Shown: one piece after another, positions 1 to 64,000 of the stretch
How positions within the stretch are numbered: position 1 is the stretch's first letter
Layout: the number at the start of each line of letters is the position of its first letter
Assembly: GCA_902812465.1 (NCBI GenBank)
Contig: CADDZE010000004.1
Span: 1 to 64,000, forward strand
Reading direction: 5' to 3'
Length of the DNA stretch: 64,000 bases
Origin: Acidobacteriota bacterium
GTDB taxonomy: Bacteria > Acidobacteriota > Terriglobia > UBA7540
Program-made: the position numbers and the translations under genes
The notes under the pieces: generated by a model
Told to the model about the DNA's origin: nothing
What the model saw: only the letters and a program-made list of their open reading frames with translations
Database searches by the model: none

Positions 1-3000
1 CCCCACGGGGGAATGCGGGCGGCATCGGAAGCAAGATCGATGGATTTCGACAGCGTGTAGTTAAAGTCGAACTGCAAGCCGCGGCTGAACCGCTTGCGAA
101 GCGTCACTTCCAGGGCGTGATAATCCGAATTGGAGATGGTCCGCCAAGCATAGAGCGAAGAGTATTGGGCGCTGTAGAAGGCATAGGGGCCGAAAATACT
201 ACAAGCGTTGGGACACTGGAGTCCCGGCAGATCAAGTAGAAACGTAGCGCTCGTTTCGTTGTGGAGGTTGCCCTTGAAGATATCGTAGGCGGCTTGCAAC
301 GGTGTGCAGTTCGGGACAGCGGAGCCACAAGCGTTGAATGTAGTACCGGCGAGGGCCGGAAAGAGATCATTCCAATAGGCAGCAGTTCGTCCCACCATCT
401 GGGGCGTGATCGCCGAAACGGGTACACCGGCGCTGGCCAGTTGGGAAAGGCGCGCCGCAGCCGAGTAATAGTCAATGCCAGAAGCCTTGTCCACCAAGTT
501 CAACGGTTGGGCAAGGTCCTCCTGGATCAAAAGGCGATGAGCAAGGTGACCGACGTAGGCCGCTTCGAGGGTCATGCTCTTGCCCAGCTCGCGGGTCACC
601 GAGAAGTTCAGCATGTACGAGTATGGCGTCTTCAGCGTATCGTCCATGCCCCAGGCGATGGCGAATCCGCCCTGATCGAGGCTGCTCGGCGGGGTCTGAG
701 GGAAACCTCCCTTTGGAGCGGGCACAAAAATGGTACCACCTGGGGTGTGGGAGGCAGCGCAGCCCGCCGTCGGAATGACATTGAGGCTGGTGAGGCGCGG
801 CGCGCAGTCTTCGGTCTGGATACCGGCAGGATTGCTGAGGGTTGTTGCCAGGCCAAACGAACCGTTGGTGTCAAAGGTGTTCAGGATGTTCATGCCGAAG
901 TGATCGTAGGCAATGCCGAAGCCGGCGCGGAGGGAAGTCTTGTCACCGTCGCCGAAGACCTTCTTTAGAAATCCAGAGCTCGGACGCGGAGCATAGGCGA
1001 AAGCGATTCGCGGGGCGAAGTTGTGGTAGTCCCAATGATAGAGGCCAGCGCGCCCGTTCGCCGGGCCGCCCAGATTGAACTGAATCAAAGGCAGCGTATT
1101 ATCTGGCACCCCGGAGGCGCCCGCAATTCCGCGCTGGTCGAACCATCGGCCGGTACTGAACGTCGGCGCTACTTGCAGGCCATTGACCTCCCAGGGCGGG
1201 GAAGCAACCTCCCAGCGCAGTCCGTAAGTGACGGTGAAGTTAGGTTTCAGGCGAAATGAGTCCTGACCGTAGATGCCGTACTCGCGGTCATCGAAGTGGC
1301 GCTTGATCGGCGTACCTTGGGGTAGGACATTGCCTTGCTTGTCGTAGTTGTACGTGGCGTCCACCTCCGTCACCATGCCGAGCAGGGCGATCGTGGGGAA
1401 GTCGTAGGAGTTGGCGAAACTGGAAGCGACCGCCGGAAAACCGTTGGCCGCAGGATCGAAATAGGTACCCGTGTTGGCGATGCCGGAAGGATTCAGCCAG
1501 GAAGCATTAGTGATGCCGTCACTGAACGAGTTCTGCAGGCTTACTCGCGGGTTGCTGATGAATCGCGTCACACCGCCAAACTGAAGCGTATGACGGCCGC
1601 GAGTCCAAGAGAGGTCGTCGCCAATCTCGTGCACCGGCAGGGTGAAGCCGTGACTCCGGGTAATCCCCTGGTCGAGGCCCCGGAAGTAAATCCAGGGCTG
1701 GGAGGAATCGCCCAGGAAATTGAGGCTTTGGCGCGTGAGGCCCCAATGGAGCGTGTTTACTTTGGTAGCGCCCAGGTTCGAGATCCAGCCCAGCACAAAA
1801 CCCTTGCTGAAGTTCTCTTCGGTGGTCTCCGGCGGGCGGCCGGGCAGGAAGGCGGGCGTGAGCACTTGCACGTCGTTCATCAGGTTGCCGCGCCAGAAGA
1901 GGTTCTGGGTGCCGCTTGAGTTGAGGTGGTAGTCAAGCCGGGCGATGTACGTGTAGAAGTTGTTGCGGACGGGCGCCGCGAAGCGAAACCCGGAATAGTT
2001 CAGCCCATCCCCGACGGAATTGTCATTGGGTTCGGGATAGGAGTTGAAGTAATTGAGCATCACGGGATTGGGCCCCAGGTGAAGGGGATCCATCTGGGTG
2101 ATATCGTGCGGCGATAGCGTCGTGGTTCCGCCACCCGCGTTCAGGTAGCGGACGATGCCCTGGCGCAGCGTCGCGCTGGGAACGGTGCGCACCACGCTCT
2201 CCGCTTCCCGGTCATGCCGGCCGTCGAAGTTAGCGAAGAAGAAGGCGCGGTCTTTCTTGATCGGCCCGCCCACGGCCCCGCCAAAGATGTTGCGGATCAG
2301 CTTGGGAGCTTGGTTGGGTTGTCCACTCGAGAGTTCCGCACGCTTGATGAACCAGTCATTGGCGCTGGTCGCGGTGTTGCGATGGTATTCATAGAGGGCG
2401 CCGTGGAAGTCATTGGTGCCGCCTTTGGTCACAAGCGCGACTTCAGCCCCGGAGGAGCGCCCCAAGTCCGAATTTTCATTGGTGGTGGTGACACGGAACT
2501 CCTCGAGTGCGTCGGGCGTCATGCGCAGCACCGAAGTGAAGGCGTAGCCGTTCACCTCATCGTTCACATCGACCCCGTCGAGGGTGACGTTCGACTGGTC
2601 GCTGCGGGCACCATTCACGGCACCGCTCCGCGTGTCGAAATCCAAGTTCACGTCGGGACGGTTACTGGTGAAGACCACTCCGGGCTGCAGGCTGAGCAAG
2701 TCGACGACGTTCCGGGACTCGATCGGCAATTGCTTCACCTGATTCTCACTGAAGGTGTTGCCCAGCGTCGCGTCCGATGTGTTTAACAGCGGGGCCTCCG
2801 CGGTCACCGCAACCACCTGGGTGGAGCTCCCCACTTGAAGCACGGCGTTAAGCGTGGCCGGGGTATTGACCAGTAGCGTCACCGGCGCGGTGAACTTGCG
2901 AAAGCCGGCAGCCAGGACACTAACCTGGTAATCGCCAGGAGGGACCTGAAGAAATTCGTAGACTCCGTCCGGACCGGTCGAAACGGTTCGCACTAGTGCC

Positions 3001-3167
3001 GTCGCCACGCTCGCCAGCGTGACCTCCGCCCCAGGGATGACCGCTCCGGTTCGGTCGGTGACTGTGCCTCGCAAGGACGTGGTCGCCTGCGTCCAGCCAG
3101 TCACCGTGCTAACCAAGGCTAACGAGACAAGCAGTCCCGCGCGCTTGCATGCCTTCGGATAACACAT
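1..3167 (-). CDS. Oar-like TonB-dependent receptor, 3' end outside the window
   Basis: Outer-membrane beta-barrel receptor expected to import large substrates such as oligosaccharides or siderophores. Reading from ATG at 3165-3167 gives at least 1055 residues with no stop before the window edge. It begins with a Lys/Arg-containing signal peptide (hydrophobic stretch about residues 11-25), then a carboxypeptidase-regulatory-like domain (LRGTVTDRTGAVIPGAEVTL, about 33-52), then a plug region with LPIESRNVVDLLSLQPGV and NVTLDGVDVND, and a long barrel rich in aromatic strands. This layout is typical of the expanded Oar-like family of Acidobacteriota. It is transcribed away from the EPS cluster, with 253 bases between it and the beta-helix gene. 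A classical TonB box was not identified. Substrate unknown. A second family member lies at 27.4-30.8 kb. Confidence 0.93.
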   Translation of the reverse strand, partial: MCYPKACKRAGLLVSLALVSTVTGWTQATTSLRGTVTDRTGAVIPGAEVTLASVATALVRTVSTGPDGVYEFLQVPPGDYQVSVLAAGFRKFTAPVTLLVNTPATLNAVLQVGSSTQVVAVTAEAPLLNTSDATLGNTFSENQVKQLPIESRNVVDLLSLQPGVVFTSNRPDVNLDFDTRSGAVNGARSDQSNVTLDGVDVNDEVNGYAFTSVLRMTPDALEEFRVTTTNENSDLGRSSGAEVALVTKGGTNDFHGALYEYHRNTATSANDWFIKRAELSSGQPNQAPKLIRNIFGGAVGGPIKKDRAFFFANFDGRHDREAESVVRTVPSATLRQGIVRYLNAGGGTTTLSPHDITQMDPLHLGPNPVMLNYFNSYPEPNDNSVGDGLNYSGFRFAAPVRNNFYTYIARLDYHLNSSGTQNLFWRGNLMNDVQVLTPAFLPGRPPETTEENFSKGFVLGWISNLGATKVNTLHWGLTRQSLNFLGDSSQPWIYFRGLDQGITRSHGFTLPVHEIGDDLSWTRGRHTLQFGGVTRFISNPRVSLQNSFSDGITNASWLNPSGIANTGTYFDPAANGFPAVASSFANSYDFPTIALLGMVTEVDATYNYDKQGNVLPQGTPIKRHFDDREYGIYGQDSFRLKPNFTVTYGLRWEVASPPWEVNGLQVAPTFSTGRWFDQRGIAGASGVPDNTLPLIQFNLGGPANGRAGLYHWDYHNFAPRIAFAYAPRPSSGFLKKVFGDGDKTSLRAGFGIAYDHFGMNILNTFDTNGSFGLATTLSNPAGIQTEDCAPRLTSLNVIPTAGCAASHTPGGTIFVPAPKGGFPQTPPSSLDQGGFAIAWGMDDTLKTPYSYMLNFSVTRELGKSMTLEAAYVGHLAHRLLIQEDLAQPLNLVDKASGIDYYSAAARLSQLASAGVPVSAITPQMVGRTAAYWNDLFPALAGTTFNACGSAVPNCTPLQAAYDIFKGNLHNETSATFLLDLPGLQCPNACSIFGPYAFYSAQYSSLYAWRTISNSDYHALEVTLRKRFSRGLQFDFNYTLSKSIDLASDAARIPPW

Positions 3168-3420
3168 GGCCCTTCTCCTACCGTTGGAATACTACTTGCT
3201 TACTTTCTGGGTTGGAAGACGTCTGACTTTGTGCCGACCCGGGTGGCCATCTGTAGCTTCGCCGCTCCTTCCCGGAGCCCGGACAAGCTCGTGATAACTT
3301 GACCCAACACGGCGACTGCCCTTTCTATAACGCGGAGGCGGACAGGCTGTCAATCCGATTTTTTAAGTGGAAGAATAAAGGAAGACCGCAATGAACCATG
3401 AGGGCGACATGGCGCAGGGT

Positions 3421-5085
3421 TTACTTCGAAGTCCCCACGCGAGCGTCGGTGCCTGTCATGAGGTTATCGCGGACAACGAAGTTTCCACGAGACTTGCCGC
3501 CTTGCCGGATAACGCCGCTCCCCAGATAGTTGCCCGAGACGTGAAATTCCTGAACCGTGCCAGGGTTGCCACTCGCGGCGACCACTTCGATGTCAACTGG
3601 GAAGGGGTGCGAGCCCCCGATGCGGTTGCCCGTGATCCAGGTGATGCCATTCGAATTGTAGTCGTCCTGGACATTGTCAATGGCGCGGCTTCCCGGCGGC
3701 TGCGGCGCATTGCAGAGGATCTCGTTGTCCACGATCCTCACCGTTCCGGGCTCGGAGCCCAACCGATGCGTGCCCCCCACGCTGATGGCATCAAAACGCA
3801 CTGAGGACGGCACGTCGAAGAGAAACCGGTTGCCCCGCACCTCGACGTCGTGGAGGTTGTTGGTGTTGAGGCTCAGCTTGACATTATGAAACTCATTGTT
3901 AGAAAAGACCTCATGATCAAAGGGTCCCATCGCACTGTCGGCCTGGCAGATGTCGTGATCGAGGCATCGAAAATGGTTTCTGGTCACCAGGAGGTTCTTG
4001 TTGTTTGCCGGGTTCTGGGATGGGTTGTAAATCCGGAGTAACGGATACGCCTTCGAGCTAGAAATGATCGTGTTCCCGGTGATCGAAACGTTGCGGTTAT
4101 AGCTAAACGTCCCGACGGCGCCGTTGGGCCCGTCCTTCACAGTGTTGTCCAAAAAAGTCACGTCGTTACTTCCCTCGGCATCCAAGCATACGTCGGTGCA
4201 GGTGTCGATGATGTTATGAGAAACGACGATACGTTCTCCCATGCTCCCCCAGATAGCTCCATGGCGAACCGTATTGCCGCTAATCACGAGATCCTGAACC
4301 TTTCGCTCATTTTCCGGTGCCCCATCCCCCTTCCCACCCTCCGAAGCACATCCGGCAAAGCAAGCATCACCGCCCCACCATTGAATGCTGCCAGGACCGA
4401 CGTCCGACAGCGTGTTATTCGCAATCTGAACGTGACGCGCATAGGCCACCCCAATGCCCGGTCCCGCTCCTCCGGGAGAGCCGTTTGCCACGTTCCCGGT
4501 CACCGTGATGTTGTGACTCGAATTCGAGTCGGTCACGTTTCGGTATTGGCTGTTTTGAACAGCCGGTGCCGTCGATCCGATCGCTAGCAATCGCAAATTA
4601 TTGGTTTCGTTCTGGGTGATGGTTGCCCCGTTGACCGCACGCAAGACGAGAAACAGGTTCGCATTCTGGCCTCTCAGGGCCGTCGCTGTGCATCCCTGAA
4701 GGGTAATCTGGCTTGCGGAAGAAGCTACCATAAAGGGGCCATTAGGCTGGTAATCGAGGGTCAAAGGAGCACTCGGTCCGTCGCACTGAACGGTGTCGCC
4801 GCTCTGCAGGGTTATCGTGGCGTGCCACGTGGTTGGAGCGCGAAGTTGCAGCGTGTGGTTGGAGGACAAGTGAACCGCAGTAGAGACCGTTCCTGGTTGT
4901 GTCACCTGGATCTCGCCTGAACTGCTTCCCAGTTTTGCGTCAGCGGCGTTGATCTTTGCCCCCAGGTCCGCACCCGGCTGTTCGTCGGCGATCAAAACTG
5001 TGCCTCTCTGCGGACCCGAAGCTCCAGATCCAGTTCCGGCCGCCAGAAAAAGTAGCATCACCGAACCGGCAAGGAAACCTTTCAT
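3421..5085 (-). CDS. Secreted right-handed parallel beta-helix protein
   Basis: 554 residues with a clear signal peptide (MKGFLAGSVMLLFLAAGTGSG) and many short repeats of the type 'ITVTGNV', 'VSHNIIDTC', 'VSITGNTII', 'VEVRGNRF', which are the rungs of a right-handed parallel beta-helix (pectate-lyase/Beta_helix fold). Such proteins in EPS loci often act as polysaccharide lyases, epimerases or surface-binding proteins. No catalytic residues could be assigned by eye, so the enzymatic role is inference. It is the most downstream gene on the minus strand of the EPS cluster and follows the Wzy/WaaL-like gene by 130 bases. It is probably exported to the periplasm or outside and may trim or modify the polymer. 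Low-GC patches and Asn-rich repeats are expected for this fold. Confidence 0.85.
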   Translation of the reverse strand: MKGFLAGSVMLLFLAAGTGSGASGPQRGTVLIADEQPGADLGAKINAADAKLGSSSGEIQVTQPGTVSTAVHLSSNHTLQLRAPTTWHATITLQSGDTVQCDGPSAPLTLDYQPNGPFMVASSASQITLQGCTATALRGQNANLFLVLRAVNGATITQNETNNLRLLAIGSTAPAVQNSQYRNVTDSNSSHNITVTGNVANGSPGGAGPGIGVAYARHVQIANNTLSDVGPGSIQWWGGDACFAGCASEGGKGDGAPENERKVQDLVISGNTVRHGAIWGSMGERIVVSHNIIDTCTDVCLDAEGSNDVTFLDNTVKDGPNGAVGTFSYNRNVSITGNTIISSSKAYPLLRIYNPSQNPANNKNLLVTRNHFRCLDHDICQADSAMGPFDHEVFSNNEFHNVKLSLNTNNLHDVEVRGNRFLFDVPSSVRFDAISVGGTHRLGSEPGTVRIVDNEILCNAPQPPGSRAIDNVQDDYNSNGITWITGNRIGGSHPFPVDIEVVAASGNPGTVQEFHVSGNYLGSGVIRQGGKSRGNFVVRDNLMTGTDARVGTSK

Positions 5086-5215
5086 GCGGTAGCTCCTGCG
5101 CGCAAAGGTCAGGACTCCAAGCTCCTCTGCGCGCCGTTCGTTTCACCTTCTGAAACTTTGGATGCCTAATGGCGCTTGGGAGCATCAATTCTGGGACGAG
5201 CTTAACCCGCCTCGA

Positions 5216-6667
5216 CTACACCGAAACACGGAGTCCTGGGGCGTGTTGTACCTCCCGCTTGTGTGGAACCTGGCGAATGCGAACCGGAACAGGACTCTGA
5301 GCGTGCCGCAAAGATTGAACGCGGAGCCACCCGATCGCCAGCATCGACCACAGATTGAATGCGGTGGGTGGCAGCCAGTATGCCCCCTCGGCGACGGCTG
5401 CGAAACCCCAGGACGCGGTCCCCAGGAAAACCGCCCGGACTATGGGATCCGAACGGGCGCGGTAAAAGGTGAGCCACGAGTAGACTACAGGCGCGAGCCA
5501 AAGGACAACTCCTATCACTCCGCCAATCCAGTAAACCGCCAGGTAAAAAACCTCGTAGGCCCCTCCCCCCGCCATGTCGACCCTTTTCGCCGCCGGCCCG
5601 CTCGGTCCGAACAGGAACGATTGCACGTCGTCCTGGCTATACCCAATCGATTCCTTCCATAGGATACCCGCTGGCTCCAGGCGGCTGCCCCAGGTCTTCA
5701 AGCTATCACCGGCCTCGAGAACGCGGGTTTCGCCGATGGGGACGTGGAAAACGAATAGGTATAGCCCCAATCCCAGCAGCACTATCAACCCGGCCCTATG
5801 TAGCCACCTTTTCACGTTCAATTGCAGGGCGAGCAAAGCAAGGCACACCGCGCCCGCCCAAGCGGAGCGGGAGGCACACATGGCGATGGCAAAAATGCCG
5901 GCTGCCAGCACGAAAGCCTTTGACCTCCTGGACCGATAAAGTGTCAGGCATAAGGGGAGGGTTAGGAGCAGGTTTGTCCCTAACAGGTTTCCGTTCTGGT
6001 AAGTCGACGTCAGCTTCAGAGCGCCGCTGCTCCAATCAATGACGTTATACTTTCCCGCGAGGAAGTCGATCTCTTGCGCGTCGTCCCAGTTGGCAGTGAG
6101 CCCTGGAATCACAACGCGGTACTCGCCAAAGATCTTCTGGGCAATCCCGTAAATCAGGACAATCACGACGGACCAGCGTAGGAATCGGAGAAGAGTGGCC
6201 AGCTTGCGGTCGCTATCCGACAACACGGTGATGGCAACCAATGTTAGCGGGTAGACGCACAGCGGAACCAGCTTGGCCACGTCTTCCGTCATGACGGCCT
6301 GATAGCCATAAACGCGCTCATACCAAATGCGGAGGGCGAAATACACGACACACACAAAAACGAGCGCGATGCACTTTTTAACGGGAGGACTCAACCGGAC
6401 GGGCCTCGAGAGGCGAAAGAAGGCCGCGATCAGCACCGCAGCATACACGATGTCGGGAATGGTGAATGGGATACCCCCAAATTTGAATCCTGACTTGGGA
6501 AAGGCTATGTGAAGCGTGACCGCCGCATAGAGAAGGCCCAGGGCCAGTCGGCCTGACCTTGCCCGTGACGGAACTTGGCCGATAAGGTGATCGCCCGGAA
6601 CCGCCGGTTGCGGCCTCTCGTAGTGGGTGTTGTCGAACATTCCAGCGGGCAGTTTAACCCGGTTCAT
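5216..6667 (-). CDS. O-antigen ligase/polymerase-like integral membrane protein (Wzy/WaaL superfamily)
   Basis: 483 residues starting at ATG 6667. About ten to twelve hydrophobic helices, beginning near residue 40 (LALGLLYAAVTLHIAF), with a long loop about residues 290-350 that contains ESIGYSQDDVQSFLFGPSG, the typical position of the large periplasmic loop of Wzy/WaaL proteins. Expected role is polymerisation of EPS repeat units or their transfer to an acceptor at the periplasmic face of the inner membrane. It sits between the secreted beta-helix gene and glycosyltransferases, supporting a polymerase role in this cluster. Family-level assignment is solid; polymerase versus ligase cannot be settled from sequence alone. 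A second protein of this superfamily is encoded at 36.9-38.3 kb. Confidence 0.83.
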   Translation of the reverse strand: MNRVKLPAGMFDNTHYERPQPAVPGDHLIGQVPSRARSGRLALGLLYAAVTLHIAFPKSGFKFGGIPFTIPDIVYAAVLIAAFFRLSRPVRLSPPVKKCIALVFVCVVYFALRIWYERVYGYQAVMTEDVAKLVPLCVYPLTLVAITVLSDSDRKLATLLRFLRWSVVIVLIYGIAQKIFGEYRVVIPGLTANWDDAQEIDFLAGKYNVIDWSSGALKLTSTYQNGNLLGTNLLLTLPLCLTLYRSRRSKAFVLAAGIFAIAMCASRSAWAGAVCLALLALQLNVKRWLHRAGLIVLLGLGLYLFVFHVPIGETRVLEAGDSLKTWGSRLEPAGILWKESIGYSQDDVQSFLFGPSGPAAKRVDMAGGGAYEVFYLAVYWIGGVIGVVLWLAPVVYSWLTFYRARSDPIVRAVFLGTASWGFAAVAEGAYWLPPTAFNLWSMLAIGWLRVQSLRHAQSPVPVRIRQVPHKREVQHAPGLRVSV

Positions 6668-6797
6668 ACGCTTGGGATGACCGCAGCACTACGTTTCTCC
6701 CCAGCACCCTTCACGTTACTCGACGGAGCGAAACCGCGGTTCATCACTATCCTCCGCGACGCCCTTGATTCACGGCACGTTCCGAGAATACTTGAAC

Positions 6798-7947
6798 TCA
6801 GACCTGGTCATTCAAGGCGTCAGCTTGTCCCATAAATCTTCTGCTGATCCTGCCCAGCCCGTCGCCGTCCAAGATCCTCGGGCAGGCCTCGAGCACTTCG
6901 CTGGCCTCCACACCTCGCGCGCAGGCCATGCTCAGGCAACCCCGGCTTCGATAACAGGGAGCGCACAAGGCGGGATGCCGCAGGACCCGGCATTCCCCTG
7001 ATAATAACCTCCGTTGGGCCTCATTGCTCATTCCCGCACAAATCAGGACGGCGGGCGTGCCCGTGGCGGCGGCTACGTGGCCGACAGCGGAGTCCACGCC
7101 CACGACCAGGCTGGCGCGGCGAATGACCTTGACCCATTCGGTCTAACTCAGCTGCTCGCACAGGTCAATTCCGCCTCCGTCGAGCAGCGGGCACATCCGA
7201 TGCACTGCCGCAGCTTCCTGGGCACCTCTCCCTGTAAAGACCAAGCGGTGTCCATCATTGGCCAAGCCCGTGACAAGTTGGCCCCACCTTTCCTTAGGCC
7301 ACTGTCTGAGCGGGTTTCCTGCGCCCATATGCACGACTCGGCGGCTTCACGAGCTGTTCACCCATGCAACTCGTACCGATTTCCGGCATCCGAGGCGCCG
7401 AGAGAGAAGATGCCGGCACGAGGACCCGCAATAGCTCTTGGTGATAGGCGGCGATGTGGCGGTCTGCAGGTATCCAGCGCAAGCGGTGGGTGAGGAGAGG
7501 ACCGCCGCCGCTCGTGTAGCCAACGCGTATGGGTATGCCGGCCTGCCAGAGCAGACTACAGGTGTTCGGAAAGAACTGGTAGGTCTCGATGGCAGCATCG
7601 TATCCAACCGAGCGGATCTCAGCCAATGCCCTCGCACGGTCAGCCAGGTAGCGGCACACCTTACACCTCAAGCCTTCCGGACGTCGCGAAAGGCGCCAGT
7701 GGTCGACTACGTGGAGCCACCTGACGCCAGAAAGGCTTTCGATAGCGGCCCGGTTCCAAGACCCGCTGAGGAATCCGATCTCTACTTCCGGCAAATGGGT
7801 CTGCAAGGGCCGAATTAACGAACCCGCAATCAAAACATCGCCTAGGTGAGCCCAGTTTGAGATCGGCAGCTTTCGAACTGCTGGAGAAGCTCCTCGCTGC
7901 CATCGCCGAGGAAGCGCAAGGCACAGCACGTCCCACGCCAACAGCAT
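6798..7947 (-). pseudogene. Glycosyltransferase family 9 (heptosyltransferase-like), interrupted
   Basis: Three pieces of one GT9 protein lie in order on the minus strand. Piece 1 (7947 to about 7350) has the N-terminal Rossmann part with WAHLGDVLIAGSLIRPL and FLSGSWNRAAIESL. Piece 2 (about 7352-7143) is in another frame and has VVHMGAGNPLRQWPKERWGQ and VFTGRGAQE. It ends at an in-frame TAG (7143-7145), after which the same frame continues with VIRRASLVVGVDSAVGHVAA, the family's acceptor/nucleotide-sugar motif (piece 3, to 6798). So the gene carries one frameshift near 7345-7360 and one nonsense codon (TAG where TGG would give Trp). GT9 enzymes transfer sugars from nucleotide donors in LPS or capsule assembly. 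Inactivation would remove one transfer step from the cluster. Sequencing error is the alternative. Confidence 0.82.
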
Positions 7948-8058
7948 GCCAACGAGAACAGGATTCCGGGCGCATACCCCAGCCGCTATGCGGGCCTCGG
8001 GTCGGCCCGCTTAACGATGAGCGGCGGATGGTGAATCGGAGCCGTCATTCACCAAGTC

Positions 8059-8946
8059 CTAGTGCTTGAACTTGGGATCAGATTTAGGTGCCCGAAGCCA
8101 GACTTTGGCGCATAGCCATCCGGAAATTCTACCGACGAAGATATTGAAGTGAAAGTTACATTTCGCGAAGTTCAGCTTTATTGCCTGGACCACAGTGCCG
8201 ACCAGGGGACGGACGCTCCTGTAAATGACGTACCAAACCGGGTATTTATGCTTTCCCAGGACATAACCATAGCCGAGCGAGTATGTGTACACCTTCGCAA
8301 TCGCCGCCGGGCCGAGGTCTTTCACAGGGGGGGGATGATGAACATAGAGTTCTGGGAAGTACCGGATTCTGAAGCCCAACTCCATCGCCCGAGCCAGATA
8401 GTCCATTTCCTCTCCCGAGTTCAATCCCTGGGATGAGCCTACGCCCAACCTCTCATCAAACTCACCAACTGCCTCGACAACCGACTTCCGTATAAAGATC
8501 GTCCATGAAGTCGCAGCCGTCCAAAGCGAGATCCGGTTGAGCTCACAGCGGCGTCGACGATAGCCTTTTATCGCATTGCCGTTTTCATCTGCTGCTCTTG
8601 CCGTCAAGCCTCCAAGGTCCGGATTGGCGGAAAATATCGCGGCAACTCTCTCAAGTAGGTTCGGCGGGTACCAACAGTCGTCGTCAGGGAAAGCTACGAC
8701 GTCACCATTGACGAACCTCAGTGCGACGTTTCTTGCCCGGGAGAGTCCCCGTTCCGAGCTTAAGTAGAGGATGTCAAGACCCTGGCCCGCCGAAGCAATA
8801 ACCCCCTTTATCCGGTCGTCCGGATTCTGGTCAACAATCAGGACTTGGAAATTCTTATATGTCTGAGCGCGAAGCGAATCGAGCAATCTGCGCGGTTCTT
8901 CAGTTCGCCCAAACGTCGCGACAATCAGCGAAAATTTCAACGGCAA
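8059..8946 (-). CDS. Family 2 glycosyltransferase
   Basis: 295 residues with the GT-A fold signature of GT2 enzymes: FSLIVATFGRTEEPRRLLDS at residues 5-24, VLIVDQNPDD near 35-45 and the metal/nucleotide-binding FPDDDCW near residue 90. GT2 enzymes use a UDP- or GDP-sugar to extend a lipid-linked repeat unit on the cytoplasmic side of the inner membrane. The start ATG at 8946 overlaps the end of the upstream GT4 gene by 10 bases, so the two are very likely translated from one message. Donor and acceptor sugar cannot be read from the sequence. The C-terminus is basic (KVWLRAPKSDPKFKH) and may help membrane association. Confidence 0.9.
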   Translation of the reverse strand: MPLKFSLIVATFGRTEEPRRLLDSLRAQTYKNFQVLIVDQNPDDRIKGVIASAGQGLDILYLSSERGLSRARNVALRFVNGDVVAFPDDDCWYPPNLLERVAAIFSANPDLGGLTARAADENGNAIKGYRRRRCELNRISLWTAATSWTIFIRKSVVEAVGEFDERLGVGSSQGLNSGEEMDYLARAMELGFRIRYFPELYVHHPPPVKDLGPAAIAKVYTYSLGYGYVLGKHKYPVWYVIYRSVRPLVGTVVQAIKLNFAKCNFHFNIFVGRISGWLCAKVWLRAPKSDPKFKH

Positions 8947-10082
8947 ACCTCCCTAAAAGCGCGTGCGTAAGCGGCCGCAGTTTTGTCCCAAGAAAAGCGC
9001 CGGATGTTCGCGGTTCCCTTTTCTATCAGCTCTTGGCGAAGAGAACCGTTTCTGGCCACTTCAGCAATGGCGTTTGCCCAGCAATCGGCGTCGCCAGGAA
9101 GGAGCCACGCCGCATCGCACGCAATTTCGCGATTGATCCGAGTATCGAGCGCCAGCACAGGACATTGGGCCGCCATGGCCTCAAGCAGCGGAAATCCAAA
9201 CCCTTCGTAAATGGAAGGGAACAGCAGCGCGGTTGCCTCGCGCAAAAGGCAGAGTACGTCGCGTTTGGGTAGTACGCCAGCCCACTCGATGAAATCATGC
9301 TTCCGATTGCGAATTTCCTGGAACGAAGGATGTATGTTTCCGGTAACGATTAGGCGCATTTCCAGACCTCTCTGCCTGACAGCCTGCACAGCTGCAACAG
9401 CGAGACCTAAATTCTTACGGGGACGATGCGCACCCAGCATCAGGAGATACGGCCGAGTGGATTGGGTTTGGACGCTAACTAGTCTATGAGAGCACATGTC
9501 CGGGGCATCAAAACCAGAATGAATCACTTCGACCTTGGCAGCCACGTGTGGAAACTCTTTAATCAACTCATCAGCAGTCGCCTTTGAAACCGCAATAATC
9601 CTGCATGCACGGCGGATGGAGGAAGTGAAACTCCTAGCCAGCAACTGCTGTCTCGGTTCCAGCCCGTCAAGCCCATTCAACAACAGCAGGTCATGCACGG
9701 TCAGCACTGAAGGCTTACGCACAGCCCATGGCAAAAAATGATTCGTGCCCCAGTAAACGTCGCAAGAACCCGCGAGGAGGACACTAAGCTCAAAGAAGGC
9801 TTTCCCGGTTTTCGGGATGCGTGGCCATGACCTGATTTCTACAGGGCCACTGGGACTGAATCTGTGAGCCAAGCCGCAAAACTGGAATTGGCCTGAGAGG
9901 CGCTCCAGGATGTTGTCAACTAAGACGCCCGGACCCCAGTGCCTTGTTTCCGGTTGGAGCACACGCGCATCGAATGCCACAGTGATCTGGGATTTCCCGC
10001 GATCTTCCTGGGAACCTTCCCAGTTTCCACGGTCCTCCGGCTTTTTGGGCAAAGTCGAAGATTGAGGTTGCGTACCCTTCAC
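8937..10082 (-). CDS. Family 4 (GT-B) glycosyltransferase
   Basis: About 381 residues when started at GTG 10082, which overlaps the stop of the upstream methyltransferase as GTGA. A longer ATG start at 10163 is possible but would overlap that gene by 85 bases and adds a low-complexity basic leader. The protein opens with TVAFDARVLQPETRHWGPGV and has the GT4 C-terminal motif SIYEGFGFPLLEAMAAQCPV, where the two Glu residues bind the nucleotide-sugar. A phosphate-binding segment LMLGAHRPRKNLG precedes it. Likely role: adding one sugar to the EPS repeat unit in the cytoplasm. It is part of a tightly packed run (methyltransferase, GT4, GT2). Sugar specificity unknown. Confidence 0.9.
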   Translation of the reverse strand: MKGTQPQSSTLPKKPEDRGNWEGSQEDRGKSQITVAFDARVLQPETRHWGPGVLVDNILERLSGQFQFCGLAHRFSPSGPVEIRSWPRIPKTGKAFFELSVLLAGSCDVYWGTNHFLPWAVRKPSVLTVHDLLLLNGLDGLEPRQQLLARSFTSSIRRACRIIAVSKATADELIKEFPHVAAKVEVIHSGFDAPDMCSHRLVSVQTQSTRPYLLMLGAHRPRKNLGLAVAAVQAVRQRGLEMRLIVTGNIHPSFQEIRNRKHDFIEWAGVLPKRDVLCLLREATALLFPSIYEGFGFPLLEAMAAQCPVLALDTRINREIACDAAWLLPGDADCWANAIAEVARNGSLRQELIEKGTANIRRFSWDKTAAAYARAFREVCR

Positions 10083-11146
10083 TTGATTCCGACCGCGATG
10101 ACCTCTTCGCCGAGGTTTTTCCAAACCCTTAAACCAAGCCATTGAACGCTGGCCATAAGCCATCCAAGAGCTTGGAGGGATAAGGGCTGAGGGAGGCGTT
10201 CATCAAAATTGCCCCAGCGGCTAATCGAACGGCTAGCGACGAAGGCTTGGTCAGCCCAGCGAGGTTCGGTCCAACAGAAGTACTGGGCGAAGCCCGCCCT
10301 TCGCAGAACCACAGCAAGTGCCGGAGGGTTGAAGATGAACAGGTGCATGGGAGGATGCAGATGGATCCAGTTGCGTTTCCAAACCGTGTGCCCAAGGCTC
10401 CACCCGTTAGGCGTAGCTAAAGCCAGGCGGCCTCCGGGGCGCAGAATACGCCAGGCTTCACGTAGGAATTGGATTGGGTTGCTGACATGTTCAATGACAT
10501 GGCTCATTACCACGGCGTCAAATGAGCCGTCCGAAAACCTCTGATCCGTAATCGAGCCAAGGTGGACAGTCAAGCCTTTTTTCTTGGCGTTCTCTATCGC
10601 CAGGGGGTCGAAATCGATACCCTCTGCCTGCCACCCCCATAAGTTCATCAAGCGGACCATCTCCCCGCCTCCACAACCCACGTCCAAAAGCCTGCCTTTT
10701 GGGGCACCCGAAAGTGGGCGGAAAGGGAAGTCAATGTCAGCTCGCTTTGCCGGGTGCAGATAGGCAAGCACTCCGGTAAGCCTCCCAGCATCCCAATCTC
10801 TTTCTCCCCCGGGAAAACGATACCTCAGCGCAAGGTATGAGTCTCTGACCTGCAGTAACTTCTTCAACCCAAGAGGTGAGCTGCGTTCCGCCCGGGAATG
10901 GTCCTGGTGGGTAACACGCAAATAACGGTAAATCCGTGGAATATCGTCGTCCACTGGAGTTGGATCCAGCCAGATGAGCCGGCACTTTTCAGAACTGCAT
11001 CTGAGGAAGTTCCAAGTCCCCGGTATCCCAAACTGGCGATCGCTCAGATTGGCGTAGAGCAAGTCGCCGGGACTTCCACAAAGGTAGCAAGCTGGCCGGC
11101 GCGTAATTCTCACCCTTTCACGTTCCATGACAACAGCCGAATCCAT
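10079..11146 (-). CDS. SAM-dependent methyltransferase with N-terminal zinc-ribbon-like segment
   Basis: 355 residues from ATG 11146, with GGAGA about ten bases upstream. The N-terminus has CYLCGSPGD and a second Cys pair region (CSSEKCRL), resembling a small zinc ribbon. The class I methyltransferase core follows: motif I LLDVGCGGGEMV (about residues 155-167), an acidic motif II EGIDFDPLA, and SFDAVVMSHVIEHVSNP. This arrangement is common among methyltransferases of EPS and O-antigen clusters that methylate sugars, sometimes to cap chains. The stop overlaps the GTG start of the GT4 gene, so co-translation is likely. The methylated substrate is not determinable here. Confidence 0.88.
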   Translation of the reverse strand: MDSAVVMERERVRITRRPACYLCGSPGDLLYANLSDRQFGIPGTWNFLRCSSEKCRLIWLDPTPVDDDIPRIYRYLRVTHQDHSRAERSSPLGLKKLLQVRDSYLALRYRFPGGERDWDAGRLTGVLAYLHPAKRADIDFPFRPLSGAPKGRLLDVGCGGGEMVRLMNLWGWQAEGIDFDPLAIENAKKKGLTVHLGSITDQRFSDGSFDAVVMSHVIEHVSNPIQFLREAWRILRPGGRLALATPNGWSLGHTVWKRNWIHLHPPMHLFIFNPPALAVVLRRAGFAQYFCWTEPRWADQAFVASRSISRWGNFDERLPQPLSLQALGWLMASVQWLGLRVWKNLGEEVIAVGIK

Positions 11147-11267
11147 ATTTGCTGCTCTCCTTAACGGAGATTGGGGATACCCTAGATCAAAGGCACAAAT
11201 GGTTTAGGCACCTGTTCTCGGCGCCGCACCGCGCCGCATACGAAACCTCGCCCCCCGAGGGGTCAAG

Positions 11268-12602
11268 CTATAGCCTCTTGGGTTCAATCCGCTCCCACAC
11301 TGCAGGCCGCGAAGCAGCTACCAACAACGCGGCGAAAAGAAAGACGTATGATGCGACCGTCGCCCAAGCGGCTCCCTCGGCCTGCATTCTGGGAATAAAC
11401 AGGAAATTTAAGGCGATGTTCAGCGCCGCGGCTGAACCCGAAATGAAAAGCAGCAGTCTGTCCCCCCCTCGGCTAAGCAACAAGATGCCCAGCAACGAAG
11501 TACAGAAATCTACAGGGAGCGCGACGAGCAGAATGTGGAGCACTCGGACCGAACCGAGCGGACTACCATAAATCAGGGTTAGCAACGGAACGCTGAAAAG
11601 CCAGATCCCACCGGCTATCGTGACTCCCGCGAGTGCCACCACCGCAAGCGTGCCGAGCAGCCACCTGCGTGCGCTCCGGGGGCCTTTCCACGACACCATC
11701 TGCGGATAAAGCGATTGCGTCATTAGGTAATAGCCGCCAAAAATCAGAAAGAGGATTTTGTAGGCGGCGTTGTAGCGCCCGACCTCCTTCACGGTAGTCA
11801 AGCCTGCCAAAATTAGCGTATCGATATTGTTAAACATGAGGTTGAAAAACGTCGCCCCGCCGAGAGTAAAAATAGCCCCCCAAAGGAGCTTCGGCACAGC
11901 CTGGCCGGCATGGCCGCCGGCTTCCGGCGCAGCGACCGGCCGCCATTTAAATCGCCACAAGATCCACAACATCGTGGCCCCCGCCGTCGCCGCTGCAAAC
12001 CTGGAGAGAACGAGCGAGAACAAAGCGTTTCCGGTCCAGCGCATAGTAAAAATAGCGCCACCGACGAAGAGCACGCCCACGAGCGCGCGCCAACCGCCTA
12101 GCCAACCCATGTGATTCAGCCCCCATGCGACCCAATCCAGAGAAAAGACGTAAGGAATGACCGCAAGCACAAATCCGAGAACATAAAAACGCGCCTCGCT
12201 TGGAATGGGGCCCCAGAGAGCATAGGCGCTGCCCGCTGAAACCGCAAAGGCGCAGAGAATCAGCCGCTTCCTCAAGACGTCTTCCAGGATCGCTTCGGCC
12301 GCCGCTGGGCTGCCGGCGACGATGCGAGTGCCAATCAGGACAAGGCCCTGGTCGGTGCCCATAGTGACGTAAGTCATAATCGTCAGTGCCAGAGCCACTG
12401 TGCCTAGAAGGCCAACTCCATAAACGCGTGTGATATACGCGAACAAAACGAATGAGGCAAGTCTCGCTGTTGCTTCCCCCACACCCATCCTTACTGTGGA
12501 TTTGAGGACCTGCCATAGGCTGATCTCGGACCTCGGGTGTTCCGCCACCGCGGACTGTTCCCCTTGTGCTGTTTGTGCTGTCAGTGTTTGTTCTGCCGGC
12601 AA
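11268..12602 (-). CDS. Oligosaccharide flippase (Wzx/MATE-like)
   Basis: 444 residues with about twelve to fourteen hydrophobic helices, including VGEATARLASFVLFAYITRV near residue 40, typical of Wzx-type flippases of the MOP exporter superfamily. It should move undecaprenyl-PP-linked repeat units from the cytoplasmic to the periplasmic leaflet, supplying the Wzy-like polymerase encoded downstream. The start used is TTG at 12602, which has GAAGGTG eight bases upstream; GTG at 12548 is a second option. It lies between ugd and the methyltransferase, separated from ugd by about 620 non-coding bases and from the methyltransferase by 121 bases. Confidence 0.88.
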   Translation of the reverse strand: MPAEQTLTAQTAQGEQSAVAEHPRSEISLWQVLKSTVRMGVGEATARLASFVLFAYITRVYGVGLLGTVALALTIMTYVTMGTDQGLVLIGTRIVAGSPAAAEAILEDVLRKRLILCAFAVSAGSAYALWGPIPSEARFYVLGFVLAVIPYVFSLDWVAWGLNHMGWLGGWRALVGVLFVGGAIFTMRWTGNALFSLVLSRFAAATAGATMLWILWRFKWRPVAAPEAGGHAGQAVPKLLWGAIFTLGGATFFNLMFNNIDTLILAGLTTVKEVGRYNAAYKILFLIFGGYYLMTQSLYPQMVSWKGPRSARRWLLGTLAVVALAGVTIAGGIWLFSVPLLTLIYGSPLGSVRVLHILLVALPVDFCTSLLGILLLSRGGDRLLLFISGSAAALNIALNFLFIPRMQAEGAAWATVASYVFLFAALLVAASRPAVWERIEPKRL

Positions 12603-13220
12603 TGGTAGTCACCTTCTCACCACAAATACTGTTCACCAGCATTGCCAGAGGTTATCACACATTGGCGGTTACACTTGTCTCCAGGACGCAGCACGGCGAT
12701 TCGTGATTGGAGCAGTTGCTGCCACGGGCAAACCTACCATAGCTTTCATGGGTGGTTGAGGTTGATCTGCTGACCGAAAACGTCGGATGCACCGCAGGAG
12801 CTGGGCAGTTAGGAGCAAATCTTTTCGCTGTAGCGATTCTTGCGCCTTCCGAATCCTTCTGCAATTCGATACCGGAAGGCATTCGCCTTCGGATAATGCT
12901 CGTGGAAGCCTCCAGAATGGGCAAAAACTGCATCCCCCAGCTTTAGCGGTGCGGACGGGTCGGTTACTCAAGGTCGAAACGACACTCGGCGTACAGACCC
13001 CCGAAACCTGGCGCATGATAATGTCGAGCAAGGATTGATCGGTTAGGTCCGCCGTCCAGATCTCGCAGCAGATGGTGGATAGGCTTCTCAGTGCTCTTCC
13101 GCCGTGCCAGGCCGTAAACCTTCTTCCCAAAAACGTGGGTGCTCAGGGCGTTGGGAGCTCCCACTCCAGACCACAAAGGAACGCACTCCCGGCGCTTGTC
13201 GTGATAAAGACCTACACGTC
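12603..13220. other. 618-base gap between ugd and the flippase gene, no recognisable gene
   Basis: Open frames exist on both strands but none shows a domain, a plausible start with ribosome binding site, or neighbour-like composition. It may hold the promoter of the downstream flippase-to-beta-helix unit, or a decayed gene too worn to recognise. Confidence 0.5.
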
Positions 13221-14591
13221 CTATGTGACGCTCGTGAGGGCAGCCGCAACTTGGCCCGCGGATACCCGCCCGATGCTGATGTATCGAAAGCCGTGGCGCG
13301 CCAACTGGTCGTGGGAGAGGACGTTGCGGCCATCGATAACCAGCGGATGGCTGACGCACTCCTTCAGACGTCGCCAATCGAGGCGCTGGAACTCGTCCCA
13401 GTCAGTCAACACCAGAATCGCCTCAGCATTCCTCGCCGCTTCATACGGATCCGCGCAAGCCTGCAAGGCCGGTAGCTCGGCCAGCGCCCGTTCTGTGGCT
13501 TGAGGGTCGTAAGCGCGCACCTTTGCGCCCTCCGCCACCAAGTTCCGGACCACGGCTAGCGCGGGCGAATTGCGCAGGTCGTCGGTGTTGGGCTTAAAGG
13601 CCAGGCCCCAAGCCGCAATCCGCCGAGCGCGCAAGCCGCCCAACTCGATGCGTATTCTGTTAACGAAACGATCCACTCGTTCTCGATTGACCTTTTCGAC
13701 TTCCCGAAGAAGCGAGAAGTCGCAGCCAAACTTCTCCGCGACCTTGACGAATGCCGCCACGTCCTTCGGCAGGCAAAAGCCGCCAAATCCGATGCCGGGG
13801 CGCAAGAATGCCGGTCCAATCCGCGGATCTAGCCCCATGGCCTCGGCCACCCTTTGCACATCCGCGCCCGTCGCCTCGCACAGGTCCGCCATCAGGTTGA
13901 TGAAAGAGATTTTCGTTGCCAGAAAAGAATTCGAAGCGAGCTTTACGAGCTCCGCGCTTGCGAGATCCATCGCCACGAACGGCACCGCGCCTCGCGGCGA
14001 GCAGGTGTCATGGACGGGACAAGTAAACTGGCCGCTGATCACCGGCCCATAAATCGCCTTGAGCAGCGACACGGCCCGCGGCGACTCCGCTCCCACCACG
14101 ATTCGGTCCGGGTGAAAGAAAGCCTCAAGCGCCGAGCCTTCTCGCATGAACTCGGGATTAGAAGCCACTTCGCAATCGGCTCTTCCATGCTGTTTCAGGT
14201 ACTGTTGCAACCAGCGACCGGTGTGAACTGGAACCGTGCTCTTTTGGATCACCAGCCGGGGGCTTGTGGCCTCTTGAGCGACAACCTGCGCGACCTGTTC
14301 TACTTCGGAAAGATCTGCCTCACCGTTCTCAAGGGGAGGCGTGCCAACGCAAATGAATAGCGCCCTTCCCAGTCGTACAGCCTCCCCGGCGGTGGTGAAT
14401 CTCAGCCGGCTAGCCGCTAGCTGCTTGCCGACGATCTCCGCCAGGTAGGGCTCGAAAAACGGGATTTCGCCCCGGCGTAGAGAAGCCACGTTCTCCGGCC
14501 CGTCGGCACAACATACCTGGTGCCCGATCGCGGCCAAGCCTGCCGCCGTCGTCAAGCCAACGTGGCCAGCGCCGATGACACCAATCTCCAT
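13221..14591 (-). CDS. ugd: UDP-glucose 6-dehydrogenase
   Basis: 456 residues. Oxidises UDP-glucose to UDP-glucuronate with two NAD+, supplying an acidic sugar for the EPS. The NAD-binding Rossmann motif is IGVIGAGHVGLTTAAGLA at residues 3-20. The family's catalytic-Cys motif FGGFCLPKDV is near residue 265, preceded by FLRPGIG. The C-terminal UDP-binding domain has AWGLAFKPNTDDLRNSPAL. Length matches the family. It is transcribed with the Wzc and Wza genes to its right (137 bases from the kinase stop). The presence of this gene suggests the polymer contains glucuronate or a sugar derived from it; that is inference. Confidence 0.95.
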   Translation of the reverse strand: MEIGVIGAGHVGLTTAAGLAAIGHQVCCADGPENVASLRRGEIPFFEPYLAEIVGKQLAASRLRFTTAGEAVRLGRALFICVGTPPLENGEADLSEVEQVAQVVAQEATSPRLVIQKSTVPVHTGRWLQQYLKQHGRADCEVASNPEFMREGSALEAFFHPDRIVVGAESPRAVSLLKAIYGPVISGQFTCPVHDTCSPRGAVPFVAMDLASAELVKLASNSFLATKISFINLMADLCEATGADVQRVAEAMGLDPRIGPAFLRPGIGFGGFCLPKDVAAFVKVAEKFGCDFSLLREVEKVNRERVDRFVNRIRIELGGLRARRIAAWGLAFKPNTDDLRNSPALAVVRNLVAEGAKVRAYDPQATERALAELPALQACADPYEAARNAEAILVLTDWDEFQRLDWRRLKECVSHPLVIDGRNVLSHDQLARHGFRYISIGRVSAGQVAAALTSVT

Positions 14592-14728
14592 TTGAATTAC
14601 ATCCCCGGAGCCGGGCGCAACCTCGACGGAGCCCCTCCTGCGTCCTATTTGCAGTATCCTGGACGAGCCAGGTAAACTGACCCTGCGTTTCCCGAGAAGG
14701 CCGATACTTGTACAAGCTCCGGCACGGC

Positions 14729-17026
14729 CTAGGTCGCCTCGTCGTGCTGCGACTCCTGATCGCTAGAGTCAGCCCCATAACCATACCCGTAATGATAATA
14801 GCTATGGGGTCCGTAACCATTGCGCTGGAAGTCGACGTCGTTCAAGGCCACGCCCAGCACTCTGGCGCCGACACTATAAAGCTGGCTTCGCGCGTGGCGG
14901 ACCACGTCGTAGGGCGTCTCGAAGGCTCGTGTCACCAGCACGGTGGCATCGGTCAGGGTGGCAAGAATTCGGGCGTCAGCAACGCTCAGCAGCGGAGGAG
15001 AATCCACCAGAACGTATTCGAAGTCGTTGCATAGCTGCCGTAATAGTTGCCCGGCCAGACGCGAGGAGAGAATCTCCGCGGGGTTGGGCGGGATCGGCCC
15101 ACAGGGAATGACGCTGAGGTTAGGGACGCCCGGAACAGGCAGAATGGCGTCCTTCAGCTCTGCGTGCCCCGTCAAGACCTGCACGAAGCCAGGATTATTC
15201 TGGACGCCGGCATAGCGGTGGCAGGCCGGCTTGCGCATATCACAGTCGACGAGTACTACGCGGCTGCCCAAACTAGCTAGGGTCGCGCCCAGGTTGATGG
15301 CGGTGGTGCTTTTACCTTCTCCGGGCAGCGAGCTCGTTACCATAATCAGCTTCGGCACCGGGCTCGCAGAAAGCAGGATTGAAGTGCGAAGAGAACGAAA
15401 CGCTTCCACCACCGTCGGATCGGTCTGGATAGCCGGCGCCAAGCCGGAATGGCCATTGTCGCCGACTTTCACCAAACCCGCCTCCACGTGTCCGTTGGAC
15501 CCATTCAAAGAGAACCTTGGCAACACGCCGAGCGAAGGCAATCGCAGGAGGCGCTCCACCTCATCGGGGGTCTTCAGCGTCTTGTCGAGGTATTCCTGGA
15601 AGAAGGCTAGGCCGACTCCCACACCCAATCCCAAGATCAAGCCCAAGGCCAGATTCAGCAGTATCCGAGGCTTTACCGGGCGCCGGGGTACCTCTGCCTG
15701 ATCGACCACGCGAATGTTGCTGGCCTTCAGTCCCGACTCGACCTGCGCTTCCTTCATCCGCTCTAAGAGTCCGTCATACAGTTGGCGGTACGTATCGACG
15801 TCGCGCTTGAGAATGTTATATTGAATCCCTTTCTGCTCGAAATCACTGATCAGCTTCTTTTGCTTTTCGATCTCTTCCGCAAGGTATTTCTCCTTTTGCA
15901 CTGCGGCCTGATACTCATCGACGATGTTTGCGCTCACAACCTGCTTCTTCTCTTCAAGCTGCTTCTGGAGCGAGTCAATCTCCTTGCGAAGCTGTACCGC
16001 CTTCGGGTAATCGGGCTTGACCCACGTGGTTTCGTCGGCATATCGATTCCGCAGGTCAACTAATTTTTCCTCAAGGTCCTGAATCAAGCGGTTGTTCATC
16101 ACTACGGGCAGGTCCTGAGTCTTTCCCTGCCGTACCGCAGCGTACTGTGACTCCTTCTGGAAGCGGTCGGCCTGAGCAGTCGTATACTGCTGCAAAAGCT
16201 GCTCGAGGCGGGCATTCGCCTCGCTCTGCTTCTCGTTGATGAAGACGATCGAGAACTGCCGCGCGTAGTTGGCCAGGTCCGTTTCCGCTTTCTCGAGCTT
16301 CAACTTCACTTCACCGAGCCTGGACTTCAAAAATTGCGTAGCTAGCTCGGTCTGCGTCCACTTCACATTGAGATTCGCGATGATGTAGGCATCCGCAAGC
16401 TTGTTGGCGATGCGGGCCGCGAGCTGGGGATCGTTCGAGTAGAACGATACCTCGACGAGGTTGCTTCGCCGCACCGGACTGACGTCGATGGATTCCTGAA
16501 AGTTGCTGACGGCGTTGACGTACGCCTCGGTGGTCGTATTCGGCGGTCCGGGATCGCTCTTAGAAGGTATTTGAGGCGGGTCGCTTTGGAATAGGCCAAA
16601 GAGCCAGCGGCTGCGGTAAAACTCCGGGTATGTGTAAAGGCGCAGATCGTTGACTACGGTCTCTGCCAGCGAGCGGCTCACGAGCACCTTGTACTGCGTC
16701 TCACGATAACTATCCACGTCAACCGTGGGGGCGTTCTGGGCAACCTGCTGAAAGTTTAAAACCTGAGGAGCCTCGGGGCTGATCTCAAGCACAACCTTGC
16801 CCTTATACACGGGCTTTTGCTTGAGCGTTCCCAAGGCGACGGTGGCGAAAATCACCAGGGTGCACGTCAACACCGTCCAACGCCGCTTCATCACCAGCTG
16901 CCAATAGTCGAGCAGGTGGGGGACGTCTTCCGGCGCCACCTCGACAATGGCTCGCTCGGGGTAGGTTGGGGCGTAGGCCGTCAGATCCTGGGTGCCCCGG
17001 GCCTGCAGTTTTTCATGGTCTTCCAT
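14729..17026 (-). CDS. Wzc-type polysaccharide co-polymerase and BY-kinase
   Basis: 765 residues from ATG 17026 (AGAGG seven bases upstream; an adjacent TTG is also open). It controls EPS chain length and export by autophosphorylation. N-terminal Wzz domain with a first membrane segment near residue 45 (WTVLTCTLVIFATVALGTL), a long coiled-coil region about residues 230-440, and a second membrane helix near 475 (LNLALGLILGLGVGVGLAFF). The cytoplasmic kinase has Walker A SSLPGEGKSTTAINLG near residue 568 and Walker A' VVLVDCDMRKP near 595. The C-terminus carries a Tyr cluster (YGPHSYYHYGYGYGAD), the usual autophosphorylation site. It is the partner of the Wza-like protein encoded 48 bases upstream. 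Confidence 0.94.
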   Translation of the reverse strand: MEDHEKLQARGTQDLTAYAPTYPERAIVEVAPEDVPHLLDYWQLVMKRRWTVLTCTLVIFATVALGTLKQKPVYKGKVVLEISPEAPQVLNFQQVAQNAPTVDVDSYRETQYKVLVSRSLAETVVNDLRLYTYPEFYRSRWLFGLFQSDPPQIPSKSDPGPPNTTTEAYVNAVSNFQESIDVSPVRRSNLVEVSFYSNDPQLAARIANKLADAYIIANLNVKWTQTELATQFLKSRLGEVKLKLEKAETDLANYARQFSIVFINEKQSEANARLEQLLQQYTTAQADRFQKESQYAAVRQGKTQDLPVVMNNRLIQDLEEKLVDLRNRYADETTWVKPDYPKAVQLRKEIDSLQKQLEEKKQVVSANIVDEYQAAVQKEKYLAEEIEKQKKLISDFEQKGIQYNILKRDVDTYRQLYDGLLERMKEAQVESGLKASNIRVVDQAEVPRRPVKPRILLNLALGLILGLGVGVGLAFFQEYLDKTLKTPDEVERLLRLPSLGVLPRFSLNGSNGHVEAGLVKVGDNGHSGLAPAIQTDPTVVEAFRSLRTSILLSASPVPKLIMVTSSLPGEGKSTTAINLGATLASLGSRVVLVDCDMRKPACHRYAGVQNNPGFVQVLTGHAELKDAILPVPGVPNLSVIPCGPIPPNPAEILSSRLAGQLLRQLCNDFEYVLVDSPPLLSVADARILATLTDATVLVTRAFETPYDVVRHARSQLYSVGARVLGVALNDVDFQRNGYGPHSYYHYGYGYGADSSDQESQHDEAT

Positions 17027-17073
17027 CAAAATCCTCTTTTGCCCTGGCGCGCCGGGAAGCTGTGGGCCTGGAC

Positions 17074-18132
17074 TTAAAGCCCCCTGAAGACGACTAACCC
17101 TGTCAGCGTAGCAATGACGGAGTCCGTGCTCCGAAACGCCACGACCTTCCCATGACTCTTGGGGACGTATAACACATCGTTGGCAGCGAGTTCGACGTCC
17201 GGTGCCTTGCCGGACATCACCCGGCCTAAATCGATAGGTGTTTCGGTGAGCGTGCCGTTTGGAGAGCGGTGAATAATTCGCGCCGCCTTGAGGGCTGCAG
17301 TTGGGTTCAGGCCTTCCGCCAGGGCTAACGCCTCGAGAACGGTGATCTGATCGCGGTCCTCTAACGTGAACCCGGCCTGCTTTTTAACTTCGCCGACAAC
17401 GTAAACAATCCCCGCTTTGCTTACGGCAATGGTGTCGAACGGCTTAATCTGGATGTTCAATGCCGTGTTGTGCGAGTACAGAAGCTTCCTGATGTCGATT
17501 TGAAGCTGGTCGGGAGCCACCTGGCGCATGCCATCTGTTGGCTCCACATCTTGGAATCCGCCCTTGCGCGTCACCAACAAAGTGCGTCCAGCGCTGCCGT
17601 TGATCTTGCGAGCCAGACCGCCGGCCATGGAGAGAACCTCGATGAGTGTTCGCGGCCCCGACAGCTGGTAGAGTCCCGGTTTCTCCACTGCGCCGATGAC
17701 CGACACAGGACGAGCGTGGAACTCGCGGACAAACACCGTCACGTGGGGGTTCTCAAGGTAAGTTTTGCCCCACTCAGCTTCCAACTCGCGGCGCAGTTCT
17801 TGAGTCGTCAGGCCCACCGCCTTCACATGACCCAGCAGCTTCACCGGAATCGTGCCATCGTTCTCGACGCGGACGGTCTCCTTGAGCTCCGGAACATTAA
17901 GCACGTCAATGTTGAGGACGTCCTCGGGGCCGATGCGATAGTCTGGCCCGATTTCGCCGCCTCCGGGTGGTCCCGGGGAGCCGAGCGCCAGATCATTGGT
18001 GCTTGTAGTGTCCTGCTGGTCCGGTTGCTGATTTTCCGCCTGGTCTTGACCCCACGTTAAGGCGGCGGCCAAAACGAGTAGCAGTACTACGGCGCCGAAG
18101 CGAGGCCAGACTATCGCGGATGCCCTTCCCAT
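17074..18132 (-). CDS. Wza-like polysaccharide export protein
   Basis: 352 residues when started at ATG 18132, chosen because GAGGT lies seven bases upstream and the protein then opens with a compact signal peptide (FGAVVLLLVLAAALTWGQ). An upstream in-frame ATG adds 16 residues. A Poly_export domain starts at YRIGPEDVLNIDVLNVPELK (about residue 65) and is followed by soluble-ligand-binding beta-grasp (SLBB) repeats, e.g. RPVSVIGAVEKPGLYQLSG and GIVYVVGEVKKQAGFTL. It should form the periplasmic/outer-membrane export channel for the EPS together with the Wzc kinase. First gene of the minus-strand EPS unit; its promoter should lie in the 276-base divergent gap shared with the glutamate dehydrogenase gene. 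Confidence 0.93.
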   Translation of the reverse strand: MGRASAIVWPRFGAVVLLLVLAAALTWGQDQAENQQPDQQDTTSTNDLALGSPGPPGGGEIGPDYRIGPEDVLNIDVLNVPELKETVRVENDGTIPVKLLGHVKAVGLTTQELRRELEAEWGKTYLENPHVTVFVREFHARPVSVIGAVEKPGLYQLSGPRTLIEVLSMAGGLARKINGSAGRTLLVTRKGGFQDVEPTDGMRQVAPDQLQIDIRKLLYSHNTALNIQIKPFDTIAVSKAGIVYVVGEVKKQAGFTLEDRDQITVLEALALAEGLNPTAALKAARIIHRSPNGTLTETPIDLGRVMSGKAPDVELAANDVLYVPKSHGKVVAFRSTDSVIATLTGLVVFRGL

Positions 18133-18408
18133 GGCGTGTACCTCTAGCATGCGTACCCTAGAATCCGACTGGTTACCCACGTTAGAACGACAGCCCAGGA
18201 GTTGTCAAGGCGAGCCCATGCCGGCATACCGGCTCCTCTTACGCTCAATCTCGAGCCGAGCGAGCCTGCATTATTACGGCATACTCCGGAGTTCTGCTAT
18301 ACTGGCGCTGTTGACCGCGCTGTCGCTATCGGAGGGGAGGTAGGGGGAGGAACTCGAGGTGTCGCGCCCCGGCGGTCCCTGCCTTAAGGCGTGTCTTTCG
18401 GAGGCTCT

Positions 18409-19677
18409 ATGGGCAGTGCGTTGACTTCCGAAAAGGAGATGAGCGTCTACGAGTCGATGGCGGCGCGGTTCGATGTCGCCGCCCGCAAGCTCAATCTCGA
18501 CGAAGGCCTGATGAAGTATCTCCGCACGCCGAATCGCGAAATCATTGTGCATATTCCGGTAACCATGGACGATGGCCGCCTGGAGACCTTTGATGGGTTC
18601 CGCGTCCAGCACAGCATCGCGCGTGGGCCGTGCAAGGGGGGCGTCCGTTTTGGCCCGCAGGTAACTTTGGACGAGATTCGCGGCCTAGCTGCGGAAATGA
18701 CCTGGAAGTGTGCCGTGGTAAATATCCCTTTTGGCGGAGCCAAGGGTGGCGTGGTCTGTGATCCGGCGAAGCTTTCCATGGGAGAGCTGGAACGCATTAC
18801 TCGGCGTTACACGGCGGAGATACTTGATTACATTGGACCGGAGCGCGACGTGCCCGCCCCGGACATGAACACCAACGAACAGATCATGGCCTGGGTGATG
18901 GACACTTACTCGATGCACGTCCGTCACACGACGACCGCGGTGGTCACGGGCAAGCCGCTTGAACTGGGCGGTTCGCGCGGCCGCCGGGAAGCCACGGGCC
19001 GTGGCTGCATGATCGTTTGCGACCAGGCGCTGAAGCGTTTTGGCCGCAAGCGCGAGAATACTCGCGTGATCGTCCACGGATTTGGGAACGTCGGCTCCCA
19101 GGCAGCCCGCCTCATGCACGAGGCCGGTTACAAGATCGTCGGCGTTGCCGACATCTCCGGAGGTGTCTACAACTCGCATGGGCTTGATATTCAAGCCCTG
19201 CTGGATTTCGTCTCCGCGAACCGCCAGGTGAAAGGGTTTCCCGGGGGCGAGCCGGTTGGCAATCTCGAGATTCTCGAGATGGACTGCGAAGTTCTTCTGC
19301 CTGCAGCTACCGAGAGTGTGATCAACAGCAGCAACGCCGACCGCATTAAGGCACACATCTTGGTGGAAGGTGCCAACAGCCCCACTACGCCCCCTGCCGA
19401 CGACATCCTCTTCGACCGCGGCGTCTTCGTGATCCCCGACATTCTCGCCAACGCTGGCGGCGTCACCGTGTCATACTTCGAGTGGGTGCAGGACCGCCAG
19501 GGATACTTCTGGCCAGAAGCCGATGTGAACGAGAAGCTGAACTACATCCAGGTGCAGGCGTTCAACGACGTTGTCCATTACGGCGAGAAGCACAACGTAA
19601 ACAACCGCATCGCCGCGTATATGCTGGCCATTGAGCGCGTCGCCTCAACGCTCAAGATGCGTGGCATATACGCCTAG
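18409..19677 (+). CDS. gdhA: Glu/Leu/Phe/Val dehydrogenase (glutamate dehydrogenase)
   Basis: 422 residues from ATG 18409, which has GGAGG four bases upstream; a GTG at 18391 lacks such a site. Catalyses reversible oxidative deamination of glutamate (or a related amino acid) with NAD(P)+. Dimerisation-domain motifs [11 protein letters not shown] and the glycine-rich active-site segment [12 protein letters not shown] contain the substrate and catalytic Lys residues. The Rossmann domain has [16 protein letters not shown]. Length fits hexameric bacterial GDH. Codes divergently from the EPS operon and 92 bases ahead of the BMC-linked aldolase. Co-transcription with the BMC genes is possible but not shown, and no encapsulation-type tail is visible. 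Confidence 0.95.
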
Positions 19678-19734
19678 CCGGCGTTCTTGGCTCTTTAGTT
19701 TGTCGTTCATAGCCGGGCCTGCTGGAACCTTGCA

Positions 19735-19769
19735 GCCACGAACCGCGAACTATTAGCCACGAACTATCG
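19735..19769. repeat. Heptameric tandem repeat abutting the aldolase start codon
   Basis: Five 7-base units in direct succession: GCCACGA, ACCGCGA, ACTATTA, GCCACGA, ACTATCG. The last unit is followed directly by the ATG at 19770. A similar period-7 array precedes the first BMC-P gene. No Shine-Dalgarno-like sequence precedes this start codon, so the repeat occupies the place of the ribosome binding site. Confidence 0.7.
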
Positions 19770-20555
19770 ATGACTTTGACCGAAGAGGAACTTCGCCGCC
19801 AGATCGTTGAGGTGGGACGCTGGATTCACCGTCAGGGCTTTGTCTCCGGCTATGATGGCAACATCAGCGTCCGGATGGACGGCCAGCGCATCCTCTCTAC
19901 ACCCACCGCTATCTCGAAGGGCATGATGGAGCCAGACGACCTGGTGGTGGTGGACTATGATGGCCGCCAGCTTGCCGGGCGTCGCAAGGCGACCAGCGAA
20001 CTAGCTATGCACTTGCTCTTCTACCGCCGGCGTCCGGACGTCAACGCCGTGGTACACGCTCATCCCCCGACAGCCACCGGTTACGCCGCAGCCGGCCTGG
20101 CGCTGAATAAGGCGCTGGTCTCAGAAGTGGTGCTCTCGCTTGGCTGTATTCCTCTCGCCCGTTACGGTACCCCCGGTACGCCCGAGCTGACGGAAGCGCT
20201 ATCGCCTTTGGTAGGCCAGTATGATGCCATTCTGATGGCTAACCATGGGGTGGTGACTTGCGGGCCAGACCTGATGCGCGCCTATTTCCGGATGGAAACC
20301 GTCGAGCATTTCGCCCGGATTTCGCTGGTCACGGAAATGCTCGGCCGCCAGGTCTTGCTCTCGGAACAAGACGTGGATAAACTGCTCGCCGCACGCCAGC
20401 GGTATTTCGGCCCCGGCACGACAGCCATTGAGCGCAGCCCCGCCTGCCCCGTGACGGAGGCAGGACGTGGCCCCGGGGATCGCTTCTGGGTTTCGCAGGA
20501 GGAACTGGAAGGGCTGGTGGCGGAAGTGCTGGAAAGATTAAAGGCGAAAGGTTGA
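19770..20555 (+). CDS. Class II aldolase with C-terminal encapsulation-peptide-like helix (BMC cargo)
   Basis: 261 residues. Zinc-dependent class II aldolase/adducin family (FucA/RhaD-like), expected to cleave a sugar phosphate such as fuculose- or rhamnulose-1-phosphate to DHAP and lactaldehyde. Visible motifs: SGYDGNISVR (phosphate site, about residues 27-36), TSELAMHLLFY (Glu acid/base), VVHAHPPTA (two zinc His, near 92-100) and MANHGVVTCG (third zinc His, near 155). After the catalytic domain a Pro/Gly-rich linker (RSPACPVTEAGRGPGD) leads to a short amphipathic helix, SQEELEGLVAEVLERLKAKG, closely resembling peptides that target enzymes into bacterial microcompartments. Four shell genes follow. 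Substrate is inferred only from the family. Confidence 0.9.
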   Translation: MTLTEEELRRQIVEVGRWIHRQGFVSGYDGNISVRMDGQRILSTPTAISKGMMEPDDLVVVDYDGRQLAGRRKATSELAMHLLFYRRRPDVNAVVHAHPPTATGYAAAGLALNKALVSEVVLSLGCIPLARYGTPGTPELTEALSPLVGQYDAILMANHGVVTCGPDLMRAYFRMETVEHFARISLVTEMLGRQVLLSEQDVDKLLAARQRYFGPGTTAIERSPACPVTEAGRGPGDRFWVSQEELEGLVAEVLERLKAKG

Positions 20556-20675
20556 TGGATCGGGTGAAATAACGCGGCACCGGATTCCGAAAGATGGGCG
20601 GAAGAGCTGGTTAACCTCGTACCGTTCGTGGAGGGGTGCTGCCGTCAACGGTCTGTGATCACGCGGAGGTTTCGC

Positions 20676-20963
20676 ATGGGTGAAGCTTTGGGGATGATCG
20701 AGACGCGCGGGTTGGTGGCCCTGATCGAGGCCTCGGACGCCATGGTAAAAGCGGCGAAGGTAACCTTGGTGGGATGGGAGAAGATCGGTTCCGGATATGT
20801 GACCGCACTGGTGCGGGGCGACGTGGCCGCGGTGAAGGCGGCCACCGATGCCGGTGCTGCAGCCGCGCGTCGCGTGGGCGAGTTGATTGCCGTTCACGTC
20901 ATTCCGCGCCCACACCCCAGCCTCGAGGACACACTGCCGATCGGCAAATCTGAGAAGCAGTGA
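20676..20963 (+). CDS. BMC-H hexameric microcompartment shell protein
   Basis: 95 residues from ATG 20676, with GGAGG six bases upstream; a longer open frame from 20628 has no ribosome binding site. The single BMC domain is clear: [19 protein letters not shown] at residues 1-19, [20 protein letters not shown] with the pore loop KIGSG, and a second half [20 protein letters not shown] ending at [11 protein letters not shown]. Such proteins form the hexagonal tiles of the polyhedral shell, their central pore passing small metabolites. It is the only hexamer gene here; no tandem-domain BMC-T was found. It lies 120 bases downstream of the tagged aldolase. Confidence 0.95.
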
Positions 20964-21010
20964 CGAGGGGTGGAGTGGCGCGCAGGTAGAGTCCGCTTTC
21001 AGGCATCTCG

Positions 21011-21045
21011 GCTGCTGACCACTCACCGCTAGCCACTGACCGCTG
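21011..21045. repeat. Heptameric tandem repeat upstream of the first BMC-P gene
   Basis: Period-7 array GCTGCTG, ACCACTC, ACCGCTA, GCCACTG, ACCGCTG, five bases ahead of the ATG at 21051. Related in period and layout to the array at 19735-19769. Confidence 0.7.
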
Positions 21046-21050
21046 CCTTT

Positions 21051-21344
21051 ATGCTGCTTGCCCGGGTTGTCGGAACCGTCGTCGCCACCCGCAAGGATCC
21101 CCGCCTGGAAGGGAAGAAGCTCCTGATTGTCACACCGCTGACGCCGGAGCAGGTGGAAGGCCATCACGGAGTTACTTCCCCCACCAAGGCCAATTATCTG
21201 GTGGCCGTTGATACGGTAGACGCCGGCTATCGCGAGACAGTGATCCTTGTGCAAGGCAGCTCCGCCCGTATGGCTGCCACGTGCAAGGATTGCCCGGTGG
21301 ATACGGCGATCGTTGGCGTGGTGGACGCGGTGACCCTGAAATGA
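21051..21344 (+). CDS. BMC-P pentameric shell protein 1 (EutN/CcmL family)
   Basis: 97 residues, family length. Opens with the typical MLLARVVGTVVATRKDPRLE strand, followed by GKKLLIVTPLTPEQ, VAVDTVDAGYRETVILVQGS and the C-terminal AIVGVVDAVTL. EutN/CcmL proteins form pentamers that cap the twelve vertices of a microcompartment shell. First of three consecutive BMC-P genes. The insertion around EQVEGHHGVTSPTKANY is longer than in the third copy. Positioned 87 bases after the BMC-H gene; no strong ribosome binding site is seen because a heptameric repeat precedes the start. Confidence 0.94.
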   Translation: MLLARVVGTVVATRKDPRLEGKKLLIVTPLTPEQVEGHHGVTSPTKANYLVAVDTVDAGYRETVILVQGSSARMAATCKDCPVDTAIVGVVDAVTLK

Positions 21345-21398
21345 CCAAGGATGATGCAGGCGGACCCTTGCCTGCCTTCTTCCTTTGGCACCATCAAG

Positions 21399-21680
21399 AT
21401 GTTTCTCGCGCGTATTGTCGGTAACGTGGTCGCGAGCGTCAAGGATCCGCAGCTTGCAGGTAAAAAGATTCTGGTGGTGCAGCCTGTCGACCCGCACGGC
21501 CGGGACCGCGGCGAAAAATTGCTCGCGCTGGACAGTGTTGGTGCGGGTGCCGGTGAAATTGTCTACTGCTGCCGCGGCCGCGAAGCCAGTTTTCCTTGGC
21601 ATCCGGACGAGGTTCCCACGGAGGCTTCCATCGTGGCGATCGTAGACCGGATCGACCTCGAAACCGGAGACTCGAAGTAG
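21399..21680 (+). CDS. BMC-P pentameric shell protein 2 (EutN/CcmL family)
   Basis: 93 residues from ATG 21399; a longer frame from 21351 adds 16 residues that precede the conserved MFLARIVGNVVASVKDPQL. Further family motifs are AGKKILVVQPVDPHGRDRGE, LALDSVGAGAGEIVYCCRGR and IVAIVDRIDL. It carries two adjacent Cys (YCC) in the strand before the variable loop and an unusual FPWHPDEVP insertion, not shared by the other two copies. Expected role is a vertex pentamer of the BMC shell. Spaced 54 bases from the first copy. Confidence 0.94.
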   Translation: MFLARIVGNVVASVKDPQLAGKKILVVQPVDPHGRDRGEKLLALDSVGAGAGEIVYCCRGREASFPWHPDEVPTEASIVAIVDRIDLETGDSK

Positions 21681-21756
21681 GAAGGGTGGTAGCCGAGGCC
21701 TTCGGCGGACCTTCGCGCACCATTCAGGGGACTGAGGTTTCCAGCTTTCATTTACC

Positions 21757-22029
21757 ATGCTGATCGGCCGCGTGATTGGTGAGGTCGTTGCTACCCAAAA
21801 AGCGCCCAGCCACGCCGGGCGCAAGGTCCTGGCGGTGCAGCCACTGAATCTTGACGGCACGGACCGCGGCGACGTGATTCTGGCCCTGGACGCGGTGGAT
21901 GCGGGCGCTGGCGACCGGGTGCTGGTGGTGGCGGAAGGGTGGAGCGCCATGACGGCTGTGGGGCGCGAGCACGCGCCCATCGATATGGCCATCGTGGGTG
22001 TCATCGACGCGGTGACGCTGGCCCCCTAG
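21757..22029 (+). CDS. BMC-P pentameric shell protein 3 (EutN/CcmL family)
   Basis: 90 residues. MLIGRVIGEVVATQKAPSHA at the start, GRKVLAVQPLNLDGTDRGDV, LALDAVDAGAGDRVLVVAEG and IVGVIDAVTLAP at the end match the EutN/CcmL fold. The middle is closest to copy 2 (shared QP-x-x-x-DG-x-DRG and LALD-V-AGAG segments). Likely a third vertex protein with a distinct role or stoichiometry. It ends the plus-strand BMC run; its stop is 40 bases from the end of the convergent sigma-factor pseudogene. Confidence 0.94.
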   Translation: MLIGRVIGEVVATQKAPSHAGRKVLAVQPLNLDGTDRGDVILALDAVDAGAGDRVLVVAEGWSAMTAVGREHAPIDMAIVGVIDAVTLAP

Positions 22030-22069
22030 CCCTGGGCAAAGTTCCGGACCGTGTTGTAGGCGGCCAAAC

Positions 22070-23317
22070 TCAAGGCGACGTCACTTGCTCGAGCCGTTGG
22101 GCAATATAAGCCTCCTCGATGCGATTCGACGTAAGCGCCAAAGCCCGCCGATACGCCTCGGCGGCCTCCTCGCGGCGACCGAGGCGGCGGAGCAGATCCC
22201 CGCGCGGTATGGAGGAGATAGTAATTTTCCAGGTGGCCGCAGGCCTCGATCTGGCCGATGGCCGCTAGGCCTTGCTCCAATCCCTCGGCCATGGCGATGG
22301 CCACCGCCTGGTTCAGCCTGACCGCGGGCGACGGGTTGTGCCGCTCCAGTTCTTCATACAGCGCGGCGATCCGCTGCCAGTCGGTAATCCGCGGGTGAGT
22401 GAGACCGGGCGTGCACGGCAGCAATGGCCGCCTGCAGTTGATAGGGCCCGGACGAATTCAGGCGCGGGGCCCTTTCCAGAGTCTGGATGTCTTCCTCAAT
22501 CTCCTTCTGATCCCTGAGCGAGCGGTCCTGTTCCTCGAGCGGGACCAAAGCGCTTGCGGAGTCGATGCGCGCCCGGCACCGCGAATCCTGCAACCGCATC
22601 AGTGCGAGGAGGCCCAAGCTTTCCGGTTCATTGGGTAACAGCTCGCACAAGGTGCGCCCCAGCCGAATAGCCTGCGCGCGGAGGTCACGCCGGATCAGGT
22701 TCTCGCCTGCGGTAGCCGCATAGCCCTCGTTGAACACCAGGTAGATCACCGTCTGCACGGACGCCAGCCGTTCGGGCAGTGCCCGCGATCCGGGGACTTC
22801 GTAGGGGATGCGGGCGTCGCGAATCTTCGCCTTGGCCCTCACCATCCGCTGAGCCAGCGTCCTTCAGGGACCAGAAAGGCCCGGGCGATCTCGGCCGTGG
22901 TGAGACCACCCAGTGTCCGCAGTGTGAGCGCGACTTGAGCCTCGCGGTTCAAGGCCGGATGACAGCAGGTGAAGATGAGGCGGACGCGATCGTCACGATA
23001 GGTCATCGATGCCTCATCGGACGGCACTTCCTGCCAAGCTACCGAAGCCAGCGCTTCGCGCTCCAGGGGATCCTGCTTCGCCTGCCGCGTCTGCCGCCGC
23101 GCCGCGTCGACCAGCTTGCGGTGAGCTACGGTTGTGATCAAGCTCCCGGGTTATCCGGAATCCCCCTCGACGGCCAGTTGGCCACCGCTGAGGCAAAGGC
23201 TTCCTGCATCGCTTCCTCGGCCAGGTCGAACGATCCGGAAAGCCGGATAAACGTGGCGATGATGCGACCCGACTCCTCGCGAAAGACCCTCTCGGCAATG
23301 GTCTGAATATCCGCCAT
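22070..23317 (-). pseudogene. ECF42-like RNA polymerase sigma factor with C-terminal TPR-like domain, four frameshifts
   Basis: A complete protein can be followed across frames. Sigma-2 region from ATG 23317 (MADIQTIAERVF ... FDLAEEAMQEAFASAV, WPSRGIPDNPGA); frame change at about 23140 into ITTVAHRKLVDAARR and RVRLIFTCCHPALN (sigma-4 side, IARAFLVPE); change at about 22865 into MVRAKAKIRDARIPYEVP and the family helical domain; an extra T near 22395 then leads to TDWQRIAALYEELERHNP; a last shift near 22195 leads to LLRRLGRREEAAEAYRRALA and a stop at 22070-22072. Each break is a single-base change or its equivalent. This architecture is that of ECF42 sigma factors, whose known genomic partners are DGPF/YCII proteins, and one lies just upstream. 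Confidence 0.85.
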
Positions 23318-23353
23318 GCGGTGTTTCGGCCGGTTGTCCGGCAACCGTTCAGA

Positions 23354-23704
23354 CTAAGCCTTCTCGCGGATTGGCCGGACCTCCACGCAGCCCTCCCCAC
23401 CGCAGCCAATGGTGGGGATTTTGGCGGCCCCTTCGAGCGCCTCATCCAGGTTGTCGCACTCCAAAATATAGTATCCGGCCAGCTGCTCCTTGGTCTCCGC
23501 AAAAGGACCATCGATCACCACCACCTTGCCAGCCTCGACGCCTACGGTGGTGGCGGTCGATGTAGGCTGGAGCGGATCCGCACCACGGAGCACGCCGCGC
23601 CGGCGGGCCTCATCCATAAGCGCCCGGTGGGCGGCGGCCCGCTGCGTCTCTTCCGCGGTGGCCGAACCGTTTTCCTTTGTGTAAATCAGCATCATGTAAC
23701 GCAT
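23354..23704 (-). CDS. DGPF/YCII-related protein, intact copy
   Basis: 116 residues from ATG 23704. Opens MRYMMLIYTKENG and contains the family hallmark VVVIDGPFAETKEQLAGYYI, with ALEGAAKIP and a closing VEVRPI. These small dimeric alpha/beta proteins are related to YciI; their biochemical role is unproven, but they are repeatedly found next to ECF42-type sigma factors and are thought to belong to their regulon. Its stop precedes the sigma-factor pseudogene start by 36 bases on the same strand. Unlike its neighbours it has no visible frameshift. A second, broken copy lies at 24152-24477. Confidence 0.9.
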   Translation of the reverse strand: MRYMMLIYTKENGSATAEETQRAAAHRALMDEARRRGVLRGADPLQPTSTATTVGVEAGKVVVIDGPFAETKEQLAGYYILECDNLDEALEGAAKIPTIGCGGEGCVEVRPIREKA

Positions 23705-23813
23705 GGTGATACCCAACCGGCTGAATGCCTCTCTCGAAACGCCGCCGTCATGACGGGAGGCGGAAAACGAGAAGGGCCGGAAATTCCGGAAGTTTCCATC
23801 GCTCCCTCGACTC

Positions 23814-24155
23814 CTACTTTTCCGGCTGAGTAAGTGGTTCGCCGTTATGACTCAGGATGTACGAGATCACTCGCGCCGTGTCCCTCTGGCTCGGGTTGCT
23901 CGTAGACACCTGCAGTGGGTGCGGCTCCTCGCCGAAGCATTGGCCACGCCCGTAGGTTCTCGCTGGGGTTCCGTCCAACTGAACCTCCAGGGAGCCGTCC
24001 AATACCCAGACCACGACCGGGCCCGGATGGCGGTGCTTGCTGCCGACATACCCGGGAGGGAACTCCCGTTCGCGCACGGTCAGCGCCGTGTCCGGCCCAC
24101 CATGTCCTTCCTTTCTCCCCTCCCTACCCGGCGTTCGATGGCAATAACCGGTCAA
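23814..24155 (-). CDS. Cupin-domain protein
   Basis: 113 residues from TTG 24155, overlapping the stop of the upstream DGPF copy as TTGA. The cupin core is visible: FPPGYVGSKHRHPGPVVVWV (His residues of motif 1), LDGSLEVQLDGTPARTYGRG, and GEEPHPLQVSTSNPS (motif 2). It would form a small beta-barrel, probably metal-binding, of unknown substrate. The first 25 residues are poor matches to any cupin and could be a shifted N-terminus, given the frameshifts all around it. Same strand as the DGPF and sigma genes, likely one unit. Confidence 0.7.
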   Translation of the reverse strand: MTGYCHRTPGREGRKEGHGGPDTALTVREREFPPGYVGSKHRHPGPVVVWVLDGSLEVQLDGTPARTYGRGQCFGEEPHPLQVSTSNPSQRDTARVISYILSHNGEPLTQPEK

Positions 24156-24477
24156 GAAAACTTCATAACAGGCCGCACCTCGACCGACCCGAAGCGGGCA
24201 CCTGGGATCCTGGCCGCGATGGCGATGGCTTCGTCCCGGTCCTTGGCCTCCACCAGGTAGTAGCTGGCGAGCTGTTCTTTGGTTTCGGCAAACGGGCCGT
24301 CCGTGGTGAGCGCCTTGCTGTCGCGCACGGTGGCCGCCGTGGTGGTGGGCTGCAGTGCGTGGCCGCCCTTGATGGCCGCGGCGTGCTGTTGGGGGCCTGG
24401 TATTCCTCCAATTCCGCTGCGTCGTAGCCCTGGCTCCAGCGTTTCTGGTTGTCGTAGATCAGCAACAGATACTCCAT
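24152..24477 (-). pseudogene. DGPF/YCII-related protein, frameshifted copy
   Basis: Starts at ATG 24477 with GGAGG six bases upstream and reads MEYLLLIYDNQKRWSQGYDA ... LEEYQA. A run of five C at about 24393 must be one base longer to continue into QQHAAAIKGGHALQPTTTAA, TTDGPFAETKEQLASYYLVE and VEVRPVMKFS, ending at 24152. Joined, the protein has the expected DGPF length (about 108 residues) and the TDGPFAETKEQL hallmark. Only one shift separates it from an intact gene, so a homopolymer sequencing error is a serious alternative. Confidence 0.82.
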
Positions 24478-24635
24478 GGAAGTCCTCCCTTTGCAAGGCA
24501 CGAGCCCTTGGCCGTTGCCCGATTCTTGAGCGTTCACTGGTACGACGCACGACCCACCCCAGAATCGACAGCCAGGTTCTGAAAGCTTTCCACCCCACCG
24601 CTCCCTTCACCTCGAGCGGTTCGAAAAGGGTACCG

Positions 24636-25976
24636 TTACGTCGTCGCATGCTTTTTCCGCCATTCTTCAAGGGCCTGCAGCTTCTCCCTGAGCTTTTTCT
24701 CGAAGCCCTCTTCGGTGGGAACGTAATAGCGACGGCCTCTCAGGCTCTCGGGCAGGCAAGCCATGTTGGTGAGCCGGTCAGGAGCGTCGTGAGCGTACTG
24801 GTAGTCCCGGCCGTAGCCAAGGTGGGCCATCAGGCCGGTGACAGGGTTGCGCAGGTGGAGCGGAACCGGCTCCGCGACGGTGCGCTGGGCGTCGCGCTGA
24901 ACCTCACCGTAGCCACTGTAAAGCGCATTGGACTTGGGAGCCAGGGCTAAGTAGACGGCAGCCTGCGCCAGGGCCAGGTTTCCTTCCGGCATCCCCACAA
25001 AGTGGACTGCCTGCATTGCCGCGACGCTGACAGCCAGCGCCTGGGGGTCTGCCAGGCCGATGTCTTCCGACGCCATGCGAATCAGCCGCCGCGCCACATA
25101 AAGGGGATCTTCGCCAGCCTCCAGCATCCTCCCCAGCCAGTAGAGGGCGGCGTCGGGGTCGGAATTGCGGACGGACTTGTGAAGCGCCGAGATCAGGTTG
25201 TAATGCTCCTCGCCCGCCTTGTCGTAAAGGAGCATCTTCCGTTGGATGGCGTCCTCGGCCACCGACTCGGTGACCAGAGCGCGCCCCTGTTCGTCGCGCG
25301 GCGCTGCCGCCACCGCCGCCTCCAGCGTGTTGTAGGCGCTGCGGGCATCGCCATTCGAGAAGATGGCGATCTGCCTCAACACTTCCTCAGACACTACCAC
25401 TCGCTCCTTGCCCAGGCCGCGGACCTCATCTCGGAGCGCTCGATGCAGCAGCTCGAGCACCTCATCGGTCGATAGCGGCGAGAGCATATAGACCTTGGCA
25501 CGCGAAAGCAGGGCGGAGTTCACTTCGAAGGAGGGATTCTCGGTGGTGGCGCCAATCAGCACCACGTCACCGCGCTCGACGTAGGGCAGGAAAGCATCCT
25601 GCTGCGCCTTGTTGAAGCGATGGATCTCGTCGATGAAGAGGATGGTGCGCCAGCCATAATGCCTCGACTTCTCCGCCGCCGCCATCACCTCCTTGATCTC
25701 CTTGATGCCGGCGAGCACGGCACTGAAGCGGACGAAGTCGCTCCGCGTGCGGCGGGCAACAATGGTGGCCAGAGTGGTCTTGCCGGACCCGGGCGGCCCC
25801 CAGAGGATCATCGAGGCAAGCTCGTCGCGCTCGATCTGGGCTCGCAAGGCCTTGCCGGGCCCGAGGATGTGTGCTTGGCCCACGAACTCCTCGAGCGTCT
25901 CTGGCCGCATCCGGTCGGCCAGGGGGCGCCGGGCGTCGCCAGGGGGAGTGGGCGGGTTAGGTTCGAAGAGGCTCAC
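24636..25976 (-). CDS. rarA: Replication-associated recombination protein A (MgsA/RarA), AAA+ ATPase
   Basis: 446 residues from GTG 25976. Works at stalled replication forks, interacting with SSB and opening duplex ends. N-terminal RPLADRMRPETLEEFVGQAH, Walker A LWGPPGSGKTTLAT near residue 62, Walker B ILFIDEIHRFNKAQQDAFLP near 112, sensor 1 IGATTENPSF and the RarA-specific C-terminal part LIRMASEDIGLADPQAL and GLMAHLGYGRDYQYAHD. Length and order are those of the family. Transcribed away from the 625-base gap to its right; its stop is 158 bases from the broken DGPF gene. Confidence 0.96.
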   Translation of the reverse strand: MSLFEPNPPTPPGDARRPLADRMRPETLEEFVGQAHILGPGKALRAQIERDELASMILWGPPGSGKTTLATIVARRTRSDFVRFSAVLAGIKEIKEVMAAAEKSRHYGWRTILFIDEIHRFNKAQQDAFLPYVERGDVVLIGATTENPSFEVNSALLSRAKVYMLSPLSTDEVLELLHRALRDEVRGLGKERVVVSEEVLRQIAIFSNGDARSAYNTLEAAVAAAPRDEQGRALVTESVAEDAIQRKMLLYDKAGEEHYNLISALHKSVRNSDPDAALYWLGRMLEAGEDPLYVARRLIRMASEDIGLADPQALAVSVAAMQAVHFVGMPEGNLALAQAAVYLALAPKSNALYSGYGEVQRDAQRTVAEPVPLHLRNPVTGLMAHLGYGRDYQYAHDAPDRLTNMACLPESLRGRRYYVPTEEGFEKKLREKLQALEEWRKKHATT

Positions 25977-26047
25977 AGTTTTGGGTTGTCTAGCAGCTTT
26001 ACCTTCAGATGGCGGCTTCCATAAAATGGAAGTGGCTGATTCTAAAT

Positions 26048-26066
26048 AACATTACGGCTTTGTTTG
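26048..26066. repeat. 19-base direct repeat, copy 1
   Basis: AACATTACGGCTTTGTTTG, identical to 26258-26276. The preceding 15-20 bases are also loosely similar (CTGATT is shared). The 210-base unit between the starts is not obviously repeated. Confidence 0.75.
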
Positions 26067-26257
26067 AAAATGGGGATGCTTGCCTTTCGAAATTAGCGAG
26101 CAGAGCCATCCAGAGCTACTCCCCGTTTTCTCCGCCCGGTCAGGGATCGACTGCGAGAAGACGAGGCGCACAGTCGAGCGGCGGAGTCGACTCATCGGTT
26201 CCACCCATATTCCAGCTATCGCGTTCTCCATAAAAATGTAACTGATTGATTTCACGG

Positions 26258-26276
26258 AACATTACGGCTTTGTTTG
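26258..26276. repeat. 19-base direct repeat, copy 2
   Basis: AACATTACGGCTTTGTTTG, identical to 26048-26066. Could be target-site-like scars of a lost insert or a repeated regulatory site; neither is shown. Confidence 0.75.
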
Positions 26277-26601
26277 CGAAAAAACTTCTAGCTGTGGGGT
26301 TCGATGCCAGGCCACAACCTTGCTCACGACCCCTGGAGGCCGTCGGAAAGCGCGGGCAAGACTCACAACCAGAGCCCCCTGGGACACACTCCGAGTGCGA
26401 GCCTCGCTAACCGGGAGTGGCCGAGGGACGGTGTGGCGCCGTGCTTCCACAATCTTCCGCATGCCATAGGATGCCACGTCCACAGCCATTAAGCACGAGA
26501 AAGCACAGGGATGGCGAATACGAGTCATTATTCAGGTATAAGACGTAAGAGACGTCCTAGACAGCGCGAGTGGTAACGGCGAATGAACCCCTTAGGGGCA
26601 G

Positions 26602-27318
26602 CTAGCCAAAGTACTTCCGTGCCATCCGTTGCCACCAGGGCCAATCATGACCAGTATGGTCACCCCAGACGTCCAGCCAGTGGGGAATCTGCTTGGCCTG
26701 CATGATACGCGCCAGGCGGAGGTTCTCCGGCAGGCAGACGTCATCCTCACCGGTGGCAAGCACGATGTGGAGCCGCGTGCGGAAGCGGCTCAGGTACCAG
26801 TCGTCGGTGAGATTGGGGAGGAAGTCAGGGGGGCAGTTGAAATAGCAATTGTCGTCGTAGTAGCCGTCGAGAAACTGGTGGATGTCGAAGGCCCCGCCCA
26901 TGCTGACAGCGTGCGTTACCAGGTCCGGGTGGCGCAGCGCGAAGTTCACCACGTGGTAGCCGCCAAAGCTGCATCCCGTCAAGCCGAGGCTGGCGGAAGT
27001 GTTTTTGGACCGGATAAAAGGGATCACTTCGCGAATAAGATAGTCCTCGTACTGCAGGTGCCGCCGCACGCGGTCGCGGGGGTGAACCTGTTTGTTGTAC
27101 CAGCTCTCGGCATCGACGCTGTCGACACAGAACGCCTGCAAGGCACCTTCTTCGTAACGGTGAGCGACGGCGGCGATCATGCCTCGATCTTCGTAGTCGT
27201 AGAAGCGCCCCATCGACGTAGGGAACACGATCCAGGGCGCTCCGCCATGCCCAAATACCAGCAGCTCCATGTCACGCTGCAGGTGGGGGCTGTACCACTT
27301 GTGGTATTCGCGGTTCAC
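26602..27318 (-). CDS. Esterase-family alpha/beta hydrolase
   Basis: 238 residues from GTG 27318. Member of the putative esterase (esterase D/antigen 85-like) superfamily. The nucleophile elbow GLTGCSFGGYHVVN puts Ser near residue 117; candidate Asp is in LATGEDDVCLPEN and candidate His in WGDHTGHDWPWW at the C-terminus. There is no signal peptide, so it is probably cytoplasmic. Substrate unknown; the aromatic-rich N-terminus (YHKWYSPHLQRDMELLVFGH) matches a group of bacterial esterases annotated only generically. Monocistronic by appearance, 110 bases downstream of the start-to-stop boundary of the large receptor gene's end. Confidence 0.88.
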   Translation of the reverse strand: MNREYHKWYSPHLQRDMELLVFGHGGAPWIVFPTSMGRFYDYEDRGMIAAVAHRYEEGALQAFCVDSVDAESWYNKQVHPRDRVRRHLQYEDYLIREVIPFIRSKNTSASLGLTGCSFGGYHVVNFALRHPDLVTHAVSMGGAFDIHQFLDGYYDDNCYFNCPPDFLPNLTDDWYLSRFRTRLHIVLATGEDDVCLPENLRLARIMQAKQIPHWLDVWGDHTGHDWPWWQRMARKYFG

Positions 27319-27428
27319 ACCGGGGGAATGATATCGGCGCGGAAGGAAGCGCGCAATGCAGGGACGAAAGGGATTGGGCGGGTCTCAGCCCGCCCTGGTC
27401 CAAACACGAAAATCTTCCGCAAGCAACC

Positions 27429-30400
27429 TCAGAAGTAGACCTTCAAGGCAAACTGGATCTCCCGCGGGTCGCCGGGTCCGCCCGATCCAAGGCCGAGGAT
27501 GGGCTGGATGGTGCTGAACACCTTGCCAAAGGCGGCGTCCGAGATGTTGTTATCGGGATTGGAGAAGTTGGGATGGTTGAAGGCGTTGAAGAACTCGGCG
27601 CGGAACTCAAAGCGCTTGCTCTCGGTCAGCAGGAACTGGCGGAAGAGGCTGAGGTCGACGTCCCACAAACCGGGTCCATGGAAGGTGCGGGGCGCGCAGC
27701 TTCCAAACTGGCCGAAGGCCGGAATAATGAACGCCGCGGGGTTGAGGAACACGCCGGACCCCGTGCCGACGTAACCGCCGCTGCCGGTTGCCGTATCCGT
27801 GGCGCCGGAGAAGGGATTGCCGACGCAATGGGCGTAGGACGCTTTGTTGCCCCCGGGGTCGGTATAGCTGCGGTCCGGGGCGTTAATGTCAAAGGGGGTG
27901 CCCGTCTGGGCGGTCACGATGGTATTGAACTGCCAGTCGGCGGCGAGCCGGCTGGCCCAGCCGCCCTGGTTGAGCCACGGGCGGCCCTTGCCGAAGGGCA
28001 ACTGCCAGACGAGGTTGGCGACAAAGCGGTGCTCAACGTCGATCTGCGAATTGCTCATCTGGGCGCCGTAGTTCCAGGCATTTTGCGGGAGCTGCGGACC
28101 AGTGAGGTTGTCGACGTAGTTGGCCAGGCCGTGGCTCCAGGTGTAGCTCACCCCGTAACTCAGGCCGCGGCTGAACGTCCGCCGCAAGCTGACCTCGAAA
28201 GCGTTGTAGTTCGTATTGCCGTCGTTAGTGGCGTATTCGAGGAATCCGTGCTGGCCGGGCACGCCGCAGCCTCCGCCGGGCTGGGCCGTGCTGACCTGCG
28301 TGACGGAGTTGAGGCCAGGCCAGACGAAGCTCACATTCGGGCAACCGCCGGGGCCCAAACTGGTGATGATCCCCTGGTTGAGATCGCGTACGCGGTTTTC
28401 CTTGCGGCCCCAGTTGCCCACATAGGTCACGTCGAGGACGGTGTTGCTGGTGATTTGGATTTCCGGACCGAAGCTGGCCTGTTCAACGTAGGGGGTGCGC
28501 TGGTTGGGATCCTGGGCGCGGAGCTGGATGCCCGCCAGGTTGACACTCTGCGCCAGAAATTCATCGAGCGGAAAGCCGTTCGTCAGGTTGAAGATGGGCG
28601 TCGAGGTGTTGGAGAGCTGGGCATCCAGCAGCCACGGCGGATTGAGCTGAATTAAGCTTTCCGAACCGATGCGTTGCTCATGCTGGTAGAAGACCCCGTA
28701 GCCACCGCGCAAGACCAGCCGGTTCAGGGCGTGGTAGGCGACGCCAAAACGCGGCGCGAAATTGTCGTAGGCCGGATTAATCAGCGACCGCGCTGCCCAG
28801 CCTGAGGCGTTGCGAGCGGCCACCACCAAACTGCCACCATTGGCAGGCGAGAAGTTGGACGTTTCGTTCTGGCGGTTGAGAACGGGCGCGAAGAGCTCAT
28901 AGCGCAGGCCGTAGTTGAGCGTCAGCTTGGGCGTGGCGCGCCAGGAATCCTGGGCGTAAAAGGCGTGGCCGGGCTGGTAGTTGTGGACGACCAGCGGGGT
29001 GGTGAAGAGGGCAAGGTCAATGTTGCCTATGAGGAAGTCGGGGAGGCCAAAGCGCCCCTGAGACGTATACGGCCCGTTGGCCAGGATCCAGCCTTGTGGC
29101 GCTTTGATGTCCAAGAAGTTGTCACTCCACTTGTGGTACTCATAGCCGAACTTCAAGCTATGGTCGCCCTTAAGCCAGCTCAGGTTGTCAATTAGTTGCC
29201 ACACCTGTGAGATCTGATATTGCGGCCGCCACGGAGAAGAACCGAGCCGGGTGAGGCCGTTGATGTCGATGGGGGGAATGCCGGCGGTGTTGGGCGTAAC
29301 GGGGATTCCCGTCAAGCCGTAGTTGGGGGCGAGCGACTGGCCGAGTGCCAAGCCCACGGGGTCACTGTGGGCATAGTCGCGGTTCCAGCCGCCGCGCAGT
29401 TCGTTCACCATCGAGTTGCTGAGAGTGGTCGAAAGGCCCAGCGCGACCTGCTGGGTGTGGATCCGATACTGGGTGGCGAAATTGCCGTTGCCGGCCACGG
29501 GGTTGGAGGTCCACGGCGGGTCCTGGCGGCTGACGTGGTAATAGCTGTACCGTCCGAAGAGGCGCTCCTTGTCGTTCACGGCATGGTCGATGCGCCCGTC
29601 CAAGGACCATGTATCGTTGGGAACCGAAGTCTGGAACTGGTAGTTGGGGGCTCCGGTCCAGCTTCCGGGCTGCCCTTGAACCGATACCGGCCCGGGAATG
29701 TTAGGAGAAGGATAGAGTGCGGCAAGTTTCTGTCCCACTGGGCTGATGCAGCTCGTCTGCACGATGTTGCCCACCACGCAGCCGGTCTGGCCGGGCAAAG
29801 AATCGCTGAGGACATAGGGAAGCTCAGTGAAGTTTCCCTGCTGCATCAGGGGCGTGGGCACGGTGGACTGCACGGTCTGCGCGCGGCGGGCGCGGAAATC
29901 CTGCATGTCGTAAAAGAAGAAGGTCTTGTCACGGCGGATGGGCCCGCCGACGGTGCCGCCGAACTGGTTCTGCACGTAGTGGCCGATGGGGACGCCGTTG
30001 GCATTGCCAAAGAAATCGTTGGCGTCCAGGTTGTCATTGCGCAGGTATTCCCACAAGTCCCCGTGAAGCTGGTTGGTGCCGGACTTGATGGTGGCGTTCA
30101 CCACGGCTCCCGCAGAGGTGCCAAACTCGGCCGAGTAGGTGCGCGTCTGAATGCGAAATTCCTGCAAAGCGTCGGGGGGTGGCTGGACGACCTGGACGGA
30201 AAATTCCTGCAGGTTTTCGGAATTGGAGTTATTGTCGATGCCGTCCAGCAAGAAGTTGTTCTGCAGTTCGAGGTTGCCGTTAGCGCTGAAGCGGTCCGGC
30301 GCCGGATTGTTGGCACTGTAAAATTTCTGCACTCCGGGCTCGAGTAGTGCCAGATCGGCATAGCGGCGCCCATTCAAGGGCAGATCAACAATCTGCTGGG

Positions 30401-30830
30401 TGTTCACCACGTTGCCCACGTCGGCCGTTTGTGTCTGCAGCAGGGGCGCTCCGCTGCCAGAAACCACCACCTCCTGCTGCACGGAGCCGACTTTCAGCGT
30501 GAAGTCCGCCTGGACCCGCGAGAGCACGTGGATCTCGACGTTGTTCTGCACTTCGGTGCGGAAGCCCGGAGCGCTCACCTTGATGGTGTACTGGCCGGGG
30601 AGCAGGCCCAGCACTTCGTATTGGCCGGCGCTGTTGGTCAGGGTGCTCACGCTGACGTTGGTGGCCTGGTTCAACACCGTCACGCTCGCACCGGGAATCA
30701 AGGCGCCGCTCGCGTCGCGGACCGCACCCACGATGGAGCCGCGGTCGGTTTGCGCCCGTGCCCCCGCCGCAAGGGCCAGGACTAACACCGCCAGCCGGCT
30801 TGGCCTGAAAGAGCTTGCCTTCCGTCTCAT
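27429..30830 (-). CDS. Oar-like TonB-dependent receptor (carboxypeptidase-regulatory N-terminus)
   Basis: 1133 residues from ATG 30830 with GGAGG five bases upstream. Signal peptide (LAVLVLALAAGARAQ, ending near residue 27), carboxypeptidase-regulatory-like domain GSIVGAVRDASGALIPGASV (about 31-50), plug domain with VVNTQQIVDLPLNGRRYADL and NFLLDGIDNNS, and a full beta-barrel ending in an aromatic residue (FALKVYF), as needed for outer-membrane insertion. The family is strongly expanded in Acidobacteriota and is usually linked to uptake of complex organic substrates. Paralogue of the gene at 1-3167. No inner-membrane transporter gene is adjacent, so the substrate is open. Confidence 0.95.
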   Translation of the reverse strand: MRRKASSFRPSRLAVLVLALAAGARAQTDRGSIVGAVRDASGALIPGASVTVLNQATNVSVSTLTNSAGQYEVLGLLPGQYTIKVSAPGFRTEVQNNVEIHVLSRVQADFTLKVGSVQQEVVVSGSGAPLLQTQTADVGNVVNTQQIVDLPLNGRRYADLALLEPGVQKFYSANNPAPDRFSANGNLELQNNFLLDGIDNNSNSENLQEFSVQVVQPPPDALQEFRIQTRTYSAEFGTSAGAVVNATIKSGTNQLHGDLWEYLRNDNLDANDFFGNANGVPIGHYVQNQFGGTVGGPIRRDKTFFFYDMQDFRARRAQTVQSTVPTPLMQQGNFTELPYVLSDSLPGQTGCVVGNIVQTSCISPVGQKLAALYPSPNIPGPVSVQGQPGSWTGAPNYQFQTSVPNDTWSLDGRIDHAVNDKERLFGRYSYYHVSRQDPPWTSNPVAGNGNFATQYRIHTQQVALGLSTTLSNSMVNELRGGWNRDYAHSDPVGLALGQSLAPNYGLTGIPVTPNTAGIPPIDINGLTRLGSSPWRPQYQISQVWQLIDNLSWLKGDHSLKFGYEYHKWSDNFLDIKAPQGWILANGPYTSQGRFGLPDFLIGNIDLALFTTPLVVHNYQPGHAFYAQDSWRATPKLTLNYGLRYELFAPVLNRQNETSNFSPANGGSLVVAARNASGWAARSLINPAYDNFAPRFGVAYHALNRLVLRGGYGVFYQHEQRIGSESLIQLNPPWLLDAQLSNTSTPIFNLTNGFPLDEFLAQSVNLAGIQLRAQDPNQRTPYVEQASFGPEIQITSNTVLDVTYVGNWGRKENRVRDLNQGIITSLGPGGCPNVSFVWPGLNSVTQVSTAQPGGGCGVPGQHGFLEYATNDGNTNYNAFEVSLRRTFSRGLSYGVSYTWSHGLANYVDNLTGPQLPQNAWNYGAQMSNSQIDVEHRFVANLVWQLPFGKGRPWLNQGGWASRLAADWQFNTIVTAQTGTPFDINAPDRSYTDPGGNKASYAHCVGNPFSGATDTATGSGGYVGTGSGVFLNPAAFIIPAFGQFGSCAPRTFHGPGLWDVDLSLFRQFLLTESKRFEFRAEFFNAFNHPNFSNPDNNISDAAFGKVFSTIQPILGLGSGGPGDPREIQFALKVYF

Positions 30831-31314
30831 ACGCGCCTCCTGAAGCCTAGTACGGTCACGGGGTCCATCACCACCCCGCGGCGTGGCGCCGCTACCGAGC
30901 GTCTTCGCGGCGCTCGCAGTGATACGCGGCTACTCCCTTGGTGTACGCTGCTTTCCGTGCCTTCACCCAGCGCCTGACGCTATGAAACTCGAAGGAGAAG
31001 CACCCCTTTGACGGCGATTCACGCCGCACCGAACGGATGCCGAATCGATTCGGTAATCGGGCCGAATGTACAAGGCGGCCGCCAGCCTGTCAAGCCCAAA
31101 GTGGATCCGGCCGTGGCCCGGCCCGCCGACCTGAAGCGACCCGGGACAGGCCAGAATGCGGCCGGAAAGTTCAATGGCCATTTTGGGGTCGATGTGGGGC
31201 CGGAGCGAACGCCAACTCATCTCGCTGGGCCGCTGGCAACCGCGATCTGGCGCGCCGGATCTCGGTGATGGCCAAGGTCAGGCCGGCCGAGCGATCCCGC
31301 TCCAGCCCTCCAGT
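30831..31314. other. 484-base gap upstream of the receptor gene, no recognisable gene
   Basis: Should contain the promoter of the minus-strand receptor at 27.4-30.8 kb and the end of the secreted-protein gene to its right. No repeat, hairpin or conserved protein segment stood out. Confidence 0.5.
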
Positions 31315-32505
31315 TTATTCGCGCGAGCAGTCGAGCGTGAGCGGAAAGCCGTCGATCCCTTCCCCTTCCGCGACGTCGAGCCGCCGGTCTTCCTTGGGGC
31401 ATCCATGCTCCTTGATGGTCACGAAGGCGCGGCCCGGAATCAGTTCGAGGGCGGCCACGCCGTCATCATCCACTTGCGCCTTCAGGGTCTCCGCAACGGT
31501 TCCGCTGGACCAAACAATCTCCAGCCTTGCGCCGCGGGCGGGCTTGCCGGCGCGATCCGTGACCCGCACCAGCACAGGCTTGTGCAATTCCTGCTTGGGC
31601 TCATACGTCTCCGGGGGGAGGAAGGCGAACTGCAGGCTGGCGGACGGTGCCGCGGAAGTGAGTTCCGCGTGCCGGAACACGGCAGTGTCCACGGTCGAGT
31701 CCGGGTCGCGGACGGTAACCCAGTACAGGCCGGACGGCAGATGGGTGAAGGAGAAGCGCCCGTCATCGCCCGTCAGCACCTGGTCCAATGGCCGCTCGCT
31801 GCGGTCGCTCAACGAGACCAGCTCGTGGTACTTGGGCCGGCCGCTCGCGTTAACGATCACCGAGCCTTCGATCGTTCCCTCACCGGTTGGCGGCCTCAGT
31901 TCGATTTCAACCGGGCTGCTCGTTACCTCTCCCTCCCAAACCAAGACCCCGAGGTTGCGGTGGATGTCTGCCGCGTTCGAATACTGGGCTTCATAAGTGG
32001 CCGCAAGGCGATAGCGCCCCCAGACGGGGTGGTCACCCTGGGCCACCGCGGGAGCCAAGTGCACCGTCAGCTTCTCTTCGTAGTCGGTGCCCGGCGCCAC
32101 GCGGACCAGCCGGGGGTGAGGAAGCCCAACGCTTTCGAGCACCCGGGCCTGGGCGGGGATGGCGATCTGGGCTTCTTTGGGCACGCTGGCCGGCTCGAGC
32201 CGCACCGCGAGCGTCGCGCCCCCGAAGGTGCGACCCGGACCGTTCGGGCTCTCCTCAGCCGGCACGCTCCGCTGCAGCGCCGACGGATCGCGCGCGTGGC
32301 GGTAGAGCCACAAGGGGCTCGGGCCCGTATTGCGCAGGTGCAGCGTTAAGCGTGCGGGAAACGGGAAAGGAATCGAAGGTTGGTCAACGGAGACAGAGAG
32401 GCTCAAGCGCTGCTGCGCTTCAGCCCTCGCCGCACCTGCTACCGGCCAGGGACAATAGAGGCCAGCAATGAGAACCTGTAATGCTAGCTTGGTTCTGAAC
32501 CGCAT
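31315..32505 (-). CDS. Secreted protein with carboxypeptidase-regulatory-like domain
   Basis: 396 residues with a signal peptide (ALQVLIAGLYCPWPVAGAARA). Residues about 33-190 form a beta-rich segment (RLTLHLRNTGPSPLWLYRH) like bacterial Ig-type folds. Residues about 205-275 carry a carboxypeptidase-regulatory-like/Cna-B-type domain: GTIEGSVIVNASGRPKYHEL and GDDGRFSFTHLPSGLYWVTV. A last beta-rich domain has KPVLVRVTDRAGKPARGARL. No catalytic motif is evident, so a structural or binding role at the cell surface is the most that can be inferred. It is on the same strand as the receptor but separated by 484 bases. Confidence 0.78.
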   Translation of the reverse strand: MRFRTKLALQVLIAGLYCPWPVAGAARAEAQQRLSLSVSVDQPSIPFPFPARLTLHLRNTGPSPLWLYRHARDPSALQRSVPAEESPNGPGRTFGGATLAVRLEPASVPKEAQIAIPAQARVLESVGLPHPRLVRVAPGTDYEEKLTVHLAPAVAQGDHPVWGRYRLAATYEAQYSNAADIHRNLGVLVWEGEVTSSPVEIELRPPTGEGTIEGSVIVNASGRPKYHELVSLSDRSERPLDQVLTGDDGRFSFTHLPSGLYWVTVRDPDSTVDTAVFRHAELTSAAPSASLQFAFLPPETYEPKQELHKPVLVRVTDRAGKPARGARLEIVWSSGTVAETLKAQVDDDGVAALELIPGRAFVTIKEHGCPKEDRRLDVAEGEGIDGFPLTLDCSRE

Positions 32506-32598
32506 CGAACTCGGCCCAGCCGTTCACCCGCACGGCTGCCATTCCAGTCTAGCGTGGATTGGGCACGCTGGTGGCTCCGATTTGCCGGGCGATAGGAG

Positions 32599-32625
32599 AG
32601 GCCCATCCAAGCGGATGATGGGCCT
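32599..32625. other. Perfect 9-bp hairpin in the gap between divergent genes
   Basis: AGGCCCATC (32599-32607) and GATGGGCCT (32617-32625) are perfect inverted repeats with a 9-base loop. It lies in the 346-base gap between the secreted-protein gene (minus) and the HAD gene (plus). No T-run follows, so it may be a leader structure or an operator instead of a terminator. Nothing else was recognised in this gap. Confidence 0.5.
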
Positions 32626-32851
32626 GCGGCGCTCTAGGAGACGAACCCGCACCGCCGGTTTGGTGGTTGACAGCCACGATCGGCGGCGCGGAATATGAGT
32701 CGATTGAGACAGGCAGGCACCAGAACCGATGAACGCTCGGCAGGCAATCCGGTTGATCCTCGGGCACCAAGCGGGGATTCGAAAGCCACCCGACTGGCTC
32801 GCAGCTATAGGTTAGCCGGGCAGGAGGCGTCCTTCAATCCGTGGAGAGAGC

Positions 32852-33463
32852 ATGGCTTCGATCAGGACGATTTTCAGCGACGTGGGCGGGGTGCTCGGCA
32901 CCAACGGCTGGGACCATGCCGCACGAAAGGAGGCTGCGGACAGGTTTCACCTCGACTTTGCCCAGCTCTCCGAACGCCATGACCTGGTGGTGACAGCGTT
33001 CGAGACCGGCCAGCTAGACCTTGATGGGTATCTGGATCGCGTCGTCTTCTATGAGCCGCGGAACTTTTCGCGCCAGGACTTCAAGGCTTACATGTTCGGC
33101 GTCTCCCGGCCGTTCGAGGTTTCGCTCGAGCTGTTCGGACGCTTGGCGCGCTCGCGCCGCTACTTGATGGCTACACTGAACAACGAGTCGCGCGAGCTGA
33201 ACTTGCACCGTATCTCAATTTTCGGCCTCAAGCGGCTGTTCAGCGTCTTCTTCAGCTCGTGCTTCCTCGGGCTGAAGAAGCCGGACGAAGCCATCTACCG
33301 TCTTGCCTTGACGTTGACCCAGTGCGAACCACAGGAATGCCTCTTCATCGACGATCGGGCGCTCAATATCGAATGCGCACGCGCCTGCGGGATGCAGACG
33401 ATTCATTGCCAGGACCCCGCGCGGTTGGAGGCGCAGTTCCGCGAGGTGGGACTGGAGTTTTGA
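32852..33463 (+). CDS. HAD-like family protein (HAD-IA subgroup)
   Basis: 203 residues from ATG 32852 with GGAGAGAG just upstream. HAD motif I IRTIFSDVGGVLGTNGW has the nucleophilic Asp but Gly where most phosphatases have the second, acid/base Asp. Motif II is ATLNNES, motif III KKPDEAIYRLAL supplies Lys, and motif IV ECLFIDDRALNIECARACGM supplies the metal-binding acids. A helical cap lies between residues 20 and 95. Proteins with DxGG variants include sugar-phosphate phosphatases of the YihX type as well as proteins of uncertain activity, so substrate and even activity are open. Convergent with aroK, 6 bases apart. Confidence 0.88.
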   Translation: MASIRTIFSDVGGVLGTNGWDHAARKEAADRFHLDFAQLSERHDLVVTAFETGQLDLDGYLDRVVFYEPRNFSRQDFKAYMFGVSRPFEVSLELFGRLARSRRYLMATLNNESRELNLHRISIFGLKRLFSVFFSSCFLGLKKPDEAIYRLALTLTQCEPQECLFIDDRALNIECARACGMQTIHCQDPARLEAQFREVGLEF

Positions 33464-33469
33464 GGAAGT

Positions 33470-33982
33470 TCAGAAGAGCCGCAGCTGGAGGATTTGCTGG
33501 GCCACCTCTTCCGGGGTGCGTCCTTCCGTTGGGACGCGATAATCGGCCAACCGGTAGTAGGGAATGCGCTGCTCAAGTAATTGCGCGAAGCTCGCCGCGT
33601 CGCGGAACAGCGGCCGGTTGGTCATGCCATTGCACCGACGCCGCAGCTCCTCGAAGGAGCAGTCCAACCAAACGGTTACGCCGGCCGAAGCGCGAATTAA
33701 CTCGATGTTCTGTGGCTGTGCAAAGGTACCGCCACCCAGGGCAATCACGGCAGGCTCCGTCTTGGATGCTTCCGTGAGCGCTGCGTGCTCGAGGGTGCGG
33801 AAGAACGGTTCGCCCACCTGCTCGAAGATCTCGCGGATGGTCAGGCCCTGGCCGGCCTCGATGGTGACGTCTAAATCGATGAAGGGCCAGCGCAGTTCAC
33901 GGGCCAGAATCGCGCCCACCGTCGACTTGCCGCTGCCCATGAAGCCAAGGAGATAAATAATCTTGCGCCGATGGTGCACCAT
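33470..33982 (-). CDS. aroK: Shikimate kinase
   Basis: 170 residues from ATG 33982. Phosphorylates shikimate at the 3-hydroxyl with ATP in the chorismate pathway. P-loop LLGFMGSGKSTVGAILARE at residues 11-29, shikimate-binding DLD (FIDLDVTIE), the FFRTLEHAAL Arg region, glycine-rich VIALGGGTFAQPQN and the lid RPLFRDAASF. The open frame runs further upstream to 34477, but that part overlaps the M28 peptidase gene and looks non-coding; the chosen start gives the usual family length. Convergent with the HAD gene and divergent from the peptidase gene. No other aro gene lies in the window. Confidence 0.94.
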   Translation of the reverse strand: MVHHRRKIIYLLGFMGSGKSTVGAILARELRWPFIDLDVTIEAGQGLTIREIFEQVGEPFFRTLEHAALTEASKTEPAVIALGGGTFAQPQNIELIRASAGVTVWLDCSFEELRRRCNGMTNRPLFRDAASFAQLLEQRIPYYRLADYRVPTEGRTPEEVAQQILQLRLF

Positions 33983-34180
33983 CACTGTCAGAGGTCTGAG
34001 AAAAGCCGCCTTCAGAATCTCAGCATAGCGCAGCGCCAGCCTGTTTTGCACCCGGACGGCAACAGGAGCCAGCCAGAAGATAGTGATATCATCGCTGGTC
34101 CTTCGGAGGAGTGGCGGAGTTCCGAGTACGCCCTTTGCGACCTGCTTTCTTAATCGTCTGCGCTGATGAGGTGGAATCCG

Positions 34181-35731
34181 ATGACACGACGAACGCTTGT
34201 CTCGCTCCTTTCGGTGTGCGCGGCATTTGCTTGGGCTACCGCTGCCAGTGGCAGCGAGGAAGCCGGATTGCCAGGGCCGGGAGAGGACGGCACACTGCCG
34301 GCACTGACGGCCATCGCCGGGCACGGCATGATGGATTCCCACGCCTACGACGACCTGCAAGAGCTGAGCGATACGATCGGCGGACGCGTCACGGGGTCGC
34401 CTGACTGTAGCCGCGCCATCGAATGGGGCCTGGCCAAGATGAAGGCTATCGGCCTTGAAAATGTCCACGCCGAGCACTGGCAGCTCTCGCGGGGGTGGGC
34501 TCGCATCTCCGCCAGCGCCGAAATCGTTTTGCCCATCCGGCGGCGGCTAACTGTGGATTCTATGGGTTGGGTAGGCTCGACACCGCCTGGGGGTGTGGAA
34601 GCCGAGGTTGTACCCGTTAACCTCTACAAACTGGATGGCGAGATGAAAGACCCATCCAAGTGGACGGGCAAGGTGCTGTTAATGGTCCAAAAGGGTGAGG
34701 CGCCCAAGGAGCGCCGTGATCTTTTCCTCAAATTTGGACCATTCCTCAAGGCGGCATATGCTGCTCACGCCGTCGCGGTGATTGGAGGCCAGGGTGGGGG
34801 CAAGGCCGCGGGGATGCACCTGACCCACACGGGGGTGCTGGGCTTCGATACCTATTACGACATTCCTGTGGTAAGCATGGCAGCGGAAGACCAAAACCAA
34901 CTTGAGCGGCTCCTGGACCACCACCAACTAGTGCGGGTTAAGATCGACGTGCAGAACCAGACGACCCGCGGGCCCGTCGATACGGCGAACGTGGTCGGAG
35001 AGATTCGCGGCACCGAGCATCCCGAACAGGTGATCGTGGTAGGCGGCCACCTCGATTCCTGGGATCTCGCCGAAGGAGCGACGGACGACGGCGTGGGCGT
35101 GGCCACCACCCTCGGCGCAGCCCAAGCGATCCTTGAGAGCGGCTTCAAGCCCCAACGCACCATCCGCTTCGTCCTCTTTACGGGCGAAGAGGAGGGGCTG
35201 CTTGGTTCATTCGCCTACACGCGAATACACAAGAATGAAATGGCCAATCATGTCGCCGCCGTTATCCTCGACAACGGCCAGGGACCTGTGGTCAGTCTTA
35301 ACCTGGGTGGCCGCGACGATCTCATCCCTGCCGTCAAGAAATTTGCCGAGAGTGTCAAAGCCTTCGGCGACCTGAAGGTGGATGACAACACGTCTTTCAG
35401 TACGGATTCTGGACCGTTCATCCTGGCCGGCCTGCCCGGCATCAACCTGGGCCAGGACTCGCCGGAGTACAAATACACGCACCACTCGGTTGTCGATACC
35501 TTCGACCACGTCCAGGCCGACTTGCTTACACGCGATGCTACGCTACAAGCCCTCATCGCCTTCTGGATTGCCGACCGCCCCGAGCGCCTCGCCAGCCCTT
35601 GCCCGCCGGAGAAGACAGCGAAAATGCTGGTGGACAAGAAGGAAGATCAATTTCTGAAGGCCTTCGGCCTGTGGCCGTTCGGAAACCTGGGTGCCGGCCA
35701 GCAAAGGGGGGGCTCAAGAGCGGACGAGTAG
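34181..35731 (+). CDS. Secreted M28-family metallopeptidase (PGCP-like) with PA-type insert
   Basis: 516 residues from ATG 34181, chosen because GAGGTGG lies six bases upstream. Signal peptide RRTLVSLLSVCAAFAWATAA. A PA-like insert occupies about residues 130-250 (KVLLMVQKGEAPKE). The M28 zinc site is complete: VVGGHLDSWDLAEGATDDG (His and bridging Asp), FTGEEEGLLGSFAY (catalytic and metal Glu), the Asp-containing FSTDSGPFILAG and YKYTHHSVVDTFDH (metal His). It should be a periplasmic or extracellular di-zinc aminopeptidase or carboxypeptidase for peptide scavenging, like plasma glutamate carboxypeptidase homologues. Confidence 0.93.
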   Translation: MTRRTLVSLLSVCAAFAWATAASGSEEAGLPGPGEDGTLPALTAIAGHGMMDSHAYDDLQELSDTIGGRVTGSPDCSRAIEWGLAKMKAIGLENVHAEHWQLSRGWARISASAEIVLPIRRRLTVDSMGWVGSTPPGGVEAEVVPVNLYKLDGEMKDPSKWTGKVLLMVQKGEAPKERRDLFLKFGPFLKAAYAAHAVAVIGGQGGGKAAGMHLTHTGVLGFDTYYDIPVVSMAAEDQNQLERLLDHHQLVRVKIDVQNQTTRGPVDTANVVGEIRGTEHPEQVIVVGGHLDSWDLAEGATDDGVGVATTLGAAQAILESGFKPQRTIRFVLFTGEEEGLLGSFAYTRIHKNEMANHVAAVILDNGQGPVVSLNLGGRDDLIPAVKKFAESVKAFGDLKVDDNTSFSTDSGPFILAGLPGINLGQDSPEYKYTHHSVVDTFDHVQADLLTRDATLQALIAFWIADRPERLASPCPPEKTAKMLVDKKEDQFLKAFGLWPFGNLGAGQQRGGSRADE

Positions 35732-35867
35732 CGGGTATAAGACTTCTGGAACGCTCAACCACGGCCAGGAGTCGTCATCTCATGGCAGAAATGCCAGCTT
35801 AAGGCTGCGGTTGATTGGGATCGCAGCTTGCCCTCAGCATCCGGTGCGTCCGGCATCTCGCCTAGGG

Positions 35868-36779
35868 TCATAGGCGGGCACTGGCTGGCCTGAGCAGGTG
35901 GCGCAGCGCGCCCTCGAGCTCGGGAAACTGGAACCGGTATCCGGAGGAGAGGAGGCGAGCTGGCTCGACGCGTGCGCTAGCCAGCAACACCGCATCTGCC
36001 ATCTCGCCGAAGGCTAGCCGCGCAGCAAACGCCGGTAGGGGAAGGATGGTGGGGCGCGACAACACCCGACCCAGGGTCTTGGTGAATTCGCGGTTGGTCA
36101 CCGGATTCGGGGCGACGGCGTTCACCGGGCCACTCAGCTCCTCGCGCGAAAGCACGTGACGGATAACGCCCAACACGTCGTTGAGCGCAATCCAGCTCAT
36201 ATACTGCTTTCCGCTGCCAACCACGCCGCCCACGCCCAGCCGAAACGGGGTCAGCATCCGTGCCAAGGCGCCGCCAGTGGGGCTCAACACCATGCCGATG
36301 CGCAGGTTGACCACGCGGATCCCGCGGCTCAGGGCTGGCTCGGTCGCGGCCTCCCAGGCGCGGCATACTTCGGCCAGAAATCCTAATCCCGGCGGGCTCT
36401 CCTCGCGCAGCACTTCCTCGCCCCGGTCCCCGTAGTAGCCGACCGCCGAGGCACTCACCAGGGTCGGCGGTGGGTGCAAGGTTCGGGCCAGGGATTCACA
36501 TAAGAGCCGCGTCCCCTTTTCGCGACTGTCGCGAATGCGAGCCTTCTCCTCCGCGGTCCATCTCTTGGCGGCGATGCTCTCCCCCGCCAGGTGAATGACC
36601 GCGTCAAACCCTTCCAGTGCCTGCTGGTCGATGGTGCCGGATGCAGGGTCCCAAGTTAGGAAATCCCCTGAGCCCAGCTCGCCGCGCACCAACCGGACCA
36701 CGGCGTGCCCTTCCGCCCGCAGAGCGGGAACAAGCGCGGATCCGACCAAGCCACTTGATCCGCTGACCAGGATTCGCAC
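35868..36779 (-). CDS. TIGR01777-family SDR epimerase (YfcH-like)
   Basis: 303 residues. Extended short-chain dehydrogenase: MRILVSGSSGLVGSALVPAL holds the GxxGxxG NAD(P)-binding motif (residues 1-20), then AVIHLAGESIAAKRWTAEEK, the family signature, LVSASAVGYYGDRGEEVL with the Tyr region, and a C-terminal DUF1731-like segment PLPAFAARLAFGEMADAVLL. Proteins of this family are broadly conserved, but their substrate is not established. It stands alone between the M28 peptidase gene and the second EPS block, on the minus strand. Confidence 0.92.
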   Translation of the reverse strand: MRILVSGSSGLVGSALVPALRAEGHAVVRLVRGELGSGDFLTWDPASGTIDQQALEGFDAVIHLAGESIAAKRWTAEEKARIRDSREKGTRLLCESLARTLHPPPTLVSASAVGYYGDRGEEVLREESPPGLGFLAEVCRAWEAATEPALSRGIRVVNLRIGMVLSPTGGALARMLTPFRLGVGGVVGSGKQYMSWIALNDVLGVIRHVLSREELSGPVNAVAPNPVTNREFTKTLGRVLSRPTILPLPAFAARLAFGEMADAVLLASARVEPARLLSSGYRFQFPELEGALRHLLRPASARL

Positions 36780-36935
36780 CGGCTAGACCCTCGAACCGAA
36801 AAGCATTGTACGCCAGGACGGCTAAAGGCAGAAGAGTTCAATCAGGCTTGCCGCGGTGAGCAGCAAAAGAGGAATGGTGAACTTCTGAGGGATAGCCCGA
36901 CCCCCTTCACGGTACCGCTCCGGCTTGCCAGAGAT

Positions 36936-38303
36936 TCATACTGCGACGAACGGCGTGGAAGCCACAAACAAGAAGAGGGCAAGGACAGGTGAGGTTCCGA
37001 AGTTGTACTCGAAAAACCCTTCCACGAGGATAGAGAGCCATCCGGCAAGAGCCGCATCGGCGACCCAGCCGAGAGCGGCTGAGGGGTTACGCTCCTTGCG
37101 GATGTGCCATCCCAGCGCTCCCATCAACCACAGCCAGGCCCCCAGGGCTGGCAATCCGCGTTCCGCGCCAAGCTGGAGGTAATCGTTATGCAAATGCCCA
37201 TGATAGCCCGCCATGGGCAATTGACCGAGTGGCAGGTAGTCAGCATAGACTTCGGGGATGTTGTCAGGACCAACGCCGAGCCAAGGGTGGTGCTTGATCA
37301 TGTTGACGCCCACGCGCCACATCTCAAAGCGGATGCTGATGCTGGGGTCCCGAGCGGGATGCAGGACGCTGCGGAGGCGCTGGCGCAACAGCCCCGGAGC
37401 GCCCGCTACGAGGATCACCACCAGGATGGGTAGCGCCCAAAGCCACCGTCGGCGATGCCGCCACATAATGTAGAGGACGCCGGCGGCACACCCCAACCAC
37501 ACACCGCGTGTGAAATTCAAGACCAAGGAGGTCGCGACCAGGCAGAAGGCTACCCACCAGGCCAGGGCGTGGCTGCCTTGGGAAGCTTCAGCCGGGTGCG
37601 TCCTGGCCAGCGCTAGCGGTGAACCGCGCGTGCCTGGCGGAAATTTTGCGAGCAAGCACGCACTCATGGCTAGGAAGATCAGCATCTGTTGGCCACCGAA
37701 GTTCATCCAGTGGCCCATGAAGCCGTGAATGCGTTCGTTCGTCATATAGAAATAGACTTCGCCCGGATGATGCGCGCGGACGTCCAGGTATTGCCGGACG
37801 AACTGCACCACTCCCACCACTGCCGCAAGGGCGGCTTCAGCGAACAACGCCGCATAAAGAAACGCGAGGTGCCTTCCCCGGCGCACCAGGCTCGGTGTCA
37901 GCGCTAGGATGATGAACAGGATCAGCTTGCGGATGGCATGCCAGCCGATCCAGCGGTCCGTCGCCCCGAGGTCCGAAAGCAGCGTGGCCAGGCAGAAAAG
38001 GACGAGGGGAAGCTTGATGGGTGGAAAAACCAGCGTCGCCTGCTCCCGCAGCCACGCTCCACCGTAGACCAACAGAGCGGCAATGAGGAAACCCTCGGAG
38101 GCGGCCGTAGAAAACAGGACGGTCAGGACGGAGAGGCTAAAGAAGACTGAGGCCGTGCGCGCCAGAGGGGTTGGCGGCAACTCGGCCTTCGCCACAGCGG
38201 CGAAGTCAGCGAAGCGGCCCACGCCAGTGCCTGCCTTGTGTAAGAAGGAGGCGGCTAGCCCGCGCGCTGCCCCTGAATAGCCGGCCGCGATTGAAGATAT
38301 CAC
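36936..38303 (-). CDS. O-antigen ligase-like membrane protein (Wzy/WaaL superfamily), second copy
   Basis: 455 residues from GTG 38303. At least ten hydrophobic helices. The large periplasmic loop has the superfamily hallmarks: MWRVGVNMIKHHPWLGVGPD (His/Gly-Pro) followed by YHGHLHNDYLQLGAERGLPA, the conserved H-x-H-N-x-(Y/F)-x-x motif of the O-antigen ligase domain. Expected to join lipid-linked glycan to an acceptor or to polymerise it at the outer face of the inner membrane. Its neighbour 322 bases upstream encodes a polyprenyl-phosphate sugar transferase, so the pair may start and finish one glycan pathway, separate from or shared with the 3-18 kb cluster. Confidence 0.88.
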   Translation of the reverse strand: MISSIAAGYSGAARGLAASFLHKAGTGVGRFADFAAVAKAELPPTPLARTASVFFSLSVLTVLFSTAASEGFLIAALLVYGGAWLREQATLVFPPIKLPLVLFCLATLLSDLGATDRWIGWHAIRKLILFIILALTPSLVRRGRHLAFLYAALFAEAALAAVVGVVQFVRQYLDVRAHHPGEVYFYMTNERIHGFMGHWMNFGGQQMLIFLAMSACLLAKFPPGTRGSPLALARTHPAEASQGSHALAWWVAFCLVATSLVLNFTRGVWLGCAAGVLYIMWRHRRRWLWALPILVVILVAGAPGLLRQRLRSVLHPARDPSISIRFEMWRVGVNMIKHHPWLGVGPDNIPEVYADYLPLGQLPMAGYHGHLHNDYLQLGAERGLPALGAWLWLMGALGWHIRKERNPSAALGWVADAALAGWLSILVEGFFEYNFGTSPVLALFLFVASTPFVAV

Positions 38304-38624
38304 GCCAGAGCAAGAATCGCGGGACCGCAGCCGTCACGATCACCTTGCCATTGTATTCCAGCTGTTCCAGCGCCCAGCCCGGTTCCCGTGGAAGAAGGCC
38401 GCCAGCGCCGGCGTGATGTCACCGGCAGGATAGGCCCGGAGGTCCTACAGGAGCTGCCATAGAAACCTGTCCGCGGCCGAAGACGTCCCGCGCGACTGAC
38501 AGAAGGGCGCCATAATTCCCCTCCCAGACCGACCTCGCGGCCACCGGCACGCGGCGGCGCCACGCCGCTCCCGTCGCCCGCATCCGGCAGGCGCCGGGCA
38601 GGGTGGAAACAACATTCCGACGAT
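38285..38624 (-). pseudogene. Unrecognised coding remnant between sugar transferase and O-antigen ligase genes
   Basis: On the minus strand a coding-like track can be followed with two frame changes: RVPVAARSVWEGNYGALLSV then DLRAYPAGDITPALAAFFHG, then PGWALEQLEYNGKVIVTAAV and PRFLLWRDIFNRGRLFRG. The pieces are adjacent and in order, which suggests a broken gene lying directly after the sugar transferase stop. No family was recognised. It may also be chance, since GC-rich DNA yields long open frames. Confidence 0.35.
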
Positions 38625-40010
38625 CTAGCGCCCGCCACGCCCGAGAATCAGCGTTTTAAGCGTTCGGAAGATGATGAGCAAGTCGAGGCCAAGGGACATA
38701 TGTTTGATGTAGTAAAGGTCGTAGGCCAGCTTGTCGGCGTTGTCCTCGATCGTGGCACAGTAACCGCGATTGATCTGGGCCCAGCCGGTGGCGCCGGGCT
38801 TCACGCTCCAGCGCTGCCGGTAGAAGGGGATCTTCTCCGCGCACTCCTGCTCCTGGCTCGGTACAAAGGGGCGCGGGCCGACAAAATGCATGTCCCCCCG
38901 CAGGATGTTGTAAAGCTGAGGTAATTCATCCAGGCGAGTGCGCCGCAGCCAGCGGCCTACCCTGGTGAAGCGCTCGTCATCCGGGCGGGCAGGTCGAAAA
39001 TCTCCGTTGGCATCCGCACCCGCCTTCATAGTCCGGAACTTGTTGAGCATGAAGATGCGCCCCCCTTGGCCCACCCGCTGCTGCCGATAGATGATCGGGC
39101 CTTTCGAATCGAGCCGCACGGCGATGGCGATCACCACAAAGAGAGGAGCGGTAAGAATGAGCGCCGCGAGGGATAGGAGAAGAGAAAAGATCCGCTTCTG
39201 GGTCCGTCTGAGGTATGACACCTGGAAGCCAGGCGAAAAGAGAAGCCAGCTCAACCGCAAGGAGTCGAGCGCCACCTTTCCCGTCAGGGCCTCGTAGACG
39301 TCGGCACCATCCTGCACCCGGACACCGCGCGCCTTGAGGTCGAGCAGCAGTTCGACCGGAAGCCGACCGCGACGTTCGCCCAGAGTAATAATAACCTGCG
39401 CGACTCGTTCGCGCTGTAAAACGTCGGCGAGGCTTTCTAGCCCTCCCAAACAAGGCAGTCCATTGAGGCTATTGCTATCGGCGGGTGCTCCCAGGTATCC
39501 AACCAGTTTTACACCCCACTCAGAGCGTTGCTGGATCTCGGAAGCTAAGGTCTTGGCGAGCGGGCCGCTGCCAAATAGGACCGAGCGCACGGCAAAACGG
39601 TTGGAGGCGTTGAGGACCAGAAAAAGCTTTCGCCAAAGACCCAGCAGAAGGGCTGCCAGCCCCAAGGCAACGAGAAAGAGGCCCAGTTCCAGGCGGCTTT
39701 GCGGAGCAAAATAATAGATTGCCGCCATAATGACGCAGCCCGTGCCAAGCACCTGGATGAGTCGCGTGACAATCTCGCGCGGGCTGGTCAGAATGAAGGA
39801 GTCGTAGAGGTCGTAATAATACATGCAAAGCAGGAAGACACCTCCTGCGATAGCGATGCGGTACCATCCCGCCTGGCCGAACATGCCACTTGAAGTGGAA
39901 CCAAAGCGGATCAGCCCAGCCGCCAGGAAAGACGCGCAGAGGATTAGCGTCTCCCCTGCCAGGAGGATAAGCGTGCGGACAGGATAGTAAACGTTAAAAA
40001 GGCGGACCAC
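38625..40010 (-). CDS. Polyprenyl glycosylphosphotransferase (TIGR03013-type EPS sugar transferase)
   Basis: 461 residues. Transfers a sugar-1-phosphate from a UDP-sugar to undecaprenyl phosphate, the first committed step of EPS repeat-unit assembly. The N-terminus (MVRLFNVYYPVRTLILLAGE) and four membrane helices in the first 115 residues match the TIGR03013 group described with PEP-CTERM/EPS systems. A CoA-binding-like domain follows (VRSVLFGSGPLAKTLASEI), a fifth helix near residue 285, and the catalytic bacterial sugar transferase domain: FMLNKFRTMKAGADANGD, LRRTRLDELPQLYNILRGDM, FVGPRPFVPSQ. No PEP-CTERM sorting genes are in the window. Confidence 0.93.
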   Translation of the reverse strand: MVRLFNVYYPVRTLILLAGETLILCASFLAAGLIRFGSTSSGMFGQAGWYRIAIAGGVFLLCMYYYDLYDSFILTSPREIVTRLIQVLGTGCVIMAAIYYFAPQSRLELGLFLVALGLAALLLGLWRKLFLVLNASNRFAVRSVLFGSGPLAKTLASEIQQRSEWGVKLVGYLGAPADSNSLNGLPCLGGLESLADVLQRERVAQVIITLGERRGRLPVELLLDLKARGVRVQDGADVYEALTGKVALDSLRLSWLLFSPGFQVSYLRRTQKRIFSLLLSLAALILTAPLFVVIAIAVRLDSKGPIIYRQQRVGQGGRIFMLNKFRTMKAGADANGDFRPARPDDERFTRVGRWLRRTRLDELPQLYNILRGDMHFVGPRPFVPSQEQECAEKIPFYRQRWSVKPGATGWAQINRGYCATIEDNADKLAYDLYYIKHMSLGLDLLIIFRTLKTLILGRGGR

Positions 40011-40324
40011 CGCGTCTTGCTCTCACTCGCTTTCGCCCGCCGCCGTCCCCGACCACCTCTCACTGAGTAGGCGAGCTTAAGATGCGCAAAGCCTCATACG
40101 GACATCGCCACCGGGCGTCTGCGGTCCGCCCGGGCCCAGAGAGATGTCGATGTACCGATCACTGCTTTTACCACAGCTCGCGCGGGAAGAGCAAGGAACC
40201 CCCGTCTCTCGTCTGTCCCGCCGTTACCAAAACCCGGCTGTTTGCGCCGCTGATTCTCACTGACGTTTCGCTTGGAACCGACCCCATTGTCTCCTTAGGA
40301 AAAAGGCGTTGGCCAGCTATGCAT
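40011..40324. other. 314-base gap between the hybrid kinase stop and the sugar transferase start
   Basis: Probably holds the promoter of the minus-strand sugar transferase/ligase block. I looked for a sigma-54 type -24/-12 element, as known for some TIGR03013-linked EPS loci, and did not see one. No gene recognised. Confidence 0.5.
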
Positions 40325-43300
40325 TTACCCGCTTCGTTCGGCGTTCAGAAGGCAGGCCTCGAGCGTCTCCAACAGTTCTCGTGCGTTAATGGGCTTCGAG
40401 ACATAGCCGTCCATGCCGGCGGCCAGGCATTGTTCCCGGACGCCCGCGATGGCGTGGGCGGTGAGAGCTATGATTGGTATGCGTCCGCCATTCTTGGCCT
40501 CGCGCTCCCGAATCGCCTTGGTTGCCTGGTAGCCGTCCATTTCCGGCATCTCCAGGTCCATTAGGATGGCGTCTGGCGTCTGGCTTTGGACGGCTTCGAG
40601 AGCTTCCAGTCCGTTGCGCGCCCAAATCACCCTGTAACCGCCACCTTCCAGCAGACGCGCCGCGTACTTTTGATTTACGGGGTTGTCTTCGACCAGCAGA
40701 ACACACCCTGGTCTGCTCACTTTGGCCTCGCGGAGTGAGTGGCGGGTTATCACGTGCTGAGGCTGCTCGAGCGGTAGGGTTCCTACAACTTGCAGGATGG
40801 CCGCGCGCAGTTCGCTCCTACGAACGGGTTTCATGAGGTAGGCGGCCACGCCGAGTTCCCGGCAGCGTGCGGCGTCGCCGCGCTGGCCGGCCGACGTCAG
40901 CATGATCACGGGGGAGTGCGACAATTCCGGGCTGCGGCGCAGGTCTTCCACGAACTCGAAGCCATTCATCCCGGGCATGTGGGCGTCGGCGACAATGAGG
41001 TCCACAGGCTCACCGCTGTCCCTGGCCTGACGCAGGTAATTCAGGGCTCGCCCGCCGCTCTCTACCGCGATAACTTTCATACCCAGTTGCTCCAGCAAGC
41101 CTACCAAGCTGCGGCGGCTGATGGCATTGTCGTCGATCAGCAAGGCCCGGCGGTTCACGAGGCTGGTGGTTTGGTGGGCCGCGGCGGGAGCCGGCGCTGC
41201 CGCCCGGCTAAAGGGCACCGTAAAATGGAACGTACTGCCCTGCCCGACCTGGCTTTCGACCCAGATACGGCCCTGCATCATCTGCACGAGACGTGATGAG
41301 ATCGAAAGCCCCAGACCCGTCCCGCCGTACTTCCGCGTGGCCGAGCTGTCCACTTGGGTGAAGGCATCGAAGATCATCCCCTGTTTCTCGGGCGCGATTC
41401 CAATACCGGTGTCGGATACTGCAAAGTGCAGCGTCGCGCCCTCGCCTTGGGTTGAGTCGACGCTTACGCGCAGCACCACCTCGCCCCGTTCCGTGAACTT
41501 TACCGCGTTGCCTAGCAAGTTCACGATGACTTGGCGGAGGCGAGTAGGATCGCCCGACACCATTTCCGGAACACTCGCTTCTACCTCACAAATCAGCTCG
41601 AGCCCCTTCTCTTCGGCCCTTTGAGCAAAGTGGCGAACCGTTTCCTCCAGGCTGTCGCGGAGATTGAACGGCACACTGTCGAGGTCTAGGAGGCCTGATT
41701 CAACCTTGGAGAAGTCTAGGATGTCATTGATGATCGTGAGCAAGTCATCCGCCGACGTCTTGACCAGCTCAAGGTATTCTCGCTGCTCGTCTGTCAGCTC
41801 AGTTTCCAGCGCCAACTGGGTCATCCCCAGGATTCCGTTCATCGGCGTCCGAATCTCGTGGCTGACGTTGGCCAGAAACTCGCTCTTGGCGCGATTGGCC
41901 GCCTCGGCTGCTTCCTTGGCCTTCGTAAGTTCCTTCATGGCCAGCGTCAGGTCTGCCGTCCGCTCTTCGACGCGCCGTTCCAGCTCGTCGCGGGATTTGC
42001 GGATGGCCTCTTCGGCTTCCTTGCGCGCCGTGATGTCCTCCGCGATTCCCACTGTCCGACATATCTGCCCCTTCTCGTCGCGAACGGGGAACGAACGATC
42101 CCAGATCCACCGAGTGGATCCGTCGGGACGAACGATGCGATACTCCCTCTCCGATGCCAAACCTTGGGCTTGCTCCTGCATCATGGCCTCGGGAATCTCA
42201 CGATCGTCCGGATGCACGCACCGGGCCCAGGCATAGCGATCGTTGTAGAGGCTCTCACAGGGACGTCCCCAAATCTCGTCGTACGCCGGACTGACGTAGA
42301 GCAGCCGCCCGCCCGCCCCATCGGCCATCCAGAAGACCTCGCGAATGTTCTCTGCAAGCTGCCGGAACTGCTCCTCGCTCTCACGGAGCTTGATTTCGGC
42401 ACGCTTGCGTTGCTCGATCTCCTCGCGCAGGGCGCGAGTCCGCTCGTCCACCAGTTCCATGAGCTCTTTCTGCCGGGTTCGGAGCTGCCTCACCCGCAGC
42501 CGGTAGGCTCCGCAAGCGGTCAGAAGGCCTAGCGCGCCGCAGAGTCCGTAGAAGACACGAGTCTGGTAGAAGTGCGGCTCAAGGGTCAGCTCCAGGAGGG
42601 CGCCAGACTCGTTCCACACACCGTCGCCGTTCGCGGCTATCACGTGGAATCGATAACGACCCGGGGGAATGTTCGTGTAATAGGCTACGCGGCGCGGCCC
42701 AGCGTCGATCCAGTCCTGGTCGAACCCCTCGAGCCGGTACTTGAATGTGACGCGCTCGGGAGCAAGCAAGGTGGGGGCTGTGAAGTGAAACTCCAGCCGC
42801 CCACTTCCAGGAGGGACGCGTACTGCTCCTTCCGGGCTGAGCAGCTTTCGGTCAGCCAGCGCGTCTTCGATCACGACCGGGGGTGGCAGGAAATTCTTAT
42901 GCAGCTTTGCGGGGTTGACCGTTGCCAGCCCCCTTTGGGTAGGGAAGCAGAGCGTTCCATCGGCCCGCCTCCAGCCCGCTGGTTGAAATCCGCCGTTGCA
43001 CTCCTGGCTTTTCATCCCGTCCAACGTGCCATAAACCGTACAGGCCACACGGTTGGCTCTGCCTTCGGCAAACTCGTCGAGCTGGGCCTTCGCGACCGTG
43101 AAAATGCCCCGGTTGCAGCTCATCCACAGCTTGCCGTGGCCATCGTCTAAGATGGCGAACACCTTGTCATCGTAGAGGCCGTCGGGGGTGCCGAAATTAG
43201 TGCACCTTCCGTCCCGAAAGCGGCATAAACCTCCGCCGTTCGTGCCTAGCCAGAGTGTGCCGTCAGGCTCCCCCTCGATCGCCCAGACTACGTCATTCGG

Positions 43301-44887
43301 CAGACCGTCACGCGTGGTGTAAGCGGTAAACTTCCCGTCCTGGCACCGGTTTAGTCCTCCCCCGCCGGTGCCAATCCACAGAGTCCCCCGCGTATCTTCG
43401 TAGAGCGCAAGCACAAAATCGTTGGAAAGGCCGTCCTTCGAAGTGTATGTGGTGAACTTATGTCCATCGAACCGGCTCAGTCCGCCGCGCGTGCCGACCC
43501 ATAGGCGGCCCTTGTGGTCGACATAGGAACAAAGAACAATGTTGCTGGCGAGGCCCTGTTTCTCCGTGTAGAGGGTAAAGCGCCCATTGTGAAGCCGGTC
43601 CAGCCCCTTGCGGGTGCCCACCCAAAGGTCGCCCGCCGGGTCTTGCGCGATAGTTAGAACCAGACTGTCAGCCAGCCCGTCCTTCGTCGTGAAAGCATGA
43701 AAACGACCGTGCTGGAAATAATTCAGCCCGCCGGCCTTGGTCCCAACCCATAAGTTGTGGTCGCGATCTTCCAAGACGGGAAGAACCACATCGTCAGATA
43801 GACCTTCCTGGCGGGTATAGGTGGTGAATTCCGCATCCTTGAGCCGGCTGAGTCCTCCCCCGCCCATGCCGACCCAAAGGCTTCCCTCGCGATCCTCGAG
43901 AACTGCCCATACGTCCGCTGAGAAACCGTCCTTGGGCGTGAATGTACTCAGCTTGCCCGAGCGCCACCGCGCAAGTCCATCGCTGGTACCGATCCAAAGG
44001 GTGCCAGTGCGGTCAGCGTACAGGGACCAAACGTTATTGCTGGGTAGTCCGTTGCGAGCCGTCAGGTTAGTGAATCGGCCGTCACGATAGGCACTTAAGC
44101 CTCCGCCCTCCGTGCCAATCCACAGTGTGCCTTGCTGGTCGAATGCCAGTGACCTAACGTAGTTCGCCGACAGGCCATCCCCTTTTCGGTAGACCGTTAT
44201 TTTGCCGTTCTTTAGGTGGTCAAGTCCGTCGCGAGTTCCGATCCACATGCTGTCGTCGGGGCCCTCTCGAACGGCGAATACTGAATCATTGGAAAGGCCC
44301 CCTTGCGCCGTCGAGTAGACGGTGAACCTGCCGTTTTCCAGCCTGTCTAGACCCCCTCCGTCGGTGCCGATCCAGAGACGGCCGGAGCGATCCTGGCACA
44401 GACTCAAAACCACGTTGCTGGACAACCCCTGCGAGGTGGTGTACGTGTCGAATCGTCCCCGATGCAACCTAGTCAGCCCGGCGTTCGTGCCGATCCACAA
44501 GGTGCCGTCGGGCTCAGCCAGCAAAGCGGTCACGGTGTTGCTTCTCAGCGCCGGCGTATTGCCTTTGTCGAAGACGGCAAAGCGGATTCCGTCAAAGCGG
44601 GCGAGGCCTTCTTCCGTGCCCAGCCAAAGATAACCGTCACTAGTCTGAGCCAGCGCTAGTACCGTGTTCTGTGGTAAGCCTCGGTCTGTCAGCCAGACGT
44701 CGCGCGTATATTGGGCGAGAGCTTTGGTTGGATCCAGGCTGGCCGCAGGTCGAGCAGGAAGCAGGGAAAGAACGCACAGCGAGAGAGGCGTTACGCCACG
44801 GTGGCGACGCCATGCTGTTCTACGTCTTGTCGGCACCTGCGTATCGCTCCGGTCAGTTCTTGGGGTTGGACGGGCTCGGCAGACCAT
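40325..44887 (-). CDS. Hybrid sensor histidine kinase with two-component propeller sensor and two receiver domains
   Basis: About 1520 residues from ATG 44887; GTG 44836 is attractive because it places an Arg-rich leader before the hydrophobic [16 protein letters not shown] signal. The periplasmic part (to about residue 690) is a series of Reg_prop repeats of the pattern 'LWIGTxxGGLxR' forming propellers, then a Y_Y_Y domain ([17 protein letters not shown]). One membrane helix is near residue 785 ([18 protein letters not shown]), followed by PAS, HisKA ([16 protein letters not shown], His near 1010), HATPase ([18 protein letters not shown]), and two receivers with phospho-Asp in [13 protein letters not shown] and [13 protein letters not shown]. 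Such one-protein phosphorelays usually sense polysaccharides or their breakdown products; the adjacent EPS genes fit but do not prove this. Confidence 0.94.
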
Positions 44888-45317
44888 TGTACATATAATA
44901 TAGTATCTAATCAATAACGCGCGTTGGGATCCGAGGGTCTCCTCGCACGAGCCTTCTCCTGGGCTCTTTCAATAATCGTATTCGTTTATCCTAAATATAG
45001 AAATGCGTATTGAAGAGTGCGATCATGCGAACCCCTTTGAGGTTTATGGTCCTGCTCTAACATCCTGCTTTTTTAATAGGATAGATGAGGATCACGCCCC
45101 GCGTAATCTGCTGGGGTTTTTGGAACAGCAGTTGCCGTGTGTCAAACGGGTCTTGTGCTGCTACTGGTGGCGCGAGGCCTGGAAATTAGACCCAACACCC
45201 GACGCTAAGGGGGAACAGAGTTCCCCCTTTTTTTTTCGAGCGTGGTTCTCAGGCTTGCTGAGTTGTTCGCTGGCCCGTGACCAGTCCTGGCCGCAAACCC
45301 GTTTAGGTTCTCTTCCA

Positions 45318-45660
45318 TTAACGAATAGGGAGACGAGGCTCAGCCCTCAGCTCGCCGTCCCTGAAGAAGTCGATTCGGCGGGCGAGAATGCTCGGCAACA
45401 TACGGCACAAAATGCTTCGAACCGGCATCGTAGCGGACAAGCTCCCTGCGATCCTGGTCACCCACAAAAGAAGATTTGATGGCCACGCAATCCGACCAAA
45501 GGGGTGAAGAAGGCCCCGAAACTCGGCCAAGTGTGCAAGAGGGATGGCCTGCTGTTGAGCAGCCTGCGTAAACCCGTCCCCTCGCGCAGAGCCCAGAGCC
45601 CGACAGCACCCTCCTCGAGCGGTAAACGAAGTGCTCCCCATCGGGCGTCCAGACGCCGCA
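45318..45660 (-). pseudogene. Remnant of a PD40/TolB-like beta-propeller protein
   Basis: Pieces of the WD40-like propeller that Acidobacteriota often attach to winged-helix or kinase domains lie in order in different frames: GAVGLWALREGTGLRRLLNS, then KSSFVGDQDRRELVRYDAGS with KHFVPYVAEHS, then ARRIDFFRDGELR. The normal sequence is of the type '...VGDQ-RRELVRYD-RSKQFVPYL-GIS-EG-DFS-DG'. At least two frame changes and missing ends show a decayed gene. This is a memory-based family match and needs a search. Confidence 0.55.
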
Positions 45661-45762
45661 GGATACTCCCCATCAGCCAGGTTTTGGCTGGTTTGGAACC
45701 CGATACCAAGGGTGGACTTAGTGCCATCCGCGGCCGCCTCCCAGAAGGGCAGCGAGGACTAA

Positions 45763-46005
45763 CAATGGCCAAACCAGAAGCCGAGCTGTGCGCTGACCAT
45801 CTCGGGTCAGCTGGTCTGCGCGGTAATCGGCATTAGTGACAGGGCACTGTGGGTTGATCAGTTCAATGGCACTTCCTGGAGCGGGTGGACCAGGCTGGGG
45901 AACACCGCGATCGGCGCTCCCGCTTGCGCGACGCTCGGGACCGGGAAAGTGGTTTGCACTATCGTCGAGGTGAACAACAAGGCCTTGAGCCTCACAGGGC
46001 CCTAG
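45763..46005 (+). pseudogene. C-terminal fragment of a PLL-like/tachylectin-like repeat protein
   Basis: An 80-residue open segment with no start codon, bounded upstream by TAA at 45760-45762 and ending at TAG 46003-46005. It reads KPSCALTISGQLVCAVIGIS, then RALWVDQFNGTSWSGWTRLG, GAPACATLGTGKVVCTIVEV and NNKALSLTGP: one and a half units of a Cys- and Trp-rich beta-propeller repeat seen in bacterial secreted lectin-like proteins. Upstream in other frames a weak further unit can be seen (FGTRYQGWT near 45695). So this is probably the tail of a decayed secreted lectin-like gene. Confidence 0.6.
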
Positions 46006-46112
46006 CCAAAGCCGGCAACGGAGCAAGGGCCAGTCCACAGCGGATTCAGCGTGGAACGATCGGTGACTTCCCGTTTGTGCTCCCCATAAGCTTAATCCGG
46101 CTATTCACGGCA

Positions 46113-47126
46113 TCAACTCGTGGGTGGTCCCAGAATCAGGTTGTCAATCAAACGGGCCGGACCCACGCGGGCGGCTACGAGTGCGACGCAGCCTGCGTCA
46201 AGCCGCGAGACAAACCGCAACTGGGCGTCCGTGAGGGCCACATACTCCGGCTTAACCCTGGGCTCAGCGGCCAGGACTCGTCGCATCTCCTCCCGCACTT
46301 TCGAGGCATCCCTTTCACCGGCGGCAAACAGCTCCTGGGCGTGCGCCAAGCTGCGGTAGAGAGCACAAGCAGCGCGCCGGTCCTCCGGGCCCAAGTAAGC
46401 ATTTCGCGAGCTGAAAGCCAGCCCATCCGGCTCGCGGATGATGGGACAAAGCACCAGCTCCACCGCAAGGTTAAGGTCTTCGACCAGCTTGCGGATGACC
46501 AGAAATTGTTGGAAGTCCTTCTGCCCGAAGTAGGCCACGCTGGGCTGCACTAAGTTGAAAAGCTTCAGGACGACAGTAGCCACCCCCCGGAAATGCCCAG
46601 GACGCGCGGCACCTTCCAGGATCCGGGCCATCCCTCCGGGATCGACGAAGGTCTCGAATCCGGGCGGATACATCTCCTCTGCCTGCGGCGCAAAGACGGC
46701 ATCCACCTTGTAGGGCTTGAGCAGCTCAAGGTCGCGATCGAGGTTCCGCGGGTACTGCGCCAGGTCTTCTCCCGGGCCAAACTGTGTTGGGTTGACGAAG
46801 ATAGATACGACGGTGGCACTACATTCCGCGCGGGCACGCCGCACCAGGCTGAGGTGGCCCTCATGCAACGCGCCCATGGTCGGGACCAGGCCGACCTGGC
46901 GGCCGGATTCCTTAAGCTGCCGCGCCACTCGTCGCATCTCGTTCAAAGAGACAATGAAGCGGGTGGCCTCAGTAGCCGGCCGTTGATCTTCGGCACCTTG
47001 CCCTGTCTGATTGTGGTGAGCTGGCCGTACGTCGCCCGAGTAAGAAAGATTGACCATGCCTGCTTGAACTGCCACAGGACCACCGAGCGCGGCGGCTTTG
47101 CCGCCTGCAAGGCTGGTGCTGAGCAT
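46113..47126 (-). CDS. panC: Pantothenate synthetase
   Basis: Condenses pantoate with beta-alanine using ATP. The recognisable enzyme begins at RFIVSLNEMRRVARQLKESG and has GLVPTMGALHEGHLSLVRRA (HIGH-like nucleotide motif), SIFVNPTQFGPGEDLAQYPR, GVATVVLKLFNLVQPSVAYF, GQKDFQQFLVIRKLVEDLN and LAFSSRNAYLGPEDR. The open frame starts at ATG 47126, giving 337 residues, about 50 more than usual; ATG 47057 is a second candidate, and no start codon lies right at the conserved N-terminus. It follows panB by 21 bases on the same strand, a classic panBC operon. The extension may be untranslated or real. Confidence 0.95.
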   Translation of the reverse strand: MLSTSLAGGKAAALGGPVAVQAGMVNLSYSGDVRPAHHNQTGQGAEDQRPATEATRFIVSLNEMRRVARQLKESGRQVGLVPTMGALHEGHLSLVRRARAECSATVVSIFVNPTQFGPGEDLAQYPRNLDRDLELLKPYKVDAVFAPQAEEMYPPGFETFVDPGGMARILEGAARPGHFRGVATVVLKLFNLVQPSVAYFGQKDFQQFLVIRKLVEDLNLAVELVLCPIIREPDGLAFSSRNAYLGPEDRRAACALYRSLAHAQELFAAGERDASKVREEMRRVLAAEPRVKPEYVALTDAQLRFVSRLDAGCVALVAARVGPARLIDNLILGPPTS

Positions 47127-47147
47127 GGCAACAGCACCCTACCAGTC

Positions 47148-48035
47148 TTATCGCACCGGCAGCGCTGCCGACACCGGCGCGACGGCTTCTCTCCCCAGCT
47201 GCTCGCGGAGCGCAGCCGGCAAGTGGTACGACTCCGCGTCGCTAGGAAAACGCCCGGCTGCCACATCGCCCCGGAATCGTGCCAGCGCTTCCCGCGCGGC
47301 GGAGCCCAGGTCCGCATAACGGCGCACGAACTTGGCTGGAGGACGCAGCGTGAGGCCGAGGAGATCATGCAGCACGAGTACCTGGCCGTCGCAATCGGGG
47401 CCGGCCCCGATGCCGATTGTGGGGATGCGCAGCCGGCGGGTGATCATCGCCGCGAGCTCGCGCGGGATACCCTCCAGCACCAGAGCGAAAGCGCCCGCAT
47501 CCTCAATGGCTTGCGCGTCCGCCAGCAGCTCACTGGCAGACTCGAGTGTCTTCCCCTGCACGCGATAGCCACCCATGGCGTGCAGGGACTGCGGCGTGAG
47601 GCCAATGTGTCCAACGACGGGAATCTCCGCGTCCACTAGGCGGCGGATCTGCGCAAAGCGCTTCTTGCCGCCTTCCAACTTTACGGCTTCCGCGCCGGCC
47701 TTCATGTACTGGATGGCAACGCGAAGCGTGTCTTCTTCCGTCACGTGAAAGGCGCCGTAGGGAAGGTCGCCGATCAGCAGCGCCCGGCGGACGCCACGCC
47801 GCACTGCTCGCAGATGGTGCAGCATCTCTTCGGAAGTCACCGGCAAGGTGGATTCGTAGCCCAGTACCACCTCGGCCAGGGAGTCGCCGACCAGTACCAG
47901 GTCGATGCCAGCTTCATCCACGAGCCAGCCGGTGGGACAGTCGTAGGCGGTCAGGCAGGTGATCTTCTCCCCGCGCAGCTTGCGCTCGAGGATGAGAGGA
48001 ACTGTGACTTTGCTCACGGCCTCTTTCGGGTCCAT
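47148..48035 (-). CDS. panB: 3-methyl-2-oxobutanoate hydroxymethyltransferase
   Basis: 295 residues from ATG 48035, which has GGAGG five bases upstream; a longer frame to 48050 is less likely. Adds a hydroxymethyl group from methylene-tetrahydrofolate to ketoisovalerate, the first step to pantoate. Motifs: KITCLTAYDCPTGWLVDEAG, VLVGDSLAEVVLGYESTLPV (metal-binding Asp), GAEAVKLEGGKK, VVGHIGLTPQSLHAMGGYRV, LVLEGIPRELAAMITRRLRI and TIGIGAGPDCDGQVLVLHDL. Operon with panC. Its 5' leader carries the candidate structured RNA at 48145-48237. Confidence 0.96.
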   Translation of the reverse strand: MDPKEAVSKVTVPLILERKLRGEKITCLTAYDCPTGWLVDEAGIDLVLVGDSLAEVVLGYESTLPVTSEEMLHHLRAVRRGVRRALLIGDLPYGAFHVTEEDTLRVAIQYMKAGAEAVKLEGGKKRFAQIRRLVDAEIPVVGHIGLTPQSLHAMGGYRVQGKTLESASELLADAQAIEDAGAFALVLEGIPRELAAMITRRLRIPTIGIGAGPDCDGQVLVLHDLLGLTLRPPAKFVRRYADLGSAAREALARFRGDVAAGRFPSDAESYHLPAALREQLGREAVAPVSAALPVR

Positions 48036-48144
48036 GGCAGCCTCCTGCATACGCTAGCGAGTGGACAGGAGACGAGCACTCCGATGCGGTTTCCCCGCAC
48101 GATGGCAGAGCCTCTTTCCTTCGTCGCCCGCCGATGCAATGAAA

Positions 48145-48237
48145 AACCCTCTCTGCCATAGGATCCGTGAGTCAGCGCTCGCGATACACTGATCAGGAGG
48201 CCCGAGAGGGCCTTCGCTCGCCTGGACAGAGAGGGTT
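48145..48237 (-). ncRNA. Candidate structured leader RNA upstream of panB
   Basis: An 11-bp perfect inverted repeat, AACCCTCTCTG at 48145-48155 (plus strand) and CAGAGAGGGTT at 48227-48237, encloses 71 bases. Inside is a perfect 6-bp hairpin with a 4-base loop (48198-48213, AGGCCC-gaga-GGGCCT) and a weaker TCAG/CTGA stem. Read on the minus strand, the 3' arm runs straight into TTTTT, so the closing stem looks like part of a Rho-independent terminator 105 bases ahead of the panB start. This is the layout of a riboswitch or attenuator, or of a small RNA. I could not match it to a known class, including the published pan motif. Confidence 0.45.
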
Positions 48238-48257
48238 AACTTGCCGGGCGCCCCGCC

Positions 48258-48277
48258 GCCGGCATCTCGATGCCGGC
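48258..48277 (-). terminator. Hairpin downstream of the deoxynucleoside kinase gene
   Basis: GCCGGCAT-ctcg-ATGCCGGC (plus strand) is a perfect 8-bp stem with a 4-base loop, 35 bases beyond the kinase stop at 48313. There is no T-run, so it would be an imperfect or Rho-assisted terminator. Confidence 0.5.
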
Positions 48278-48312
48278 AAACTGACCAAGCGTCCCGTTGA
48301 TCCCTGACCGTC

Positions 48313-48978
48313 TCAGTCCGCTGCCGCGGATCCAAGCGGCAAAAAATACTGCGTTCCTCGGACCGGCTGGCTCAGGCGCCGCAGCAGCTCCTGCAGGTCC
48401 TCGTTCCGGTGGATGAAATCCATCTCGGACGTGTCTACCACCAGCAGGTCCGAAGCATTATAGCGAAAGAAGAAGTGCTCGTACGCCCGCACCACTTCCT
48501 CCAAATACTCCCCGGAAATCTTGTGTTCCGCCGGCACGTTCTTGCGGGCGATGCGGGCCTTCAAGGTTTCCGGTTTCGCCTGTAAGTATACCACCAAGTC
48601 GGGAATCGGGACCTGCCCGGCTAGCAAGCTGTAATACTCGTCATAGAGGCGCAGCTCCGCATCGTTTAGGTTGAGGCAGGCAAAGATCTTGTCCTTTTCG
48701 AAGAGGTAGTCGCTGATCACCACGCGGTCGGCAGTAGCGGCGAGGTCGAGTGCCCGCCACTGCTTATAGCGTTGCATTAGAAAGTAGAGCTGTGCCTGAA
48801 AGGCGGCTCCGGGCCGGTCGCGATAGAAGGCCTCGAGGAACGGGTTATCCTCGACGTCGCGCAGCCGCACCGCATGAAGCCTCTCCGCCAAGAGATCGGC
48901 CAGGCTCGTCTTACCGACGCGCAGCGGACCCTCGATGGCGATGAGGCGCGGCGGATTGAAGCGAGGCGCGAGAGCCAC
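48313..48978 (-). CDS. Deoxynucleoside kinase (dAK/dGK family)
   Basis: 221 residues from GTG 48978, chosen because GGAGG lies five bases upstream and the protein then has the family length; the open frame reaches 49122 but that leader is not conserved-looking. Phosphorylates deoxyadenosine, deoxyguanosine or deoxycytidine for nucleotide salvage. P-loop RLIAIEGPLRVGKTSLADLL, VEDNPFLEAFYRDRPGAAFQ (substrate Glu region), QLYFLMQRYKQW, VVISDYLFEKDKIFACLNLN (the DR/DY motif region) and the LID-like KARIARKNVPAEHKISGEYL. Lies between folK and panB on the same strand. Confidence 0.92.
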   Translation of the reverse strand: MALAPRFNPPRLIAIEGPLRVGKTSLADLLAERLHAVRLRDVEDNPFLEAFYRDRPGAAFQAQLYFLMQRYKQWRALDLAATADRVVISDYLFEKDKIFACLNLNDAELRLYDEYYSLLAGQVPIPDLVVYLQAKPETLKARIARKNVPAEHKISGEYLEEVVRAYEHFFFRYNASDLLVVDTSEMDFIHRNEDLQELLRRLSQPVRGTQYFLPLGSAAAD

Positions 48979-49155
48979 AGCTGCCTCCGAACAGCAGGCG
49001 ATGAAGTCTGAAGCCTTGCAGGACAAGTGTAAAGGAAAAAGTGGGGGGAAGTTGCCCGGCGAGGGCAGCCGTCCGGGTAAACGGTCGGAGCCGGAGAGGC
49101 CAAGGCGGGTGCCCCTGAGCAACGCGCCACGCGGGCCGAAGATCGGTGTTCGAGC

Positions 49156-49644
49156 TCACAGCGGTCGAAACTTGACCACCTGGCTGCGGTCTTCAGTTTG
49201 CTGCAGCATCTCGAGCACGGTCTGGCGAGTCACCGGATGCCGCACTTGGGGCGCCAGGTCGCGCAGCGGAACAAGCACGAAGCGACGCTCGCCCAAACGC
49301 GGATGGGGAATCGTCAGCGCCGACGACTGCAGAACTGCATCGGCATACAACAGGATGTCAATATCGATCGGACGCGGGCCGTTGCAAACCCCCGGACGGC
49401 GGCCCAGCTGGCGCTCAACCGCCTGGCACGTCCGCAGCAGGCGCAGCGGCATGAGGTCCGTCTCCCCTTCCGCGACGCAGTTGAGAAACCACGGCTGGCT
49501 GGCGAAACCAACGGGTTGCGTCTTGTAGAAACTGGAGACCCGGCGCAGCGGCACCCCTTCGCGAGTCAGCATTTCAAGCGCCTGCAGCAGGTGCCCGAGC
49601 CGATCACCCCTGTTGGAGCCGAGGGAGAGATATACCAACTTCAT
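49156..49644 (-). CDS. folK: 2-amino-4-hydroxy-6-hydroxymethyldihydropteridine diphosphokinase
   Basis: 162 residues, family length. Transfers pyrophosphate from ATP to the pterin in folate synthesis. MKLVYLSLGSNRGDRLGHLL at the N-terminus, VSSFYKTQPVGFASQPWFLN (Trp/Phe pterin pocket), VERQLGRRPGVCNGPRPIDI and the metal-binding DIDILLY, closing with HPRLGERRFVLVPLRDLAPQ. It heads a run folK, deoxynucleoside kinase, panB, panC on the minus strand; folate is the one-carbon donor for PanB, so the grouping makes metabolic sense. Its start is only 15 bases from the stop of the EEP-family gene upstream. Confidence 0.95.
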   Translation of the reverse strand: MKLVYLSLGSNRGDRLGHLLQALEMLTREGVPLRRVSSFYKTQPVGFASQPWFLNCVAEGETDLMPLRLLRTCQAVERQLGRRPGVCNGPRPIDIDILLYADAVLQSSALTIPHPRLGERRFVLVPLRDLAPQVRHPVTRQTVLEMLQQTEDRSQVVKFRPL

Positions 49645-49659
49645 GGGACTAGCGGCACT

Positions 49660-50916
49660 TCAGTCGCCCATCGGCGCTCTTGGAGCGGTCACTATTTCTA
49701 CGCCTACTGCGTCGTGATCCGAAAGCGGCACCGCGCGGCCTTCCCTGACGTCGTGAATCACCACCGGGTTTTGGCAGCGTACCCCGCGCGTTGCAAACCA
49801 GTCCAATTTTAACGGGCACCGGCCAGCATGGTGGCGGAGCGACCAGCGAATAAAGGCGAAGCACCAAGCAGGTACCCATTCGCCCAGGTTGGCGCGCGTC
49901 TTGAGATCGTAGGCGTCGTAGGAAACGGTCCGCTCGCCCAGGCAGTTGCAGCGTTGATAGTCGAAGCCCCGCTCCTCGAGCAGCCGGAAGAGCCGGCGCT
50001 CGAACCATCGATCAGGGTGCAGGTAATGGTTCCGAATCACGTTATCCACGCCCATCAGCACTCGCAGCCAGTATCCCATCACCGCGGGAAACACCGCGGA
50101 CGAATTGTAGGTGCTGGTGTTCCAATCGCCACCGATGATGACGCGGGGAGCATCACCAACGGCTTCGATGACATCGCGCATCTGTGCGGCACGGTGGCGC
50201 TGGCTGGAGTTGGCGTCCAAGTGAACACAGACTGCCTTCAGCGGATAGTTGGGGAAATCGATATCGGCGACAATAGCCGTCTGGCATCCCAGCCGCTTCT
50301 CGCGTCCCGCCATCTTATCGATACCGTTCTTCAGATGGACAGGACGGACACCACGGATAGGATAGCGGCTCAGCACGGCGTTCCCGTGTAAGCCAAGCTC
50401 GTTCTCGCCTCCGACGTGGTGTTCCACGCCAGCGCCCTTCGCCAAGTTCAGGTAGCAGGGTACGAAGGCATAGCACAGGCCAAGCTCTCTGGCCAGGGTT
50501 TCCGCTACGTTGCGGTTGCCGGAGCGCGCCATGCCCAGATCAGTTTCCGTGAGAAGCAGCAAGTCACAATCGCGAAGGTAAGGGTGGGTACGGAATGCTT
50601 CAATCTGGCCGTCCAGTTCCGTGCCGCGCTCAATGTTCCAGGCTAGGATGCGGTAACGGTCGCGAGCCGGCGCCACACTTCGCCTGAAATCTCCCACTTC
50701 GGCGGTCTCCAGCACCGTTCGGATGTCCTCCTCGATGGCCCGGTAGCGGGGAAGACACAGTAGCTCGGCAGTGGAATTACATGCTGCTAGCTCCGCGAAG
50801 TGGGGCGCGATACGCTCGCGGATTAGGCGGCGGATCTGCTCGGTGGTGTCGACGGGTGGTGGCTGCGAGGTTCCCGACCACGTTTTTTCAATAACTTGGT
50901 GGCTTTGAACCTGCAT
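49660..50916 (-). CDS. Endonuclease/exonuclease/phosphatase (EEP) family protein
   Basis: 418 residues from ATG 50916. DNase I-like fold: ILAWNIERGTELDGQIEAFR (metal-binding Asn/Glu, near residues 93-112), LLLLTETDLG, VCVHLDANSSQRHRAAQMRD, VIIGGDWNTST (catalytic Asp and Asn) and LSDHDAVGVEIV (catalytic His). Between GGDWNT and the end there is a long insertion with RWFERRLFRLLEERGFDYQR. No signal peptide, so probably cytoplasmic. The N-terminal 85 residues are helical and not part of the fold. The first codons (SHQVIEK) are contributed by copy 1 of the repeat described at 50885-51128, so the true start could be further downstream. Confidence 0.87.
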   Translation of the reverse strand: MQVQSHQVIEKTWSGTSQPPPVDTTEQIRRLIRERIAPHFAELAACNSTAELLCLPRYRAIEEDIRTVLETAEVGDFRRSVAPARDRYRILAWNIERGTELDGQIEAFRTHPYLRDCDLLLLTETDLGMARSGNRNVAETLARELGLCYAFVPCYLNLAKGAGVEHHVGGENELGLHGNAVLSRYPIRGVRPVHLKNGIDKMAGREKRLGCQTAIVADIDFPNYPLKAVCVHLDANSSQRHRAAQMRDVIEAVGDAPRVIIGGDWNTSTYNSSAVFPAVMGYWLRVLMGVDNVIRNHYLHPDRWFERRLFRLLEERGFDYQRCNCLGERTVSYDAYDLKTRANLGEWVPAWCFAFIRWSLRHHAGRCPLKLDWFATRGVRCQNPVVIHDVREGRAVPLSDHDAVGVEIVTAPRAPMGD

Positions 50917-51128
50917 GTTTGATTCTCGCTCGCTTCCTAAGCTCTTCGCCTCTCGCCACCGGGTTTTCCGCCGTCCTCAGTAGCTTCGATGGCTTATTTT
51001 CAATAACTTAGCGGCTTCGAACCGCCAAAAAAACGCTCTCCTTGGCTCGGACTGGCTCGGCCGATCCGGCAATCCTGAGACCGTCCCGACTGCCTTTAGT
51101 GTTTTCAATAACTTGGTGGCTTCGTTCC
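50885..51128. repeat. Three dispersed copies of a 20-27 base repeat
   Basis: Copies at 50885-50911, 50997-51023 and 51102-51128, starts 112 and 105 bases apart. The core is TTTTCAATAACTTGGTGGCT, with T-G-GTGG changed to T-A-GCGG in copy 2, followed by T(T/C)G and usually AACC or TTCC. Between copies the sequence is also C/T-rich (TCGCTCGCTTCC, GCTCTCCTTGGC). Copy 1 overlaps the start of the EEP gene; the others lie in the gap to ruvB. Confidence 0.75.
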
Positions 51129-51174
51129 TCAAGAAATCCACCCTTGCTTCCTGCCGAAGCCGTTCCCGCGCCCG

Positions 51175-52203
51175 TCAATCCCAGAGGGTTGGTACAGCCC
51201 CGCGCGGCATCGGCAACTGCAGCAGGTCGTATGCTGGCTGGTTAGCCCGGCGGCCCAGCCGGGTGCGACTAATGAACCCTTGCTGAAGCAGATAAGGCTC
51301 GACCATATCCACCAGGGTCTCCACCTCCTCGTTCAGGGTAGCCGATAGGGCCTCGACTCCTACAGGTCCACCGTGGTAGTGGCGGATGATGGTGCTCAGG
51401 AAGCAGCGGTCAAGGTCGTCGAGCCCGTGCTCATCGACTCCTTCGAGCCGCAGGGCTTCGCGAGCTACCTCCGCGGTAATCTGTCCCGCCGCTTTCACCT
51501 CGGCGTAATCGCGCACGCGGCGGAGGAGGCGGTTCGCGATGCGTGGCGTTCCGCGGGCGCGGGCTGCAATTTCAGCCGCGCCGGCTTCATCAATCGGCGC
51601 GCCGAGGATTCGAGCGGACCGCAGGATGATTTGGCGCAGCTCGTCTGGTGTGTAAAAGTCCAGGTGGTAGAAAAGACCGAAGCGGTTGCGCAGCGGGGCG
51701 GAAAGGCTGCCAGCGCGTGTAGTAGCTCCGATAAGGGTGAACTTCTTGAGTGCGTATGGGATGGTCTTAGCAAACGGGCCCTTATCCACCACGAAGTCAA
51801 CCCTAAAATCTTCCATCGCCGGGTAGAGAAATTCTTCTACGTTCGCTGGCAGGCGATGAATCTCGTCGATGAAGAGCACGTCGCCTTGGCCGAGGTTGGT
51901 AAGAATGCCGAGCAGGTCACCCGTACGCTCGAGCGCGGGTCCGGAGCTGGTGACGATCCTTGACCCCATCTCATTGGCGATGATGTAGGCCAGAGTGGTC
52001 TTGCCGAGGCCGGGCGGTCCGTAGAAAAGGGCGTGCTCAAGGGGTTCGCCGCGCTTTCGGGCGGCCTGAATGGCGATCGAGAGTTTGTCGACGACACCCC
52101 GCTGACCGACGTACTCAGCGAGCGTCGGGGGACGCAAACTGCGGTTAAAGCTTTCCTCCTCCTTGGATATCAACTCAGGCGAAACCAGCCGCTCACGTGC
52201 CAT
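51175..52203 (-). CDS. ruvB: Holliday junction branch migration ATPase RuvB
   Basis: 342 residues. Hexameric AAA+ motor that drives branch migration with RuvA. RPPTLAEYVGQRGVVDKLSI at the N-terminus, Walker A FYGPPGLGKTTLAYIIANEM near residue 62, Walker B DVLFIDEIHRLPANVEEFLY near 112, sensor 1 IGATTRAGSLSAPLRNRFGL, Arg finger region, and the winged-helix C-terminus EPYLLQQGFISRTRLGRRAN. Length is typical. Downstream of ruvA by 48 bases on the same strand, so co-transcription is likely. Confidence 0.98.
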   Translation of the reverse strand: MARERLVSPELISKEEESFNRSLRPPTLAEYVGQRGVVDKLSIAIQAARKRGEPLEHALFYGPPGLGKTTLAYIIANEMGSRIVTSSGPALERTGDLLGILTNLGQGDVLFIDEIHRLPANVEEFLYPAMEDFRVDFVVDKGPFAKTIPYALKKFTLIGATTRAGSLSAPLRNRFGLFYHLDFYTPDELRQIILRSARILGAPIDEAGAAEIAARARGTPRIANRLLRRVRDYAEVKAAGQITAEVAREALRLEGVDEHGLDDLDRCFLSTIIRHYHGGPVGVEALSATLNEEVETLVDMVEPYLLQQGFISRTRLGRRANQPAYDLLQLPMPRGAVPTLWD

Positions 52204-52251
52204 AAAGAGCGCTCCCCCTGCAGCGAAGTAAATCTCTCGACTCCCTGTTCG

Positions 52252-52920
52252 CTATTTCCCCTCGGTTCGCTCGCCCTCCTGCTGGCGCTGCTCGAACACC
52301 TTGTGCAGAAACTCCTCGACGGACTTCAACCCCTTATGGCGGGCGAAGACCTCCGCCACCATGCGCTGGGCTTCGCCACGCGAGTATTCAAGCTGCTCCA
52401 GCACCTGCAAGGCCTCGGCCTTAAGCTCGGCGACGGATTCGCGTTCGATGGAGAGCGGTTCTTCGCTGGGCGCCAGCGCAAACTTGGCCATCCTGCCGCG
52501 CAGCTCGGTAACAATGCGTTCCGCAGTCTTGGCGCCAACGTAGGGGAGCCCTTTCAGGAAAGCTGTGTCACCGCGCTCGATGGCCCTGGCTATTTCGTTG
52601 ATGGGCTCGACCAAACACTTGAGTGCCTTCGCGAAGCCAACGCCTGGGACGGTAGTAAAAGTTTCAAAGAACTCGCGGTCCAGCGGATCCAGGAATCCCA
52701 CCAGCTTGGGCGTTAAATGGCCGCCGCCCAGCCCTCCATCGATGTAATAAATCGTATAGAGCGTCAGCGGGTTGCGGCGCTCGTTCTCGGCCGACTGACG
52801 CAAACGCGCGGCAATGCCCGAAGGTACCAGCACTTCATAGCAGAGAGCGCCGGCGCGCAACACCAAGGAGTTGCGCCGGATGCGGTCATAGAGAACTTCG
52901 CCGGTGATTTCCGAGATCAA
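52252..52920 (-). CDS. ruvA: Holliday junction DNA helicase subunit RuvA
   Basis: 222 residues from TTG 52920, with GAGGAAG seven bases upstream. Binds four-way junctions as a tetramer and loads RuvB. OB-fold MISEITGEVLYDRIRRNSLV at the start, helix-hairpin-helix pair GVGFAKALKCLVEPINEIAR and LKGLPYVGAKTAERIVTELR, and the flexible C-terminal domain III that contacts RuvB (GEAQRMVAEVFARHKGLKSV). The C-terminus GERTEGK is a little longer than the E. coli protein. An unusual YTIYYIDGGLGGGHLTPKLV segment spans the domain I loop. First gene of the ruvAB pair. Confidence 0.97.
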   Translation of the reverse strand: MISEITGEVLYDRIRRNSLVLRAGALCYEVLVPSGIAARLRQSAENERRNPLTLYTIYYIDGGLGGGHLTPKLVGFLDPLDREFFETFTTVPGVGFAKALKCLVEPINEIARAIERGDTAFLKGLPYVGAKTAERIVTELRGRMAKFALAPSEEPLSIERESVAELKAEALQVLEQLEYSRGEAQRMVAEVFARHKGLKSVEEFLHKVFEQRQQEGERTEGK

Positions 52921-53062
52921 GCTGGAGCTTCCTCAAAGCATTGCTTGGTTCGCGAACCAGCCGCGACAGGTGCTGTCGCAGCCCGCCGACGACTCTTGGC
53001 TCCTGAGCCAATATTAGAGCTACAGGCCGGCAGTGCGGGCTGCCTGACTCCGCTTCCCTAAA

Positions 53063-53090
53063 CGGTTGCCGTTTGCCGTTTGCCCGCTAG
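53063..53090. repeat. Heptameric tandem repeat at the end of the Gfo/Idh/MocA gene
   Basis: CGGTTGC, CGTTTGC, CGTTTGC, CCGCTAG: four 7-base units; the last includes the reverse complement of the gene's TAG stop. Same period as the arrays at 19735 and 21011. Confidence 0.6.
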
Positions 53091-54217
53091 ACCTTAACCG
53101 GCCGGTCCTCCTGGCACGAACGGTAAATGGCCTCAATCAGCTTCTGGTCACGCAGCCCTTCCTCGCCCGGAGTCTTCGGCTCACGGTCTTCGAGGATGCA
53201 CTCCGCCAAGTGGTCCGCCTCGCGCATGAACTGACGAGGAGCCGGGTCGTCGGCCGGCTGGTCGATAGGCGGCTCGCCCTGGGTATCGGCGCGGAGATGG
53301 AGCCCTTCATAGGAGAAGGCGGGATTGATCTCCAGCCAGCCGCGCGACCCCATGGCGCGGCAGAAGCTCCCGGAGCCATTCGATCCGTAGGTGGTCCAGC
53401 AACTGGCCAGCACGCCGGAAGGGAAGCGCATGGTCCACGCCAGGTTCTCCTCAACTTCATTGAATCGCCCGTCATGGTCGATCACTGACCAAGTGGCGCT
53501 CACCTCTACCGGCTCCTCGCCTGTAAGATAGCGGCAGGCCTGAAGGCTGTAGATGCCCACGTCAACCAGCGGCCCACCGCCGGCCATCTTCTTGTTCAGC
53601 CGCCACTCACCGGCAGCGATGTTGAATCCCAGCGAGCTGTCGAGCATCTCCAACCGCCCCGCGTATCCCTGGCGCAGCAGGTGGATGGCGTGCAGGTGGG
53701 TAGGCTCGTACTGGCAGCGGTAGGCAATCATCAGCTTGCGCTTCGCCTGGCGGCAGGCTTCGATCATTCGCTCGCAGTCGGCTACGGAGGTGGCCATCGG
53801 CTTTTCACAGAGCACATGCTTGCCAGCCTGGGCAGCCCGGATGGTGTATTCCGCGTGCATGCTGTTGGGCAGGGCGATGTAAACGGCATCGATTTCGCTG
53901 TTGTGCGCGATTTCGTCGTAGTTGTCGTAGCTGTAGATGTTCCGCCGCGGAATCCCGTACTGGTCGGCCATCTTTTCCGCCTTATCGCGGTGGCCGCTCA
54001 CCAGGGCTGTCAGGCGCGAGCGCTGCGAGATCCGTACCCCGGGCATGAACTGCCCCATCGAGATCCGGCCCAGCCCGACAATGCAGTAGCCAATGCGACG
54101 CTGACTGGAAGACTGCTGCTCGATGCCAAGATCAGCGGCCGCCGAAACCGGGCCCAGGCGGAGCGCTGCCGCCCCTAACCCCGCGCGCTTCAGAAAGCTT
54201 CTTCGCGATGAATTCAT
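53087..54217 (-). CDS. Gfo/Idh/MocA-family oxidoreductase with TAT signal
   Basis: 376 residues. Twin-arginine signal MNSSRRSFLKRAGLGAAALR, so it is folded with cofactor before export to the periplasm. NAD(P)-binding GYCIVGLGRISMGQFMPGV near residues 44-62, then AVYIALPNSMHAEYTIRAAQ and the family EKP motif VLCEKPMATSVADCERMIEA. C-terminal substrate domain with GGGPLVDVGIYSLQACRYL (His/Tyr-type catalytic region). Likely acts on a sugar or inositol-type substrate, perhaps like glucose-fructose oxidoreductase, which is also periplasmic; the substrate is inference. It sits between ruvC and ruvA, an unusual place for such a gene. Confidence 0.92.
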   Translation of the reverse strand: MNSSRRSFLKRAGLGAAALRLGPVSAAADLGIEQQSSSQRRIGYCIVGLGRISMGQFMPGVRISQRSRLTALVSGHRDKAEKMADQYGIPRRNIYSYDNYDEIAHNSEIDAVYIALPNSMHAEYTIRAAQAGKHVLCEKPMATSVADCERMIEACRQAKRKLMIAYRCQYEPTHLHAIHLLRQGYAGRLEMLDSSLGFNIAAGEWRLNKKMAGGGPLVDVGIYSLQACRYLTGEEPVEVSATWSVIDHDGRFNEVEENLAWTMRFPSGVLASCWTTYGSNGSGSFCRAMGSRGWLEINPAFSYEGLHLRADTQGEPPIDQPADDPAPRQFMREADHLAECILEDREPKTPGEEGLRDQKLIEAIYRSCQEDRPVKV

Positions 54218-54317
54218 AGTGACGCCGCACTCCGCGAGCCGGACACGTCAACAGCGTATAGAAACGCTGGCCATTCCACAATAGGCGGCACAGCCGTGAT
54301 TTGGGAGACTGGCTGGG

Positions 54318-54836
54318 CTACCGCCGCTTGCCATTTTCCTCTTGCCGTATTGACTCTGCGTAGCAAAGCGCCGCAGCCAGGGCATCCGCCACGTCGGGCG
54401 GATGGGGCGTCGTTCCAAGGGAAAAGTAGTGTTGAATCGCGCGTTGTACCTGGAGCTTGCTCGCATTGCCATTGCCCGTCACGGATTGCTTGATACGCTT
54501 GGCGGACATGCTGGCTACCGGGACTCCCGCCATCTGCGCGGCCAGACAGATAACGCCGCGGGCGTGGCCCATGAGGACCGACGTGCGTGGATAGGCTGCA
54601 TGGCCATAGACCTCCTCGAGGCAGACGCGGACCGGACGAAACTCCCGGATAATGTCGCCTACGCTGGTAAACAGCGATTCGAGCCGTGCCGGAAACGATT
54701 CCTTACCAGCGCGCGGCAAACGAATCACTCCGGCCTCCACCAACCGGACCCCCCCGCCTCGGCGCGCCACTACGCCGTAGCCGGTCACGTTCAAGCCCGG
54801 GTCAATGCCCAGGATGTAGGCCGGCTTTGCTCCCAT
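54318..54836 (-). CDS. ruvC: Crossover junction endodeoxyribonuclease RuvC
   Basis: 172 residues. Resolves Holliday junctions as a dimer. YILGIDPGLNVTGYGVVARR carries the first catalytic Asp (residue about 11), CLEEVYGHAAYPRTSVLMGH the Glu, PVASMSAKRIKQSVTGNGNA the DNA-binding segment, and HPPDVADALAAALCYAES the last acids. Length is normal. On the same strand as ruvA and ruvB but separated from them by the Gfo/Idh/MocA gene. Its promoter should lie in the gap before 54967, back-to-back with that of the Cys-rich peptide gene. Confidence 0.97.
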   Translation of the reverse strand: MGAKPAYILGIDPGLNVTGYGVVARRGGGVRLVEAGVIRLPRAGKESFPARLESLFTSVGDIIREFRPVRVCLEEVYGHAAYPRTSVLMGHARGVICLAAQMAGVPVASMSAKRIKQSVTGNGNASKLQVQRAIQHYFSLGTTPHPPDVADALAAALCYAESIRQEENGKRR

Positions 54837-54903
54837 CGAAGCGATTGTATTCGCCCTGGGGCTAGTGAGGCTAGCCCGTCTTTGTACTGAAAAATTCGTC
54901 TTG

Positions 54904-54930
54904 TTGACAAACCGCGGGGGAGTTTAGTAT
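54904..54930 (+). promoter_or_regulatory. Possible sigma-70 promoter for the Cys-rich peptide region
   Basis: TTGACA at 54904-54909 and TAGTAT at 54925-54930 with a 15-base spacer, 37 bases ahead of the ATG at 54967. The -35 is perfect; the spacer is shorter than the ideal 17. Confidence 0.4.
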
Positions 54931-54966
54931 TCGAGGGATAGTAGGAGCATTTCCATTCCTCAGAGA

Positions 54967-55205
54967 ATGACTATGACCAAACCACTATCGAAAGCCAAGC
55001 TCGGGTTGATCCTGCTACTTGGGTAGTTCTCGGGAGCTTTGCCGGAGTCCGCAACGGCATTGCTGCCTGTGATATTCCCGGCATCGGTACTGTGACAAGC
55101 TGTGACGACGGTGCATTCTGTCCCCCTAGGAACCCCGCCGGAACCTGCTCCCGCTTCGTCTGTTCGGGGTCTGGCTTTTGCGGTCCGAACTGTGGAGAGT
55201 TGTGA
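54967..55205 (+). pseudogene. Small Cys-rich secreted peptide with one frameshift
   Basis: From ATG 54967 the frame reads MTMTKPLSKAKLGLILLLG and stops at TAG in CTTGGGTAG. Adding one G to that GGG run continues directly as VVLGSFAGVRNGIAACDIPG, then TVTSCDDGAFCPPRNPAGTC and SRFVCSGSGFCGPNCGEL with a stop at 55203-55205. The joined product has a basic start, a hydrophobic signal-like helix and a tail of about 50 residues with seven Cys, fitting a small exported disulfide-rich or metal-binding peptide. No family was recognised. Either the gene is newly broken or the reading lacks a base; the coherent signal-plus-Cys layout argues it is, or was, real. Confidence 0.6.
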
Positions 55206-55371
55206 TGCTGACGGTTGCTTCGAGGAACTGTGGACCAATTGCTCAGGGCAGTGCACGCTTTGAGATTCCCTCACGAAACGTCGGGCTCCAGTCTGATTTC
55301 ACGTTCGTGCCTCGTGGTAAGTGTGCGCGGCTGAGCATCGCGAGGTGTTTATAAAAGTAACTGATCGACTC

Positions 55372-56286
55372 ATGCGGGTCCTTCAGTGGAAGCAAAAGGG
55401 GGCTCTGCTCCTGGCTGCACTAGGTGCGGCGCTTCTCTGTTTCTATGTCTCACGATCCTTGACGATCGTGCGAATGGCCCGAGCGCAAGCCTTTGTCACG
55501 CCCTATACGTTGGAAATCGACACGTTCAACTTCGAGACCAATCCCGCCGGGGAGCTTATCAGTAAGAAGATCGAGGCGCGGCGGGGAGATGGCACCTGGG
55601 CTGGCGAAACGACGTCCCTAGGAAAGCTAGGTTTAGAGGCAGGCGAAACGGTGCGCCGGATTGTCTTTACCGATGGGCGAAGCTTGCTCCTGGCAGATTC
55701 CATTGCGGCTAAGACTACATACCCAAGAATGCCTGCGGAACGCGTCGCCGCCATGAAAAAGGCTTTAGTTGAGCCGCGAGCGGACTGTACTTCGCCCGGT
55801 TTCGTTGCCATTGGCTCTGCGGTCGTCGCCGGGCAGCAGGCGACAGTCGTGGTTCATAACGAGCCGTCCAAAGGTTCGGGAGGTGCGACTCAAAGGTTGA
55901 CGGAGTGGCGGATTCGAGCTCTTAGCTGCCAGCGCATACAGTTTCGCCTGGAAGAAGCCCAGGCCGATGGCTCGTGGAAGTTGGTGGCCGAGGGCCGGCC
56001 GGTGAGCTTGACCCTGGGAGAACCTGATCCCCGGTTGTTCGAGGAGCGCGCCGGCTATGTGGAGCTAAAACCCTCTGAGCGGGTTCGACGCCAGCTCACC
56101 AGGCTGGGTCATCCGGAGGCAATGGCTGACTGGGCCAAATGGGCGGAGCGCCAAGACAAGCTGTCACACGGCAGCGGGTGCCACCTCGGGCGCTTCGGAC
56201 AACCATTGATGCGACCGGCACCATCACGCTCCCTCCCTTCACCCTGGAACCCTACTCCACCGAGGACATCACGCTCGATGCCGTAA
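55372..56286 (+). CDS. Secreted or membrane-anchored protein of unknown function
   Basis: 304 residues from ATG 55372; a GTG at 55321 or 55345 is possible. One hydrophobic helix near residues 8-26 (GALLLAALGAALLCFYVSRS) serves as signal or anchor. The mature part is beta-rich: VTPYTLEIDTFNFETNPAGE, GDGTWAGETTSLGKLGLEAG, TVRRIVFTDGRSLLLADSIA, and QFRLEEAQADGSWKLVAEGR. I do not recognise the family. The last 45 residues (from DKLSHGSGCHLG) look out of frame: a coherent track continues in another frame (see 56199-56400), so the C-terminus may be disrupted. Lies 166 bases after the Cys-rich peptide gene on the same strand. Confidence 0.6.
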   Translation: MRVLQWKQKGALLLAALGAALLCFYVSRSLTIVRMARAQAFVTPYTLEIDTFNFETNPAGELISKKIEARRGDGTWAGETTSLGKLGLEAGETVRRIVFTDGRSLLLADSIAAKTTYPRMPAERVAAMKKALVEPRADCTSPGFVAIGSAVVAGQQATVVVHNEPSKGSGGATQRLTEWRIRALSCQRIQFRLEEAQADGSWKLVAEGRPVSLTLGEPDPRLFEERAGYVELKPSERVRRQLTRLGHPEAMADWAKWAERQDKLSHGSGCHLGRFGQPLMRPAPSRSLPSPWNPTPPRTSRSMP

Positions 56287-56400
56287 TGGCACAGTTGCCC
56301 GGCCCTGTCCCCTACGGTTCCGTGCGCATCCAATACTGTGGTCCCCTGGCTTCCTTGGTGGCCGAACTGGCCAGCGTGGAGGAGCACCAGCACGTCCGGA
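56199..56400 (+). pseudogene. C-terminal remnant of a large secreted protein
   Basis: In the frame of the following gene but upstream of its likely start, the sequence TTIDATGTITLPPFTLEPYS, DITLDAVMAQLPGPVPYGSV and RIQYCGPLASLVAELASVEE resembles the beta-sandwich modules ('...LPP-TL-PY---DI-L-A...') of large Acidobacteriota surface proteins. It has no start of its own. It could be the true C-terminus of the preceding gene after a frameshift, or a leftover of a lost gene fused to the next. Confidence 0.4.
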
Positions 56401-56441
56401 GGTCTTTCAAGGGTTTATCACGAGGTGAGGCTCGGCGTTCC

Positions 56442-57506
56442 ATGCAAGTAGTCGGACATGGCCGCGAAGCCGAGGCCAGAGGAAACCTGGTTCCGAGGCT
56501 TTGGTCTGCGGTGGTTCTGGTTGGGGTTATCTTTCCGCGCGTCGACGCCCAGTTTGCGCCCGACACCGTTACTCTCATCTCCAACAAAGGAGCCGTACTC
56601 GCAAATACCCGGAGGGTTGGACCTGCCAGAATCATGGAGGACTTTGGTGGTGTCTTGGGTTCGGTACAGATTCAGAATATTTCACCCAACGCTGTGGAGG
56701 ACAGCCGCTTTTACGCCGAATACTTCGATGCCGCTGGGCGGCTATGCTTTACCCTCACGTTTGCTCAAGGACAGAATTTCGAACGCCGCACGTCGCCTTT
56801 TCTGCCCGGCGAGGTGCGAACGCTGTATAGTTTAACTTACGCTTTGGGGCGGGCGGTCAGGCCGCGCGAGGTTGTCTTGCAGGTGATGCATCAGCGGAAT
56901 GAACAGAGCCCAGCCGGCGAAACCGAGGGTTCGACGGAGGTCCTTTCACCGGCGCTGCTGCTGGGGGAATCGACTTGGAATCCCCCGTGGGGCAAGCTAC
57001 GACTGCCTGTCCCACCCAAGGGTTTCCGGGAGCCGTTCGTCGATTTGGTCTTGGCACGAGTGATCGTCGGCGCGAGGGGTGAAATCGAGGATGCGGCTGT
57101 TATACAAGCCCAAACTCCTGATTTGGCCGATTGGTTCTCCAATTTCATCGAGCACCAGCCATTTCAACCCGCTACGGCCGATGGCGTAGCTCCGGAAAGC
57201 ACCGTACTTTTGTTGATCAGGGCAATAGTCTCGCGGCACTGCGTTCATCAAACCAAGGCTCCTGCCTGGGACGTGGACTGGGTTCGGGAGTATGCGAAGA
57301 GTCTTCCAATGACGACGGTGCCGCCGGTGATTACCGTCTATCTGGTGCCGGAGGCTGAGTCTTGTTGGGATACGGGTTTTCCACCCGACTTTAGTGTGGT
57401 TGCGATCGGCAGCGGCTGGAGCAGCGGCTGGAGTATTTCAGTATCGGACGGCAACCAGACGGCGAAACCCGGACGAGGCCCTGAGGTTCCGCTCTGCGCA
57501 AGGTAG
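56442..57506 (+). CDS. Secreted protein of unknown function with weak TonB_C-like segment
   Basis: 354 residues from ATG 56442; the frame is open to 56139. A signal-like helix follows the start (LVPRLWSAVVLVGVIFPRVD). The next part is beta-rich: VQIQNISPNAVEDSRFYAEY, AAGRLCFTLTFAQGQNFERR, REVVLQVMHQRNEQSPAGET. Residues about 190-260 (DLVLARVIVGARGEIEDAAV, QPFQPATADGVAPESTVLLL) resemble a TonB C-terminal beta-alpha-beta fold, where 'W-F-PA--DG-P' is usual. That match is weak. It is on the same strand as the two genes before it, forming a small secreted-protein group. Function not assigned. Confidence 0.6.
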   Translation: MQVVGHGREAEARGNLVPRLWSAVVLVGVIFPRVDAQFAPDTVTLISNKGAVLANTRRVGPARIMEDFGGVLGSVQIQNISPNAVEDSRFYAEYFDAAGRLCFTLTFAQGQNFERRTSPFLPGEVRTLYSLTYALGRAVRPREVVLQVMHQRNEQSPAGETEGSTEVLSPALLLGESTWNPPWGKLRLPVPPKGFREPFVDLVLARVIVGARGEIEDAAVIQAQTPDLADWFSNFIEHQPFQPATADGVAPESTVLLLIRAIVSRHCVHQTKAPAWDVDWVREYAKSLPMTTVPPVITVYLVPEAESCWDTGFPPDFSVVAIGSGWSSGWSISVSDGNQTAKPGRGPEVPLCAR

Positions 57507-57861
57507 TAGTTCCCCCTGGAAGCGACAGTTGCCCCTGATCGCACCGGCTGGCGGGGTGGCCTCGACCGCGGTGTGGAGTGGGGAACTGCTCTTCCGTCTC
57601 CGCCTGCTTGCTTTTATCTCGCAACAGTAGCTCGCCGCCGGGCGAAGTCAGCGGCGAATCCGTGGCACCTCGATGGGCAGAGCGATTCGGTGCTGTTTTT
57701 GACGGTCGTGAACAGGCTCGCCCCCTTTGGTTCATAGGGCCAAGAATACTCGAGGTTCCGTCCAGGGTTACCCTCCTTGCTCGAAGAGACCAACACGCTG
57801 CTTTGGAGGCGGTGCTTTACACGAGCCAGGGACATCTGGCCGGAAACCATAGGCTGTTCCG
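57507..57861. other. 355-base gap upstream of truA, no recognisable gene
   Basis: Short open frames on both strands switch without a family match. Phrases such as SVLFLTVVNRLAPFG appear in one frame but have no continuation. Probably degraded sequence plus the truA promoter. Confidence 0.45.
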
Positions 57862-58686
57862 ATGCGTAATCTTCGGCTACTGATTGCCTACGACGGAACT
57901 GACTTTGGAGGTTGGCAGCGGCAGCCGGGCGTGCCGACGATTCAAGGCTGTCTCGAGGATGCCATCGCCCGGGTCATGGGTGAACGCGTGCGGCTGCAGG
58001 GATCGGGCCGAACGGACGCTGGTGTCCACGCCTGGGGCCAAGTAGCGAACTTTCACACCATCAGCCCAATTCCACCCGAGAACTTGGCCAGAGCGCTGAA
58101 TGAAGCGTTACCGCCGGCTATCCGAATCCGGCGGGTGGACGAGGTGCGAGCGGAATTTCACTCCCGCTACCATGCGCGATCCAAGACCTATCGCTACCGC
58201 ATCCTGCTGAAGCCCCTCTGCGACCCCTTTGTCACGCGGTTCGTGTGGCACCAACCCTATCGGCTGGACCTGAAGCGCATGGCGAAGGCAGCCAGCTACC
58301 TGCTGGGTGCGCACGATTTCACCTCCTTTTGCGCGGCCGCGAACGCCAGGGCCCCTCAGCCAGAATCCAAAGAGCTTGACGTTCCGGCTGCGGGCAGGGG
58401 CTCGTCGGACGGGCGGCCAAAGTCCGAGGGCAGGGTACGCACCATCTTTGCCTCGCGACTGCTATGGCGGCCGCGCACCTCCATGCTGATCTACGAAGTG
58501 AAAGGAAGCGGATTTCTCCGCTACATGGTGCGCAACATTGTCGGAACGCTCGTCGAGGTCGGGCGTGGCCGGCTAGAGCCAGAGGCCGTCGCACGCCTGC
58601 TCGAGGCACGCGACCGTTCGCGGGCGGGGCCCACGGCACCCGCCCAAGGACTCTTTCTGATGAACGTGGATTACGGCGGGAACTGA
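57862..58686 (+). CDS. truA: tRNA pseudouridine(38-40) synthase
   Basis: 274 residues. Converts U38-U40 of the tRNA anticodon arm to pseudouridine. MRNLRLLIAYDGTDFGGWQR at the start, catalytic Asp in QGSGRTDAGVHAWGQVANFH (near residue 52), YHARSKTYRYRILLKPLCDP, LLGAHDFTSFCAAANARAPQ, and the C-terminal GSGFLRYMVRNIVGTLVEVG. An insertion of about 25 residues (PQPESKELDVPAAGRGSSDG) sits between the two halves of the second domain and is longer than in E. coli TruA. Stands alone; two overlapping hairpins lie downstream. Confidence 0.96.
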   Translation: MRNLRLLIAYDGTDFGGWQRQPGVPTIQGCLEDAIARVMGERVRLQGSGRTDAGVHAWGQVANFHTISPIPPENLARALNEALPPAIRIRRVDEVRAEFHSRYHARSKTYRYRILLKPLCDPFVTRFVWHQPYRLDLKRMAKAASYLLGAHDFTSFCAAANARAPQPESKELDVPAAGRGSSDGRPKSEGRVRTIFASRLLWRPRTSMLIYEVKGSGFLRYMVRNIVGTLVEVGRGRLEPEAVARLLEARDRSRAGPTAPAQGLFLMNVDYGGN

Positions 58687-58818
58687 AGGGAACAGCTGGG
58701 TGCCGCGGAATGACCTCCCAACCTTCCCTCTAGCGTTAGACTCATTCTTGTCTTTGCTCCTCTGAATCGCACGCCGAGCGTTTCAGGAGACCTCCAGTGG
58801 ATATCAGCCCAACCTTAA

Positions 58819-58847
58819 GGGCTCCGGCATGGGGCGGAGCCCATGCC
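58819..58847 (+). terminator. Two mutually exclusive 8-bp hairpins downstream of truA
   Basis: GGGCTCCG (58819-58826) pairs with CGGAGCCC (58835-58842), loop 8. The overlapping GGCATGGG (58826-58833) pairs with CCCATGCC (58840-58847), loop 6. Both stems are perfect but share bases, so only one can form. They lie 133 bases beyond the truA stop. No T-run follows, so a terminator role is uncertain and a mobile palindromic repeat is possible. The rest of the 309-base gap is AT-rich and probably holds the promoter of the next gene. Confidence 0.45.
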
Positions 58848-58995
58848 AACCTACCGTGTGAACTTAGAGGATTGATTTGGCTAATGTCGTATTTTTACGT
58901 GTTGATTTTACGTTCTAATTCGTCTATATTTCTACATCACGTTCGCCGGGAAGCGTCGGCGTACTACTATAAATGAGGCCACTCCATTCAACCTT

Positions 58996-59898
58996 ATGAG
59001 ATCGTTATTGGGGCAGCGTACTTGGTTCGCCGCGCTCATCCTCTTCGTGGTCGGCACCTACGCCAAGGGCCAATCGCCTCCTGAGGGCTCCAGTACGATG
59101 GCCGAAATCTCTCCCACCGTCAGGGCCGCGCCCGGCCCGGCGCCTCAGGAGGCCAGTGCCTGGCTTTCGATGGTGTCCCAGACGCAAGCCGAGCAGCCGC
59201 ATTGGATTACACCGCTGGTAACCGTGACCCCTCGCTTGGAGCAGGAAATCCGGTTCGACATTAATGTGCAGGAGAAATACGGTCAGGCGACGGCGCTCTT
59301 CGGAAACGGCAAGGGCCTGGAACTGATCCCTCTCCGGAGGGTAGAAGTCATCATCGGGATTCCGTCTTACAACTCGCAGCGATGGCCGGAAGGCCGATCG
59401 GCGTTTGGCGACGAGGCGTTGCTGGTCAAGTATCGCCTGCTATCGTCCAACGAAGAAGGAGCTAATCAGATCTTGACCTTCTTCTTCGGAGCTTCCCTAC
59501 CCACCGGCTCGCCGCCATTCAGCCAGGGGCATGCCATCCTCACGCCCACGATCGCCTATGGGAAGGGTTACAAGACCTTTGACGTCCAGAGTACGCTGGG
59601 CATGGGATTTCCGACGGGCGGCACGGCTCGGCTCGGCCGGCCGCTGGCCTGGAACACAGCCTTTCAGGAACATGCCGCGCGGTTCGTATGGCCGGAACTG
59701 GAGTTCAACTTTACTTCGTGGGATGGTGGTGTAAATGGGGGCAAGAAGCAACTCTTCGTTACGCCGGGTTTGCTGGTGGGCCGTATTCCCATTCATAATC
59801 GCGTCGGACTAACGATGGGCGTCGGCGTCCAGGTGGCTGCTACCAAGTTCCGCGCTTACAACCACGCCGTGATCTTCTCTTTCCGCTTGCCTTTCTAG
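58996..59898 (+). CDS. Outer-membrane beta-barrel protein (MetA-pathway/transporter-like)
   Basis: 300 residues. Signal peptide (FAALILFVVGTYAKGQ), then a low-complexity linker (about 30-65), then amphipathic strands: TPLVTVTPRLEQEIRFDINV, LIPLRRVEVIIGIPSYNSQ, ILTFFFGASLPTGSPPF, AILTPTIAYGKGYKTFDVQS, and a closing aromatic residue (IFSFRLPF), all as expected for an outer-membrane barrel. The pattern resembles the putative 'MetA-pathway of phenol degradation' transporter family, known only by name; substrate is unknown. AT-rich DNA upstream probably carries its promoter. Convergent with the sulfatase-like gene, 35 bases apart. Confidence 0.8.
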   Translation: MRSLLGQRTWFAALILFVVGTYAKGQSPPEGSSTMAEISPTVRAAPGPAPQEASAWLSMVSQTQAEQPHWITPLVTVTPRLEQEIRFDINVQEKYGQATALFGNGKGLELIPLRRVEVIIGIPSYNSQRWPEGRSAFGDEALLVKYRLLSSNEEGANQILTFFFGASLPTGSPPFSQGHAILTPTIAYGKGYKTFDVQSTLGMGFPTGGTARLGRPLAWNTAFQEHAARFVWPELEFNFTSWDGGVNGGKKQLFVTPGLLVGRIPIHNRVGLTMGVGVQVAATKFRAYNHAVIFSFRLPF

Positions 59899-59933
59899 GG
59901 CCGAATCGGCCAGAGCTTGGCGCAAACCATCTG

Positions 59934-62048
59934 TCACTCGAAGCTCTTCCGATACCGGGAACACTGGGCTGGCGATTGCTGGCAGAAGGCCTGGAACTCG
60001 CGCCGCGCGTTATCAGGCTCATGGAGGTTGAGATAGGCAAAGGCCAGGCTCAGGCGTGCCGCTGCGAGCTTCGGCTCCAGTTTCAGGGCCTTTTGATAGC
60101 ATTGCACGGCTTCCTGGAACCGGCCGAGATTGGCTAGGGCGGTTCCAAGATAGTGCTCAAGGCGGGCGTCCTCTTGCCCAAGCTGAGAGGCGCGGAGCAG
60201 CGGCCCGAGGGCCTCCTGAAAGCGAGCGAGGTCGACCAAGGCGATGCCCAATTCCTCCTGAAAGGATGGGATGTAAGGCATGGCCTCTGCCGCCTGGAGC
60301 AGATAGCGGTAGGCCTGCTCGTGGTTCCCTTCTCGTTGAGCCACACGACCCAGAGCGTAGAGGGCAAAGATGTCGCGCGGGAATTCGCGGACCACCAGCT
60401 CCAGCAGGGGGCGGGCTTTCTCCGGCTCACCTTCGGCCAGATAGGCACGCGCCAGCCCCATGAGGGCGCGCTCAAAGTGAGGATTGAGCCTGAGGCAAGC
60501 CCGATAGCTCTGCTCGGCTTCATACCAGCGGTGGAGCTGGGAAAAATTCTCCGCTTGAAGGAAGGGAATCACGAAGAGGTGCGGCTCCCGGGAAACCAAG
60601 GTCGCGAGAAGGCGGTTCGATTCCTCGGGACGGCGCGCCTCGTTCAACGCCTGTGCGCGCACCACCTGTTGGAAGACCTGAAGCTTATCCTTGGGATCGG
60701 CGAGAGGCTCTCCGGAAGCGATCGCCGCGGGAGCGGAATAGGCCACGTAGCCCAGCGACCTGAGTTTATCCACCGTTTCCGCGGGCAGCGGTGTCCGTAT
60801 CGCGCGGGGAGCGGCTGCGTATACCTTCTCCAGGCGCTCGAGCTGGCTTCGCAGCCCGGCAGCGACGGAGGGAAGCTCATCGCAAAGGTTGTGAGTCTCC
60901 TGAGGATCACCGCGAAGGTCGTAGAGCTCGGGCCGCGGCGCCTGAATATACTTGAACCGATCGGTGGAGATGCCTCGCAGCTCGCTCCAGCCGAACGAAT
61001 CGTGCGGGTAAAACGTCTCGGAATAGACGGGCCGCGGCGGCGGTTCGGCCTTCCCAAGCAGCTCCGGCGCGAGGCTGATGCCTTGGAACTGCCGACTGAG
61101 CGGATCTACCAGATGCAGCAACGCGAGCAGCGTGGGGGCCACGTCAATCAGCCCCACTGGGCGGCGGATCACACGCGGGGCGGCAACCAGCCCCGAAGGG
61201 AGCTTGAAAATCAGCGGAACATGCAGCGTCGAGTCGTAGATGAAGAAGCCATGCTCGTCCTCGCCGTGCTCGCCCAGCGACTCTCCGTGGTCGCTGAGCA
61301 AGACAATCAAGCTTCGATTGTAGAGGCCGCGCTGACGAAGATCCTGGAAGAGGCGCGCAAGCTGGTGGTCCACATATGCAATCTCACCATCGTAAAGGCG
61401 GCCAGCATAGCGCGAACGGAAGGGCTCAGGCGGATCATAGGGATAGTGAGGGTCGTACAGGTGCAGCCAGACGAAGAACGGGCGCTCGCCTCCGGCACCG
61501 CCCGTTGCCGGCCGAGAATGCAGCCATGTCAGCAAACGGCGGACGGTCTCCTCGGCGCGCCGCTCGATCGCCTGCGGATTGCCAGTATTCGCCTGCTTGG
61601 CGTTAAAATAGTCGTCGTAAAGCTGGAAGCCACGGCTGAATCCCCAGCTCGATTCCAACGCGGCGGAGCTCACAAACGCCGCCGTATCGTAGCCGTGACG
61701 CTGAAAAGCCTCGGCGATCACCCCTACACCCTGGGGCAGGGCCCCGCTGGTAAACTCACGAACCCCGGTGTACATAGGATATGTCCCGGTCAGAATCACG
61801 GCGTGCGACGGAGGAGTGAGGGGTACGTGGGAGAGGGCGCGCTCGAAGCGCACACCCTGTGCGGCTAATGCGTCCATTGCCGGGGTTCGAACTTGGCGCG
61901 CTCCGTAGCAACCGAGTCGGTCCGCGCGGAGGGTGTCGATGGTGATCAGGAGGACGGGAGTTTCGTTTTCCCGACCGCACGTGGGAGCAGGCGCGCCAAA
62001 GGCCGCGATGAAGGTGAGCACCAAGGCGAGTTGGGATAGCCTGCTCAT
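59934..62048 (-). CDS. Sulfatase-superfamily hydrolase fused to TPR repeats
   Basis: 704 residues. Signal peptide (LALVLTFIAAFGAPAPTCG). Alkaline phosphatase/sulfatase fold: LLITIDTLRADRLGCYGARQ (first metal Asp, near residues 32-51), VPLTPPSHAVILTGTYPMYT, YDPHYPYDPPEPFRSRY, and LSDHGESLGEHGEDEHGFFI (metal Asp/His). The nucleophile position reads L-T-P-P-S-H, with Thr in place of the Cys or Ser that becomes formylglycine in true sulfatases, so it is more likely a phosphotransferase or phosphodiesterase-like member. From about residue 470, TPR repeats follow (ALMGLARAYLAEGEPEKARP, YALGRVAQREGNHEQAYRYL, YLGTALANLGRFQEAVQCYQ). This fusion is common in Acidobacteriota; role unknown. Confidence 0.9.
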   Translation of the reverse strand: MSRLSQLALVLTFIAAFGAPAPTCGRENETPVLLITIDTLRADRLGCYGARQVRTPAMDALAAQGVRFERALSHVPLTPPSHAVILTGTYPMYTGVREFTSGALPQGVGVIAEAFQRHGYDTAAFVSSAALESSWGFSRGFQLYDDYFNAKQANTGNPQAIERRAEETVRRLLTWLHSRPATGGAGGERPFFVWLHLYDPHYPYDPPEPFRSRYAGRLYDGEIAYVDHQLARLFQDLRQRGLYNRSLIVLLSDHGESLGEHGEDEHGFFIYDSTLHVPLIFKLPSGLVAAPRVIRRPVGLIDVAPTLLALLHLVDPLSRQFQGISLAPELLGKAEPPPRPVYSETFYPHDSFGWSELRGISTDRFKYIQAPRPELYDLRGDPQETHNLCDELPSVAAGLRSQLERLEKVYAAAPRAIRTPLPAETVDKLRSLGYVAYSAPAAIASGEPLADPKDKLQVFQQVVRAQALNEARRPEESNRLLATLVSREPHLFVIPFLQAENFSQLHRWYEAEQSYRACLRLNPHFERALMGLARAYLAEGEPEKARPLLELVVREFPRDIFALYALGRVAQREGNHEQAYRYLLQAAEAMPYIPSFQEELGIALVDLARFQEALGPLLRASQLGQEDARLEHYLGTALANLGRFQEAVQCYQKALKLEPKLAAARLSLAFAYLNLHEPDNARREFQAFCQQSPAQCSRYRKSFE

Positions 62049-62143
62049 GGGGAAACGACTACCGCGTTCTCGATACCGATCAAGAGGCTACCGTCCGGAC
62101 CAAGGTGGCGTTTGGCACGTCCGGCGCACCTTTGCGAGTTGCC

Positions 62144-63382
62144 TCAGCCGCTGCCGTGGCTGCGAAGCAAGCGGTTACCGACAAGCGAGATCCTGGCCAC
62201 AGACACAAAATTCGCTACAGCGGTTGCTGCCCGCTCGATGGCGCCGCTGGTACCCAGCCGGGAGCGAAGGGAGCGCAGTTCGCAAACCATTTCTTGCCGG
62301 GCGCTGGGGCAATCGAGCAACCGCTCTATTTCCGCCGCTACGGCTGATGGTGTGAACCCTTCCTGGATTAATTCGGGAACTACCTTTTTTTCCGCCAGTA
62401 GGTTGACCATGCTGTAGAAGGGAACATCCACCATGAAGCGCGCCAGGAATGCCGTAACCGGGGCCACGCGGTAGACCACCACCATGGGGCATTCAACCAG
62501 TGCAGCCTCGAGCGTAGCCGTGCCGCTCGCCACCACAGCAACATCCGAGAACTCCAGACTCTCCAGCGTCGCGCCCGTCACTGCACGGACCGCCACGCGG
62601 CCATTCCGGGAGGCGAGGCGGGTCAATTCGGACTGGATGCGTGCCGCGTCCAAGGCCGGAGCAATGGCCAGTATGAATTGCACGGGTCGCCGGCTGGCCA
62701 GTCGCTCCGCCGACGCCAGCATCACAGGCAAGTTGTAGGCGACTTCGATAGCCCGACTTCCGGGCAGCAGAGCGACGGTAGGCACCTCGGCGCCGAGCTC
62801 GAAGCGTCGGAAGAACTCCTGGCGCGTGGCATAGGTTTGCCGACGACGCCTTTCGACCAGATCTATTAGCGGATGGCCCACGTACTCGACGCACACACCC
62901 GCCTGGCGGTAGAGAGCCTCCTCGAAGGCGAAGAGACAGAGCATCTTGTCGACGCGCTGCTTCACATGTCGCAGACGCCACTTCTTCCACGCCCATAGTT
63001 GCGGGCTGACAAAGTAGATGACCGCGACACCGCGTCGTTTCAGCCGTTTGGCTAGACGCAGGTTGAGAGAAGGCGAGTCAATCAGGATCGCTGCCTGTGG
63101 CCGGCGGCGGTCTGCCTCCTTCATCAGCGACCGGAGAGCGCGCCAGGCTCGTGGGAGCCCGGAAGCGACCTCGGTAATGCCCACCATGGCGAACTGATGA
63201 GCATCGACGATCGTCTCGACGCCAGCCGCGCGCATCTCGGTGCCACCGCAGCCGAAGAACGAGAAGCCAGGAAGGCGCGGAGCCAGTGCTGTGGCCAGCT
63301 CGCCACCGTAGACGTCCCCGGAGCGTTCGCCCGCCACCATCATCAAGCAGGGAGAGAGCCGGTCATCAAGAGAACGGGGCAT
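62144..63382 (-). CDS. lpxB: Lipid-A-disaccharide synthase
   Basis: 412 residues, starting ATG 63382 (M-x12-MMVAGERSGD, so a slightly later start is possible). GT19 glycosyltransferase that joins UDP-2,3-diacylglucosamine and lipid X in lipid A synthesis at the inner membrane. MMVAGERSGDVYGGELATAL at the N-terminus, GIDSPSLNLRL-type segment (AAILIDSPSLNLRLAKRLKR), FVSPQLWAWKKWRLRHVKQ, VEYVGHPLIDLVERRRRQ, ALLPGSRAIEVAYNLPVMLA, and VASGTATLEAALVECPMVVV. Its presence shows a diderm cell with lipid A. Shares strand with the ABC exporter gene to the right, whose family (MsbA) flips lipid A. Confidence 0.96.
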   Translation of the reverse strand: MPRSLDDRLSPCLMMVAGERSGDVYGGELATALAPRLPGFSFFGCGGTEMRAAGVETIVDAHQFAMVGITEVASGLPRAWRALRSLMKEADRRRPQAAILIDSPSLNLRLAKRLKRRGVAVIYFVSPQLWAWKKWRLRHVKQRVDKMLCLFAFEEALYRQAGVCVEYVGHPLIDLVERRRRQTYATRQEFFRRFELGAEVPTVALLPGSRAIEVAYNLPVMLASAERLASRRPVQFILAIAPALDAARIQSELTRLASRNGRVAVRAVTGATLESLEFSDVAVVASGTATLEAALVECPMVVVYRVAPVTAFLARFMVDVPFYSMVNLLAEKKVVPELIQEGFTPSAVAAEIERLLDCPSARQEMVCELRSLRSRLGTSGAIERAATAVANFVSVARISLVGNRLLRSHGSG

Positions 63383-63461
63383 TGAATCTCACGCGCCTGC
63401 CCGGGAGTTGCGAAGCGGCCCGTCGTTGCCCATCTTCCCTCACCGGGAGCCGGTGGCAGCG

Positions 63462-64000
63462 TCACGTTGCCGCCAGGTCCCACCGGCTGCGGATCGCCAT
63501 CGCTTCCTGATCCAGATACTGCAATTGATAGAGCTTGTAATAGATGCCACGGCGTTCGAGCAGCTCATGGTGGGTTCCCACTTCGCGGACGCGTCCTTTG
63601 TGCATCACGATAATCTTGGAGGCGTTCTGGATGGTCGAGAGCCGGTGAGCGATAACCAGCGCCGTGCGGCCAGCGAGCAGCCGCCGCAAACCCTCGCGGA
63701 TCATATATTCGGTCTCGGGGTCAACGCTGGACGTGGCCTCGTCCAGGATCAGGATTGGCGGATCGTGAGCCAGAGCGCGTGCGAAGGAGAGCAGCTGTTT
63801 CTGGCCCACGGACAGTGTCGCACCGCGTTCCTTGACGGGTTCGTGGAAGCCGTTGGGGAGGCTCTCGATAAAGTCGAGAATGTTGACGCGTCGCGCCGCC
63901 TCGCGCACCTGCTGATCAGATATCCAGTTGCTGCCCAGGCGGATGTTGGTGGCGATATCGCCGGAGAAGAGGAAGGGATCCTGGAGGACCATGCCAAAAT
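63462..64000 (-). CDS. ABC exporter ATPase domain, MsbA-like, 5' end outside the window
   Basis: C-terminal 179 residues of an ABC transporter. Walker A lies outside; the visible part begins at [20 protein letters not shown] (Q-loop), then the signature sequence [20 protein letters not shown], Walker [21 protein letters not shown], the H-loop [20 protein letters not shown] and the closing [20 protein letters not shown]. These are features of multidrug/lipid exporters of the MsbA/ABCB type, in which membrane and ATPase domains are fused. Adjacent lpxB makes lipid A transport a fair guess, but the membrane domain is needed to decide. Confidence 0.92.

Follow-up and report, generated by a model that had tools for sequence, protein, structure and literature searches.

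What does the long stem just ahead of the pantothenate genes panB and panC do in this genome of the Acidobacteriota? We analysed it in a 64,000-nt stretch of contig CADDZE010000004.1, hereafter the window. The genes run in one direction on the minus strand, in the order folK (49156..49644, PF01288, taken from the ORF list and lying upstream in the same gene run), dnk (deoxynucleoside kinase family, PF01712, 48313..49122 as the listed ORF), a gap, panB (ketopantoate hydroxymethyltransferase, PF02548, 47148..48035) and panC (pantoate-beta-alanine ligase, PF02569, 46113..47126 as the listed ORF). The panB ORF is open from 48050, and its start is likely the ATG at 48035, judging from the AGGAGG in front of it; the true start of panC is probably later than the listed ORF suggests. 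The gap from the end of dnk to the first panB-aligned codon measures 262 nt. The stem sits inside it, 110 nt from the ATG at 48035 and 95 nt from the in-frame upstream ATG at 48050, which agrees with the roughly 105 bases given in the original prediction.

The geometry can be read directly and is as had been claimed. On the minus strand, a perfect 11-bp stem of AACCCTCTCTG (48237-48227) with CAGAGAGGGTT (48155-48145) encloses exactly 71 nt (48226-48156), including an inner hairpin, and is followed by five T, two of them paired. Counting one G-U and one further C-G pair, the stem, termed P1, extends to 13 bp. Its 5' arm (region 3, AACCCUCUCUGUC) lies at 48225..48237 and its 3' arm (region 4, GGCAGAGAGGGUU) at 48145..48157, both assigned on the minus strand, the latter by direct reading and covariation. 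The U-run UUUUUC, the putative terminator end, was read at 48141..48146 of the same strand. Folding places two hairpins in the loop, also on the minus strand: P2 (AGGCCC-UCUC-GGGCCU, 48198..48213) and the variable P3 (48165..48197, borders approximate). The segment 48140-48242 folds with -47.0 kcal/mol (z -3.79), and 0/200 dinucleotide shuffles folded as well. A G+C-rich stem that leads directly into a U-run has the makings of an intrinsic terminator, and we take the element to be a probable one. The loop of 67-71 nt with P2 and P3 is far from the short loop (~3-8 nt) of such terminators, and the standard terminator scan does not report the element. A separate observation concerns ATGGCAGAG, which overlaps the P1 3' arm and to which a 9-nt segment 40 nt downstream is perfectly complementary (48102-48110 vs 48151-48159, minus strand). 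This complement is possibly a further competitor of the terminator in the window genome; inspection of relatives' leaders by eye revealed no such pair.

Is the element kept in related genomes? A DNA comparison with 60 relatives revealed an alignable block before panB in eight other genomes. One more DNA match, L011 in G045 (E 8e-4), lay in a 3-kb locus without panB, panC, dnk or folK and was discarded. In the window's family (Terriglobia), 33 of 39 genomes had a panB match; 30 loci were fetched and their dnk-panB gaps read. The gaps yielded 21 candidate elements, of which four looked poor by eye (L042, L044, L050, L056). We built a covariance model, R1, from 11 of the 21 (alignment A1), leaving out the four poor candidates and holding out six others (L038, L041, L043, L046, L047, L057). 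R1 matched the window's element, P1 to U-run, with 80.1 bits (48137..48240, minus strand). It found the element at the pan locus in 19/39 genomes and 13/18 genera of the family, one copy per genome. Eighteen of these elements stand before panB and one before panC: in G035 (L153 1501-1596), dnk, a pan-type hairpin (see below) and the P1 element lie directly before panC, and no panB was found there. Eight elements unused in the model (L038, L041, L042, L043, L046, L047, L057 and L153) were recovered at E <= 2e-5, a limit chosen to exclude mirror matches and at which L044 (E 0.044) dropped out too. The mirror matches are minus-strand R1 matches produced by the near-palindromic P1. Two others, G026:C100 (E 0.036) and G006:C179 (E 0.096), lay off the pan locus and were attributed to chance. 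From a draw of 297 Acidobacteriota genomes, which includes the window's own genome as the sole R1 match, the 296 others gave no element under stricter filters that may lose weak matches.

The P1 stem recurs in relatives with compensatory changes, and for this reason we place it beyond chance. In the 19-sequence alignment, which was fitted to R1 and therefore leans towards the model, 86.1% of cells are paired and 21 of 32 pairs show both-side changes somewhere; 0/500 shuffles attain the whole-structure score, and sliding the partners destroys the signal. Both sides changed in 7/17 pairs of P1/P1b and in 5/6 pairs of P2; the 9 pairs of P3 have 70-82% of their cells paired. The unfitted 11-sequence alignment gave the same picture for cells paired (0/500 shuffles), cells with both-side changes (1/500) and covariation score (1/500). 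The number of covarying pairs was a weaker indicator (matched by 30/500 shuffles), and further pair types were not significant (221/500). The U-run, scored as at least 5 T in 9 nt, is kept in 16/17 relatives against a background of 7.5% of windows; the 17 do not include L042 and L044, in which a U-run is visible by eye, or L050 and L056, which have no P1. Conservation and covariation in the panB leaders of relatives, set beforehand as the test of the original prediction, were thus both found, and its structured leader with a terminator-like closing stem stands. By comparison of related sequences, the P1 element is a conserved, covarying RNA. Over 13 pairs and 19 sequences, non-majority letters number 18 in the P1 5' arm vs 38 in the 3' arm; the 5' arm may therefore be under a constraint beyond pairing in the stem.

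We wondered whether the element belongs to a known RNA class. No Rfam family matched it at gathering or relaxed thresholds, and a relaxed scan of 17 relatives gave only sub-threshold miRNA and CyVA-1 matches, taken as chance or repeats. Spurious miRNA-family matches came from large imperfect palindromes near dnk and panB (L053 416-495 and L055 1381-1506), which are probably genomic repeats. The pan motif, RF01749, is described in the 2010 report as a cis-regulatory stem with two conserved bulged A's upstream of panB or panC (PMC2864571). P1 is a continuous 13-bp helix without two bulged A's and thus not a pan RNA. The pan motif that had been mentioned as a possible match for the predicted structure does not apply to the P1 element itself, but a pan-type hairpin, missed at the time, lies ~70 nt upstream of it (48306..48341, minus strand).

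This hairpin, which a model built from the window-type pan hairpin (R2) matches with 55.1 bits, is formed by region 1 (CCGCUUGGAUCC, 48339-48328) and region 2 (GGACUGAGACGGUC, 48319-48306), with bulged A's at 48331 and 48311. It is located in the 3' end of dnk and contains the dnk stop codon UGA (48315-48313). Its sequence, CCGCUUGG[A]UCC-GCNNNNGC-GGACUGAG[A]CGG, encodes the last residues of dnk, LPLGSAxxAD, and the stop codon. It shares with the pan motif the two bulged A's, the position 5' of panB and the core GGAUC...GGACCGGGAC. It differs in being single and below the Rfam threshold, in its place at the end of dnk, whose stop codon falls within the stem, and, in the window's family, in the structured-loop terminator that follows. 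RF01749 reaches 21 bits in the window at 48380-48304, across the dnk end (gathering threshold 36.2 bits). It exceeds the threshold in 0/39 family genomes and in 1/250 genomes of the class (G373, 39.3 bits). Of 28 family genomes in which RF01749 matched at all (E up to 10), 25 have a match at the hairpin site, always sub-threshold. A tandem arrangement was sought and not found: the window leader holds one R2 match, and the Rfam alignment of a first hairpin is weak. The 2010 report describes pan RNAs as mostly, not always, tandem, and its authors considered a dimeric protein (PMC2864571); the single hairpin at our locus weakens the argument from tandem copies to such a protein.

The pan hairpin was present in 29/30 panB leaders of the family, the loci having been chosen by panB, and ~10 family members keep it and have no P1 element, which counts against the attenuator proposed below. 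The one panB leader without it, L049 (G014), also holds the single P1 element, among 17, that lacks a U-run (GGGTCACGGG). To align the hairpins we used 34 of 38 (alignment A2; L044, L047, L171 and L189 left out). Both bulged A's occur in 34/34 rows, 97.9% of cells are paired, and 6/13 pairs changed on both sides, a covariation that 0/500 shuffles reach. A covarying stem with invariant bulged A's argues for a constraint on the RNA and not on the coding sequence. The codons argue likewise: a bulged A is the third base of an overlapping Gly/Arg codon, and this wobble base is A in 28/29 family members with a recognised dnk end, the exception being the hairpin-less L049, vs 3/16 panB loci outside the hairpin-bearing group. 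The same conclusion follows from two unusual loci. In L056 dnk was not detected and the hairpin is retained; L044 carries an insertion that forms a stem of its own and displaces the 3' strand to a position past the stop codon, and this strand, too, is retained.

Across the phylum, R2 matches 46/396 Acidobacteriota genomes. All 29 fetched R2 loci besides the window's lie 5' of panB, 22 of them with dnk upstream; for L212, L216, L217 and L227, which contig ends truncate, the placement comes from the leader test. Terminator-like structures stand between hairpin and panB in 26/62 leaders from 7 families; the reverse complement gave 5, and 2.2 were expected from shuffles. L122 and L209 are excluded from the leader tests because of their short length. 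The window's family accounts for 18 of the 26: 17 are P1, and L058 has another terminator. The loop is ~65 nt for P1 in most family members and 4-12 nt in other families.

Taken together, these results suggest a transcription attenuator for panB and panC in which the pan hairpin senses and the P1 element terminates, the reading that we consider probable. Comparison among relatives establishes both RNA structures with their position and conservation, the U-run and the order hairpin-terminator-panB; a working terminator, pairing between regions 2 and 3 as the switch, an effector that binds this hairpin and the direction of regulation are what we infer from them. Regions 1 and 2 would form the single pan-type hairpin over the dnk stop codon, and regions 3 and 4 with the U-run an intrinsic terminator, with two further hairpins inside its loop. 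With the pan hairpin closed, perhaps held by a protein or metabolite, region 3 would be available for pairing with region 4, and transcription would stop before panB. With the hairpin open, region 2 would pair with region 3, the terminator would be delayed and panBC transcribed.

Can region 2 pair with region 3? Region 2 GGACUGAGACGGUC and the consensus region 3 GACCCUCUCUGUCC form 12 of 14 pairs, with two mismatches, at -17.0 kcal/mol. Among 20,000 14-mers drawn at random from the window, 0.055% gave as good a fit; for dinucleotide shuffles the figure was 1.1%. The 2:3 complementarity has p < 0.05 in 9/18 family leaders, although these leaders are related and their p-values not independent, and region 2 hardly varies among them. 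When prefixes of the leaders were folded before region 4, mean 2:3 pairing was at least 0.4 in 7/17 leaders and 0.26-0.33 in 3, so that 1:2 and 2:3 compete in 10/17; it was almost absent in 7/17. Leaders L044, L046 and L047 pair weakly. Once region 4 is present, 3:4 prevails in most leaders, and the equilibrium ensemble of the complete leader consists mainly of the terminator together with a closed pan hairpin. That leaders in general carry, downstream, a complement to the pan 3' strand was not supported (7/62 leaders with p < 0.05; family medians combined p = 0.14), nor was complementarity of terminator arms to that strand outside the family (combined p = 0.64). We judge the evidence for 2:3 pairing as a switch, in this family only, to be suggestive and its chance to fall a little short of even.

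The predicted arrangement recalls two known kinds of leader. In trp-type attenuators the leader has four regions, and the pairings 1:2, 2:3 and 3:4 are mutually exclusive. The leader described here is similar in that region 4 resembles region 2 and both can pair with region 3. It differs in that there is no leader peptide, the upstream stem is a pan hairpin at the 3' end of a kinase gene, two mismatches interrupt 2:3 and the switching is hypothetical. Riboswitches use terminators as expression platforms, and here too a sensor stem lies upstream and a terminator just before the regulated gene. Unlike in a riboswitch, the pan sensor may bind a protein, as the authors of the 2010 report suggested (PMC2864571).

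The P1 element may instead be a plain intrinsic terminator of ruvB-folK-dnk, with panBC read from a promoter of their own downstream, an ornamental loop and a pan hairpin that is separate or idle. The strong stem and U-run, the long terminator-panB stretch in many relatives and the dominance of the terminator fold in the full-length leader would all suit this. However, we found no sigma-70-like promoter in 48000-49200 with a scan that covers this promoter type, the conservation of the inner sequence and of P2 goes well beyond the needs of a terminator, and the 5' arm is the less variable one. The leader that lacks the U-run, L049, also lacks the pan hairpin, a coincidence seen once (n=1). We consider a plain terminator unlikely. 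The element could also derive from the 3' UTR of dnk as a small RNA, or be a site of processing or protein binding, unrelated to panBC attenuation. It does lie directly behind dnk, and a long stem could be an RNase III substrate, but its conserved U-run suits termination and in L153, where panB is absent, it stands before panC, which indicates that the element tracks the pantothenate genes. Any of these roles appears very improbable.

The original prediction had left open a new riboswitch or an attenuator. If P1-P2-P3 were a new aptamer with the closing stem as terminator, the pan hairpin would be a separate control. P2 covaries and the loop sequence CAGGCRAGYGGAGGCCC is conserved in most members; moreover, other families use ordinary short-loop terminators after the pan hairpin, which makes the long structured loop an addition. 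Yet the loop has diverged or been lost in L038, L041, L042 and L043, which keep P1; a pseudoknot that would pair the junction with the P2 loop, promising on 11 sequences, was unsupported on 19; and no Rfam relative turned up. An aptamer of this kind seems distinctly improbable, and P1 as the terminator part of a pan-RNA attenuator is the more economical explanation, within which the conserved P1 inner loop could act as an independent sensor. A more elaborate attenuator, in which the ribosome finishing dnk would open the one-hairpin pan RNA and couple nucleotide-kinase translation to B5 synthesis, with the terminator loop as second sensor, we regard as rather unlikely.

Pan RNA has counted as a candidate regulator since 2010. 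We found no report of its effector in open-licence papers, nor, with queries that did not name the phylum, of pan RNA in Acidobacteriota. The attenuator that we favour would offer a natural reporter at this locus, where a single pan hairpin is followed by a clear terminator; with relatives that have lost one or another of these parts (hairpin, kinase gene, panB, terminator), effector and mechanism become testable. The hairpin also illustrates how a cis-regulatory element can be hidden in a coding 3' end, below the Rfam threshold, phylum-wide.

Two observations concern leaders at the panB start itself. In family f85, 5/5 loci (L218, L221, L225, L226 and L228) carry GGUCC/GGCCC...GGGACCG-AUG at the panB start, that is, GGAUCCGUCGGUCC(G)GGAGGGACCG-AUG or close to it. 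The first part of this stretch is also complementary to the pan 3' strand, and the stretch is possibly a translational version, a hairpin that would sequester the ribosome site. Four f8 genomes (L197-L200) have GGAGCGUAUC in common around the panB ribosome binding site, their leaders being otherwise different.
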